Shown in pieces: positions 1-64,000 of a stretch of DNA of 64,000 nucleotides (within the stretch, counting starts at the first letter, position 1; each line of letters begins with the position of its first letter). Source of the DNA: Lepidurus packardi (Eukaryota; Arthropoda; Branchiopoda; Notostraca; Triopsidae). The position numbers and the translations under genes were made by a program. A model generated the notes under the pieces. That model worked only from the letters and a program-made list of their open reading frames with translations. It had not been told where the DNA came from and made no database searches. The DNA lies in contig JAKZAN010000005.1 in NCBI GenBank assembly GCA_023053545.1, forward strand, positions 7,564,001 through 7,628,000, written 5' to 3'.

Positions 1-2788
1 AAGTGTCACGCTGAGCAGACCACCTGCTTAGTTATTTTTGCTTGGGAATATAGAAAACAATCTGCCGGAGACCACCTCCTCCCTTCCGCCTTGTAAGAGA
101 AGTCCTTATGGTAAATTTCACAATGAAACAGTACGCATGTTGCGTTACGGTGTGCTATTTCTGGGGTTAGAATTCTTGTAGGGAATTGGTATGAGAACAT
201 AGGGAGCGAGAGACAAATTGCCATGAGCCCTTTTTGTACGTCCATTACATGTGTTACTTATCTCACGTTAGCCACAGGGGTCTATAAAGAAACTTTTTAA
301 TTAATGAAACCCTCTTTAAATAAGAAAATTACAGAGATTCAAGGTCTTGCATAATGCATGTAGAGAAAATAAGAATAAAAGATTCATACGTACACAACTT
401 GCGAAACGTTATGTACTCAGTGAGTACTCAGATCTGAAGCTAAAAGGTGAAAAATTTAGTTTTCGCTATGGAGATTGATTTATATCCCGGTATTAACATT
501 AATAGTTCGGTTACGTTCGTTTCGCTTCACTTCCGAGTTTCCTGAAACCGAATTTGTTTACAATTTATTGTAGTATTACGTTCGAGATTTCAGGAATATT
601 TCTTCTACTTTCTTCCCCTCTCCCAAGTATCTGATATGGGATATAGTTTTTTTTCTTTTCTTTTTTTCTGTATAGAGATGATTTATGACCTGAATGGGCT
701 TAGGATGACACCAAGTAAGCAAGCACTTTTTTTTATCTTTTTGTGTGTTATGAAAGTTGAGGTTGACAGACGGTTCTCTCTTACGTTACAGTGTGATATA
801 AAAAAGACGTGGATTTATGATGCATTTTTTCTGTTGGCCACTTAAATTAAAGAAAATACGCTTAATTACTGATATTTTTTTCTTTTGTTTGTTTGAAAAA
901 CCTGAAAGACTCCTGGACTAGGAAAAGATACGAGCCCAAAGAGCGCGAAGCGTGCTAGTTGTAGAAGTCGCAGATTTTTTTGTTTTTTGGGAGAGAAAAG
1001 GACAGTTTCAATCACTCCTAGATTTCCATAGAGCTTTTCTAGCCTTTTATCTTCCTGGTAACAAACGTTGTGTTCTTTTCGCTTGAATGTATGCAAAATG
1101 TCTTGCGAATTTTGGAAGGAGGCTAACTTTACTTAAAGGGCTTTACATTAAAGTCCCTTTCTAGTCATTTTCTAGTCATCTTCGAGTGACTCAAAACTGT
1201 CGCATTGGAAGCTGCGATTACTTGTAAAAGATCTATTAAATTCAACGGCTCCCAAGTATCCACTATGAAAACTAATATATTGAGGTATAGATCAGTTGGG
1301 GCCTTTTAATATCGCCTACTTTGAGGGTTTTATGAGAACGGACGCACACTACAATTCACTGATTACGTAACTCCATTAGGAAGACATATAGCAATTACGT
1401 CATTCACCCGCAATCTTTCAAGGGGTGTATAAAAAGACCTCGTCTTTTCTCCGCAATCGCATAGGCTGTAGCCGACATGTTAAGGTTAATTCTGTTGACG
1501 AGTTCGCTCTTGTGTATACCCGCCCACTCCCAAGTGAGCTTTTGTTGAGCTTAAAGGGCGCCCAGTAATGTGGCCTATGCCAAACCATACGTCGTTTCGC
1601 TCTTTTTTCGCCTTTTTACATAAAAAGACGAACAAAAGTGGTCGTATTGGCGATGCTTGTTCTCCCTTTCGTCGTTATAAAATGAACTAAAAGCCTAAAA
1701 TAAAATAGCTTTTTTTTTTTATTCGTGCAAAGGAATAAAAGGGCAAAGTAATTAAAAGTAATCGGGAAAGGCTTTCTGCCTAACTTCGAGGCTTTATTTC
1801 TTTCATTAAAAAGTAAAATAAGCCAGTAGCGGCGGAAGTTTGCTTCGCAGCATGTATATACGTCACTGTCTTGGAGAGTCGATTGCTTCGTCACAGTCAC
1901 GGTCTGGAGAGTAAGCAAATATGAAGAAATTCGCTGCTAGCGATACTTGCAACACCCTGGTGGGTGTGAACAACTGTAGTTCAAAGTGACTTTGCAGAAA
2001 TTAAACGTTTCTGGTTAGAGAGAAAAGGTTACAAGCAACAGTGACGCAGTTTGAGTCAACTTTAATGGAATAATAAGGCACTTGCCCCGTAAAAGTACAG
2101 AGTGGAAACTTTTTTTGTTTGGTTCTACCTAGGGGAGTCTTGTGTTACCACTGATGAGATGTTGGTATACATTTTGATGGTGAAATAAATGTTTATTTTT
2201 ATTTCTAGTGTTTTTAATAAAGCTCATGTGTTCTTTTGTGCAGCAATTCACGCCCATCTGAAGGCGGGATACGGATATTATATATCTTAAAAAGGTAGGG
2301 TGTTGGGTGCTCGAAATAATTAAGCCTGGCTTGCTTTGTCACATAACAATGCTGGCGACGTCTACGACCCTTTTTCAACCTAAAAGGAAAGTTTTTTTTT
2401 TGTGTCCTGTATGTAAAAACGCTGTCGTCCGTATAAAAGGAAAAGAAGCAAACGTTATTTAAAAGATAAGGTTATGCCCTGATTAGCCTACTCCTCTTCT
2501 GATAATAACTCGTGCGGAGCTTCGGATTAGTTTTAAAAAGCTGAAAAGAAAATTGTCTCCGAGAGTACTTAATAAGGAATGTCTCATTATGCAATGTACG
2601 TTCAAGCTAGGTGAGTTTAGAAGTTGGCTGTCGAAAACTTTAAGAAATCCTTTAGAGCAGGATTAGTATATCCCCCCCCCCCCTCTTCTTCTCCTCCTCT
2701 TCACAGGGGGAATATCGAGAGACTCGCGTTGTATTGGCTGAGATGCTGAGTTGGTGAAAAAGAGGTAGAAAAAAGAGCTTTTGCTTAC
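1..2788. other. Non-coding, probably intron 3' of the Ig exon
   Basis: No open frame here has recognisable protein similarity or convincing splice ends. A C12 run at 2,672-2,683 is followed by a TCTTC/TCCTCC pyrimidine-rich tract beside the Ig exon. Since the Ig exon reads leftward and ends with a donor, this stretch is best read as its downstream intron. Confidence 0.55.
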
Positions 2789-2997
2789 CGATGACAGTCA
2801 AGTTGACGTGCGCATTTCTGGATTTGGCGTCTCGGAAATCGACTCGACATCGATACAAACTTTGGTCGGCAATAGTGACGTTGCTCAGGGTAAGCACTGC
2901 CGGTTGCAAATGAGCCATGAATTTGGCTCGCCCTTTCAAAACCTCGTTGTCGTACCATACCAAGGCTTCCGTCACCAGAACATCCCGTGCGTCCGCA
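2789..2997 (-). CDS. Sidestep-family Ig V-set domain, internal exon (C-terminal half)
   Basis: This 209-bp exon lies between acceptor TTTCTCATTTTAG and donor CATCG/GTAAGC, phase 2 in and phase 1 out. It codes for about 70 residues running from ADARD through WYDNEVLKGRAKF, PAVLTLSNVTIADQSLYRC and RVDFRDAKSRN to VNLTVI. The D-x-S-x-Y-x-C pattern marks the F strand of an Ig domain. The YRCRVDF...RN..VNLTVI signature and the upstream DAR block are those of Sidestep-family cell-surface receptors, which pair with Beaten-path proteins in axon guidance. The N-terminal half of the domain (first cysteine and core Trp) must be in an upstream exon at higher coordinates, and further Ig domains should lie left of base 1. 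I could not find either. Which paralogue it is cannot be told from one exon. Confidence 0.82.
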
Positions 2998-3093
2998 CTA
3001 AAATGAGAAATAAATTCAAAACTTATCAATAGTAGTCGAAAACAATATTTCTTTTACACTGTAAAAAAGTAAATTTTACTGATTCTGCAATAA

Positions 3094-3148
3094 ATAAACA
3101 TATTTTCTCTTACATCGTCTTAATATAAACATATTTTCTCTTACATCG
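3094..3148. repeat. Perfect 24-bp direct repeat, period 31
   Basis: ATAAACATATTTTCTCTTAC plus ATCG occurs at 3,094-3,117 and again at 3,125-3,148, separated by seven bases. It lies about 100 bp on the 5' side of the Ig exon in gene orientation. Confidence 0.9.
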
Positions 3149-3339
3149 CCGTTTATTATAGTTTTATTTAAAATTTTTAGAAGTAATGTGGTTGAAACGC
3201 TCAGAATGTTCTATCTATTTGATGATGTTTTTAACTTCCAATCCTTTACGGCCGTAAAAGGTTTCTGCGTCGTCGATATGTTTTGCAATGCAGAGTTATT
3301 TCGATAAAAAATTAACCAGTCTAGGATGCCATGAAGTAC

Positions 3340-3552
3340 GGGACGTAGACATGACGACGACTCGATAATAGGACTACGGTGTACCCGACTTAAGGACTAC
3401 TAACCCCTAACCTAACCTAACCTAATTTAACCGAACCTAATCCAGTCCTAACCGTCTTTTAAGTCGGGGTTCGTGGACCTTAAGTCGAGGTTCGCAGTCC
3501 TTAAGTCGGGTACACCGTAGTCCTATTGTCAAGTCCTCCAGTGTCACGTTGT
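3340..3552. mobile_element. Fold-back element with CCTAA-rich centre, copy 1
   Basis: A near-perfect 40-bp inverted repeat pairs 3,359-3,398 with 3,496-3,535 and includes AGGACTACGGTGTACCCGAC. Outer bases also pair loosely. The arms contain short internal repeats of the form GACTTAAGGACT..GAACCCC. The centre (about 3,407-3,450) is degenerate CCTAA, the arthropod telomere motif in reverse. A second, more diverged copy lies at 13.82-14.16 kb. It has no coding capacity. It is best described as a non-autonomous fold-back or MITE-like element; the outer boundaries are approximate. Confidence 0.78.
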
Positions 3553-3614
3553 CATGAAGTACCACCACTTATGCAATGCTTTATGCAAAGCTTTAAAGGC
3601 TGAAGCCGGTATTA

Positions 3615-4233
3615 CAGTGGACTCTAATTATTTGAATAACGGTTGTTTGAATATTCCGCCCAATTGAATTAAAAGTTTACGGTCCCGTGTAAACTTGAAC
3701 CTATTTCGTTTTACTGAATAATGTTAATTGAGTATTCCGCTTTTTTAAAAAACATTTTAAAGCCCCGCTCTATATCTTACAGTGCTGAATAACTTCGGCT
3801 TTGTGAATACGGATCTTTAGCAAGAACCTTTGACCGCAATATTCCACGAAATGCTTGAAAGGTTCTTATGCCCCAAAGGAAGCTTAAACCCTTCAACCTC
3901 ACCTTTCACCATTGACGAAATAGTAATTAATCCAATTTGCCAAGTTTATGTTTAGTCGCGAAGTTAAAAGAGTGAAGCAAACATGTCCAAAAGAAAGAAC
4001 ACAAGTTTGTCTTTAGCTCAGCATTGTTAAAAACTAATTTAAGTATTATAAAGAAACATTGTTAAAAACATGAGTAATTTAATTATTAATACAGGATAGT
4101 ACAGATTTACTCTTGTATCCTTTAATTCGTATTTCTATCATGCTATATAGGCAATTTCGTATTTTTGAATATTCCGCATATTTGAATGCTGTCCGTCCGG
4201 TCCCGAGGCTATTCAAATAAGCGGATTGCACTG
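3615..4233. mobile_element. pogo/Tigger-like non-autonomous element
   Basis: The left end is CAGTGGACTCTAATTATTTG at 3,615 and the right end, read on the minus strand from 4,233, is CAGTGCAATCCGCTTATTTG. These share the CAGTG..AATC..TTATTTGAATA layout of pogo-type termini. Both ends also have subterminal TTTGAATATTCCGC copies (about 3,648 and 4,165) and a GGTCCCG block. A short AACATTGTTAAAAAC-type repeat occurs internally. About 620 bp with no transposase frame makes it a deletion derivative or MITE. TA is present at the left flank but not cleanly at the right. Confidence 0.72.
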
Positions 4234-5132
4234 CATTATATAAAAAACGTGCTTATAGCATTTTTTTTGCATGGGCTTCAGGTTACAATTAAAGGCCTCA
4301 TTTTGACGTCATTCACGACAACTTACTTATCTTCTTTTCTCGGACTCCCAATTCTAGAGGGATTATTAGTGTTATTTGACATTCTCGGTCTTTAAATTAA
4401 CATTTTCAGTACAATATATATATATATATATAAATCCCGTGGATGGCTTTTCGTGCTGGGTATCCCCTTAACATATATTTGAATCTGATCCTGCATCAGA
4501 ACAAACACATTTTAGTCCTTAAGATTACAAGAGTTCCCCGGTTCATACCCTGTTTCTTTTACAGTCTCTTGAGTCTTTTTCCAGAAAAAAACAGGGAAAT
4601 CTATTGTCTTTCAAATTTAGCTCTAGCGTACACCCTATATGCCTAAGGAAAACACGACCTTTTCTGTCATTGTAGTGGGAAATCAACACCACGTCAGTAA
4701 ACTTCTCGTCGTCGTTCCCAAAGTTGTTCCAACAAATCCTAGTTTATATTTGCTTTCTGACAGCAATATATAAGGACAACGGGAATCATCCCCAACCTCC
4801 AAAAAATATCTTAAAAAACAATACACAGTTCTAGAGTGAGAGAAATGTCATACACACTATCTACTTGGAGTTTCAATAAGTCTAGCGTGTGAGCTTAGCC
4901 CTAGCTGGTAAACAGTGTATACAACAGTGCCTGGGGCCATAAACCCACGAGAGTGGGTCAAAAAGCCCCTAGAAAATACCCGTAACACCCTCGGAAATAG
5001 TACATTTGATTAGCCCAATAGCGAAAGATTATACTAGTTTTCTTGTTCAATTTTTTTATTATTTAAAAGGATCTGAAGAGTTGAGTGCAAGTCTGACTAG
5101 ATACACAAATCCATTCAGCATCTTACAGTGCT

Positions 5133-5530
5133 GTGTTTTTTTCCGGAATGACGGAGACCAGCAGCAGCCAGCAGATTGATCCCAAATTGCCGTCCATGGC
5201 AAGTCAGTTTCCTTTGTCACGTGAATCATTCAAGCTGGATGCTGAGGGAATTGAAAAGAGCTCAAAGAGCGGGGGCCTGTTTATTGCACTTCCTGCTCCT
5301 GTTTCCAAATCCCCAATGGTTCTGTTAGGCTTTTGAGACGCTGCCTTGATGTCGATGCCACATTCGGGCTCTCTGTTACGAAACATGGCATATCATTTGC
5401 GCTCGTGGCTTGCAAAACTGCCAGAACCAAGAGCTCAAACACCCCAGCAAATCCAACAATAGAAGAGAGGATTTGTCATGAGAAAACATGGGCTATTCAG
5501 GACGATGTCCTTCTTTTCCCTCCCAACTAA
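5133..5530. other. GC-richer open-frame patch, possible exon or gene relic
   Basis: Open frames overlap here on both strands. On the minus strand a frame ending at 5,281 reads a hydrophobic stretch IVGFAGVFELLVLAVLQA, then a polar tail of about 40 residues. On the plus strand MTETSSSQQIDPKLPSMASQ begins at 5,148. No acceptor fits the minus frame: a TGA stands directly before it. I recognise no family with confidence. It could be a decayed membrane-protein exon or chance. Confidence 0.15.
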
Positions 5531-6772
5531 AAGCTTATCTCATATGAGACGAAGAATTGACCATTTTGCTTGCCTTCTCCCAACAAACAAAAAAATAAAT
5601 GAATAAAAAAAATTGTTTGCTAAAACGTCTTGCGCAAAACCCGAAGAAGCGAACCCAAGCAGGAGGGTACAAAAGGAGAAGGCAAACAACACAAGTCTCC
5701 TACCCAGCTATCGGTGAAGCTTATTTGTCTTCGCTGGCGGTATCAACCCTTGAGATAACGAAAGCAAAAAAAAAAAAAAAAAATTGGCTCTGTGCTTCAG
5801 CTTCTTTTATTTCCTTCTCGTCTTCCGTAAAAACCAAACTCTCCATTTTGATTGTTTTATCTTTTCTTATTTCTTGCTTATCGTTTTACCCGGGTATGAA
5901 CTATTATCGTAAGTTCTGAGCTTGGTTTGGCCAGAATTTTTATCACACGGCTGCAGAAAATACCACGTGCGAAGTCTTTTCTTCATGCCGAGACATGCCC
6001 TGTACCAAAGAATGGGCGTCTGGCACCATTAGCTTCATTTTTTATATCTATTCTTTTTTAATAATAACAGAATTGATCGTGTACTGTATACTTTTTTTCG
6101 TAAGAAAAAACGCGAAGTTTGCCAGCATTTCTGCAAGAGGATGCTGACGTACAAACCATTAGGAGGTTGATGACGTTCATAGGATCACGCAGCGTCGGTT
6201 CTCTATATCATTTTTGGCGTGTCAAGCCAGTTCCATAGCTCGTTAACCTGTCCTGGTTTGCTATAAAACGTGATATCGTATAAGCTATGAAGCTGTAACG
6301 TAATGAGAATTACTGCTACCGCCCACTCTTGTTCCTCCATGAACTAAAAAGATTAAAGAAGGCATTGAGCAACATTATGAACTCGGTTTCAAAGAGGAAA
6401 AAGTCACCTAAATTTCCTTCTTTTTTCTTTTTTTTTATTTTTTGCTTCTGCGTCGAACAAATTTTACAAGCTCTTATTCTGTTCGCGAGACAAAGTAAAC
6501 TGTTCTATGGCCTCCATAAAGACATGAAGAAATTTACCAAAATGGCCGGGTCTTTTTCAGGTCCTTCCCCGATAAAAATGCCACCAAAAGATTCTTTAGC
6601 ATCAAAGTTTTGTTTGGCTGCATAAACTGGGTTTTGTGGGAAATTGGATCTCTAATTTTGAACATCACATAAAACAAGCATTTTGGTACTACAAGGCCAT
6701 AACACGACTTTCTATCGCTGCCTAAACAGAATTCTCAAACTAGATCTAGTTATGCGTTTTTACCTAGGCCAT

Positions 6773-7384
6773 TTAAGTTCTCTGGCTCGTAAAAACAGAT
6801 ATCGAAGCTAGGTACTGTATCTCTCCTTTTTCATTCTTCTTTCCCCCCATTTCTGGAGCAGTAAGGGGCAAGGTTTTTAATGTTGATCGAAAGATCTTTT
6901 GTTGGCGCCTCTGTATAAAAGCGAGTACCGGAAAAGACGTCCCTCTTAAATCCCAAAAGTCTATCAGAGTAAAGTTGAAGTATCCAAGCCGGATTTGGCA
7001 TGAAATGGGAGGCATGGCTTTGAATAAAGAATTGGCGGATATGGGACTCCATATATACCGTACCCTAACTATAATACCGGATTCGGCGCTGAGAGATTGA
7101 ACTGGGCCGTACGTCGAAACATTCAGAGTCCTATTTTTTAGTAGTCTCAACATTACCAAGTATATAGCACCAAAGAGGAAAGGAGGAGACGCCAGATCGG
7201 GTAAGGCTATATGTGCTGCTTGTGCTCGTGGGGCATAAAACTTGCGGACGTACAGCGAAACGCGATCTTTACGAGCGTTTAAAATCAAGGGCGTCGTCCT
7301 TAGCACGCTGTCGAAGAAACTGTTATAGGATTCGCTGCATCTCCGTTTGTCGATGCCAAAACACTCTTGGTGAGCAACATTCAT
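6773..7384 (-). CDS. Unassigned 203-codon open frame
   Basis: This is the longest uninterrupted ATG-initiated frame in the middle of the window. The product would be basic and hydrophobic-patchy, with no signal peptide, repeat or motif I recognise; it contains two Cys-poor stretches and ends TSQRT. No conserved splice ends or promoter context stand out, and an 81-codon frame overlaps it on the other strand. At about 41% GC a frame this long is unusual but can arise by chance in 64 kb. It could be an uncharacterised single-exon gene or spurious. Confidence 0.15.
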   Translation of the reverse strand: MNVAHQECFGIDKRRCSESYNSFFDSVLRTTPLILNARKDRVSLYVRKFYAPRAQAAHIALPDLASPPFLFGAIYLVMLRLLKNRTLNVSTYGPVQSLSAESGIIVRVRYIWSPISANSLFKAMPPISCQIRLGYFNFTLIDFWDLRGTSFPVLAFIQRRQQKIFRSTLKTLPLTAPEMGGKKNEKGEIQYLASISVFTSQRT

Positions 7385-10300
7385 TCCGCCATGGGATACT
7401 ACGGGTTACGTCAGCTTGCCAAGCACGACACAGTTGCATCAAGAGAGGGAGGGACTGAGGAATTACAGTCAAATCCACCCACACAAAAAATCCCTTTGTC
7501 TTAGAAAACAGAACACCAAATCTAGTTTTCTGTTACATATTTCTTTCCCGTCACGCTTTATAGTCCATTAATTAGAATATTAAATAAAAAATTACCAAAA
7601 TATGTTTACGTGGGTTTCTGACGTTACAGAAGTAGCAAGTACTCCGAGAGCTTGGCTTGCGTTTTCATGTCAACAGATACCATGGTTACGCTGTATGCTA
7701 CGCCATGTCATGTCTGTGAGCTTTTCTGCTCTTGCCCCCACCCTGTATTTTGGATTCTTGCATGGAGAATTGATTTCCGGGGCTAGCATACTCTGCACCG
7801 CTATCTCTCGTTTCGTTATTAAAATGCTTATAGTCTTATTGTACTGAAAAACTAGTATCGAGTTCTAAGAAAACAGGGGTTAAAAAGCGTAATAATAAAC
7901 ATCAGAGAAAAGTTTGTTGTACACGATTATGTATAGCAATTTCGGTGTATCGAAATTTCAATGCTCTCTAATAGGAATGTTTCAAACCAATTAATAAATT
8001 GGCTATAAAATAAATAAATACCAGAAATTTTTTTTGCTTAAGAATGGATCAAATTAAAGCAAGTTTAGAAGTACGATGGGTTTTGATTTAAATGGTACTC
8101 AAAGTCAAACGAACGCGCAAAGCTTTTACGTAACTGGATATTTTCCAAGACTACAAGCAGTAAAGTAATAGTTTGTCTCTAACGAACCGAGAACTTATGT
8201 AAATGGGCACAATTTTTAGGGTGTAAGGTAATGGCACTTGAATAGATCTGAAGATAAGTCAGGCTTACAAACGTAGTTTTATAGGTTGGCACAAATTGAA
8301 TTGGTTTCTGTGTAGGGGAAAAAAGAAAATGGGGAGCTATAAGAAAGGAGTGAAAGAAATCAGCAGGCTTAGGTTTTATAACAGGGTTAGGGAAGTTTTG
8401 GACCAAAAAGGCAAGAGAGAAAAAGCTTTCATTTCTCTCCTGCAGAAGTTGTGTCAGTCGAAGAAAGAAAAGGATTACCTGAAAATGGGCGTTCCCAAAT
8501 CCTCCCGAAACCACAAAACGAGAATCACGTCATCATGAAGATCGGGCGCAGTCACATCGCAAGGTAGCATCGCTGTCGTATTTTCCAGTACGGTCACGGA
8601 TTTGTAAGGAACTGCTTAGGAAGAGATGGAAAGAAGGGAAGAAGATGAGCGTTTTTTACTGTTCTGGAAGTTTGCTTTGCCCAACGGACGCGCCGAATTG
8701 CCAATAGGTTGTGCAGTTATTCTACATAGAAAGCGAGAGAGCAAAAAGGAATTTCTACCCGTGCAGTAGTTAACTTCGGCGATAAAAAGGGAGCGACACA
8801 CCACCCCCTCAGACTCTCGAGAGTGAATCCAAGTTGGATATATGCAAGATGGCGCTGAAGGAAATGGAAAGGAGGGACGCGAGAGAGGAAAGTGGGTGGG
8901 GAAGCTATCGAGTTTGCAATGCATGAGACAAGGTGTTTGCAGCCTGCTGAATTGTTGAATACCGCCAGAAAACGAAAAGACCGGAGATCAAGGCGACCTG
9001 GGCTTCGAATCTTCGGCTTGGGAGGGAAGGGGGGGACTCTTATATTCAGGACTCGGAAGCTTTTGGAGGGTACCGAGAGTCATCAATATTTTGCGCCTGG
9101 CTCCCTTTTGTTTTACGACGTCTCTATACTTGCTTGACGTCTAACAAGTTTCGTCGCGAGTATATAAACACAAGCAAGATCTTTTCTCTTTTCCGACTGG
9201 GAAAAATTTACCGTGCAACGAGAGATTTCCATGCGAGTAAAATTCGGAGTAAATGCTAAGCTCGGAGGCCCTTTTGAAGCAAACATCACGGCTTGAATGC
9301 CAAATGAATCTTTTTATTCCTGCGAAAATTGATGTACCTTGGGGGAAAAATATATCCTTGTTCACTTGCGTCTTTTTAGTAACTTTTCTTGATAGTGAGA
9401 GGCTTTATGGGATTTTTTTCCGGAGCCTGAAGGGGTATCATGGTGAAGGATCTTCTCCGTCATGGTTAATGTGGGTTGGTGAACATCGTCTTACGGAAAA
9501 GGTCATTTAGGTTATTTTCTACCGTAATAATACGTCAAGGCAAAGCTGGCTATATGGCTTGGTGCTCGGTATTATTATCCTGGTTGCAGTATTCCTTGAA
9601 ACTATATAGGCTTGCAGTAATTCTACTCCCCACACCGCACCCCTCTTGCTATCCTTAACATACGTGGAGTTGTAGCCATAAATGTCACTTATCTGTGACA
9701 ATGCAGCCCCGCCAGTGCCAGCTCAACAATGAATGAAAAGAATGGGAGAACCTAATGCAACTTTAGGCTGACCAAAACCTTTTCCAGCCATCACAACTGT
9801 CAACAGCTCAGCAATATGCTCTGCACGACCCTCATGAGGAGTTTTCTTTCAAAACTTCCACAACATCATTTGTTTTACCGCACAACTTTTAGCATCTTCA
9901 GACTCAACAGAAATAGCCAGAGCTAAGGTTTGGGGTATCACGTGTTTTTCTTTGTTTTGTTGTTGTTTTTTTAGTGGAGAACCTAAAATCATCACTGCGT
10001 TGTGGGTTGTGGTTGGTTTCGCAGACTGGAGTGACAATGATTCTTTGAAAAATTTCATGGAAGTCGAGGCTCAAGTTCCAAGACGAGGTTAACATAATAG
10101 AAAATGCACTTTTGGGTTAGAATCGAGCCGCATTGCACCGCTAATGTAGTTAGGGGAGTCCAGCATAGTATGTGGTGTCACATGCTTGCCTGCAGGTAGA
10201 GGAAGATCGGATCAGGGGACATGCTTTGGGAGACAAAAGGCACTTGGTGAAATTGAAATCTGTCTGCTTACTTTTGGAGGGAGCGAGTTTGGAGAAACTC

Positions 10301-12762
10301 TATATAAGAGCAACCCCTGACAACCCGCGGGGAATCGGTCACGTTGCCGAACCTTGCGGTGATCCTTTGGTATTGACTAACTTCGTACTTGCTATGTACG
10401 TAGGCTTAAACAAGCTGCAGTCGTAAGAGAAGAACCTTGTTGGATTTCAATTACAGTGGCAGGAAAATGACCATAAACGGCCTGATCTAAGGCTCTCCAA
10501 GCGGAGTTGGTCTTATAGTCTTCGGGTGATATTCCACCGTGTATTAGCCGTAGTACTATTCCCTTAGGATACTGTTTCAGCCCACGACCTTCCACCCTAT
10601 GCCCTTGCACAGAAAGCTCCCAAACAATTTTCAATGAATACTATAAAAGGACCTCTTTGGCTTTATAAACCCTCACTTGCAACTTCAGGAAACCGTAGGC
10701 GGTTTGCTTGGGAGAAAATTTTCAAGCTTACTTCGTGAAGAGTTCAAGAGTCCTGAATGGAAATCACTCAGCAAGAGCACCATTCAGAGACATGGAAAAT
10801 ATTACTCCGATCCAAGTTGGATGCTGATATGTTACAGGTAAAGGGACACTCTAGACTAGTGTGCAAGATTCTGCTACAAGATACCTCTATATGTAAAAAC
10901 AATATTATGTGTTGAATTTAAAACTATAAAAGCATTTTTCTTTTGTTCAAAGAAAAAGACAACAGTTTTGAAGCTGTCGCCACTTAGAAAAAAATATTAA
11001 TTAAATTTCGTGTCAGTTGACGCTTTCAAATTTTTCTTGGAGCCTTAGTTTGCATATTTGAGACAAACATGTGCGGTTTGGTGGAAATTATGATTGCAAA
11101 TCTCAAGCGCACAAAGTAGCTAAAGCCCAAAGATTAACTTGAATTGCCCAAGGTGGTGTGGTTATCCTTGCAAACTATACCGCACACCACGAACATGGCA
11201 GAGGGTTATTATTGATGCTTCCTTCTCTTGTTTGCCAGTTGAATTCGAGTATCTGGTTGTTGTTTTTTGGGGAGTTCTCTCTTAAATAATCCACCCAATT
11301 TCAGACCCGAGAAATTGAATCGGGATTCTGATCTCAAGTTGCCATGCTCCCCTTTATACTGTGCTTGAGGTCAAGTTTTGGTGTATTGTGTTTGTAATAA
11401 GTTGGTTGAAGAGGGAAGAGAGATTTTTTTATTGATGTTTACCCCAACAAAAAAAGAAAGGATTACGTGCGGACTTGACAAGACAACGCTAAACAATAAA
11501 AGGAGACGAGCGCAAAGGACAAGATACGAAACAATTTAGCGTTACTTTTTCTTTTTTTTAAGGGGACGCGTCAAGTACACAGAAGCCAAGAGACGCGGTT
11601 TTGGCACGTGGCAAATTCACTCTGGCTGATGACGCAGGCTTTTTGTGATAGGAATAGCCGAGTAAGACAAGCTCCAAGACAGGAATCTCAGTCAATTGCC
11701 TTTTTTGTTACACAAAAAGACCGTAACTACCTCGACGGTCTCGCGAAATTGACCATATTTTGGCGGCTTTTCTCTAGCTGCTGGGGCAGACCGCACGCGC
11801 GGACGTTGTAATCAAAGTTATAGCTTGCTTGAGTGAAGAAACTGGTCTCGGGGTCATACAAGTCATCAACTTGCCGTCATTTCCTGATGACTTTATTATT
11901 GGTAAAGCTTTTGTCAATGCGTGTGTTTGGTGCCATGTAAAACGGAGGGGGTCTCGCTTTCAGTTCCGAGAGAGTATATATATGGGCTTGTGCCGGGTTA
12001 GTAATCATATAAAGCACAGTACTGGATCTTTTGGCGTCTTTAATATACTAGATATACGAGAAGGCACTCGTTGCGGGCACATCACATAATGATGAATGTG
12101 GCTGAAGAATCGCACTGAGATACTCGGATACCACGCTCATTATCTACAGCTTTTACATCAACCTTAAGCGAAGCATATGGGTTTAATAGTATTAGAATGG
12201 GGATGTGTTGGTTTTAGGGTGGGACAGCTGAGAAGTCAGAGAACTTTGCCCAAGGGAAGGTAAGAGTCAAGGATAAGATTTGTAGTTCACAGCAAGGAAA
12301 TGAGATGGAAGACTTGGGTGCGATAAGCTTCCCCTGGTTCATTAAAAGCTAAAAGGTCACACACTTTACCTCGGTGCGTGGTTCACCACTAAATAGGAGA
12401 TCTACACTTCATATATACTCAATATTCTACTAATCAAGTCTTAATGCTGTGCTTTTATTACAGTTGACAGTACTAGGAAATGGAGTTTTATGGCTTAATT
12501 TGGAACACCAAATACTGTGTACCCAAGTATACTGTAAGTGGTTTAGGCGTGCAATCATAGCTCGTAACATCAGAAAAATGTCAATTAAAAACTTAAATAG
12601 GCTTAATTTACATAAATAATTAAGAAAATTATTTCTCTTGGGCTGACGTAAAAAAATTACATTTAAAGAATGTAAAAATGAAATTATACTTCGTACTACT
12701 GCAAACGGTTTAGGGATGGAATTTTAGCTCGTAAATTTGTGAAAAATGCTGGGAATGAAATA

Positions 12763-12936
12763 CAATAGGCACCGCTTATTATGATCACCGGTATTAGGAT
12801 CCAACACATTATAGAATCAAATGCTAAAGGGCGTATTATGATGATCGCTTATTATGATCACTGGGTATTAGGATCAGCCATTCAATAAACTCAATACGCA
12901 CTTGACAAATGTGATCACAAGAAGCGCCACCTACTG
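12763..12936. mobile_element. 174-bp inverted-repeat element (GATCAC family), copy 1
   Basis: The left end CAATAGGCACCGCTTATTAT followed by GATCAC matches the minus-strand reading of the right end, CAGTAGGTGGCGCTTCTTGT followed by GATCAC, with about 70% agreement. Internally a 29-bp unit, CGCTTATTATGATCACCGGT plus ATTAGGATC, is repeated at 12,773 and 12,846. The CAgTAGG...CGCTTATTATGATCACCGG layout resembles pogo/Tigger-type termini. A deleted relative lies at 59.63 kb. It is non-coding. Confidence 0.68.
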
Positions 12937-13820
12937 CACTAAAATTTGCTTCATTTATATAAAGAATTAGGTAACTTGTTTCTCTTGGTTTTAGCATGAA
13001 ACTATAACTGCTTTTACAGCTGGAAGAAGCTTTTAAATGTAGAGCTTAAATGTACTACAAAATGAAATTGGTTACGAATACGATGGTATTCGTATCGCAG
13101 CTCACTTTACGTTCCATTTTAAAAGAGCTTTAAGATTTTTCGAAACATATCAAAATTATATTCTCCGACTGTAGCACACAGTTATGCATTTACAAAACGA
13201 TCTTGAGAGAGTGTGAGCTAGTGCCACTTATTTTTCTAATTGCCCGTGATCAGGATTTGCATCTTAAAGCATTTTCCCCAGGTCTTCTGTCTTCCGCCAC
13301 CGTCGTTTGCAGAAAGATTATAGAGAATTAGGGCGTGGATAAAAGGTTGCGGAAGCATCATAAAAAAAAGTTGGGTGCTTTTGCCATCGTAATAGACTTA
13401 ATTAACCATAAATTTGTAACTTTATTGGCGTGCCTGTGAAAAGTCGAGTGTTTATTACACACATAGAGCATTCTTTTGCAGAAGGCCTCCACAAGGACTA
13501 CGACAGTGATTCACAAAATCTGTGCGGTGTGAAAATGCAAACGAATCTCGCTCGTGCGATTCGTCCATGGTTTGTTTGTGTCGTAGCTTTTTGTGGCTCC
13601 TGCAACTAATGGGAGTCTCTAAACGTGTTTCCATTTCTGAAGGTCAAAACATTTGCCAAGCTCTTAGGCTTTCTATAGAATAGGAAACAAAATTACGGGG
13701 GTATTTTATCGTCCATCTTTGAAAAAACGCAGTCTTTTGCCAAAATTTAGTGGTATCAATAAATTTCTATACTCCACAATTATATAGCCTTTAGAAATTA
13801 ATGTTCCCTATTCACTGCGC
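12937..13820. other. Non-coding, nothing recognised
   Basis: AT-rich DNA without a substantial open frame. One short palindrome-like stretch, ACGAATACGATGGTATTCGT, is at about 13,075. No exon or repeat family is recognised. Confidence 0.5.
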
Positions 13821-14157
13821 GGTACAAGAACGACTCGACAGGACGACTACGGTTCACAAAACTTAAGGACTATAAACCCCGACTTAGGGATTGCGAACCA
13901 GGACTCAATGACTGTGAACCCCGGCTTATGACTACAACCGACTTTGGACTAGGTAAGGTTAGGTTAGGCTATTCTAGGACTAAGTTAGGTTAGGACTAGT
14001 TTACGTTAGGTTAAGTTAGGACTACGTTAGGGGTTTGATGTTCTTAAGTCGGTGGTTTGTAGTCTTTAAATCAGGGTTCGCAGTTCTTAAGTTTGGTGCA
14101 CCATACTCCTTTGTCGAGTCGTCCTTGTGTCTTCCTTGTGTCCCGTTGCAAGATACT
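13821..14157. mobile_element. Fold-back element with TTAGG-rich centre, copy 2
   Basis: This is a diverged, longer relative of the 3.34-3.55 kb element. The left arm has CGACTCGACAGGACGACTAC and ACTTAAGGACT; the right arm read in reverse has CGACTCGACAAAGGAGTATG and ACTTAAGAACTGCGAACCC. The repeated unit (about 22 bp, CGACTTAAGGACTnnnAACCCC) is iterated in both arms. The centre (about 13,950-14,030) has many degenerate GGTTAGG/TTAGGACTA units. Boundaries are approximate. Confidence 0.75.
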
Positions 14158-14574
14158 AGTTGTGTGATTGGTAAAGTTTAACAGGTATACAAGTCCTTCT
14201 ACACTTAAGTTCACATGTGTACTAAACAGGGCATAGTTTCGAGTAAAAATCGATTTTCAGGTGTTGTTTCTATTTATATACATTTATTTGTTCCTTATCT
14301 AAGAGTCTCATCCTTCACGCAAACAGAAGTACTTACGTCAGGGAAGTGAATTCAGGCCTAAAATTTAAAAGCCTGATCAGTCTGCCAGAAGAAATAGAAC
14401 ATATCTTGGGAGGGTTTTGTGTCTGCAAATAAACTTCAAGTAGATACGGGGCGGTAGCTATAGTGCAGAAGTTTTCTCTGAATTTTAAAACCACAAGCTT
14501 CTGAATTAAAATAATGAGATCTCGAGAAAACGAAGAATTTTCTGCGTTTTACAGTTTACAAGACAAAGCTCTCA

Positions 14575-14594
14575 CTCTCTCTCTCTCTCTCTCT
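14575..14594. repeat. (CT)10 microsatellite
   Basis: Twenty bases of uninterrupted CT repeat, with an interrupted CTCA unit just left of it. Confidence 0.95.
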
Positions 14595-17500
14595 GTCTCC
14601 TATTGCTCAGCTAGAAGGAAAATATAACTTCAGTATGGCTACAAAATAACTTTTTCCTTTCCTTTTCTACCTTCACAGCCTCCAAGCTTTGGGCTCCTAA
14701 ACTCATTAGTCCTCGCCTTCACAAAGTCCATTCTACAGCTAAGTTTTTTCTTATCGACCTCAATTTATCCCCTTTTTTCTTGCTTTTTCTCGTGTGTTTT
14801 TTTCCCTCGGGAATGGTGGGATGTGAGCGAAGATGCAAAAACCTCACAGCCAAAGCAGAGGGGCTTATGTGGCAGAAGCTCTTAACTTGATCAACTTGCA
14901 TTAACGAGTTAATTTTTTTCTTTTTAATTTTTCATGCCACCAACTTCTTTACACAAAAAAAGCGCAAGAGAAGGAAGTGATCCTGCCTTGACAAAAGGTG
15001 CTTCCCATTGTTGGTTTGCCTCACCGGAAATGTGTGTGGTAGAAAAGTCAAAGAAATCGAGATGAAAGAGCAAAGCAGCAGCTGGAATAACAAACTCATT
15101 GGGCCAGACTGTAAATCTGAATCCGAGCGGAATTAGTTAAATCCATGTACGAGGTATATAGAAAAAAAATTCAAAATATGAAGAAAATTCGACACCGAAT
15201 CTTTACTTAATTCCTTATATTTTGTGTACTTTAAATAATTGCGGTGTTTTTCTTAGACTTACCCACTTTCGGCTGAGTATATGTTTTATCAATTTCGGAG
15301 AAGTTTCGCTTATTGTCTTTGTTGTCAGCAGGTTAAACCTTCATTCTGACAATTCCTACAACTCTCGCTCCTGGCACTTTGGCTGCTAGCGTTATAATAC
15401 TTCATTAAAATCGGGAAAAAGGAGAGTACGGCTCGAAGTTAATGGAACCATTCAGGCAGTAAATAGTCCTTGAAAGTTTAGTGGAGTTGTGTTTGTTTGC
15501 TGCGCTTCTCAAAGCAAATGAATCTTGGCGCTAAACTTTCCCGATTTCTTTAAAAGTTCTTTGAAGCTGTGAATGGAATGGGCGAAAGGATGATTAAGAT
15601 TGTATCTTAAAGTTGTTTATTGTGTACTTTCCCAATGGTCTCTCATGGATGATTAACTTTAATCGGGTTGGGCGATTCTGACAGATGCAAATGGAAGGAA
15701 GCGACTGACCGAAACTTTTCACAGCAAAAAAAAAATGGACGTTTGGACAGTCGGGAAAACCTTGGCTCTAATAGCCTCCTTTAGGGTCCACAATAATACT
15801 TCTTCTTCTTCTTGAGTTTAGACGCTGTTACATGGTGAGAATTCCCAAAGGCAAGTCGAACCATTTTGACTCTTCGGAGCACTTTTGGAGCGCGAAACTC
15901 TTGGGAAAGTCTAGGCCGAGAAGCGTGCAGCAGGAGGATGTTAGATAGAAGAGCCTAGATTTGTGCAAATATGCAACGACAGTTGAGTTAGGTTGGCAAA
16001 GAGGGCATCAAGAAAGTCTGTCTTCATACTCGAGACACCTTTTTTTTCTCCTCCCTTTCTCTCTGTCTGTCCCTTAGAGTCGGAGTTGCTGTCGTGAAAT
16101 AAAATGAGAAGATTAGTACGATTTTCACATGCCAAGCGAAATTTCCTACCCTGGAGGATACATCAGAGGGGGCTGTAGCGAATTTCACATATATTTTCGC
16201 CAACTTTGGACCTTTTTTGCGATTTAAACATCTTGCAAACGGGCGCAACATAAAAGGGATTCCTGTGAACTCGGGAACTGTAAGCTCGAAATTTGTGATA
16301 AGAGTTTATCTCCACATTCCCCGAAAGAAAAAGCGAAGAATATCACAGTTCAAATCGATGTAGTATTACTTCTCGGGCCATTTCTATGCAGGAAGGTCTT
16401 GGGCCGTTTTGCAGTTGCTACTTCCCCAAACTCAAAGCCGGTAAGCCTATATATTGCCTCCAGATTTAAGGAAAATCTCGAGAAGCTGCAGAAATAGGGG
16501 TAGAACAGCTCCCAAACCTCGACAATTATTGCTCGACTATACTACCAGTCTTGGGCTGGGTGTCGGAACTCTTATTTTTGTCTTTTTCTCCCCTATAACA
16601 AAGCCTTGCTTCCGCGTTTTGTTTCACCGCTTGCTTTGAGAACACTCAAGTGGAGAAATATAATTGGTGAGGAAGTTCAGCAGGTTCAGCGATTAAACAC
16701 AGCACCACCCTACATGATACAGTACAGACTTGGGAAATCTTCGTGGCGGAAGAATTTCGAAGATTACGTTCATTTACACAGATGCGTGTGACGTACAAGA
16801 GAATATCTCCTCAACCACGTCATAAAAGCCATTAACCCCATTTGTTGTATACCTCCTTGTTGAGAGATGCGTGTTCGGAGGAATAAAGACATCCAATGTA
16901 AAAATCTATAAATAGCGCGCGAGAAAATTCCTTTATACTTTTCCTCGTGCGTAGATTTTGCAACGGATTAGGGAAATAAAGAACTGCGGCTCATTTTGGT
17001 TAGTACTTATATATATAGATTTCACATTGAATGCTCCAGGGATCGTCGCATTGTCAACGTGGGAGGGAAAAATACATGGTTGCTTTATAGTAAGTTTTAT
17101 CATTGATCATGGATCGTGCTGAGCGTTCCGACCCGGGGCTGTCTCATTGGCGCTGACTCGATATGGTTTTGGGCTGGGGTTTTCCCCTTTTAACATGAAG
17201 AACCTCGGAAGATGAGACGATCCCCAGCTATAGGATCCATCATTCATCTTGCTTTCTTCGCTTAGCACCGTGCCAACATCTACTTCTCCGTTAAAACACG
17301 CGGAAATCTTGTGGAAGAAAGCATTTAGTTTATGTTCGTGTGCTGTACGTTATTAAAATCTTAGGACTACTACCAGAGCATCTTCTCGTGTCCCTTATCC
17401 GTTATTTTTTTTTCTTTTCTTATTGAGCAAGGCGCCGTCCCTTTTCTCTTTAGCGGGAGATGAGTACGAAGGAAAAAGAAGAAAAATCGTTGATTTAACC

Positions 17501-19677
17501 TTCTCACGTTTGAGTTGAACAGCCCAAGAGCAGCTCCCTTGTATGTCGTATCGATTTTTTCTTCCCTGTGGCCCGTCTCATAGCCCACAAGCTTGCTCTG
17601 TACTACACTTTCTTGCCGCATGTGTCAAGTCCGTAGAGCACTTTTGCTCCGCATTATAATAACGTCAGACAAACGTTGTCTCCGAAGTCACGATCCTTCT
17701 CTGCTGACTATACCGAATCATGTTTTTCTCTTCCCAGCGAGTTTTATTCGGCGCTTCTCTTTCGTCATGGGCATATGAGATGCGCTTTCGTTTTGGTGGG
17801 GAAAAGGAGCCAAACCTTGGAAAATAATCACGTGTGCCCTTCAAGTCGCCTGGATTCAAGTTTCCAAGACTTGGCAAGAATTCGCAAGTACAACGACAAG
17901 GTCTTTAATTATTTATCCGGATCTAGCCAGGAAAAAGTCTAGCAAGAGAGCCAAGCCAAGCCAACAATGAAAAAAACTCGGATGCATGTATATAAAGGAC
18001 ACCAAATATGGCAACAAGAATGCAATATTGCTCGCCGGAATCGCATTCCGTGGGCCATGTTCCTTCTCCAAATGCGAAAAATCCACAGGGACTTGGAATA
18101 GACTGGGATTATATAAGCCACTGAAGCAGAAATGGTCAAGTGTGTAGTGGTAGTAATTTATCGTTTGTTTTTGTCAGGTTTCTTGCTGGATATTTTAAAG
18201 AAGGAAGCGTTGACATTATTTTATTTTGGTCCGGGACAGGAAACTTCTTTCTTTTCATGGCTCATATTTTTTGGAGTAATAAAGACAAAAAACCGAAGGA
18301 GCCACATCGAGCACATTTCATATAAATAATTTTTTTCCTAGAAAAATTTTCCAGTGGTTATTCGTTCCTTTTTTTCCTTGTATTGGCAAACTGGTGTAAC
18401 ATGTAAGGTATATTCAACGTTTTGAAAATGATGGGCTCGCAAGCGTCGTACTTTGCAGTAGTATACTTGGCAGATTATGAATGGAACTGGGTTTTTTGCC
18501 AAGAAATTTGTTTTCGAAAGCATTCCTTGTTCTTTTCTTTTTTTTACCCTTTCTTTCGTGTTGTTTTCTTGATCGTTTTAGCGGTGTGGGAGCAATTTCA
18601 AACTTTCTACCGTGCCCAATTTTTCGATGGGTTAAGAGGTCAGCTTTTTTATTTTATATTTCATCTCGTTCTTTTTTCGCCTTGCCAAAATGTTATATTA
18701 GGCACTTGGCTCGAGAAGTTTCCCTTGCCAGCGATGCTGTGATGGAGTAAGACGAAGATGCTTGCCCAAGAAACGTCCCCAATAATGCTCCGGGGATTGG
18801 GAGTAAACGATGGACATAATTTTTCGACGCCTGCAGGAAAAAGGATTCCGTGTTTCCTTCCCTTGCTGGAGAAAACACGAGCGATTTCTTCACTCACAGT
18901 TTGGAAGCGAAAAGGAGATGTTTGCTCGTTTTAAACAATACGCCCAGCGACTAACTGCAAAGCTTCCCGGCCTAACTCGCACGTGCGTGACGAATCACGG
19001 CTTTTTTGTCGGAGTGAGGGGAACAATAACATCCCTAAGCTGTCGGGTAGGTAAAAAAATAAAAAAAATAAATGGGTAATTTTCACCATTTTTACTTTGT
19101 CACAGATGTGGTGGAGGGTCTGTCTCACACAGCATCAGCACCCAGTTTTCGCGTTCTGTTTGCTCCTGTTGCCCACAGTTATAGAACGCTTTAAGAGTTG
19201 TCTGGGACCCACAAAGACCTTCCATTTGTCAAGATAGATCATCAATGGGTCGGAAACTCTTCAAAAAACCCTTTCTTTTTACGTGGATTGATACCGATGC
19301 TGGTCTATAGATCGTCGTCTGGACTCTCGACGTCCCCCATTGCCGTGTTGGTAGCTCTTTTTCGGTATTTTTTGGTCGCTGTCCAAGAGTTTCTTCAATA
19401 ATTTGTCTATTTGCTACCGTCGAGGGTAAATTGGGTCTGGAACTCGACGATCATCGCAAAATTAACTCAAGTACAAATGGTGGGGACCCGAAATCTGTCC
19501 AAGTGAATTCACCCAATTATCCTTCCCTTCTTTTCCCCTTTTTTCTGTATTTTCCAGAGGTGTAGGGTGTTTTCACCACATGTGTTCGCTTCCTATGAAA
19601 ACTTTTCTGGTGCAACGGAAACGCTTGTCACGTAATTTTATAATGCTCGCTCACATGCACTCCAATTGCGCCAAATT

Positions 19678-20247
19678 TTACGCTCTTTGTCCCATCGGCG
19701 TGACAGTAGTAAAGTCTGATATGGTTACGGGTCGATAACTTTGCAAGTCGTGAAAAGATCGCGCTCTCCATGCACGGTACGCAGTGGTGCCTGTTTTTCG
19801 TTTGACTATTGGAAAACGGTGGCTGGCAGACATTGCATTTGCTTTTAATTGGGCATTGCTGTCGCCGGAGCCCAGCTCTACGTAGGAGTGGTTGCCAGTA
19901 TTGAAAGGAACATCAAGTGAATGGCCTTTGGACCAAGTTGTTAAATCGTCTGGGTTTGTGGCAAGTATCCTGGCTTTCGACTTGCAGTTATACGGCCAGG
20001 AGGGCCAAGTATAGCGTACGAACCCAGCTGGCCGAAATGTATTAGAAAAAAAAAAGAACAAAAAAAGGAGATTGGGACCGAGTAGGCAAAGAAAAACGTC
20101 ATTTTTTCTACAGAGGCGGTTTGCTGGATTGTCAAGGGCTCTCTTCTCTCTTTGGCTGATGCTGTAGACGCGTAAGCACACACAGCTTCGCAACAAACGA
20201 GTTAGAAGACCATTATCAAGACGGGGAAGGTAAACACAGCCGAGCAT
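19678..20247 (-). CDS. Unassigned 189-codon open frame
   Basis: Only the second half (19,678-20,010) has a composition resembling protein, with TNPDDLTTWSKGHSLDVPFN and YVELGSGDSNAQLKANA. It is preceded by a T-rich tract and TTTCGGCCAG at about 20,030, which could be a splice acceptor on the minus strand. The first half includes a low-complexity poly-Phe run from that same T-tract. No family is recognised. It may be a single coding exon, a relic or chance. Confidence 0.15.
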   Translation of the reverse strand: MLGCVYLPRLDNGLLTRLLRSCVCLRVYSISQREKRALDNPANRLCRKNDVFLCLLGPNLLFLFFFFSNTFRPAGFVRYTWPSWPYNCKSKARILATNPDDLTTWSKGHSLDVPFNTGNHSYVELGSGDSNAQLKANAMSASHRFPIVKRKTGTTAYRAWRARSFHDLQSYRPVTISDFTTVTPMGQRA

Positions 20248-23200
20248 TGTGCAGAGAAGCTAGCGGTTGATTACTCGTGCGCGATTGCAACTCTCAGCAC
20301 CCGCATAAATTGATCAAAGAAGCCAAGGAGAAACTTATTATAGCGAATCTATGTGGAGGAAAGAAAAAGTAATTGCCAACTACAATCAAAACCTCTGAGA
20401 GCAAAGAGGAACCGAACCAAAGAAAACTGAAAAGCTTTCTCGCCTTTAGTTAACAACAGCGACCGCTTCAGGAATCGAAATCGGCAGTTCGAACAGACAG
20501 GAAACGAGAGAAGCGTCCTGCTTTCCTTCTTTTTTTCCTTTTCTGTTTTTTGTTTTCTTGCTTTCTTTACTTTCTTGAGAAGCTCCAGTCCGGCTCCAAC
20601 GCACTCAGGACAAATTGTCTGTATTGCAATCAGTTTTCTGTTGTTTACTCTTCCAAATATAGCTGCTTTTTGGGTTCGTTTCATAGGGCTCAAAATGTTG
20701 ACACTGGATTTTCATATAAACAATTCAAAAATTCCGGATTTATGTTTATTTGTCTAAAAGAAAACACTTTTTGGAGAAAAGCTTTTAAGGAAAGACTCAG
20801 CAAATGGGCGGTCAACCGGAAAAAAAACTGCTTGGGCATTATGTTATTGGATGGAAGAGATTTCTAAGAAAAATAGTCATTCTTATTACGATTCTCGTGA
20901 AATTTCAAGTCGAAGTATTTGATTTCCTTGACGTGATTTATCTAGAAATCCGATTTAAAAAAAAAACTTACAATATTGGAATGTCCTGCAGTGGATTTCT
21001 GTTTAATATTCATCCTGTCGGCTTAGCTTCCATGAATCTCCGGGGGTAGAAGTAGAAGAGGATACGCGTTGATACAAATTCGAGGCCAGTGCATTCATGG
21101 AAAACAGGTTTATTTTCCTAGAACTTCACTTTCGACTTTAAACTGTAGCCCAAATTCGAAATTGTCGTCTTTATCCCAACTTATGGCGCTTCTTTACTTT
21201 ACCCCCTACATGCTAGACAGTAACCCATGAATCTGCATATGGTACCGTATTGTAGGGAGGTTTGTGTAATCGCAGTTCATAACATGCGAACCAGTCATGG
21301 GGTGCTGACAACAAACTAAAATAACGCTGTCTTTTTCCGCACTTATAATCAAATTAAGTCAATCAAACAGTAAGCCACCTAACCCTCTGCAAAATGCATT
21401 GCAAAGAGTCACGCGCTAAAACCTCTGCACTATGAATGCCACGCATACTGTCCATTCCCAGGTTAGTATTTAGCATGGCGGGGGGTAAAGTAAAGAAGGG
21501 CCCAACCTATTGCATGATGGGATCATGGAATCATCCATAGATGCATCCATTAAACATTGACGAACCCACGACTGGAGTCCAAAGTGAAGCAGGACAGGAA
21601 TAGTAAGTTTTGACAGCTTTTTGGGGGGGATACGATGAAGAAATACGGTAGTTCCGACAGTCAAGAAGATATAGAGGGGGGTTCAAGAGTCTCGCTTTGA
21701 TTTCAAGTGTAAGAATTGGGAAAGTTTCAGAGTTGATGGCGAACATTCTAGGCTAAATGGAATCTGATAGCTAGGAACCCAGTCCACTCAATCTCTGCCG
21801 AATCTATAAGCAACATTTGCGTCCCTTTTTCCATGGAAGGTCCGCGCGTCACTTTTTCTGTTATTAAATTGGGTAGCGAACTTTTCCTTCTTTGTTGTAT
21901 TACATTTCCCAGAAAAGCCTATGCCTTCTCTATATCATTTTCACTTGTCAGTCTGGGGTTGGAGTTTCGGGAAGGATCTATATGGGAAATATATTGACAA
22001 TGATTGCCGGCTGCTGCTCCACTCCATTCGGACACGTCGCCATTCGATATGAACCCTTTCAGCACTACTTCTGTTGTCATATGTGCATATGCGTCTGTGC
22101 ATGTGTAAGGCACAGCCGCCACAAATATAAATTCTGTGCAATGAAGTAGATTTTGATAGCTGCTTCTATAGCCAAACGAGGCAAGATTTTCAATAGCCGA
22201 GGTTTTATGACCCCAGCCATATTGAATTGATGAGAAAAATCCTCCACCCCCCGCGCGCGCCTGGAAAGGGCCCATACGTATAGCCTGTGCTTGGTAGATC
22301 AACATGTTGTTTTTAATAAAGGAGAAAAGGAAAAAAGACCATTGGGACTTCTTTTTTAATGCGCTCATTTTCTTAGTATTTATTAATTTTTTATGTTTTC
22401 TGCTCCGCAATCTTTTTTTTATTGAGCATCTCCGCTTTTATAGACCCAATGAAGCCCATAATGAGTGGGCTAGTCTGTGGGAGTTTTTTCGAGTTATTAC
22501 GGAATGTAATGTTAAAACCTTGAGCTAATGCTAATGATCAATGCAAATTCACTGCAGCAGCGGTGAGCAAAGTCCTTGCTTAAAGACGACTTATGGATCT
22601 ATACCGTAAGTATAATGCAGCGAAAGCATAAGTGCGTCATGATAAGTAACGAGAGAGGGAGGAGAAGGGGTAGGAGCGATAACTCTCAGTTAAAACGTTG
22701 TGGTTATTAGCTGAGCTGGTCCTGGTAACTTGGTTACCCTTTAGTACTAATGCTTTCATCATTTAGTAGTTGATAGGGGCAGAAGCATGGATGTTTTGGA
22801 ACACTGCATGGCAAACCAGAGCAAAGAGTTAGCTAAACCCTTTCCGGGTTTATTTGGGGCTCAGAAAGTCAGGTTAAACTAGGGAAAAAGGCTTAGTTTG
22901 GACGAGAAAATTGTTGGCGTTTCCCACCTCCGCGACTGACATGCCTGGCTTTAATCAATTTACTTTGGCGTGCTAGGGGGATGAATAAAAGGGCTTAAAC
23001 GAGCTACACAACCTACGATCGGCTCCTTTTGGTTTTTTTGAAGGAGAAAAGAAAGAGGGAGAATGTACGTGATTTAAGACCTTGCAACAGCAGCTCCAGA
23101 ATAATTGCCAAGCCGCCCTGATATTTTTTTAAAGGCGACGTTCATGGCGGCCATCAAGGTAATCGACCATGGAAACTGGCTTCTTGGGTTAGCAGCTGAT

Positions 23201-26200
23201 AGGGAATATTCGACGTGTTCATCTATTTCTTCGTGAAACAAGCACCGTTTGGAGCGAGTTTGATTTTGACATGGTCTCAAGTGTCTTTATGTCTCTATAC
23301 AATTCGGTTATGAAAATGATGGAGAGAACTGCGAGCCATTGCTTTGGTAGTGAATAGAAATATTGCAAGCGAAAACCAATTATTTTGGGATTATTTTGAG
23401 ATATGGCTTTGCGAAAACATTGGTTTGCCCCCAATATTTTCAAGTCTTTCAAGAAAACGCTATTGTTATTTGCGATCCAAGCCACGTCCGTAAAACAGCC
23501 TTTCTTATATATATATATACATATAAAAAAAAACAAGCCTTTGTGCAGAAATGGCTTTTCGGAGCACGAGTTTGCTCAGGTTACAGGGGAACAGGAAAAA
23601 GTTGTCTGACTCTCCCTGCCTGGTAGCTCCTTTGACGCCAATTACCCGTTTTTCGGGTGTTTTATTGTGCTTCTTTTGGCTTTGAGTTTGCAGTTTTGGG
23701 TAAATCGAGGCGTATAGTTTTACTTGGATTTAACAACTTGGTGGGGTGGAATTGGAACTGGAATGTGCTGCAGGCTGGGCGGTGGCAAGCGACAGGTTTT
23801 ATTAGCCGAAACAAGTGCCAAAGAGAAGCTTTTTGTGCAGAATGAGAAACATTGCGAGTTTCGTCAGGCCGTAAAGTAAGCCCAATGCAACAGCAATGGT
23901 CTTATCCGCAAGTGGCGGTCCCAATTCCAGTTCCGTATTTACTTGAAAGTACCGGGGCCAGAATATCTGCTCTCATGCTACAAGCTCTGCTTGAATGAAA
24001 AAAGCAAACAAAAGTAACGAAGTTTTTGGAACCTTTCCAAAGGGGGTTCGTTCAAAAATTAGTTAGCTTGTCTTAGGTTCCCTTAGGTCTTATGGCTTCC
24101 TCCTTGAGCTCCATTGCGAATTGCTGTGTCTTGACCGATATGCGCCATCACGGCAGTGTGTTGGTATAGTACAGTGCAACATGTACTTGAGTAGAAGAAA
24201 GCTTCCCCCGTCAGCATCTTTCTAGTTATTGAGCTAAAGAGGGTAGTTCACACCATCAAGTTCCACGTTTAGGCATAGCAATAAGGTTTCCCATAGTACC
24301 GAACATTGTTTTATCCTTTGTGACCAAGAAGAGCTTCTTATAGATATGTACGGCGAAGACTTGAGCGTTCAGTTGCAGGACAGAATGGCGTATCGCTTTT
24401 TAAATTTCCAAAAGAGCACTTCATTAAGTGCTACGAAGGCGAAATAAATTTGTTTTTTTAAACCTCTCTTGCTACTTAAAAAGTCGACCATTTCATGGTA
24501 TCCTTGCTTGTTTTTCTAACCTTTATTCGGTTTAGGTTTCGCATTTGGCGGGCAGCCTTAAAGTCTAGCAAAATTGGTTGTAGTAATGAAAGGGGAAAAG
24601 GTTGCAAATATTGCCTGTCTTGATGAGCAGCAGAAGCAGTCGATGGCCAATTGCTTGTGCGGCTGACGAGCTTCATGAGAAGCTTAGGCTTTTTTTGGTA
24701 GCCTAGCCCAGCAGTAAAGCTCGCTTTGGTACGTGCTTCCGTTGGTCGGAATCTGCTCTGCGTGGGTAGACTATAGGTGAGGTTACTTTGCCCGGGATTA
24801 TAGCTGGGGTACGTGGAAGTAATAATTGCGCGTATCTTGTTTGAATACTGGTTCGTTTCATCCGGTTTTTGTGTGTATATGTGTTTTGCGAATCATAGCT
24901 TGGTTTTCCTAAAAGTGTTTTTGTTGTAATCCTAAAGGGTTCAAGGAAAGCAAATGGAAGCTTCACGAATTCCTGAATGCGAAGATATAGTCTTGTTTCT
25001 GGGTACATTTTGATAAATACTGGTGGGGTTTTCTCGCGTTCTGGGGCATTTGAAGTCGGAACTCGTTGCTTTGATAGCAAGCAGCGACAAAAGGATGGTT
25101 TTTGGCAAAGGAGATGAAAGCTCCCTTTCTAACTGTCATTTTCATAATCTGCCTGGCGAGTGGCGCCTAATGACCTCTCATACAAGGCTCTGTCCTTTGA
25201 AAAGGAGCCCGGATATGCGGGAGAGCAACACTAGCCGAGGAAAGTAAGTGACGTCACTTGGGGCATAAACATTCCCTCGTATTTATCCGACGAACTACGC
25301 GAAATTTCTGTCTAAGGATCAGAGAAACGTTTGTTATCGCCCCACTCCCCCCCCAAAAAAGCAACCGTTCTCTGTTATGCTTTGATTGGGTTGAAGTGAT
25401 ATTCTAGCGTAGGTCGGGTTGCGCAGCATTTCCTGGAAGTTCTTGTTGGTGAAATATACATTGCTGCACCGCATGGGACGCATTGTTATAACTTCGGGTT
25501 TGCTTTTTTATGGTAGTCGGTCATGCAGTTCTCATGTTCCATCGAAAACAGTAAAAAACAGAAAAAAAACTGGGCCCACAACCTGAGCCAAACTTTTAAT
25601 TGTGGTTTGGGGGAATCTCGGGAATTGAAAAAGACGGAACAAGGGTCAACGTATGTATCTATATATAAAAATTAAGAAGAGCATAATCACGCTCTTTTAA
25701 GAGCGTTGAGAGACGTAATTTGTCAGAATTAGGGAGTTCGGCAAATAACTCTTTCTGCCTTGGTTGTATGTGTCCTACGTGATGTTGTATGGAGCTCCAC
25801 ATATGCAAACACAGCTCGCGTTTAATGGGGTTTTTGTTTCCGTAACAACGGCCCTTGTTTTTCTTCTCCCCCGCAAAAAAAAGTAAGGAAAAAGGGTCCT
25901 GGAAAAAAATCATTTATAATTTTGGATCGAATTCTGATAAAGAATTTGTAGACTCGTTTTCTTATTATAGTTGAAGAAGACGTTTGAGACGATTTTTTTT
26001 TCGTCCAAGAATGGGGGAGTTTAAACGTCGATCTGAAGACAATCGTTCTCGTTTGGTTAGCGACGACCCACGGAATATTGTGACTTAGGCGATCCCGTCA
26101 GACATTGATGGGCCTATTTTGCTTACGTGGCTGTTTCATCTCCTTATTTCTGGTAGAACTTTGGGGATGTTTTTCTATCCTTTTTGGGGGATACGTGTGT

Positions 26201-27571
26201 GCGTGTGGGCCAGAAACGCTCAAGATCAAAAGGAGCTCGTGAAGTATTGCTTGGGCCAAAGTCGCATTTCCTTTCAGGAGTTTTTCCTGTTGCGATCCTC
26301 AGCTGATTCCGCTAGGGTAGCGTCTACGGCGATTCCGCGCTAGCGCCAGCTATATATGTTTGTGCTCAAACGCCAGCCCGTCATTGGCGTTCTGCTCAGG
26401 TCGTAGATCAGGTCCATGGCGGTCAGCAAAAGTCAAGCGGGACAAAGAACGAGGCTGTTTTATGAGACTGCCGGACGGGACCGGAGCTGTTGGCGCTCTT
26501 GGCAAACTTTGTGGAAAGGAGATTTGTTCCCATGCAGATCCAAAACGCGTATTTTTATAGGTTAGATACGTCTTTTCCAAGCCTTGTATAAACGCCGAGA
26601 AAAAAATCTTCCCCAGAAAAAGCCAAAAGATGTAAAAGAGAGAAAAATAAGGGGAAAATTGAAAGTCTAGTTTCGCTGTTTTTGATAAGATGGTAGCTCT
26701 TCGACAGCGTTTGACGCCGTGAATGGGGAAGGTCGAAGGAATTTAGACGCTTTTCTCCAACGGGGTCATCCTGCTGAGTTGATTTCCTCAATTTTCTATC
26801 AAGTTCTTTTTATTACAAATTGCTCTAGAAAAAACATTGAAGGAGATACGCCTTGCCAAGCGAACGCATGAATTTGATTAAAGGTATAACCTTTTAAACT
26901 TATTTTTTTATTTTGGGCTCTTAGGCTTTCTTTCTTCCTAGTTGTTCTTCAAATACATATTATACTGCTTTACATTAATATGCTCCATGGAAATGATCGC
27001 TTTGTAAAACGGTACCAAAGTGTTCCAAATTGAGGCACAGTTTTTGACTGTATTTGCATGAGTGAAACACGTGTAAATAAGCAATCCGAAGGATCTTGGC
27101 TCTTCGTTCTTCTGCAATGGGACTTTACTGAGTGGGCCAATGTGGCAATCGGTTTTCCGAGCATTAAGATAAGATCAAAAGAACGTGTGCAATAAGACCG
27201 ACGCTACGATGCGTAAGTTTAAGAGCTTCTTTTCGTTTGCTCGATAGATTATCAAGTCGGTGTGGTTTCCTCAGTTCCTCATTGATCTTTGCGTAGGAGA
27301 TGTACCGGAAAACAGAGGAACTCTGTGAAAGCTGGCGACTCGATTAGACGCTGTGAAGCGACTTTGTTAGCGTAGAACCATTTAATAAGGTTTAGTGAAG
27401 TCATTAAAAGTAGCCTCTTTTAACTCCAGTCGTACTGTAAACGGAATGTACACTACAACATGGTTAAGTTAGGGTGCGTCGCATCCAGGAAGTTACATTG
27501 ACCCCCTTTGGAGTAGGAAATTAGACGATAGTGGCGCGTGACAGAGGTATATTTACGCCTAGTAACTTTTT

Positions 27572-27641
27572 TTTTCTTTTTCTTCTGCCTTAGTTTGCAG
27601 TTTTCTTTTAGTTGCGTTTTCTTTTTCTTCTGCCTTAGTTT
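27572..27641. repeat. 25-bp direct duplication, period 45
   Basis: TTTTCTTTTTCTTCTGCCTT plus AGTTT occurs at 27,572-27,596 and again at 27,617-27,641 with no mismatch. It is pyrimidine-rich and non-coding. Confidence 0.9.
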
Positions 27642-28395
27642 TACATATAAAAGACAGTCTATACGTGTACTTCGAGTCAAGCTGAGCGGCGGAATTCCGT
27701 TAGTAGGCGTTGTGAAAAGCGGGCCTGGTTACTTTTAACGGGTCCTCCTGACTTGAAAAAGGAAGTTCTCTAGAAAAGGAAGATGATGGGGAGGAAAGGG
27801 TCATTTATACACAGGTGCGTGTCTCTTAATGGAAGGCGATCACGAATCGCCCGTTTGGGGGTTACGGGACTTGTATTAGTTTTAGGGGGGACAATGGGTA
27901 GTTGTCCATTTACTCGTACAACGCTATTTTTCCTCTCTTTTGTCTCTTATAGTTTAGTAAGTAAATAAGTATGTCCAGGCGCGAGTCCTTGGTAGCGTAC
28001 CGGTACCGGCACACTTACTGGTAAAACTTTTCGTGTGACAGAAATCTATGATCGCATAAAATTGTTGAAGTTTGAGGGGTACGGGAGGAAGGCGCAATTG
28101 GAGGAGAGTTTTTTAATTGACTTGAGCCATTGAGCTAAGAAGGTTTTACTGTCTTTTTCATGTTTGCCAGGCAAAGTTGAAAAGTTTCATTAACAGGCGT
28201 GAAGAAATTGGGTTAAAGGCGTACATGAGTTATAGGCTTTTCAGCAGTGTAAAGGTCCTTCAACGTAAGAAAGTGAATTCATTGGTTAGTTAGTGATGTA
28301 TTCGAGACAAGCGGACTGCGGAGCAAGAAAGTGGAGTTTCAGCAGGAGAGCAACTTTTAAGACGGAGTCGTAAAGTAAAGGGAAAAGAGAAGCTA

Positions 28396-28424
28396 GAGAG
28401 AGAGAGACAGCGAGAGAGAGAGAG
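28396..28424. repeat. GA-rich simple repeat
   Basis: Imperfect GAGAGA tract interrupted by ACAGC. Similar shorter GA tracts occur at about 28,810 and 44,884. Confidence 0.85.
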
Positions 28425-31400
28425 CTACGGCCAAACTAAGAGCCAACAGAAGCAAATAAAGAAAGAAACTGCAAAGGATGGAAAAACAAAAAAACGCGGG
28501 AGCAGTAGTAAAGGGCTGACTGGATTTGGGCTGCAGTCATTTGGGAGCTCTGTGTAGGGACGTTGCCTGAAATGGGACGTTGTTGAGACTTTCGGATATT
28601 ATGGCGCCAAACTGAGAGCTGTGCGCACCCCCAAGAACCTGGTTAGGAGACAAATGAAGGAAACGAGGAGCTAAATATAAGGGGAAGGAAAGTTAGTGTA
28701 AACCCTTTCGTTGCTTGATTGCAAGCTTCCGGATGACCGTTATTAAGACTGCAGGCGGAGAAAATGACTGTAAGATGCAGGGGAGTAATCATTCAGTCCG
28801 TGTGTTTGTGAGAGAGAGAGAGAGCGCTTTATGGAAACATCTGGTGAAATTGGGATTCTGACATATACCACTGGCATTTTTTGTTTGTTTTTTTACTTCC
28901 GTTTTAAGATGTTGGACTAAAAATCTTGGTAAGGCAAAGCTTTTAGTTACGGAGGGCTTCATAGCGGAGGAAGGCAACGCCGGCAGGAGCTCATCATTAT
29001 CGTTCCGGTTCTGACTTTTATTGATACATGCACAGTACCGAGAGACAGTTTCTTTCTCGGGTTTCGACGGTTCATCATTCTTTGTGACCTTTTTACGCTT
29101 TCTGGACGCCTGCACGCTGTAACTGGAAATGGCATAAAGGGTTACCTTTAATTGTCACTAAATGCTGGGGCGTTGGAGCGCAATAGTTTCGCTGGTATAA
29201 CAGGCATTAAACACGTATGAGCTTAATATGGAGCTGTTTTATTTAAGCTAGTTACGTTTAGGGAGCTTGAAACAAGAATTTAAGAACGTTTGCTACCTGG
29301 CAGAGTCACAGAACTATTTACGAAAACGGGTGAGGATCGCCGTCAAGGCTTGGCTTTATAGACCACGTAAATACTTGATATATAGTTCCGTGGGTCCACC
29401 AAAAGACCACTTCTTGGCCTCTTTTATTTTAGAATTTATTTTAGAATTTATTTTATGAATACCATGGTTGCTGAAAAATCTATCCAATGATTAGGTACGA
29501 GATTTAAATTGAATGGATAAAAGCGAAATTAAAATGGGAAAAATTAAGTATTTAGACGTTCAAAGATGTTTTCAATTTCTAAATTTCATTAGATTTTGCT
29601 CTCTTATATCTTTAAGGTATCTTGAGTTCAACTTGGATTTTATGAAAAGAAAACAAGTTTTCTGAATTTGTAAATGTTTTGAGATTGATGTGTTTGTGGT
29701 TGATGTGGTCGTATTAAACATTAGCACACAGTAGGCCTATAAGGTTATATGCATGCAGTGTAAACCCATATACTGTGCACTAGCATGTAAGATCTATGTA
29801 ATATTGTAATAAACATGTATTTTGAAGCGGTCACAATAAACACCCATACTTGCATACTTGCACTTATTGCGGCATCCGCAAAATGTAGCCGAGTCCTTTT
29901 TACTGGTGAGATCCACCGCTGTTCTCCTACTTTCTTCTTTTCGGTAAGAAAATAATCCTCCACTATACCTAGAACTGCTCTTACACCCCACAAAACAGTA
30001 GCAACAATAGCAACCTTCACATAATTTTTTACGTTTATTTTGCTCGTTGCTCGCCATTTCTAAACAAGATCAGCACCAAACAAGTAACAGCGCTACAATT
30101 CTTGCTTTATATAGATCCAACATTACTTTTAGTTAGAAAGGCGCATTGGCAGAATATTTCAATACATATCTTATACGCAACTAATGCTGAGTATAATCTC
30201 TTTATAGAATCTCTTATAGTTCAATTGACTGGGTTCAGCATTTGACGTCAAAGCTTAATATAGCGCCTTTTGACTTGAAACGAAGCTTCTCGAACAAGAA
30301 GCAATTATGAAAATAAAAATAAATTTAAGAAATTGTAAACATCTAATGAGCTAAAATTCTTTGTTGTGGGTTGCTAAATTTATTAAGCTTTTAACTGAAC
30401 CAGTGACGAGGATGGAGGCTTTTAATGAAGCCCAAAAACAGTTCGATAGCTACACATTTGATAATGCGTAAATAAAGGAAGGTTCTTTTAAACGGTCTGA
30501 ATGACGTCAGCGCTTTTAGCGCGTTCTCTTATATTAGACGCAGAAGAAATATACCCGTACTTGTCGTAACCTGTGAACTATTTCTGACCAGAAAAGATAG
30601 CAACAAGGTATATAAAGGAGACGGCCGTTTCGGGAAGGACCTAGCTATAAAGTGCAGTAAAATTACCTTGTATACCAACTTAGTGTAGTGGTCTAAACAG
30701 CAGCCGGGTACGTGGATTTTAACAGCCGATGTTTCCAGCAAACTTATTTCCAGCCTGGTTACTAATGTCTTTTGCCCTAGGAAAAGTGGACGTGCGTGTC
30801 TGTCTTTCGCTTTCCGAGGACGCTTGGAAGAATAACAAGAATATAGCAGCAGCTTGGAAAAATACTAAAAGTTATCAGATCGCGACGTTGCAGACATGAA
30901 GAGCTTTAGAAGAAGAGTAATATGGACGCTAATGCTCCCAGTTTTCTGTAAACCTTATGTTGTTTGCCATGGAACAAAAGAAACAACGCAAACTTTTGTC
31001 GAAGTAAGAGTGCGTTAGGAGGGGGGTGGAAAGGTCAATAAGAAACAGCCCTTAATGAACTCGTGAAACTACCAATTTCGTTTATGGCTAGCCCTCCTTT
31101 CTCTGTCGGTTCAGCACAGTAATATTGCTGCCAGTACTAAGCCTATCAACGTTACACCACTTCATTCCATTTCCCTTTGCCTCCCTCATGATAAGGGCGT
31201 TTGCTGTTAGTACCTTGGTCTGTTATTAAAGGCAAAGGAGACTACCATAATCCCCTGACTCGTAAACGGGAATGTCTTGCTTGTATATATATTCCTTTAA
31301 AAAAAGGAGTGTCTCGTCTAACTTGTAAGATGAGTCCTGTACTACCTGCATTCAGCTTACTGTATGCTTGTTGATATTTTTCTTTTGGAATAAAACCTAA

Positions 31401-33552
31401 CAACTAAAAAAACATTGGATAGCTAATGTAAAGGGAAAGTTTTTAGCCTGCAGAACAGTCTTTTTGTTCAACTGGCAATTAAATTCGCTAAACTTTCAGC
31501 CAAGTTTCTCAGGAATGTCTATTCAATTCCTACAGATTCTTCTAAGGAAAGTTCTCGGAACTTTCGTATAGAAAAACAGAAAGAACCAAGTCTGATTGAA
31601 CGTAAAAAAGGGTAATCAAAACTATCCTTTTCCAATTCCAGGTTTCATATTTATGATGCGTTTCTTGGGAAACGTCAGATAAAACGCTAGAATATTTTCC
31701 AGGAGCGATATGCATTCTTTGGGCACAGAGATCTAAGGAAAGAAATCAAAGGTAGAATGTCATAACGCAAGATCAATCGTGGCCTTGAGTCCCAAAATAA
31801 TGCAAAAGAGGGTGAAAACGTATTTCTTTTTTTGAGACAGCGGCGCTAGAGTTATTATACACAAGTAAAGGGGGAGAAGATATGGAACGGGAATCTGAAG
31901 ATTCTTTTTTTGGGGGGGCTACTAAAATTGCGTCCGTATTTCATAATCTCCATACCACACCCTCGTCTCTATACCACATCTTGTTTATGTATGATGGTCT
32001 GATGCGTTTCTGGGGTTAAGGCCAGAGATGAAAAGTAGTGATATGATTAAGGTATAATATCTTTTCTTCCTCCTGATTCTCCATTTCTTCTACTTTGCTT
32101 CGGCTTCTTTAGGGAGCACGTAAAGTTGAAAACCTGCGACCCCGCAGAATAGCGTTTTTAGTAGTGTTTCTGTATACGCCCTTTCATGGCGAAAACTAAG
32201 CAACATAAGCGGGCGGTGTCGTGTGTCTGTACATTGCGGGGGATCTTGAAGGCTGGTACTACATTGCTGCAGAAATGGATGCGCCTTTTTGCCTGAAAAG
32301 AAGAATACTTCCGTGCACTCGAGAAACGGAGGCACGCGAGAAACTAAAGGGATAGGGGAACAAGAAATATCTATGTGTTTCCATTTGTTGTCTTGGCATG
32401 TTTACAAGCACAGTTTACATTCTGCCACCCCTGTCTCTTAGCAGCAAGCAAGCTTGAGACTGATGTTTGTCTCAAAAATGTGTTTTATTTTTTTCTTGTT
32501 AGTGCAAGCCATATTTCTTGGTGGAGATTTGGGCTCTTGAGTAGAATTGGTGCATATTTCTATCACCCTGCTGGAATAGCGACTAAACGAACTTACCGAG
32601 TTCGAAATACAGGCAGGTAAGATTTGCATAGATTTGCCTGTGTTCTTGGAGGAGAATTCCCGGTGGGGCTTGTTTTCCATTTAGCTTTGATCCCAAGACA
32701 GTCAGTACAAATTTGTTTCCAGTATTAGCTTATCAACCTTCATGGAGAGCCCAAATAGCTCGGAGAAATTTTTAAGGAATTCTTTATTTTTTTGTTTCCT
32801 TCTCGGCAGTCGTATTCATACTAGCTGTTGGAAACAAATTATGAGGAGGGAAAGACACCAAACGATTTGGACGTGTCCTGGCAGACGCCGTCTTTTTGTG
32901 TGTGTATGCTTTCTTGACGTAATCATCTGTTCTTTGAAAGGTTAATTATTGCCTGAAATAGGATGCGGCGTATTAGGGCTTCTTTATATAACGAGATGGT
33001 TGTATATTTTAGCTTTATAAAGTTGAATTTACCTCTAGGCAATTGCAAGAGAGCGCGGCTTAATGTTAGACGACCAAGAGTTTCACAACAAAAGGGAACA
33101 AAGTGAAAGCGTTGTAGCAGACGTTTGTTTCCCTTTCTGGCATTATATGCAGAGCTGCTTGATCATATTTTACGTTATATCTGCAGTTGTCTTATGAAGG
33201 GCTCGTTTTGGACCTATTGTATTTAACTCTGGCTAGGCTATTTCTAGCAAAAAAGCGACAAAGGTATTGGTTGTTTGTCGATGTTATTCAAACATGTATC
33301 ATGAAGTTACTTCCTGCTACTACATAGGGATTGTTCTGGCAGAAATTGTCTAGTTCCGTAATAATTTTTAAATAGAACACACTGTATGGAGTTATGGATA
33401 GCAAATCGCGGTTCTACTTAATGTACTTGAAGCAAACGTAGGTTAGGGTGAAAGAATTAGAGTTGTGAAAAGGAAAGCAGGGGACATGAAGAATGTGTGC
33501 TCTATTACGAGCTAAATAAGTAGCAATCTCCGCAGGTATGACATAAAACTTG

Positions 33553-33963
33553 TCAGTTGGCATATATGGCTTGTTTCTTACTACCGATCGATCCCTTTTC
33601 TCGCTTGTTTGAAGGAGCCACCAAAGAACGCAGGAGAACTGAAGCTGTGGAGCAGCCCTCGTTTGCTTTGTCTGTCGAATTTGCAGTAGCACAGAACCTT
33701 TCTGCAAAAGAATCGCTGAGCAGCACTTTGATGGCCGCTTTTACTTGATACCCTGTTATATCTGAAAATGTTATGGGAATTTCTGTGCGCTTGGGCCCAG
33801 TTATGCATAGATCCAAGGAACAAAAAGAAACTCCTTCAAATTCTTCGCTCCTGGGGACTATATGTTGTCGTTTGCCAACCCATATCTCGTTCCAAAACAG
33901 CACAGGGGAGTCAGATATCTTTAAAAAAAGCATGTTGAGAAAACCCATATCCCTCTCTAACAA
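33553..33963 (-). CDS. Unassigned 136-codon open frame
   Basis: The frame runs from an ATG at 33,963 to a stop at 33,553, at higher GC than its surroundings, and contains PITFSDITGYQVKAAIKVL and CATANSTDKANEGC. Shorter frames overlap on both strands. I recognise no domain, and no splice ends clearly bracket it. It is recorded because of its length and composition. Confidence 0.13.
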   Translation of the reverse strand: MLERDMGFLNMLFLKISDSPVLFWNEIWVGKRQHIVPRSEEFEGVSFCSLDLCITGPKRTEIPITFSDITGYQVKAAIKVLLSDSFAERFCATANSTDKANEGCSTASVLLRSLVAPSNKREKGSIGSKKQAIYAN

Positions 33964-36900
33964 ATGACCAGGGGGCGAATAACGCCCTAGACATTTCGAC
34001 GCCTGAGGGCGACATATAGGGTTTTGTTAGGGGTGAAAAGAAGCGTAAGCAAACGGGGTGACCCGTGAGTGAACTCTTGCAAAGAACAAGGAAACGGCGG
34101 AGTTGGTAGCAATTCTGAGGTTTGCTTTTAAAGACTTTTTTTATTTCCCTCTGCCGATAAGTATTCGCATAAAAAGACTGCCAATGGAAAACGTGCCTTG
34201 AATTCCCTGAGTGTCCTTACGCTTGTCTCTCCTGTCGCCCCAGTTGATTTTTGTAAAATGTTTCTCTGCACGCCACTTGGAAACCTGAAGTTGCGAATAG
34301 CTCTGCCGAGTGTCTATAAAAACCTTGCGAATTTCCCTTTTAAAGTTTTTTTTCTCTTTGTTTCGTAGGACACAAAGGTTAGAAGAAAAGTAGCGTCTGA
34401 GCCATCTGCTGGGGAGACGTCTGAAAAGTTCCTCTTCTGTGCGTAGGCGAGAGGGAAAAGGAACTGGAAAAGGGAGTCAAGAGGGAGGTTTTTCCTTTTC
34501 TGCAGGAGTTTTGTCTGTGCAAAGTGAAGAAATGGCGAACAAAGAGTAGTTCAGTTGAGAGAAGAAGGTCAGAGGGGGAAAGAAATTAAACTTGAAGGCT
34601 ATTAATGGTGATTTAAATGTTAGACGTCCAAAGGAAGCCTCCTTTAAAGGCACAAGGCTTCGGAGGAGTGTCGAGAAAATCCAGGTGACTGGGAAAGACG
34701 AGAATTGCTATGATGATAGAACATGGAGAAGGTGGTTCCGAAAGTTCTTGCTTGCTCCAAGTTCAAAGAGAAGAAATGAAAAAGATCGTGCGGAGGTTTT
34801 CCCTTAAACCTCTTGTTTTCTTGTTTGGCCTGTTGTATTACGACGCGTACAGAGATACAGTATATCATAAGAAGAGGGAGAAAAATATATAATTTTCTTC
34901 GCAAAGTACATGAAGACGTCTTTGGAACGAAAAGTAAAGTGATCAGCACTTGGTAGACTTTAAGCCAATATGAAAGAAAAAGCCTGTTGGTGTCGTCGCT
35001 TCTCAAGTTGGTTCCAGATTAGTGGGCGTGTTTTGCTTACAGGGTATGTGAAGCCCGTGAAAGACAACTTTGCTCGTATGTAATTAACTTGGAATCTAAT
35101 ATTGAGTCCTAAAGTGCGAGACGTTCGATCTCAGGTGTGTCTGGCGCCGAGGTGAATTATTTGTCAGGGCTTGAAGCATGGGCGAAACCGAAAACGCTCT
35201 TGTAGTTGATTAACACGGGAAGGAAATAAAGTCAGAAAGTGTTTGCTGGAATGGCAAGGGTTCTAGTAATGGCCAGTGTCGGTGGAATTGGTTTACTGTA
35301 TTTATGGAATAATTCAAGTAGAAGTCATTATCTACTCTGACGAGTTAAGAATGGCCCTTATAACGTATTCCGTGTTAGCAATTCCCCGCTGAGTTCAAGT
35401 TCCTCAAAGCTTAAAAACATGTTTGGGGAAAGTCGAGCAGTTTCAAGATTTTTTGCCGGAGCTGCCTCACCGTTGACAAGATATTGGAGTAAAAAAGGCT
35501 TAAAAACGGATGTTCAGAGTTTAGAGATTTCAAGATTCTTTGATAATGAACAGGATCAATAAGAAGCTCATCAACAAACAGCCAAACCAGAAGTTTCCTG
35601 CTGCTTTTTATAGCTGCAAATCGCTCACGCTCTACTCGCTCTATTGCTGCTTACGTTTCCCTATGGACCTCTCTTTCTTTTCTATCTTTCTTCCCTGGGA
35701 GAAGCCAATGAAAACTTGAAGTTTAGGCCACAGTTCTCATTCCATTTTGATTTTCTATACTTTTTCTCCCTTCGTGGAGCTGTTTCCCGTAAATTGTCTG
35801 CACCCACGTTTTTCGCTCCGCCTGTGATTCCAAGTATTAAAGCTACACAGCGCTGTCAGATTGTTCCAAAAACTTGCAAAGAACACAAAAAAATCCATTT
35901 CTGTCCCGCAATATGCGTTCTGCTTAGTGTAGCGTAATACTTTTGATCAACCGGACTTGGCCAACCAATTCTCAAGATGCTTCCCAAAATTGTGTTTTTT
36001 TTCAAACTCTATAGGACAGAAGAGAAGAGGATGAAAAGAAGAGAAATAAGAACACACCAATTCTTATTTTTTAATATACTCCTGATGGCAACAACAACGT
36101 ACGACAATTATTACGCAGGGGATTGGTATGACACGCTAAAATAACCTTTCTTTCTTCCTCTCTTTTAGAGCAAGCATAACACGAACGAACTATAAAAACC
36201 GTTCCTTTCTGATAAGAAATCTGCTATGCCGTAATTCGGACAAGCAACAACAATACCCCAGAATGAAGGTAACTTTTACCGAGGGAGTTGTTATGGTCCT
36301 TATCCGGACGAACAAGTTTCCGCTTTTCTGGATTCACTACAGGGACGAAGATGACCGTATTTATAGATTTAGAAAGGAGGCTGTAGCCCATACGAGCTCT
36401 AGTATTTCATGTATTGTTGCGATACACAATCTCATAGAAGTGCAGCAGAGGCCATGCACGGATGAGATCTTATAAAGTAGCTTTTTAAAACTTTTTTCTT
36501 TATTTTCCTTTTTATTCTCGCGAGTTGGTGTGCAGCCACGCACTGGCCGGCTATGCTTTACGACCGGGACCTGATAAGATCCATTTGTCTCGCGAACATC
36601 ATGCTTCAACGTCGCCGCCAGAAACGAAACTTTTGCTGCTCGACATTTGGATTTATTTGGGGCGGCTTTGGTTTAAGTGGACCCAGTTGCTCATTCTTAT
36701 TAACCACAGAATTTACTTGATGTTAGCGACTGGAACCAAAAATGAAATAAAAATAAGCCGCAAACCATATATTGTTCTGTGTGTGGTTTTCACTTTTCTT
36801 CTTTTCAAGGGGGTTTTCTTTTTATTATCAGCGGGTGAAGTGTTGCGGAGGGTTTGGGAGGACTAAAGAATGGGGAGGAAAGCGCATTATTCCTCGAAAG

Positions 36901-37856
36901 TATTTTATCTTCCTCGCAGCGATGCCAGAGCCGCAACACAATATATCTGAGCCGAATAACAATCCTTTTCTTCTTGTTTCCTGGGGGATTTTCTCTTTTT
37001 TGATGGCAGTTAGTCACCAGAAAGTGGCAGTGTGAATGTATATATAGTTTCGGCATGTAGGAGATATAGGAGATTCCCCCCTGCGGGGATGTATCGTACC
37101 TTCGACTGCACACATGAACGAAGAGAGTAAGAGAGAGTCGACTTGCGGACTTAAAGAGAATTTTGAGCGTAAGTCACGCACATAGCTTTTTCATTTCGCC
37201 TCGTCTTTCACCCAATGCAGGTCGCTCTTTGCCATGTGCACTGGGAAGCTAGCTGATTTGCATGGAGACGAAGCCTTGTTTGCTTTTGGCCTTTAGCTGC
37301 TGGGGAAACTAGTAAAGAAACGAGTAAAGAAAATAAGGCCACATATAAAAAGATGCTGTCTCGGCTGGAATTTCCTTGTGTTTCCATAAAAATGCCGCTC
37401 CAAGTGTCCTAGGAAGTCCTCTACATTTGCATTTCCATTACTATCATGCAAAGGAAAAGGGGGAGGGGGGTGTCTTATAGTTACAGCACTCTTCGTGATG
37501 GGTCCTCTATTCAATTCTTCTGAGCTCCCAGGAAAGCTTCACAGGTGCTTCTTAGAACTGCATGCGTAGAAATTCAGCCCGTATATAGATTTGCTGTATC
37601 CCTTTTGAGTCGCCCTTGATCATGACAGATTTGGATCACATCGGCTATTCCTAACATGAGAGGTACTGTGAAGCACACAGCCTAGGTTAAACTTGGTTAT
37701 AAATTTTTTCTTCAACCTGGAGAAGAGTTTTCCTAGAACTTCTGCCGACTATGACACTTTTTTTTTTACTGTCACTCCGCAGAATATTAAGTGGTTCAAG
37801 ACCTCCCCCACCAAAAAAAAAAGAAAAGAGAGAAAAAAACCTAAAGCTCTACCTTT

Positions 37857-38260
37857 GGCCACAGTGTACTTCAAGTAGTTGATCATTTTTTGTCAAAAGA
37901 TGGCACTGATGTCATACCATTTCTCATTACAATCTCATAAATTTTAAACAAGAAATGAAAAGAAACAGAAAGAGATAGTTGAAAATAACTTTTCTACATG
38001 TATCTTAATAAAATTCGCTTCATCTGCTGCTTAAGATTTCGATATATGATTTATTAAAAATTTTCCTAACTTGAACACTATAGAAAAAAATAGTGAAACC
38101 GATATTATAAATGAAAATCAGCAGGTAAAGCAGATTTATACATCCCATGCATTTCTGTCACAATGCAATTTCATTATATTGCACAGAAAATGCAAATTTT
38201 CGAATCAAAATTTGCCATGATGTAGCGCCATAAAGTACACAATGACTTTACACCATGGCC
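37857..38260 (+). mobile_element. 400-bp GGCCAC-terminal MITE, copy A
   Basis: The termini are inverted repeats: GGCCACAGTGTACTTCAA at 37,857 and, read on the minus strand from 38,260, GGCCATGGTGTAAAGTC. The AT-rich interior aligns along its whole length with the reverse complement of 62,191-62,589, for example TTGTCAAAAGATGGCACTGA, GAAACAGAAAGAGAT and TGTAGCGCCATAA. No coding capacity. No clear target-site duplication was seen, so the superfamily is not assigned. Confidence 0.82.
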
Positions 38261-39281
38261 TTACCGCCGTATAGGTGTGAATTTTGAACCGACTTAACAG
38301 TCAGGATTCAATTTCTAGTAACACGACACATGTCTAGTTTGACTAGTCCAGTACCTATCCTATGCGAAAGTGCTCCTCTCTGCTCGTCCCCATGGAATTG
38401 CTTCACTTGAAGTGTGGCGTATGCACGCATGACAATTACCAAGTTAGGACTGTATGTTATTGCGTACTTAAAGGAGCTAAATGAAACTTTTGTTCCAGGA
38501 TATATTGCACTGTGAATGGGTCATTCCACGGGTTTAAACGGGGCTTGACAAAAATAAGGTAGAGTGACTGCGGTGGGAGGATGGTTTATTGCTTAGGTAA
38601 CAAGCAAAGGGTATATAATTGGACGTAAATTGTTGGTCTGGTGTTTGCTGCTAGGCAGCTCTGGCATGTCTTCGCAAGTGTTGCGGAGTAAAATTTGCTG
38701 CAGTCAAGTTAAGCTATAGACATGCCCAAGGAATCACGGAATGCAATTAAGTGGCTAGGATAAGCTAAAAAGAGCCGCTTGACGCCAACAAAAAGAAAGA
38801 CTAATCAAATAAAATAAGCCTGAAATCCCTTATTTCCATGACGTCTTGACAAATTCCCCACGACACGGACTTTCTTTCAGCATCCTTCGTTGATAGGAGA
38901 CGAAAAAATGTCAATTTTCTTACCCTTTTTCTTTCCTTCCTAAAGTATTTTGTCCTAATCCCTCTGACGCAGGTTTTCCCAAAGCACAAAGTTCACTGCA
39001 TGTTCAAAACCAAGAAAAAAAAAAGGAAAATAAAGGAAAGCTATTTCGCAAGTTCTCGCTGGCGATTCCTGGTGGAGGTATTGTTGCACTACTGGAATAG
39101 ATAAATCGCAGCAAACTATTTGCACCTTTTTTTTATCGGTCTTCTCTCTCTCGAGATGGCGAACTGTCGAAGAGGCGTGGGGGCATTTCCCTCGAGGGGC
39201 AAAAGAAATACACAGCAAAAATACATGGCATTGTTGTCGTTTTTTTTTTTTAAAGAAAGTTCGTTTACTTACCACTGGTCC

Positions 39282-39568
39282 GGGCCGCCCATGCGCACGG
39301 CGCGATTGCAGCCCAGTAGAGGAAGTGCACTACTATGCAAGTAGGGATAGCTGGTGCAGTGATGGCGGTCATGTTTTATGCAGGGATTCGGTAAGGAGGC
39401 TGCAAATTGGCTACAATGGTGTACCGTACGTGAAGCCAGACCCAACAACAGCTGCAGCATCTGCGGGGATGTACGGAGCGTTCGGTGGTTGTTAGACTCA
39501 CTAAATACTGGATGCGCCGTAGACTTGTTTTTGAAAGTTAATGCCAGGAGGATGCTGGTGAGGGACAT
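39282..39568 (-). CDS. Candidate exon with strong splice donor
   Basis: On the minus strand an open frame reads LHSSALPLLGCNRAVRMGGP then DQ and meets GACCAGTG/GTAAGTAAAC, close to the ideal donor, at 39,281. The last 60 bases are CpG-rich, unlike the flanks. Upstream the frame has an ATG followed by LQLLLGLASRT, which could start a signal peptide (ATG near 39,460). The exit phase is 2, the same as the entry phase of the Ig exon at 2.8 kb, but the peptide lacks the V-set Trp/Cys pattern expected just upstream of it. This may be an exon of that or another gene, or chance. Confidence 0.2.
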
Positions 39569-42500
39569 TAATTAATGAACTAAAGGAGAGGAAAATGCCA
39601 TCCGGTCCCACAATAATTATTGTAGAGACACGTTGCTTAAATGGGCTATTGTTGTGGCTGGCGGAGCACCAAAAAAAGGGTGGGAACGATGCTCAGAAAA
39701 AGAAAAAGAAAGCTATTTCACCCCTTGCACTATTGTTTTGCCGGGCTTCTTTGTTCCATGGCTATTCGATCCAGCAAGTTCCATTCTTTGTAGCTGGGGT
39801 GCCGCAGCCAGAGTGAGGACCATCAGGGAAATCGTCGCGATCTGTTTGTGAAAGAAATCAGCAAGACACGGGGCGTTATAAACTTGCATGTTTAAAGTGA
39901 GGAAAGTTAGATTGGGTTGGAATAGGCGACCTGAGCGAAGTTGGCGGGTAGGGATATCGTGTACATGATGAAACGGAGGGAAATCCTTGATTGGCAATTA
40001 AAAGACATTCCAGACTTGTTAGTCTTGTGGGTATAATCAGGGTAAACCAGGGCCAGTGAGTATAGGATTGCGGTATATGTGTAAAGAGACCAACAGGCAA
40101 AGTATAAGAGCCGTGAGAGACACAGGGTCATCTTGTCTGAAGTTGAGACTCAATTTGCCTCTTGATGACGATCGTTTCGAGACGATTCATGTTTTGGGGG
40201 GTAAAGGGGTAAGAATTTCTACGCAGAATAGAAGAGAGTCTCTAGGGTCTTAATTAAGTTACAAGACTTCGGTGCCCAAAAGACCCCTGGTTCAAGTCGC
40301 ATCCGCTCCTAAACACATGCACTACAAGACGCGGTTCATCGAAAGGAGAAAAGGTTTCTGTTATGACACTCCTGAAAATCAATGTTTGGTTTCTCTCTGG
40401 CTCTCCGCCTGGTATATATGTATATATTTCTATTTCCGTCAAAATATTAATTCTTCCTAAGACCTCTTTGCCTCGTTATGTCCTGATTCCTTCGTAGCTT
40501 TCGATTCTTTCGTAGCACCAAGCTTGGTAACACCTTCATGTGACTATTTACTTGGAGCGTAAAGGTCAGAGAGACGCGACTAGATAATGCACTATATACC
40601 GAGAGAACCTGTTAAGTAATTTTCCTGGGTACCAAGAGAAACAGTTTAGCTGTCAAGGAACTAAACGATGTACATGCCCTCTACCTAAGCATTAGTTTTG
40701 CTCATACACAGTACACTAGAACCACGGAGCGTGCGTTAGTCGCATAACATTATATTCTGCCAAAGTTATGGGCACTGCTCTTTCCTTTAAAATTTACTAC
40801 TCCCAACTTTTAGTACGGAGGCTTTATTTTGGAAACAAAAACAAAAATTCCTTGCAAGCTATGGGCCCAATGGTCCATCCATTTCTTTACGACTGCTATT
40901 GCTGGACGTCGAACGTTTTCGGTTTGGAGCATTCAATTTCTTTAGCAACATTTCTGGTTAAATGCTAATAAATGGGCATCATTGTAAGAGAAAAATATCA
41001 ATATGATATAACCAGAGTAACTCTTATTCTTTGTACCAGAATAATCTAAGAAGAGCTCGGAACCCAAATCGTTGGGTATAAATAAAAGCCTGCAAGATTT
41101 TAATTGTTTATCTTCTCTCGACTATACCCCTCATTTTAATATGAGAAGCTTATGGTTCACAGTAAACTCTGCGTTTCTCGAGCTTGCTACAGTATTAATA
41201 CCAGCAGAGGGAAAGGCTTATAGTAAGATCACTTAATGTCTGCGCGTTGTAGTTTTAGGACATCCCACAAAAACTATACGGCTCATCACATGCATATATA
41301 GGCCTGCCTGGGAAAAGCTTTTGCTTGACTTTCTTATCCGCCGAAGCTGTTGCTAGCTCTGTTGAAAACATACCGAACGCCATGTCTTGAAGAGTATTAA
41401 GACGGGGCTAAAGTTTTCTACTGATTACATAAGAATCCAAATATGGACTAGCCTAATTTCAAAACAGTGCCTCCTTCCCTAATGAAAATGCGGTGCAGCA
41501 AAGCTGCTTTTCCGTCGCAATTAGGCTTTTCAACTTGTGGCCTCTTGTCGCTTTGAAAAGCCTCTTTTCAGATTGCGCTACTATCGTCCTAAACATTTTG
41601 TCTTCTCTTTTATTTCCCTTCCTTGACAATGTATCTCGGCTTATGTAGTTCCCAATCAGCAACCCTGGGACCTCCTAGAAACTTGGGACAATTTGATGAT
41701 TTGCCTACATGCCGTATATGTGCTTGAGGAAGGTTGGGAGCCAAATACGGAATCAATAGATGGAAGCAATTTACAAATATTTTTTTTATTTTTTTATTTT
41801 TTCCAAGCATGACCACCCGATGTGTCTGTCGTACTGGACATGGGGGAATACTAAGATCTCTTTTCTTGTCAAGGATCTGTTTAGAGAGAAAATAATGATT
41901 CGAACAAACTCACGTTCTCCGGCCCGGATCTTGATAAAAAAAAAGGCTAAAACAAACAGACATAAGAAACCCCAGAAAGTTCTTATTACTGACAGACGAA
42001 AATTCCTCGGAGAAATAATATATAACTATAGGACCAGCCCTGCAACCCCCGGTGGGCCTTTACCAGATGGTAGTAATATGATGGTATTAAGACACGGGAA
42101 AAGAAGAAATAAAAAAACTGTTCACCGTTCGATTTCAGCCTACTGATCAAATAGAACTATATACTACACAATGCATTTGCTGGACTAGACAACTCTACAG
42201 CTGGCAGACCAAGACACAGACAATCTCTTATCATTACGACCACTTTTGACCCATAGAACGTGACAAACGTACCTAAGACTTAGTCTTTTCTTGGGCTTCC
42301 TAACGTCCTAAGTATCCTTTTTTTCACCTTTGTATCTTGAGCCTGCAATAGTGTTATCTTATTCGGAAGGCCAATTAAAGATTGTCGGCGAGCGGGAAAA
42401 AGGAAAAGAAATGGGGAATAGGACCAGCAGGCTAATTGGCTGAGATAGACGCGCTCCACTTGAGGAGTTCCTGTCATTGAAAAGCGGATTCCCGGGTACC

Positions 42501-42935
42501 CAAAATGCTAATATAATATACCTTGCGTCCCTCAAAGCTTACATCAGCGGAAAATAACAGCGACGGTGATGAGACAGCGTATAGTTGGCTACTCAGCTAC
42601 GCTGCTCATACACCACATCGGGTAGCATAAGATTCCTAAACTCCGTCATGGTTTGACAGTTCACACATGCAAATGACAAGAAAGTAAAAGGGTAATTTCG
42701 CATTTGATGGACACCAGACTAGGAGGAGAGCGATTTTGTCGAATAGCACTATTACTTTTAATACCTTTTCGAAAGCTGACGAAAACGAAACCCTATAGAT
42801 TATTGGATTGCTATAGGTGGGACCTTTCTTTCCTTCCCTATATCCGGTTGACACATGCACTGGGTTTCTTTCCTCGAGTAAGTTTTCCTCGAAAATTCTT
42901 TTTTGTTTTGTTTTTTAACGGAGATACAAAGAAAA

Positions 42936-42969
42936 TGAGAGTGGAACACGCATTGAGAGTGGAACACGC
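42936..42969. repeat. 16-bp tandem duplication
   Basis: TGAGAGTGGAACACGC occurs twice, starting at 42,936 and 42,954. Confidence 0.9.
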
Positions 42970-45507
42970 GTGTAAATTTTCTAAAGCTCTTTGGGTCTTT
43001 GTCTCACGATTCGTGAAGGCATGAAATGAACATGGTCAATGTCGGAACTGAGATACGGCGTATAAACAAATGCGAGCTTACGTGACTTTAATAAATCTTA
43101 AAGGATCCAAGAGTCTGTCCAGGAAGTAAAACGTTGCATTATTTACCTTGGCATCAATCGGATGCTTAAACACTCATCTATTCGCGGTTCAAGTTTTCTT
43201 GGGGCTGGTTCGTAGTCGTGACCTTTGAACATTAATTCCCATTCTTTTTTTTTTCTTTCCTGCCTTTTGGCGTAATTAATTAGTCTTTACATGTGTGCGT
43301 CACAGAAAGTTAACATAAGGCTGCAAGGCTTATGGCTTACACATTATAGTTGCACCCCAAAGTAAATGAAAGCCAGATTTCTTGTTCCATTGGCATTACC
43401 AGAGTCCCTTTAGCGTAGTTAGAGCCGCGAAGAAAAGGTAAAAAGTAGAACAATACAAGCGAAATAGCAAGCGCTCCTTTCGGCGTTCTCTAAGTGTTTA
43501 ATTGAATGGGTCCGGGAACGGCACACGAAATGAGTGGTCTTATGGCTCAATGCTAGACAACGCTTTTGTTTACGGAGGCCGACTTTGTTGGTCTCGTATA
43601 CTTGATGCCCACGCTTGGTGTTGGTAAACAAAGCGATCGCAGGTGCAGCTTTTTACTTTTCCTTAATTTGAGCAAAAATAGGTCCTATACCACTCCTCCC
43701 ACACACACACTTGATGATGATAAACGAAGCTAAATGCGTCAACTATGTACCGTTCCGAATTTCGTTTTGGGATGTAAGTTTTCTCCAGAAAACGCACGTC
43801 CACTGTCAAATACAACACGCTTACGCACAGGAGAAAACAACTAACTGCGAATGAATTGAGTGAAAAACGTTCGGCGAACAAGCTGGAAGCTTTTTCCTTT
43901 CACACGCTCCAGTCAGTTGAAAATAAAAACCGGTCTTGTAAATTATACGGAATGTCGTTTAGTCCAGTGATCAAGAGTTGACGCAATTAAAGCGACCAAC
44001 CGCACTTCCTTCCGCTTTCAATTTTCGGTATCATTCTAAAGATCAAGTTTAGTTTGCAAATGAAGCACTTGGAAATAAACGGTTTAGCGTTCACTATAGT
44101 TGAACTGGTTTACGTTTCTGGTTTTGGTCGCCAAGAAAAAAGTGTTGTCACTGTTTACCGCGAGTCTTTCGAGTTGAAGGACACGTTTCTGCTTGGTACG
44201 AAGTTTGCGAACAGTCTGGCAAGTCTCGCTGTTCCACCGCCAATACTACTTGTGCTCTGGGACTACATTGCTGCAGCAATCCCGCGCAAGACCTGCGCTT
44301 TCATGGCTTCTGTTCATGGCTATTTACACGGAAAAGACTATTTTCTTCAGCAATTGTTGTGCTTCCATCAGGTAGCCGTAAGGATCTATGCGTGAATTTT
44401 AAATGTTCCATACAATACTTTCGAGTACAATACTTTCACACTTGTACATAACGGTGGACTAGAATTAACAGGGATTAGCTATGGGAAACTGTCACTGGAA
44501 AAATGTAAACCCTAGCATCTTTCAGGGTTGTTGTTTTAAGGCTTCGGAAGACTCGTGTTGCAATGATGAAGTATTTGAGATTTATTAAAACCGAGCTGCA
44601 AATGAGCCTAAGCTATAGCGCCAAAGCAATAAGCTGCAGGTTCTATACTTGGGTTATAAATGAAGATAAATAGGTGATGTGTTTGTTAGGCTTGATTTCT
44701 AATGCCGCGGTCTACAGCGGTGGAGGCACTTTTGTTCACGAAAAAAGAAAATGAGTGAATTACGCAACGTGCAAAGGGGTATTACTTTGTTTGAGGAGTG
44801 TTCTTTTGGGAATAACTATATACATTTCAGGAGATTGTGTGTATAAACTCTTTCGTGGACTATGTAATAAGCCCTATGCAAAAGAGAGAGAGAGTAAGGG
44901 TGTGATACCGTTTGAGTGCCACCTGTAGTATTTCTCTTCTATAAACGCCTCATCGATCAATGACACGTTTTTATAATACTTAGTTATTTTCCCATTCAAC
45001 ATACGTTGTGGTTGCACGAATTCTAGGTAAATGTACTTCCAAGATCTTACTTAAAAAGAACTCTGTTTACATAAGATACTATCTAATTTTACAAATAGTT
45101 ATTTTATAGCGTTCATATAGTTTTTTATGCCCTGCTCTTTGGTGCCATTACTATCGGATGACTTCAGATTTTTCCATAATAAATTACTTTATCACCTTCC
45201 AATTTTTTTGTTAATCGCTCGATAAAAGTGTCAATTGGTATTCATGTTTTGCGCCCTTGCTTCTCAACACAGTTATTCGTTTACTTTCTTTTTATTTATT
45301 TACAAAAAGCAACTACTGGTCTATCGATGTCTTGATTTGGCCCTCGGCCGAATTTTTTTTTTTAAATATAGTTACGATTTTTATAAACTTCCTTAACTCC
45401 TTTCCCAGAAGCGAACGTGGGCCCAAGAAACCCATTAGGTTAGAAAACTTCTAGGTGAAAGAATTCTAATCCTTATAGCTTTAGGAAAAGTATAAAAGTT
45501 CAAGTTA

Positions 45508-45559
45508 CGGACCAACAAACTTTAAAAAAAAAAAAAAAAAAAAAAAAAACTTTGGTCCG
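45508..45559. repeat. A26 homopolymer inside an 8-bp inverted repeat
   Basis: CGGACCAA (45,508-45,515) and TTGGTCCG (45,552-45,559) flank a run of 26 A (45,524-45,549). AACTTT also occurs on both sides of the run. Confidence 0.88.
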
Positions 45560-48500
45560 AGTCCATACGAACGGTCTGGTTTCGCAATAGGTCATTCAGT
45601 TCCTTTTCCTTTAGTAAAAACTTACCAATTTTGGTGCACACAGATCAAAAACATTATCTAAAAAATTATTATTCGGTCTCTGTGACCTCCAACTTGGTAT
45701 ACTTTATCCATTTGGAGTATCTTAATTGTATACTATCGTTAAAATTGAAAGCACTCGCCAAAGTTTTAAGTTTTCTCTTATTGTAATTAATAAATTCAAA
45801 CTATTCACTCATATTATGCAACTTTCCTTCGGATTTTCGTCATTTTCCAACACGCAGTGAAGAGTTCAGCCAGTCAATTTCCGAGTTCCCGTAAACGAGC
45901 ATTGTGCATCGTATTCCGACAATTGCCGGCCCAAGTTATCCGTATTCATGAATGCCTCTTGCCATGCTGTGCCGTGCGGAGCATAGCGTAACAAATTAAC
46001 ACATTCAATGTGTCACTGTTACTTGTCACGACTCAGCGAACTGTGCGACTTCCTTGCGTGAAGCGGTTTGACTTGTCTTGTCTTCTTTTTTTGCTGTAAA
46101 ATCCATATTTTGTGAGGACAAGTTATATTCCACAAACCTGCATTGAGTGTTTGAACGCGTTTTTGTTTTGAAATTTCATTTGCGCGGAGCAATAAGGAAA
46201 ATTAACGGGGCAGAGATGGATTTGAAGGTAGCAGAGAAACCGAGGCGCGTGTGAAGTTGAAATATGTACATGTCGGCAAGAAAATGGGGAGTGTCGTACT
46301 TAGGAAGTTGTCATTTGTCAACAACTTTAACACGCCCATAAATAGTTGACTACCCAGCTTTTTTATTTGGGATGAGGAAAGTCTTGCAGCTAGCGACAAA
46401 ATGTGTCAGCAACCCCTAAAGTATGGAAGGGGGGTCTCTTGTTCTAACCAGAAGAATAAAATAAATGGAAAAAGTCGCTAACAAAGGTACGGTGTCAAAT
46501 GTACGACAAATACATGGCATGTGCAGTCTTGCATGGTAAATTATTTATAGAATTCCAGGAAGCAAATATCATCACAGCTTTCGCAAACTAAGTTTGCCAT
46601 TGGCAACTGGACACTCCCACATTTCGTGATCCACTTCATATGAATTGTTGCTTTAATTCCTACGTGTAAAGCTCCTGGGGTGGTTCCTAGAAGGACATGC
46701 ATCTTTCACAGGGCAATGAACCGTAATCCCGCACGAAAAATAATAAATGAAATGCAAGAAAACTGTTAGAAAATGGGAACCTTTTTTCTTTTATTTCTCG
46801 GTTTTTATTTTCGGCGCAGCCTTAATATCCCAAGAATCTGGGGAAAGTGCCCTGGAAATTAGGTTTAAACTTACGGACTTTAATACTGTCTGAGCTTAAT
46901 AAAAAAAACTGTATGATGCATTCCTTCTTTTGCTAAGACGTCGCGAGGATTTCCCAGAAAAACCGCACATTCAAGTGCTTCGTGTAGATGTAAGAGTAGA
47001 CATTGCAGTGTTCCGAGCACCAAAGGCACTGAGGCGCAGATAACGAGTATACTTTGATACGGACTTTGCTGAGTGAAGCGAGAACGCGTATTCTTCCCGT
47101 TTACGCCGTATGCGTTTTCATAGAAGTGATCTTTTACACTTTGCTCCTTGTCCCTAACCACCCCTTCCCTCTCTCTCATCATTAATGACCTGAAACAATT
47201 TATCCAAGGTCCGAAGGTTGAAGCTACAACATTTTTCACGCTGTTATAGTCATAAGGTTTATGTTCCTAGGGTTACCTCTTATTTTTTTAACATAAAAAT
47301 AATGCCCAACGGAATCGAAACGGGAAAGAAAGATCAACCCCGAGACACAAAACAAGGATAGATTTCCCTTGCCATATATCATGGTCCTTTTACTTTATAT
47401 TTACACTATACACTGGGTTGTATACTTATTTTTTCCTTTCGTTGACCCAAGATGCCCAACAGGAAATGCTGTTTTCGTTAGGTGAAGCGAAATTGAGTCT
47501 GACTGATGATGTAGTTAATGGACATTTACCCTCCAATTCACCTTAGGTGGCGTATGTGAGCGTTGACTTTCCTCCTGTGGCAAGCAAGCAGCACTCCCCG
47601 CGTTACTTGTTATGAGCGCTCTGGCAACGCGGTCCGGGGCTCTGGATTTTAAAGTTGAAAACCCATAAATGAAACTCCCATTAAGGGCAGTTAAGGGGTT
47701 CAAAGAGACGCTTATACAGAAAGAAGGATCCGGGATCCGGTAAACTTGACTACTCCTACTCTTCCCCAGTTTTCGGGTCTCGGGCAAATGGTACATGGCT
47801 GACATACCCCTAGGGAATCAATACCTGCAATACCAAGACTATGTCCGTTACGAAACCTCAATTGACTTTCACGATAAGATTAATTTCTGCAATCCGACAG
47901 ACATAAAAACCAATTCGCAATAACTTGTTTGGTGTCTTTCAAAACTTGACCGTATATATCACAGTTATGATCAAAAGTTATGAGTTGCAGTGATTCATTT
48001 TGACATGAAAAGGTTCAGTGTCAGCATGGAATAGTTAAGTGCAGCTGATTCCCTTGTAATTATTTCTTACTCCCTGCATGATTGTTTTCAGGAGGGTGTC
48101 GTACATAGCATCGTTTTGCGGTCATTGCGTGAAGTTTGACAAACCGTTGATTCTGCAGCACGCCAATACCGTAACTCATTTGGTCTTTGAGTTTTGGAAT
48201 AACACATTGCGAATTCATCGTATCACTACCATTTGACCCCCTCTTTCATAGTAGAAATTCAGTGTAGTGTAGTTAAATGAAACCAGCAGAATAACTACTG
48301 GACAATTGTTTTATGTACGTACCCGCATATTTATACCACGTTAAATTTTCTTACATCAATCCAAGCTCATTCTAGTGACACTAGATTCTTTGAATGATAT
48401 TGCCCCGTCTAATAATGGTAAAGAAATTTTCTCGCTAATATGGCAACCAACTCTTAAGTTAGGCTGTGAAAAGCACCTGCTTTTCATAAGTTGCGAATCT

Positions 48501-51500
48501 CTTCCAAGGAATTCCAAAAAATGACATTGGTTTCCAAACGGGCACCGCCCAGTGTACCAAGACGATGCTGTCATGTCAAGGCTAGAAACTAGTTTGTCAT
48601 TTTTTGCAATCTGGCACTTGACCAGTGACTAAATATGTACATCCGAGTTCCGCATGGTAAACTTGAAGCTCTCCGAAGATTATTGTTAAAGAATACATAA
48701 AAGCTCTACAGTGTGTCGCAAAAGACGGTCAGAAATGGCGGCAGTAATTTGTAAGCATCTGCTCAATACTCTCTTAACCCTTGGAAACAGCACGTTGTAT
48801 AGCTAATGAAAACTGCTTAGCGCCGAGCATCATCTTACCTGGGAAAACATTTTATATTTTGAGGGAAACATGAAACGTGTAGGGACAAAATCTTCGAAGA
48901 CCCTTGTTATTTGGGATTCATTGGTAGTTTTAGCACAGAACTGTAGGTAGGGCTCAGCAACTCTCTGTATACTAACATTGCTAATATAATTCGGCATCGC
49001 CACCTAACGGTTGTGTACACAACTAAAAATGGGAAAACTTGCCACGGAAAACGGAATTTTGATTGTGATCACAAGTTAGGATTTGATTTACAAAATCTGT
49101 CGCTTTACTTTTTTTCGTGATCCCAAAAATTAAATATCCTCGACTGTGTAACCCTAGGCTGAGTAAGAACAACGTTTGAACCTCGTGCGATTGGCTGTGG
49201 AAGAATATAATGTTTGTCACAGGGGATTTGAAGATCTACGATCGCAACCATACTTACAGGCGTCCTTTAATGGGTGTTTTCGGGTACGCATGGATAAAAC
49301 TAAAAGTAATAGATACTTTGCATATTCCTTGTAGATTCTTTCTGCTAAAAATATAACATGGCCCTACGAAGCAACTCATTCCTCTCGCACACAACAAGAA
49401 CATGGCTCGATTTTCTAGGAGGCTAATAGCTTGGCATTTGAACTGAAGTGTCCCCAAAGGACTGGACTTTCAGGTTTTTTGCTTCTTTTCTCATTGAGTA
49501 AGGGATCTTGAGATAACGGTTTAGCAGGCACTATATAAGGAGTCGTGATAAAATATGGTTTGTGGTTTCATCTTTCCGTGCATTGCAAATTTAACGTCGA
49601 GTATTGCTTTCTCAAGAGTTACATCGAGAACGAATGCGAACCTTTATGGAGCTAAGGTTTTCCACTTCTATGACGCTAGTAATGCTTTTTCCTATTCGCA
49701 GAGTTGAAAGACTCGATGTAACTCACCGACCCATTTCCTCACACTGTAAAAAGTCTTGTAAGTTTATACTAAATTCATGTGATTTTTGTTTCGATTTATT
49801 AATTGCAACTCTGTTTGTTACATATTTCAATGGCAATTTAACACACATTTCGGAATGATCATAACATCCAAATTTCGTTTTTGTATGGCTAATTTCAATC
49901 TTCATTGGAATTGCCAAAGTACATTCCAGGTACCTGAAATTGCTTGCCGTGTAGCGCTATGTATTTTATTTTTATCGAACGGGATTTGATGATTAGTGCT
50001 GAGGGTGATGGCAAGAGGCGTTGTAGAGGTTTCTAAGGGAAGTTCAGTTCTCTTAATTACTCCACTTGGAGCCCGGATAAGCTTGTTGTGTAAGGTTCTG
50101 TCGTGAAGATACCGGTTTTCATATTAGTTTTCTGATGTCTGATGAGGCATCCGCAGCTCATCGATCAATTTTTCTTACAAGAGATGTTGACCATCAAGGA
50201 TCGAGGGACGTGTAGACTGATTAGCCTCCAATTTTCTTCCATCTGGCGTTCCCTTCATTCCGATTGTTTCTTCGACTCCTTCCAAAGACAATAACTTGAG
50301 ATTTGACCCAAGTTATGGTAGTAGTGGGGCTGCATCTTCAATCAATCAGAAACAAAAGACTCGAAACCTGAGGATAATAGCCATTCGACGTCTCTTTCCA
50401 TGCGTTAGTCTTGTAATTGTTAGGATAAATAGACTGACGTTTTATTCCAAAGAGAACAGTTTGGTATAAAAGAGAAGAGTTGTTCGTTCTTACGAAAAAT
50501 CCAAGTTGCTGGTTTCTTCGTACTTTATTTAATAATCTACTTCGGTTTGCTGTGGATGCTATGCATTGAGTTTCGAACATAAGTTCTGGGAGAGGTGTAG
50601 TGAATAGGAGAAAAAGTTAACTTATTGACAAAAAAATAGTACCATCATACTGCGTTTCATCTTTTCTTTCCTGTATTATACGACTTGCATGGAACTTTTT
50701 TGGATCTCTCACCCTCTCACTCAAAGTTTGATTAAGCTTCGTATGGTGTGCACAGCTCCACGCGATTTGTCTGTGCCAGTTCAATAGCTATATTTTTGCT
50801 AAGTTTCTAACAATCGGTTTGATATATTAACTGTGGCGTTGACTAGCGACAGAAAGCGCTTGGGAGAAGGCCTCAGAAGACGCTCTTGATGGCTATAATA
50901 TGGGAGGACGTACTCGTCGACACACCCGCATATTATGTAAGCAGCCTCGTTTCTCATTGTTTTTACGGTGGAACTCGTCAAGTTAAACAAAGACGGTACT
51001 TTACTCCGCAATTAGAGTCTTGGTTGGCGCATGGTTTCCCTCTGTCTCTCCTCTCCTCTCTTTCTCTCCGAAGTGTGGTTTAACGTGTCCTTGCCTCATC
51101 GTATCAACTTCAGTCTGGTGCCCTTTTGAGATAGTCCTATTATAGATGATGCCAAAGACGAAGGTTTATGGCCGAGCCTAGCTGCGCCTAGATGAGATTA
51201 AAAGTGTGCAAAATTTCTCCATTTCGGTCTCAGTGAGCAAAAGAATAAATGAGGAACAATAAAGAGATCAATTGAGTCGTGTAAAACATATCAAATTGCT
51301 ACGTCAAGAGCATATATCCCGAAGCTGGTGATGCTCTCCGCTGCTGCAGCTAACTTGTTTCAGAATGGGGCGAATAATAATATTAGCTTCCATATTGCTC
51401 CTAGCGTCAGTGTATAAATGGCCCACGGTAAGTCGGAATGCACTTTGGGAGGCAATTCGACGACACACCCAACAGCAAGCAGCAAGTTCCTCATTGCCCT

Positions 51501-54500
51501 TGCAAAGCTTGTTATAGCCGTGTCAGCCACCAAGAACCCGCTCGCTATACAGAAAATCTCATTAGAGTTTGCCAGTACTATGCTACTGGGTTGATATAAC
51601 CTCGAGCTGTGACAGTTTCTCGCGTGTTTAATTGAATAGCGTATATGGTATAATACCCAAACGAGAAGCATAACGCACGACAGGCGTTCTTTTATTTCGC
51701 ATACTTCAAAACAACAATTTTGTATTTTCCTTCCTTGTCTTTTATGGCTCTATTATGGACCCTAATGACTTAAAACCAAGCTGTTGTTACTCCAGAACAA
51801 GCTATTTTGTCGCTAAAACAAAAAGGAAGTGTCCTATTAACATAATAGTGGCAAATATCGAAGGAGTTGCTAGGGAAACTGTACAGAAACCCCCAACAGA
51901 AAGCGCTGTAATTATAGTATGTTGCTCTGTCGGCATTATGTGTACTTATGTATGCATACGTAAGTTGATTAATCTAATTGGCAACATAAAATAGAAGGGC
52001 TATCGTTGCATACAGCAAGCATAGTTGAGCTGCTTTTACGTGTGTCGCTTAGGAGCGTGGCCAACTTTGTGTTCTTGGACGTAGGTACAGAACGTGTTGC
52101 TTTTTCGCGTAATTCGGTTGAATTTCTAGAACTTACCTCCATTGCATGGAGACGCAGTCTTGGTAGAATCGTATTGTTTGGTAAACCGTCAATTGTCCTG
52201 TTTTACCTTCACCTGAAGATATAAGCATTGTAAATTCCAAACCAGTTAAGTGCGCACAAGTATTTGGCTTTCAAATAAATGCTGGATATCATATAGCCTT
52301 CATATACGAGAGGATGAGAAATTTGAAACTTTTTGTTTTTGCGAACTAGTCCGAAAAACCAAAATCTCAGCTTAGTTCATAATATACTTCTTGGAATTAG
52401 GAAAACGGTGGACATTTCGGAGGTTCGTTCTGTTGCCGAGTGCTCTGCGGTGAGTTTTAAAAAACAACTTGCATTCGCTGGCAGATCCATTAGAGCGCAG
52501 AGCGTGGTAATAATGCACGCGTCTCTAATTAGAAAGAGAAAGAGGCACACGAGATTCTTCGGCTTGAAAACTGATTTGACGGCCTGAATTAGCTTTTTAG
52601 TGCCTCAGAGGTCTGTTTCTTACTATAATTCGCAGTATACTATGACAAAAAAATAAACAAAATGCAGTTGCTTCAATTTGCTATAAAAACAAACCCAAAA
52701 AATGACTTCCGTGCAGAATACTGAGAAGGTGACTATAAAGCGGGCAGTCTTTTACGATCTGAATTCTAACTACTATAGGCTTGGGCTCAACTATAACAGT
52801 TCAAGAAACAAAAAATAAAAGCAGATACGGGAGGGGGAAAAAATAACAGGATAGGTGCAAAAAGAGTCCCCTCTTCCATTGCTGAGGCAGTTTCATTGGG
52901 ACTTCTTCAAAAGTCGCTTGGGAAACGGCGGGCTGTTTTTATTTATGAAGGAATTTTGAGTCTTGTTTTCATTTTCCGGGAGCCTCCTCGCTCACAGTCT
53001 TAACATCACCCGACTCCTAATAGGCCATATCAGAAAATGAAAAAAAAAGACAAAAAGGAGGAAAAGAAAAATGTAGTTCTTTTATCTCTGCTATACTTGG
53101 TGCTGCAGCTTGCAAGAGCTCAGTCTCTCTCTCTCGCCCCGGCTTTTTCCGCGTACTTTCGCTCTATAACGTGCACCAGCAGCAGCCAAATAAAATGCCA
53201 GCGGATTGGATCAATATCCTGCCGGGTTTTACACACTTGCCTCTCTAGATGTGCGATGCTTGGTCCTGGTCCTTATTCTCTGACTACGAAGTAAACGCTA
53301 TTGCACGCGATTATCGTGATTAGCATGCAATCGTCGACAGCAGCAAGCAAGCTAAAGACAAAAAAGTGAAAAACAGCCCGAAAAAAAAATCCTACCCCAT
53401 CCCCCCTGTCCTTCGCGTCCCTTTTGGCGATTGCTGGTACTGTATATCTTCCCTTAGTTTGGGGATTTGGTAACAGGGGGCAGGAGGGGAAATATGAGAA
53501 TAGGCTTATGAAAATTTTGGCTCAGTTCTAATTTTTTTTTTGTCCTTTGGTTGTCCCCGTCCTTATCTAAAGCGAAAAACGAAGGCGGTTTATCGGTTGT
53601 AGCGGACTGTATATTGACTGCAATTGATACTTTGACTCGAGCCAGGAGCCGGAGCGCAAAGTTGGTTCATTGCACTTGGCTCGAATGCCGTGCCATCAGC
53701 TTCCATATCTCCCCAGTGGCTAATAAGAATGATCCCGACTGCGGATATAGAAGCGCTGGTTCCTCAATGAGATTAACTGCTGCTGTTGGGCGCCCTTTCA
53801 AAATATATATATATATTTTTTTTTTATTTATTTTACTTTTTTGGCCGGTGTACTAGGCGGGTTCTGCGGCCTGCCCAGCAAATAATAGTAAAAGAAAATG
53901 GGTTTACCAAACGAGAAAGACAAAAAAAAAAATTAATGAAACGGGGCCTCAGAGAGCTAAAGCTATTGCAAAGGATACATAAGGGTATGAAGCGTCTGTA
54001 TATGGTCTTTTAGTGTTAGTTCCTACTTTTTCACGACGAATCCCTTTCTGTGATTACTTTCCATTAAGACGTAAAGAAACTTATCCGTATTGTTTAGTTT
54101 GGTGTCAAACTTTCTTTGAATTTGTTGTGAAATTCTTATAAAATAAGGGTTCTAGTTTGTGTAGCTTTGGGTTGATACGCCAACGATTTCTTGTGATTAA
54201 TTATGTTTTGCTTCCTTACTGCGGGTATCAAACTTTTCTGTACTGGTTTCCATTTTTTGTGGGTTATAGAGGCACATAAGCATTCTAGCACGGCGTAGAT
54301 ATTGTAGATGTATTTATTTGTTTATTCTTTTTGCTCTATAAAAGTATAAATGAGGAGGCTTAAGACGAGAAAGCGAGTCGGAATTGGGAAAGACAAGGAA
54401 GGGAAATTGCATTTGAATATCTTGGTTGGATTTGGGAAGTTTACATATAGAAGAAAGATGGGTCTTTTTCTTCATTATTTCCTTATTTTGAGCTTCATCA

Positions 54501-57500
54501 ATTGTTGGTAAAATTTTGACTTGATTTGACTGGAAAGCAACGACATAAGACAGTTTCCCCGGAGCTTGCAAAACGAAGGATGGATCGGAGAGAGTAACCA
54601 GGATGCAGGAAGACAAGTCCCATTTCCTTAAATTGCTTTCAGATGTGTTACGATATTGTTAGATGTCTCAGCCATGCTGTTGTTGTTGACAGCCATCTAC
54701 GAGGGAAAAGGACGCGGAACGGCAGATACAGAGCTATATCATACATCTGTCTTAAAACGTCTGGCTGTTTTGGTTCATGCATTGTAAAACCACAAGGATC
54801 TTCCTCTTCAATCAATATTTTTTTAAATGCTACTGCCACACCCCTAACCTATCGCTTGGGAAAAGGAGCATAAAATAGTCAAAAAATTAAATAAAAAATA
54901 ACAATTGCGGTTCAATTCGCAGTTTAATCAGCGAACGAAGGCCGTTCCGTCTATAAAATCGGATGTATTGAGGACGAGGTACGCCGTTAATATGAATAGT
55001 TATACAGGACATTCACAGAAGTCTTTTAATGCTTTATAACTTGACGGCATAATTATGTACAGACGAGATGGATTTCTTAGGAATGACCCGCTCTTTACTT
55101 TTTATTAACAGTAACAGTTCGCAACCCGTTATGTAGGCTTTGTTTTCCTGTCGTGTTGTTTTTCTTTTTGTTCAATGGGGTAAAACATTGGCAGCTTCAG
55201 TTTTGCGGTTCAGACAAACTTGCTTAATAACAGGGATAGACGAGTACTCAAACTGAGGTAAATTGGACACTAGAACGGAAAACTTTGCATTTCCTAGCCG
55301 CGTTTTTCATAAGAAAGTTGCATGGTTTTTTTGTAGACCAAGCCGAAAACAAACAAAACATGACAATACCCGTATGGAAAAAAAACAACGTAAATAAGGG
55401 AACGCTGGGTGGGGGCGGGAGGGAGGTTTGGGAGAAAGAGAGACAAAAGTTTGGCGATAACCAGTAAAACCGAACAGAAATGGAAAACAAGTTTCGTGTG
55501 TTCTTTTTCTCGGTAAAAGTAGATCTTCGCACATGAGAAGGACATACATAGATTCCATGTTGTGAGGTGGGTTCCCAAACAAATGAATAAAATAAACAAA
55601 AATCAAGAGGCTGGATTCATAAGGGTCAAAATAAACCCGTGTTCGGCAAAAAAAAACAACAGAAAATTCTCTACGCTAATATGCCTGTCAATGAGGTAGG
55701 TATATAATAATACAAGACAACTTTTTTTCGTTCTTGAATGCGTGAAAAAAATCAGCCCTAACGCATAGGAACTTAGCAGGAGATTACATTAATAAATATG
55801 ACCCATGCATGAAAAATGAACCTTGACAAAACCTTTGTAAAAATCCAAAAAAGGAGCATAATTTACTAAAATGCTACATGAGTGACTCCAAGGGGCAGTT
55901 TTTAAATCATTCTTGGGCTTCAGAATACGGAAATATGTTTTAGTGCGACGCTGTAATGAGAGAGTTCCTTTTCTACGAAAGTCTAGCGGAAACAAACGGC
56001 GGGTTGTTATTTAAAGTCCAATTATGGGACGGTTCTTAAAGAGCTAAGGACCAACTATTATTATTATTTTATTTTGCAAAAAAAGGCTCCAAAAAAGCTC
56101 GTAAACTGAAACTCGTGAACTGAAAAGCCAAGAAGCTTTTTTCCCCCTGAAGCGAGAACTATTTTAGCATTGAAATTTTTAGCAGGTTAAAACTATACCG
56201 AAATCCCAGAAAAAGAGTCAGGTTTTCCCTCCCACCCCCACCCTTCCCTCCTGGAACATGCAAAAGCTCTTTCCTGACCTGAAACTTAAAAAGCAATTAG
56301 GTACACCTTGAAGTAGCCTAACTTGAAGTACTCCACATCTGCCCCTTGTCTTTTGAGAAAAAATTTCCTTTAATTTTCCGTCCTTTTCCCCCAGTCTTTG
56401 CCACTGTAACTACGCATAGGGGAGAGGACATTAAAAAGGGAGAATAAGCTTAGCCGAGCTTGAGAATCTTTTTCTCCACACCAAATCAGGGACAAAAAAG
56501 AATCCAAGTGAGGCATATTCTTTTCAGACATACTTTTTTAGTGTTTACATTCCTTCTAAAATGTACCAAAATGTACGAACGATTGTCACAGGGATCTTAA
56601 AAATTAATTCCAATCTTTCTTGCAACCAAACTTGCTGCACGAAAAAAGAAGTACCCTGTACAATCCTCTTGCAGCTATTTAAAAAATACTACTAGGCGAT
56701 AAGAAAGTTAAGAATTTCTTCCAAAAGTAATTGGATAAAAGGAGCAATCAGATGCGCGAAAAAAGCTAGCTACAACTTCTTCTACCTTAGTCAAGACAAC
56801 ACAAACAGGTTTCTTTTTGGTTTGTACTTGCGTCATATGGCTGCACTGAGCTAGTCGCGAAAAACGATTTTAAAAAATAAATGTAAAAAAACGCAAAAGG
56901 CAATGGGTCCATGGCAAAAATTACCAGAGAAAACACGAGGAACATGATTTTTTAATTTTCTTTTCGCTAGAAAAATTCTTGGCTTTTCAAAAAATCGGCT
57001 TAAACCTGCCACACACGTTCGTATTCTATCCCTTTTCCCAACATTTTCAACGCTCTTTCTCACTCTACCAACTAGTGCGTGCTCTTTGACAAGCTTTGAT
57101 TAGCCAATGAGACTTGTCAGTGCTCAGTTGGAAAAAGGGGAAAAACCCGCCGCTTGCTTTACCGCCCGCTAATTAAGACTTTGCTCTCCTTTCAGCACAA
57201 TGATACAAACATACGCGGTAATGATTAAACATACACAATAATGTCCCCAAAGCAAAGTGAGTAAAAAAGGAGCACAATTCGTCAACAATAAGAATTCAAT
57301 AATTTCTGTTGTACCCTGAGAACCAAAAGCAGCTTTTTTTACCAACAAAAAAGCCGCTAAAAAAACGACGCAGTCGTTTCTTTCCTTCTTGTCGTTGATT
57401 GTTGGATCGAACTCAACGGAAAGATCCAATTCAGCGTAGTGTTTTATGTTTTTTGCGTACGAGGTAGTTGTTTGATTTGTTTGACATGTTTTTCAACTTT

Positions 57501-58348
57501 GCCGACTCCTGTGCTCTGGTGCCCATTTTTTGTAGTCAATACGCTATGCCATTCCACAGTAATGCATAGAGGCCTTTTTGAAACTTGATTGATTTCGGCG
57601 TTGCATATGGAATTCTGAGGGAAGTGGAAGTTTCTTAAAGAACAAAATAGAACGCAACGTAGGCAACGCGCACGACATTGGGTACAAGTCTACCTAATAC
57701 TTTGAAAATTGGGAAAGGATTACGAAAAAAGTTCAAATTATACATTAATTTTTTGGCCGTGCGAGAATTGAAAAAGAGGGAAAGGAAATTCAGGTTTACT
57801 CCCTTTACCATCTTGGCTTGAAAATGTGATTTTTGCACAGACTGGGCCCTGAGTTGGAACGTTCTTGATGGTACTAAAATGTTGAAAATATTCCTTCAAA
57901 AAGTTTTTTTTTTTTAAACCAAAAAAAAACGAGTACAATAAACTTTTCCCAGACGATTTCTGGAAATGGATTCATCAGCATTTTTTTTTTTGACAAATCG
58001 GAAGACCTGTTGATGGCTGAGACTTGTTTGCGTTGCTTAAAGAATTTTGAGCTATCTAAACCAGAGATTTGTATGGGGTTGAGGGGTAGAGGCAGGTCAA
58101 TTAAGGTTCTTTTCCTTTTTTTTCATTTCTAAAACCACGATATTGGTTTCTCACGTCAGGAGGGAGAGAGAAAGAATAGAGTTTGTGTGACCCGTTTTCG
58201 TTTTTTAAAAAATTGCCTGAGATGGTTTTCCCCAAGTTTTCAAGTACAAAAGACTGGGAAATTTCTTTTTTCTTCCGTTTAGGAGAATCGGAATCCAACA
58301 GGGGCACGGACATAGAGACAGGGGCATATCGGTTAAGTTTCGCAGTAT

Positions 58349-58488
58349 TTACGCTGTCATGGGAGCTTGGGAGCTGGGTGTGGAGGAGCCGGAGTGGGAC
58401 TGGCCTGACAGGGAGTGGGCGGACATATCGTACCCACAATGACGTGCCTGTGTCCGTTGGATCTCGGTATGGTTCCGACGCATGGGAT
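58349..58488 (-). CDS. TGFBR3: TGFBR3 exon L: cytoplasmic tail and stop
   Basis: This terminal coding exon starts after acceptor CTGCTTCCACAG (phase 1 in), and the stop codon TAA occupies 58,349-58,351. The tail is rich in Ser and Thr and contains SAHSLSGQSHSGSSTP, aligned with the vertebrate AAHSIGSTQSTP. It ends PMTA. Vertebrate betaglycan ends STA, a PDZ ligand for GIPC. The 3' UTR continues leftward. By eye I saw no AATAAA on the minus strand between about 57.2 and 58.35 kb, so its end is not placed. Confidence 0.92.
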
Positions 58489-61400
58489 CTGTGGAAGCAG
58501 AAAAACATAAGTTAGAGCACGCTCTCATCACCCTATTCTCTTTTTCTGTTCCTTAAAGCTGGACTATTGATATGTCAGACGGCAGAAAGGAGGGGGAAGC
58601 ACCATGATAGTAAAAAGCATAAGTAAAAAAAATAAATAAATTAAATGGCAATTTGCTTGCAAGGAAAAAGGATCGATGCTGGATTAAATTTAAAAAAGGG
58701 ACGATGGGTTTTTGTTTGCTGGAGCTTATTTTACGTGTTTTAAAATGAGGAAAATGTCGTTTCTTCTAAGGCTAAATCAAACGCAATGTCTGTGTTGTAA
58801 GCTTGTTTGGTGTTTGTGGGGTGTTTTCGTACCTGTTTGGGCGTACCTGTCTTTAAATGTATGCACCATAGTAGCGCTGTCAAGGCAGCGCCAATGACAA
58901 ACGAAGCTAACGCAATGCCTACAGCCACTTCAGTCGAGACGCCCACGAGGATGACTTGGGTACTAGGCAATCCAGCGTTAGCAGGAGGCAATGAACCATT
59001 GCCATTCAATTTTCCCGCTGACATGTCAGTAACAGCCTGATGAGACGCTGTAAAGTACAATATGGGGTGTTAGACGCTAATATTTACGATATTCGGCGCT
59101 CCTCAAGTAGCTTACTTTGCACTGAAAGGCGAGAGACCATGCGCACAGGGCCTCGGACGAGCATTTGCTGAGCGGTCGAAATAGACTCGTCCAGAAAAGG
59201 CTTCAAAATATGACGAGTACAATACTGATCAGGGTCCACGCACTAAAAAGTATAAAGGCGATAAATTTGAGTTCCATTATGGTAGATGCCGCGTATAGAG
59301 CAGGTCAGTAAAACAAATACAGTTCTTGAATTCATGGTCGCCAAGCACTTTCTTTGCTTTGACCTTTTGTTTGTCAAGGAAGAGGGTTTAGCTTCGCTAC
59401 TAAGGAGCATTTATTTGACTGTCCTGTTCCTTAAATTAACTGGAGAGTTTAGAAGGGACAACATTTAATTGAATGACCTGCTCCTGTAATTAACCAGGGA
59501 GTTTAGAATGCTGGTTAATTAATCCACATCTAGTGGGTGTAGTGCATCTAGAAAACGGAGACTCTAGAAAAAATGTAGAAAGTTTGGGAAAGTGTCAAAA
59601 AGTAGACGATGCTTTGTTTCTTTGGTTTAAATAGGCAAGTAACCTATTTTCGGTAATTAGAATCTCCTCTTAATATAATCAATATTCACTTGACAAACGT
59701 AACTACAATTAGCGGCATCTACTCTACTTTGAAATTAGTTACTTAATCGCTAGGTAAATGATTCCATTCAAACCCTTACCAATTTCAAGTTGCCCTGCGT
59801 CCGAGAAGGGTCCTTGGAACACAGTCCTAATCTGCAATGCACAAAGAGCTGGCCCATGTCCGCGTAGTCTTTGCTGACCTATTGAAAAGGCGAAGTCATA
59901 AGTACACGTACACCATAAGCCGTAAGTACAAGTACACTTAGTTACTTCGTTCAAGTATGATTGACAATACCCCCTCCCCCCCCCAAGAAAAAAGAAAACA
60001 AAAAAAGGAAAGTGGAGGACTAGGAGAAACGCTAGAAAGATTACAAGGTTTACTTGGAAGCTGAAAGCCGCGTAGTTGTCTGACGTCTTGGACTTGATTT
60101 GTACCGACAGGTCTGCCGGGCATGTGTTTCGAATAAGAATTAGTCTGGATGGCTTGGACGCGTCAGAGGAGTTGGACACCCAGCACTTTTCAGTAACAAT
60201 TTGGATGAAGGGAACTAGAAGCGGAGCGTAAAAAAGAAAACATCACATAATTTGATTCCCTCGTCTCAGATATCTCGCTCTATTTTTCTAATACATACCT
60301 CCATCAATCCATGTTTTCACGAAAAGTGTGTCATCGTAAGCGACTTCAGAGCCAGCGGCACTTCGATGCAGCGCAACCTGAAACTCCTTGTCCCGGTACA
60401 GTTCCATATGATACAGTTCCATTTGGCTCCCATTCACTTCCACTGGATCCTTTTTTTTCGCAAAAAAATGCAACATAAGCAAGAGCTTGCTACAGAGCTG
60501 TATAGTACGATTAATACCAGAACGTTATCGTCGTCCGCCCCTTCAAATCCTCCGCCCATCATGCGAAATTCTGGCTCGTAATGGCACTGTAAAGGGATCG
60601 TCACATGGCGCGAAGGATCCGGTGGTGTTCCAAACGAAAAGCCTGCATGACCCGAACCCTCCACCAAGTCTTCATCATCGGTATCCACACCGCCCAGTTG
60701 CAAATGAAGCTGCAAGGAGAGCATAATTGTTAACAATAGAAAATCTAAAGCGATTGAAAGCGACTAAATTGGGTTGAGGTTCGTTTTTCTTTTCTCGGGG
60801 AGTTTAACAAAAGGATATTTATAGTGAAGGCATCGGTGCGTACCATATTGCTATAGGTGGTTACTTTGCCATCGGAACGACTCGTACTTCCACAAGAGGT
60901 AATATGGGATTTTATGGTCCAGTGCGTAGCATTACGCATCCCCAAGCAGGCCCGATCAGTTAATGTTAAGCCCACCACGCCCAAAGGGTCTGCGATGGAG
61001 CGAGGTAACATTGCTACCATATGGCGAGATCCGCACAACAATCGTAATGCATGCTGGACGCTGGCACTCGGATTTCGGATTATATCTACATTTTTTACGA
61101 GTTCCCCATAAAATACAAAAAGAAAAAAGGGAAAAAAAGCAGGATTAGAACTTGTTATCACACGAGTAAACGATATAATGTTTGTGTCCATGTTCATAAG
61201 CTGGGAAATCCACAGCAGACACTTTCGTTGAACAATTACTTCGGGCAGTAGATTGGGTAGATTTGAGTCGTTCCAAACTTCGGACCCCCATTTCCATAGA
61301 TGGGATGCTGGCCAGTGTGTTGGTCCCTGCTGCAACCGTTTCGGGTTTGTTGTCCGATGCATAACGAACCGGTGACAAGCCTAGCGAGGATGAGTCAATT

Positions 61401-63354
61401 TAGGGGGGGAGTAAAAAGAGCCATATTAGGAAACATGCTGTCATTCCGCTGAGCTTCGCGATAGCACAACTTCCAATATACTGAAGGGGGAAGGCTATAA
61501 AGCTGTCACTTTTATTACCTGTTCCTTTCTTGCCTATGACCAATTCCAAACGTGTTGCCAAGTCTGCTTTGACGTACGACACGGGTGGCCCCAATTCGGA
61601 TGTCACATCCAAGATGAGGAGGGCAAAATTGTCGGGAAAACGCTGACTTCGCACTTCGAGGCTCTGCAGGGCAGAAATCCCGTTGTTATACACCTCGCAG
61701 TCGCTCTAGAAAACCCAAGATCCCGAATGTTTTACTCCCACACGCAATTATATAGTTACACTCTACACGCAATACATATATACGGTTTCGGAATAAAAAC
61801 CGGGGGAAAATAAAGACAGAAACTCACTAGGAGAGGAAAAGATGATTAGGGACGTGACACAGAAAATGGGAAGGGAAAAATCGAATTTCTTTTTCTGAAT
61901 AAGGGTACAGGGAGAAACAAAGAAATCTTGTTAGTTACCATGACAATTAAAGATCCGGCTAACTGAGGCGCGGAGCTAAGTAGCCAACGCACGGGTGTGC
62001 GCGCTTTGAGCACCAAAGTCAGATCACGAGATTCGTTTTTCTCAGTCTCTGTCACTGTCAAGTGCACGGTGACGTTGGGCATCCCTGAATTGGTCGAAGT
62101 GGAGACCCGGTCCACTATATGGATATCCCTATGGGGCGAGATTAGCATACGTTAACGAGTATAACTTTTATTCATTAAAGTATTCATTAAGGCCACGGTG
62201 TACTGGAACCCATTATGGCGCTACAGCATTGCAAATTTTCATTCGAAAATTCTCATTCTCGGTGCAAATATAATGAAACTGCATTGTGACAATAATGCAG
62301 GGGATGTATAAATCTACTTTACCTGCTGTTTTCAATTTTAACATTGGTTTTTACTAAATTTTTCCATTGTGTTCAAGTTATGAAAGTTTTAAATAAACGA
62401 TTTATCAAAATCTTAAGAAGCAGGTAAAGTTATTGCTAATAAGATATTTTTAGAAAAAGAATTTCGACGATCTCTTTCTGTTTCTTTTAATTTCTTGTTT
62501 ACAGTTTATGAAATTACGATGAGAAATGGTCTGACATCAGTACCGTCTTTTGACAACAAATTCTCAACCATTTGCAGTACATCGTGGCTAATGAAAGTAT
62601 CGTGGCTAGGTAAAGTTACTAATGAAATTAATCCTAATTTAAATCGTAAAAATTCAAACGTCCTTTAGCAATGTATTTAACGGTCTTGAGCCAGGTTTAT
62701 ATAGACTATTCGGGATATTGAAAAAACCTGGGAGAAGAAAACGGGATATAAGCTATTTCTATCCGATACTACACAGCAGGGTGTTTGTAAAGAATACGTC
62801 AACGCAATTAGTCTTACTAACGAAAGTTTACTGTATGTATAAAAAGCTACTTTTACAAATACTATACTACCCAGAAATACTCTACGCTATCTAGGCCAAC
62901 ACCCTTTTCCAGCCTTTCGGGTCTTCTGCGCCCCAACACAGACCCCAACAAAACCATCCATCTTCATCGATCACATTTCTAGGGCAAACTGGAATGAATG
63001 TTTTTCAGGAGCCATGCTTGGGGGGGAGGGGTGCAAGGCAAAAAAAAGTCTGATTTAGTTCGTACTTATAATAAGTACTAGGGACGTTCGAATAAATGCA
63101 ATAACACAATTCCGGGGAAGAAATAACGCTTAATTTTTCAAACTTTTACTCACATAAGAGAGCGCCAAAAAAAAGGAAAAAAAATCGAGAAGACTTGCTA
63201 CTAAGACTACCCCGGAGTTTGATTAAAGATCAAAGAGTCTTTTTATTCCGATCCCCCCCTTTGCTAAACGAAATTGTGTTTTCCGTGTCGTGGTTGGTCA
63301 GAAACGCTTGTGCCTTCATCAATAATTCATGGGAATCCCAAACCTGCCTGCCGC

Positions 63355-63393
<39 letters not shown>

Positions 63394-64000
63394 CGGGGTA
63401 GGGGAGGGAAAAAGCGGGGGAAAAGAAACGAGCAGTGAAGGGCCCAACAGCAGAACGCGAAAAAATAGTTTCTCCTGTGGAGAGTTAGTGGATTTCTCAG
63501 AATTATTGTGAATGCAGGACAATCAGCAAGGGAATGGTGCATTATTGATTGCGATCCCTGACGAGCAGTACTACTACTATTACTACTCTCTCTTCTCTGA
63601 GAATAATAAAAGGGCGCCCTAGAAAAGAGGGGGAACTGAGTAAAAAGTCGTGAGTTTATTTGATTTGAAATTGCCCCTAAGGCTTAAACCCCAAACTGAG
63701 TCCCTGGCGACTAATATTGCGACTAACCGAGCAGAATCGTTGATGAGAATAAACCACGTTAGTTTCCATTTGTCTTGTGTCAAATAACATGAAAGGAAAA
63801 CATTGTGGTAAGGTTACGTTTTAGCTTTCTTTTCCTTTTTTAAAAAGAGATAAAAAAAATTAAAAAAGGGAAAGAAAGAAAAGAAGAAGGATGGAAATAT
63901 ATGCCCATACCTGGGATTAAGCCCAGCAGAATCAGGATGAAAGCATCCTTCGATATGTGATTCCTCCATGCGATACCCGTCCATATTAGGACTTGTCGTC
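58349..64000 (-). CDS. TGFBR3: Betaglycan / TGF-beta receptor type III homologue, 12 exons, 5' end beyond the window
   Basis: Betaglycan is a single-pass cell-surface proteoglycan that binds TGF-beta-superfamily ligands and presents them to type I/II receptor kinases. The twelve exons listed separately join into 639 codons plus stop with all splice phases matching. Domains in visible-residue order: second part of the orphan region (1 to about 200), ZP-N with four cysteines (about 203-330), ZP-C with six cysteines (about 395-505), transmembrane helix (about 567-589), Ser/Thr-rich cytoplasmic tail (590-639). Colinear matches to vertebrate betaglycan as I know it include EGC before the B exon, the NATHW sequon beside NGTHF, LFVHCRLGLC beside LFLQCELTLC, CVDPDQYC beside CVPPDEAC, and ASFVIGAALTALLW beside AAFVIGALLTGALW. 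Vertebrate betaglycan is about 850 residues, so roughly 200 N-terminal residues, including the signal peptide, should lie right of 64,000. Introns are 68-537 bp except the first visible one (1,782 bp). Endoglin is the main alternative, but the TM and tail fit betaglycan better. Confidence 0.93.
58847..59047 (-). CDS. TGFBR3: TGFBR3 exon K: stalk and transmembrane helix
   Basis: This 201-bp exon lies between acceptor TGTACTTTACAG and donor AAGACAG/GTACGC (phase 1 in, phase 1 out). A Gly/Asn/Pro-rich stalk is followed by a hydrophobic helix, VAVGIALASFVIGAALTALL, which matches the betaglycan transmembrane segment nearly residue for residue, and then WCIHLKT. A second donor 14 bases downstream (CAAACAG/GTACGA) exists, but it would leave phase 0 and not fit the last exon. 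Confidence 0.95.
59116..59242 (-). CDS. TGFBR3: TGFBR3 exon J: last ZP-C cysteines, membrane-proximal stalk
   Basis: This 127-bp exon lies between acceptor ATACTTTTTAG and donor GTGCAAA/GTAAGC (phase 0 in, phase 1 out). It starts CVDPDQYCTRHILKPF, matching the vertebrate CVPPDEACTSLDASI and giving the final two ZP-C cysteines. The stalk that follows includes RGPVRMVSRLSVQ, an arginine-containing stretch that could be protease-sensitive; that is only a suggestion. Confidence 0.92.
59408..59515. repeat. Two diverged 54-bp tandem units in a TGFBR3 intron
   Basis: Unit 1 (59,408-59,461) and unit 2 (59,462-59,515) share ATTTAaTTGAaTG, CCTGnTCCT, AATTAAC and GGGAGTTTAGAA in register. The repeat lies in the 537-bp intron between TGFBR3 exons I and J. 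Confidence 0.8.
59631..59727. mobile_element. GATCAC-family inverted-repeat element, copy 2 (deleted)
   Basis: The left part ATAGGCAAG...CGGTAATTAGAATC and the right part TCAATATTCACTTGACAAAC followed by GCGGCATCTACT align with the two ends of the 12,763-12,936 element (ATAGGCACC...CGGTATTAGGATC; TCAATACGCACTTGACAAAT then GCGCCACCTACT). The interior is missing. It lies in the TGFBR3 I-J intron. Confidence 0.55.
59780..59878 (-). CDS. TGFBR3: TGFBR3 exon I: ZP-C
   Basis: This 99-bp exon (33 codons, phase 0 to 0) lies between acceptor TTTTCAATAG and donor AAATTG/GTAAGG. It codes for DMGQLFVHCRLGLCSKDPS, a close match to the betaglycan block LLFLQCELTLCTK, and supplies two ZP-C cysteines. A second AG six bases inside the exon (GGTCAG) could also serve as acceptor and would remove two residues. 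The frame differs from that of the longer open frame covering the same region. Confidence 0.93.
60054..60214 (-). CDS. TGFBR3: TGFBR3 exon H: ZP-C
   Basis: This 161-bp exon lies between acceptor CTCCGCTTCTAG and donor TTCCAA/GTAAAC (phase 1 in, phase 0 out). It holds two ZP-C cysteines in TEKCWVSNSSD and LILIRNTCPADLSVQ, and ends YAAFSFQ. These match the vertebrate IQTCFIS, YTIIENICPKDESVK and KRFSFVF blocks in order. NSS is a possible glycosylation sequon. Confidence 0.93.
60299..60449 (-). CDS. TGFBR3: TGFBR3 exon G: start of ZP-C
   Basis: This 151-bp exon (phase 0 in, phase 1 out) has donor GATGGAG/GTATGT. It codes for NGSQMELYHMELYRDKEF and ends near FVKTWIDG, matching the first ZP-C strands of betaglycan around NMELYNTDLF. 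The acceptor is unusual: it is the AG closing an A8 tract (CGAAAAAAAAG/GATCC), with the pyrimidine tract upstream of that. An alternative AG five bases downstream would break the phase with exon F. The intron before it is only 68 bp. Confidence 0.85.
60518..60709 (-). CDS. TGFBR3: TGFBR3 exon F: end of ZP-N, GAG-site-like linker
   Basis: This 192-bp exon (64 codons, phase 0 to 0) lies between acceptor CTCTCCTTGCAG and donor GTTCTG/GTATTA. It starts in the last ZP-N strands, carries an acidic Ser-Gly stretch DTDDEDLVEGSGHAG, and then VTIPLQCHYEP with the fourth ZP-N cysteine. The acidic Ser-Gly segment sits where vertebrate betaglycan has EDLESGDNG, a glycosaminoglycan-attachment region. An acidic EGADDD run follows near the exon end. 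Confidence 0.91.
60844..61085 (-). CDS. TGFBR3: TGFBR3 exon E: ZP-N
   Basis: This 242-bp exon begins after a pyrimidine-rich tract and acceptor AAAAATGTAG and ends ATG/GTACGC (phase 1 in, phase 0 out). It carries three of the four ZP-N cysteines, in LLCGSR, RACLGM and ITSCGS. The last is the counterpart of the NGCGT block of vertebrate betaglycan. LTLTDRACLGMRNATHW aligns with the vertebrate LLDPTCKAKMNGTHF, and the Asn-X-Thr sequon falls at the same place. Confidence 0.92.
61240..61380 (-). CDS. TGFBR3: TGFBR3 exon D: linker to the ZP region
   Basis: This 141-bp exon lies between acceptor TCCTCGCTAG and donor GCCCGAA/GTAATT (phase 1 in, phase 1 out). It codes for a Ser/Thr-rich stretch with RYASDNKPETVAAG and MGVRSLERLKSTQSTAR. 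This kind of sequence is expected in the poorly conserved linker before the ZP domain. The frame stays open about 90 bp past the proposed donor before a stop, so the 3' boundary was chosen by phase agreement with the conserved next exon. Confidence 0.7.
61519..61705 (-). CDS. TGFBR3: TGFBR3 exon C: orphan region
   Basis: This 187-bp exon lies between acceptor GGGTTTTCTAG and donor GGAACAG/GTAATA (phase 0 in, phase 1 out). It opens with SDCEVYNNG and contains LLILDVTSELGPP. Direct similarity to vertebrate betaglycan is weak here. The assignment rests on position, phase continuity and an uninterrupted frame between two well-matched neighbours. Confidence 0.78.
61939..62128 (-). CDS. TGFBR3: TGFBR3 exon B: orphan region
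   Basis: This 190-bp exon lies between acceptor CCCCATAG and donor ATG/GTAACT (phase 2 in, phase 0 out). Residues DIHIVDRV and LVLKARTPVRWLLSSAPQ correspond in order to the HIIELI and LILKCKKSVNWVIKS stretches of the vertebrate second orphan half-domain. NVT and NES are possible N-glycosylation sequons. The upstream intron (62,129-63,910) carries a 400-bp transposon copy and the 34-C homopolymer. Confidence 0.9.
62191..62589 (-). mobile_element. 400-bp GGCCAC-terminal MITE, copy B, in TGFBR3 intron
   Basis: The ends are GGCCACGGTGTACTGGAA at 62,191 and, on the minus strand from 62,589, AGCCACGATGTACTGCAA. The interior is the reverse complement of copy A at 37.86-38.26 kb with scattered substitutions and small gaps. 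It sits 63 bp upstream (gene sense) of exon B, inside the 1,782-bp intron. Confidence 0.83.
63358..63391. repeat. 34-base uninterrupted poly-C tract
   Basis: Thirty-four consecutive C on the plus strand (G on the TGFBR3 sense strand), followed by AACGGGG. It lies in the first visible TGFBR3 intron. Poly-Pro and poly-Gly frames through it are artefacts of the homopolymer. Confidence 0.93.
63911..64000 (-). CDS. TGFBR3: TGFBR3 exon A (partial): orphan region, ends NPR
   Basis: The exon enters from beyond the right edge. The open frame reads from 63,999 downward and contains HIEGCFHPDSAGLNP, matching the EGC block that precedes the second orphan half-domain of betaglycan. The donor is CCCAG/GTATGG at 63,910. 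The exon ends after two bases of an Arg codon (phase 2), which fits the next exon. The two other frames of this piece contain stops. Confidence 0.82.

Follow-up and report, generated by a model that had tools for sequence, protein, structure and literature searches.

An arthropod gene predicted to encode a full-length betaglycan (TGFBR3) with mostly changed TGF-beta contact residues

A gene on the minus strand of an arthropod contig, modelled from the DNA as 16 coding exons (E0-E15) and 854 residues, is supported by sequence comparison as an orthologue of betaglycan (TGFBR3). Betaglycan is already known from vertebrates and echinoderms, and what appears to be new here is an arthropod betaglycan that is full-length by gene model. 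We place a probability of about 0.75 on the reading that the gene is an arthropod TGFBR3 orthologue whose product acts as a kinase-less co-receptor proteoglycan, with a ligand drawn from the genome's nine-cysteine set. If expressed, the protein would be a single-pass cell-surface proteoglycan lacking a kinase, with an N-terminal orphan domain, a juxtamembrane ZP module and a probable glycosaminoglycan chain. Its ectodomain would capture a dimeric TGF-beta-family ligand and the captured ligand would be concentrated for the type I and II kinases, as in vertebrates. The ligand would be of the nine-cysteine kind found in this genome (activin, myoglianin, Maverick or Dawdle-like), given that most of the residues that hold TGF-beta are altered and that TGF-beta proper was not recognised.

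Betaglycan is usually explained through TGF-beta2 and inhibin. A full-length arthropod betaglycan would put the receptor before the protostome/deuterostome split, and the combination of changed TGF-beta contacts with a genome in which TGF-beta proper was not recognised makes the question of the original ligand directly testable. The animal has a small genome and about ten ligands, which suits it to that question.

Extent and exon structure of the gene

The twelve exons in the window (the whole stretch of 64,000 nucleotides of Lepidurus packardi DNA that was analysed) are the 3' portion of a longer minus-strand gene. These exons (E4-E15, window 64058 to 58349, minus strand) are separated by GT-AG introns and their phases agree; the coding part inside the window comes to 1921 nt, equal to 639 residues and a stop codon that ends at 58349. 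The twelve exons, consistent phases and 639 residues of the preliminary description are thereby borne out. The first of them, E4, crosses the window edge and, because it touches that edge, the sequence past it was examined: 34 kb were inspected on the same contig, with reading frames examined to window-scale position 90000. Three further exons outside the window (E1-E3) complete the orphan domain in the same frame as E4 onward, and carry GCASR, EVHML and RYKAVTSYSEV where human TGFBR3 has GCASR, EVHVL and EYGAVTSFTEL in the alignment. The full ZP, transmembrane and tail module described previously was therefore confirmed but understated, as the gene runs past the window edge into E1-E3 and the candidate E0. 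The earlier title named just the ZP, transmembrane and tail parts, and its exons E4-E6 already hold approximately half of the orphan domain. The coding exons are as follows, with the basis for each assignment.

85123-85033 (window-scale), minus strand: E0, candidate signal-peptide exon; phase, hydrophobicity and donor only
66897-66770 (window-scale), minus strand: E1, orphan domain; splice sites and phase
66696-66502 (window-scale), minus strand: E2, orphan domain; splice sites and phase
64277-64106 (window-scale), minus strand: E3, orphan domain; splice sites and phase
63911..64000 (whole exon 64058-63911), minus strand: E4, orphan domain with PPEC...EGC cysteine pair; splice sites, phase and TGFBR3 orphan-domain alignment
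61939..62128, minus strand: E5, orphan domain, equivalent of the TGF-beta binding loop but without conserved sequence; alignment
61519..61705, minus strand: E6, end of orphan domain; alignment
61240..61380, minus strand: E7, orphan-to-ZP linker, no Pfam domain match; choice of 3' splice site least certain
60844..61085, minus strand: E8, first part of ZP-N; Pfam PF23344
60518..60709, minus strand: E9, second part of ZP-N, with the acidic Ser-Gly motif; alignment
60299..60449, minus strand: E10, start of ZP-C; Pfam PF00100
60054..60214, minus strand: E11, ZP-C with the kept N82-equivalent asparagine; Pfam and alignment
59780..59878, minus strand: E12, ZP-C, LFVHCRLGLC; alignment
59116..59242, minus strand: E13, part of ZP-C with cysteines and the divergent FG-loop region; alignment
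58847..59047, minus strand: E14, juxtamembrane stretch and transmembrane helix; hydropathy
58349..58488, minus strand: E15, cytoplasmic tail AHSLSGQSHSGSSTPSSQAPMTA and stop

The least certain parts of the model are the E7-E8 junction and exon E0. A signal peptide is tentatively assigned to E0, 18 kb further upstream, which was the better of just two candidates when window-scale positions 66950-98000 were scanned for an ATG, a hydrophobic core, a good donor and the right phase. The 18 kb intron that E0 implies contains a THAP-domain reading frame.

Kinship to betaglycan and the other ZP proteins of the genome

The best PDB match of the whole protein was human TGFBR3 (7lbg, E 5.5e-24) in two colinear stretches (residues 20-363 and 425-709), corresponding to the orphan domain and the ZP module, in agreement with the colinearity with vertebrate betaglycan proposed earlier. 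At E up to 10, the protein matched 14 distinct PDB sequences: seven of TGFBR3, five of uromodulin (best 3.4e-6), one of GP2 (0.011) and one of ribosomal S4e (0.58). When the orphan domain was searched alone (residues 31-366), four of the five sequences at E up to 10 were TGFBR3 (E 5.9e-14 to 3.5e-12), of which three are orphan-domain chains and the fourth is the whole ectodomain, and the sole other match was one unrelated PDB sequence at chance level (E 0.35). Human and rat TGFBR3 chains align colinearly, and the best stretch with the zebrafish chains sets the first arthropod subdomain against the second zebrafish subdomain; the two orphan subdomains resemble one another. Local alignment to human TGFBR3 fragments scored 185 for the orphan domain (300 shuffles: mean 35, sd 5, maximum 51) and 163 for the ZP module (300 shuffles: mean 33, sd 4.7, maximum 50). 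MAFFT alignments to the human protein show 77 identical residues among 316 positions in the orphan domain and 75 among 268 in the ZP module. As the orphan domain and the ZP module both match TGFBR3, with scores far above those of shuffled sequences, betaglycan orthology is supported and the homology first suggested from the window stands.

Endoglin has the same overall architecture as betaglycan, according to PMC11865472, and endoglin structures exist, such as 5hzv (PMC7456536). Endoglin chains were absent at E up to 10 from both the whole-protein and the orphan-domain searches of PDB, and an endoglin identity was rejected on this basis.

Both halves of the ZP module come after the orphan domain, the order found in TGFBR3. 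Pfam placed ZP-N (PF23344) at residues 435-543, with 29.2 bits against a cut-off of 24.7, and ZP-C (PF00100) at residues 575-690, above its cut-off (E 2.2e-16); the scan of all 854 residues returned nothing beyond these two at E up to 1, and no kinase. An acidic Ser-Gly motif, EGSGHAG, falls opposite the human ESGDNG stretch in the alignment, and the arthropod protein probably carries a glycosaminoglycan chain. The highest hydropathy window (2.34) lies at residues 786-804, and the 12 most hydrophobic windows of 19 residues all fall within 773-806. The 50 residues that remain after 804 form a short kinase-less tail with a Ser/Thr-rich stretch at its end. Hydropathy thus confirms the helix and short tail noted previously, and a further likeness of this helix and tail to the human TGFBR3 helix and AHS...STP tail is presumed. 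The arthropod protein and vertebrate betaglycan have in common an orphan domain followed by ZP-N and ZP-C, a Ser-Gly site in ZP-N, one transmembrane helix and a short Ser/Thr-rich tail. Conversely, the arthropod protein is just 24-28% identical, its FG loop is divergent and its binding loop is shorter than those of human and rat.

Most arthropod ZP proteins are components of the apical matrix, and five other places in this genome carry ZP-C (L001, L002, L003, L005 and L006), all cuticular-looking by eye. That usual role and the five places lend some weight to a cuticular-type ZP matrix protein that has no tie to TGF-beta signalling and resembles betaglycan through the ZP module alone, but such a protein is very improbable here as, above chance, the orphan domain matches TGFBR3 only. 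Further, the cuticular-looking L002, used as a control, had no match in PDB at E up to 10, ZP structures included, and so gave no TGFBR3 match. It follows that ZP membership alone does not produce TGFBR3 matches, L002 having gone unmatched rather than being scored and ranked lower. ZP-C is common to the betaglycan gene product and the other ZP proteins of the genome, whereas the furin motif seen in all three of the ZP reading frames checked among the five places (L001, L002 and L006) is absent: R-x-K/R-R occurs nowhere in the 854 residues, an absence more in keeping with a membrane receptor than with a released matrix polymer. The cuticular reading was rejected on the orphan-domain matches and the missing furin motif. 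L005, a ZP place at a distance of 0.5 Mb, was considered as a paralogue of the betaglycan gene and set aside, its exons looking like those of a cuticular ZP protein by eye. A search of the genome with the ZP-N family found two other places and missed the betaglycan gene, in which ZP-N spans two exons.

The genome comprises 344 contigs that total 108.56 Mb, and C1 to C5 each measure between 12.5 and 14.0 Mb. The arthropod cuticle domain Chitin_bind_4 was matched at no fewer than 150 places (150 of the 266 candidates were scored), some of them on the betaglycan contig, and the initial guess of an arthropod genome is supported by these matches. The known non-vertebrate betaglycans, as far as the cited publications describe them, are from deuterostomes, which is the one point that favours contamination of the assembly by deuterostome DNA. 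The gene, however, sits inside a 13.49 Mb contig together with arthropod cuticle-domain genes (C4:3999363-4003962), and contamination, for which the chance is negligible, was rejected for that reason.

Residues that contact TGF-beta

In vertebrates, the orphan domain and ZP-C of betaglycan hold TGF-beta and then pass it to the kinases, and the zebrafish orphan-domain replacements F49A, L210A, L213A, F250A and D253A are reported to abolish TGF-beta binding (PMC11865472). All five residues are replaced in the arthropod protein, by P, S, M, G and N respectively in the orphan-domain alignment. The zebrafish positions were set by counting along the printed chain, where the five residues and the loop PNSSSAFQ all fall as expected. 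Within ZP-C, the asparagine N82, essential for TGF-beta2 binding in the vertebrate domain, is kept, and P71, D72, E81, K86, D88 and E130 are replaced by A, S, R, A, L and R in an alignment read by eye. The FG-loop helix A158-I161-W162-M165 has no evident counterpart in the arthropod protein, again by eye. The ZP-C numbering was checked against the residues named in the relevant text of PMC11865472, and the low identity makes it uncertain which residues correspond within the gapped binding loop. From these alignments, the vertebrate TGF-beta contacts appear to be mostly changed in the arthropod betaglycan. Such contacts are treated here as a property of the ligand and not as a family-defining trait, and their loss is no proof of binding to some other ligand.

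The pattern of kept and changed residues also bears on a second kind of betaglycan orthologue, in which ligand would be bound via ZP-C only and the orphan domain would serve as a scaffold, the reverse of the situation in endoglin, where ZP-C scaffolds the orphan domain. The retention of N82 beside five changed orphan-domain residues is consistent with such an arrangement, as is the report that mammalian ZP-C alone binds inhibin A (PMC11865472), but the six altered ZP-C residues and the missing counterpart of the FG-loop helix argue against it, and we regard it as unlikely.

Candidate ligands and betaglycan outside vertebrates

The TGF-beta family domain (PF00019) was matched at 12 places in the genome, read as ten genes with two of them spanning two matches each. 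The comparison to PDB covered three of the ten (L014, L018 and L020/L022): L014 is activin-like, with a match to inhibin beta A at 9.6e-38, and the top matches of the other two were BMPs. We take L018 to be Maverick, L020/L022 to be Dawdle-like and L015 to be myoglianin. Nine cysteines were counted in four genes (L014, L015, L018 and L020/L022), seven in another four and six in two partial genes, though in L018 the ninth cysteine lies well before the usual domain start and the domain proper holds eight. According to PMC4564238, nine cysteines are found in TGF-beta, activin beta and Maverick.

TGF-beta proper was not recognised among the ten ligand genes. The TGF-beta2 set I92-K97-E99-L101-S102-N103 was complete in none of the ten when they were compared ungapped on the last cysteines; L020/L022 has K97, L101 and N103, one residue is present in each of L014, L015, L016 and L018, and the other five genes have none. 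A gapped alignment instead gave L020/L022 the residues E99, L101 and N103 without K97, so the residues that it shares depend on the alignment.

Two published observations touch on the same ligands. A 2010 study mentions, as a hypothesis for testing, that insect Dawdle and inhibin alpha had been joined in an earlier tree (PMC2832003), and the sea urchin ligand Panda, which is Maverick/GDF15-like, co-precipitates with tagged sea urchin betaglycan (PMC11239237, PMC4564238). Based on the residues shared by L020/L022, the Dawdle/inhibin alpha tree and the Panda co-precipitation, our best guess is that the native ligand belongs to the activin class, chiefly Dawdle-like or Maverick. A broader scenario can be drawn tentatively, at somewhat less than even odds: betaglycan may have been inherited from early bilaterians and have had nine-cysteine activin, Dawdle or Maverick ligands as its first partners, with binding of TGF-beta and inhibin by the orphan domain and ZP-C gained in deuterostomes, and the native partner here would be the Dawdle-like protein (C5:6441873-6442248) or Maverick (C4:2844443-2844745).

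It should be noted that the earlier statement that work on betaglycan has been almost wholly confined to vertebrates requires qualification, as echinoderm betaglycan is already published (PMC11239237, PMC10381214). The echinoderm receptor (TBR3), reported as one TGFBR3 gene per echinoderm and with Panda as a partner, is likewise a betaglycan from outside the vertebrates, single-copy in the echinoderms (PMC11239237, PMC10381214). The sea urchin differs in that it also has TGF-beta sensu stricto (PMC4564238), which was not recognised in the arthropod genome. No description of an arthropod betaglycan was found in the titles and abstract openings of open-access literature, among the matches listed, and a Drosophila paper that features a TGF-beta type III receptor used the human protein, expressed in fly cells (PMC10597583). 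Drosophila itself is not known to have a betaglycan gene. Arthropod betaglycan entries with automatically assigned names may well exist in sequence databases. On the side of the signalling receptors, a search of the genome with Activin_recp gave a single, uninformative place, with a stop inside it.

A second donor at betaglycan exon E14

An additional GT donor lies 14 nt past the donor of E14, the exon that encodes the betaglycan transmembrane helix (window 58846-58833: GTACGCCCAAACAG, followed by GTACG). Splicing from this second donor to E15 (window 58488-58349) would lead to the final exon being read in a different open frame on the minus strand, and the conserved betaglycan tail would be replaced by a proline-rich tail ending in PAPPHPAPKLP. 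Judged from the sequence, use of this donor may represent an alternative splice of the betaglycan gene.

Betaglycan introns and the rest of the window

The intron between E4 and E5 contains 34 consecutive, unbroken C (window 63358-63391). Within the proposed 18 kb first intron lies L008, a reading frame with a THAP domain that runs in the same direction as the betaglycan gene.

Window-scale 77978-77532, minus strand: L008, match to the THAP domain PF05485 (E 2.7e-14)
Window 2655-3053, minus strand: immunoglobulin (V-set) match under the cut-off (E 0.00027) in a frame that resembles an exon
Window 48359-48628, minus strand: CCCH zinc-finger match under the cut-off (E 0.00057)

The CCCH match was the best among the eight frames scanned between 3 and 58 kb, a region that looks gene-poor; the domain scan of it covered those eight frames, chosen by eye.

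Probable duplications elsewhere in the genome

Two closely similar BMP-like ligands with seven cysteines each, L012 (C2:10867891) and L013 (C2:10150383), occur on one contig and likely constitute a duplicate pair. Cuticle-domain matches are densely clustered at C3:1.77-1.82 Mb, at C3:0.42-1.06 Mb, and on C1, where three matches (9307846, 9314012 and 9320178) are evenly spaced at 6166 bases. Identical scores are common to several of the matches in the C3 and C1 clusters which, combined with the equal spacing on C1, suggests recent duplication.
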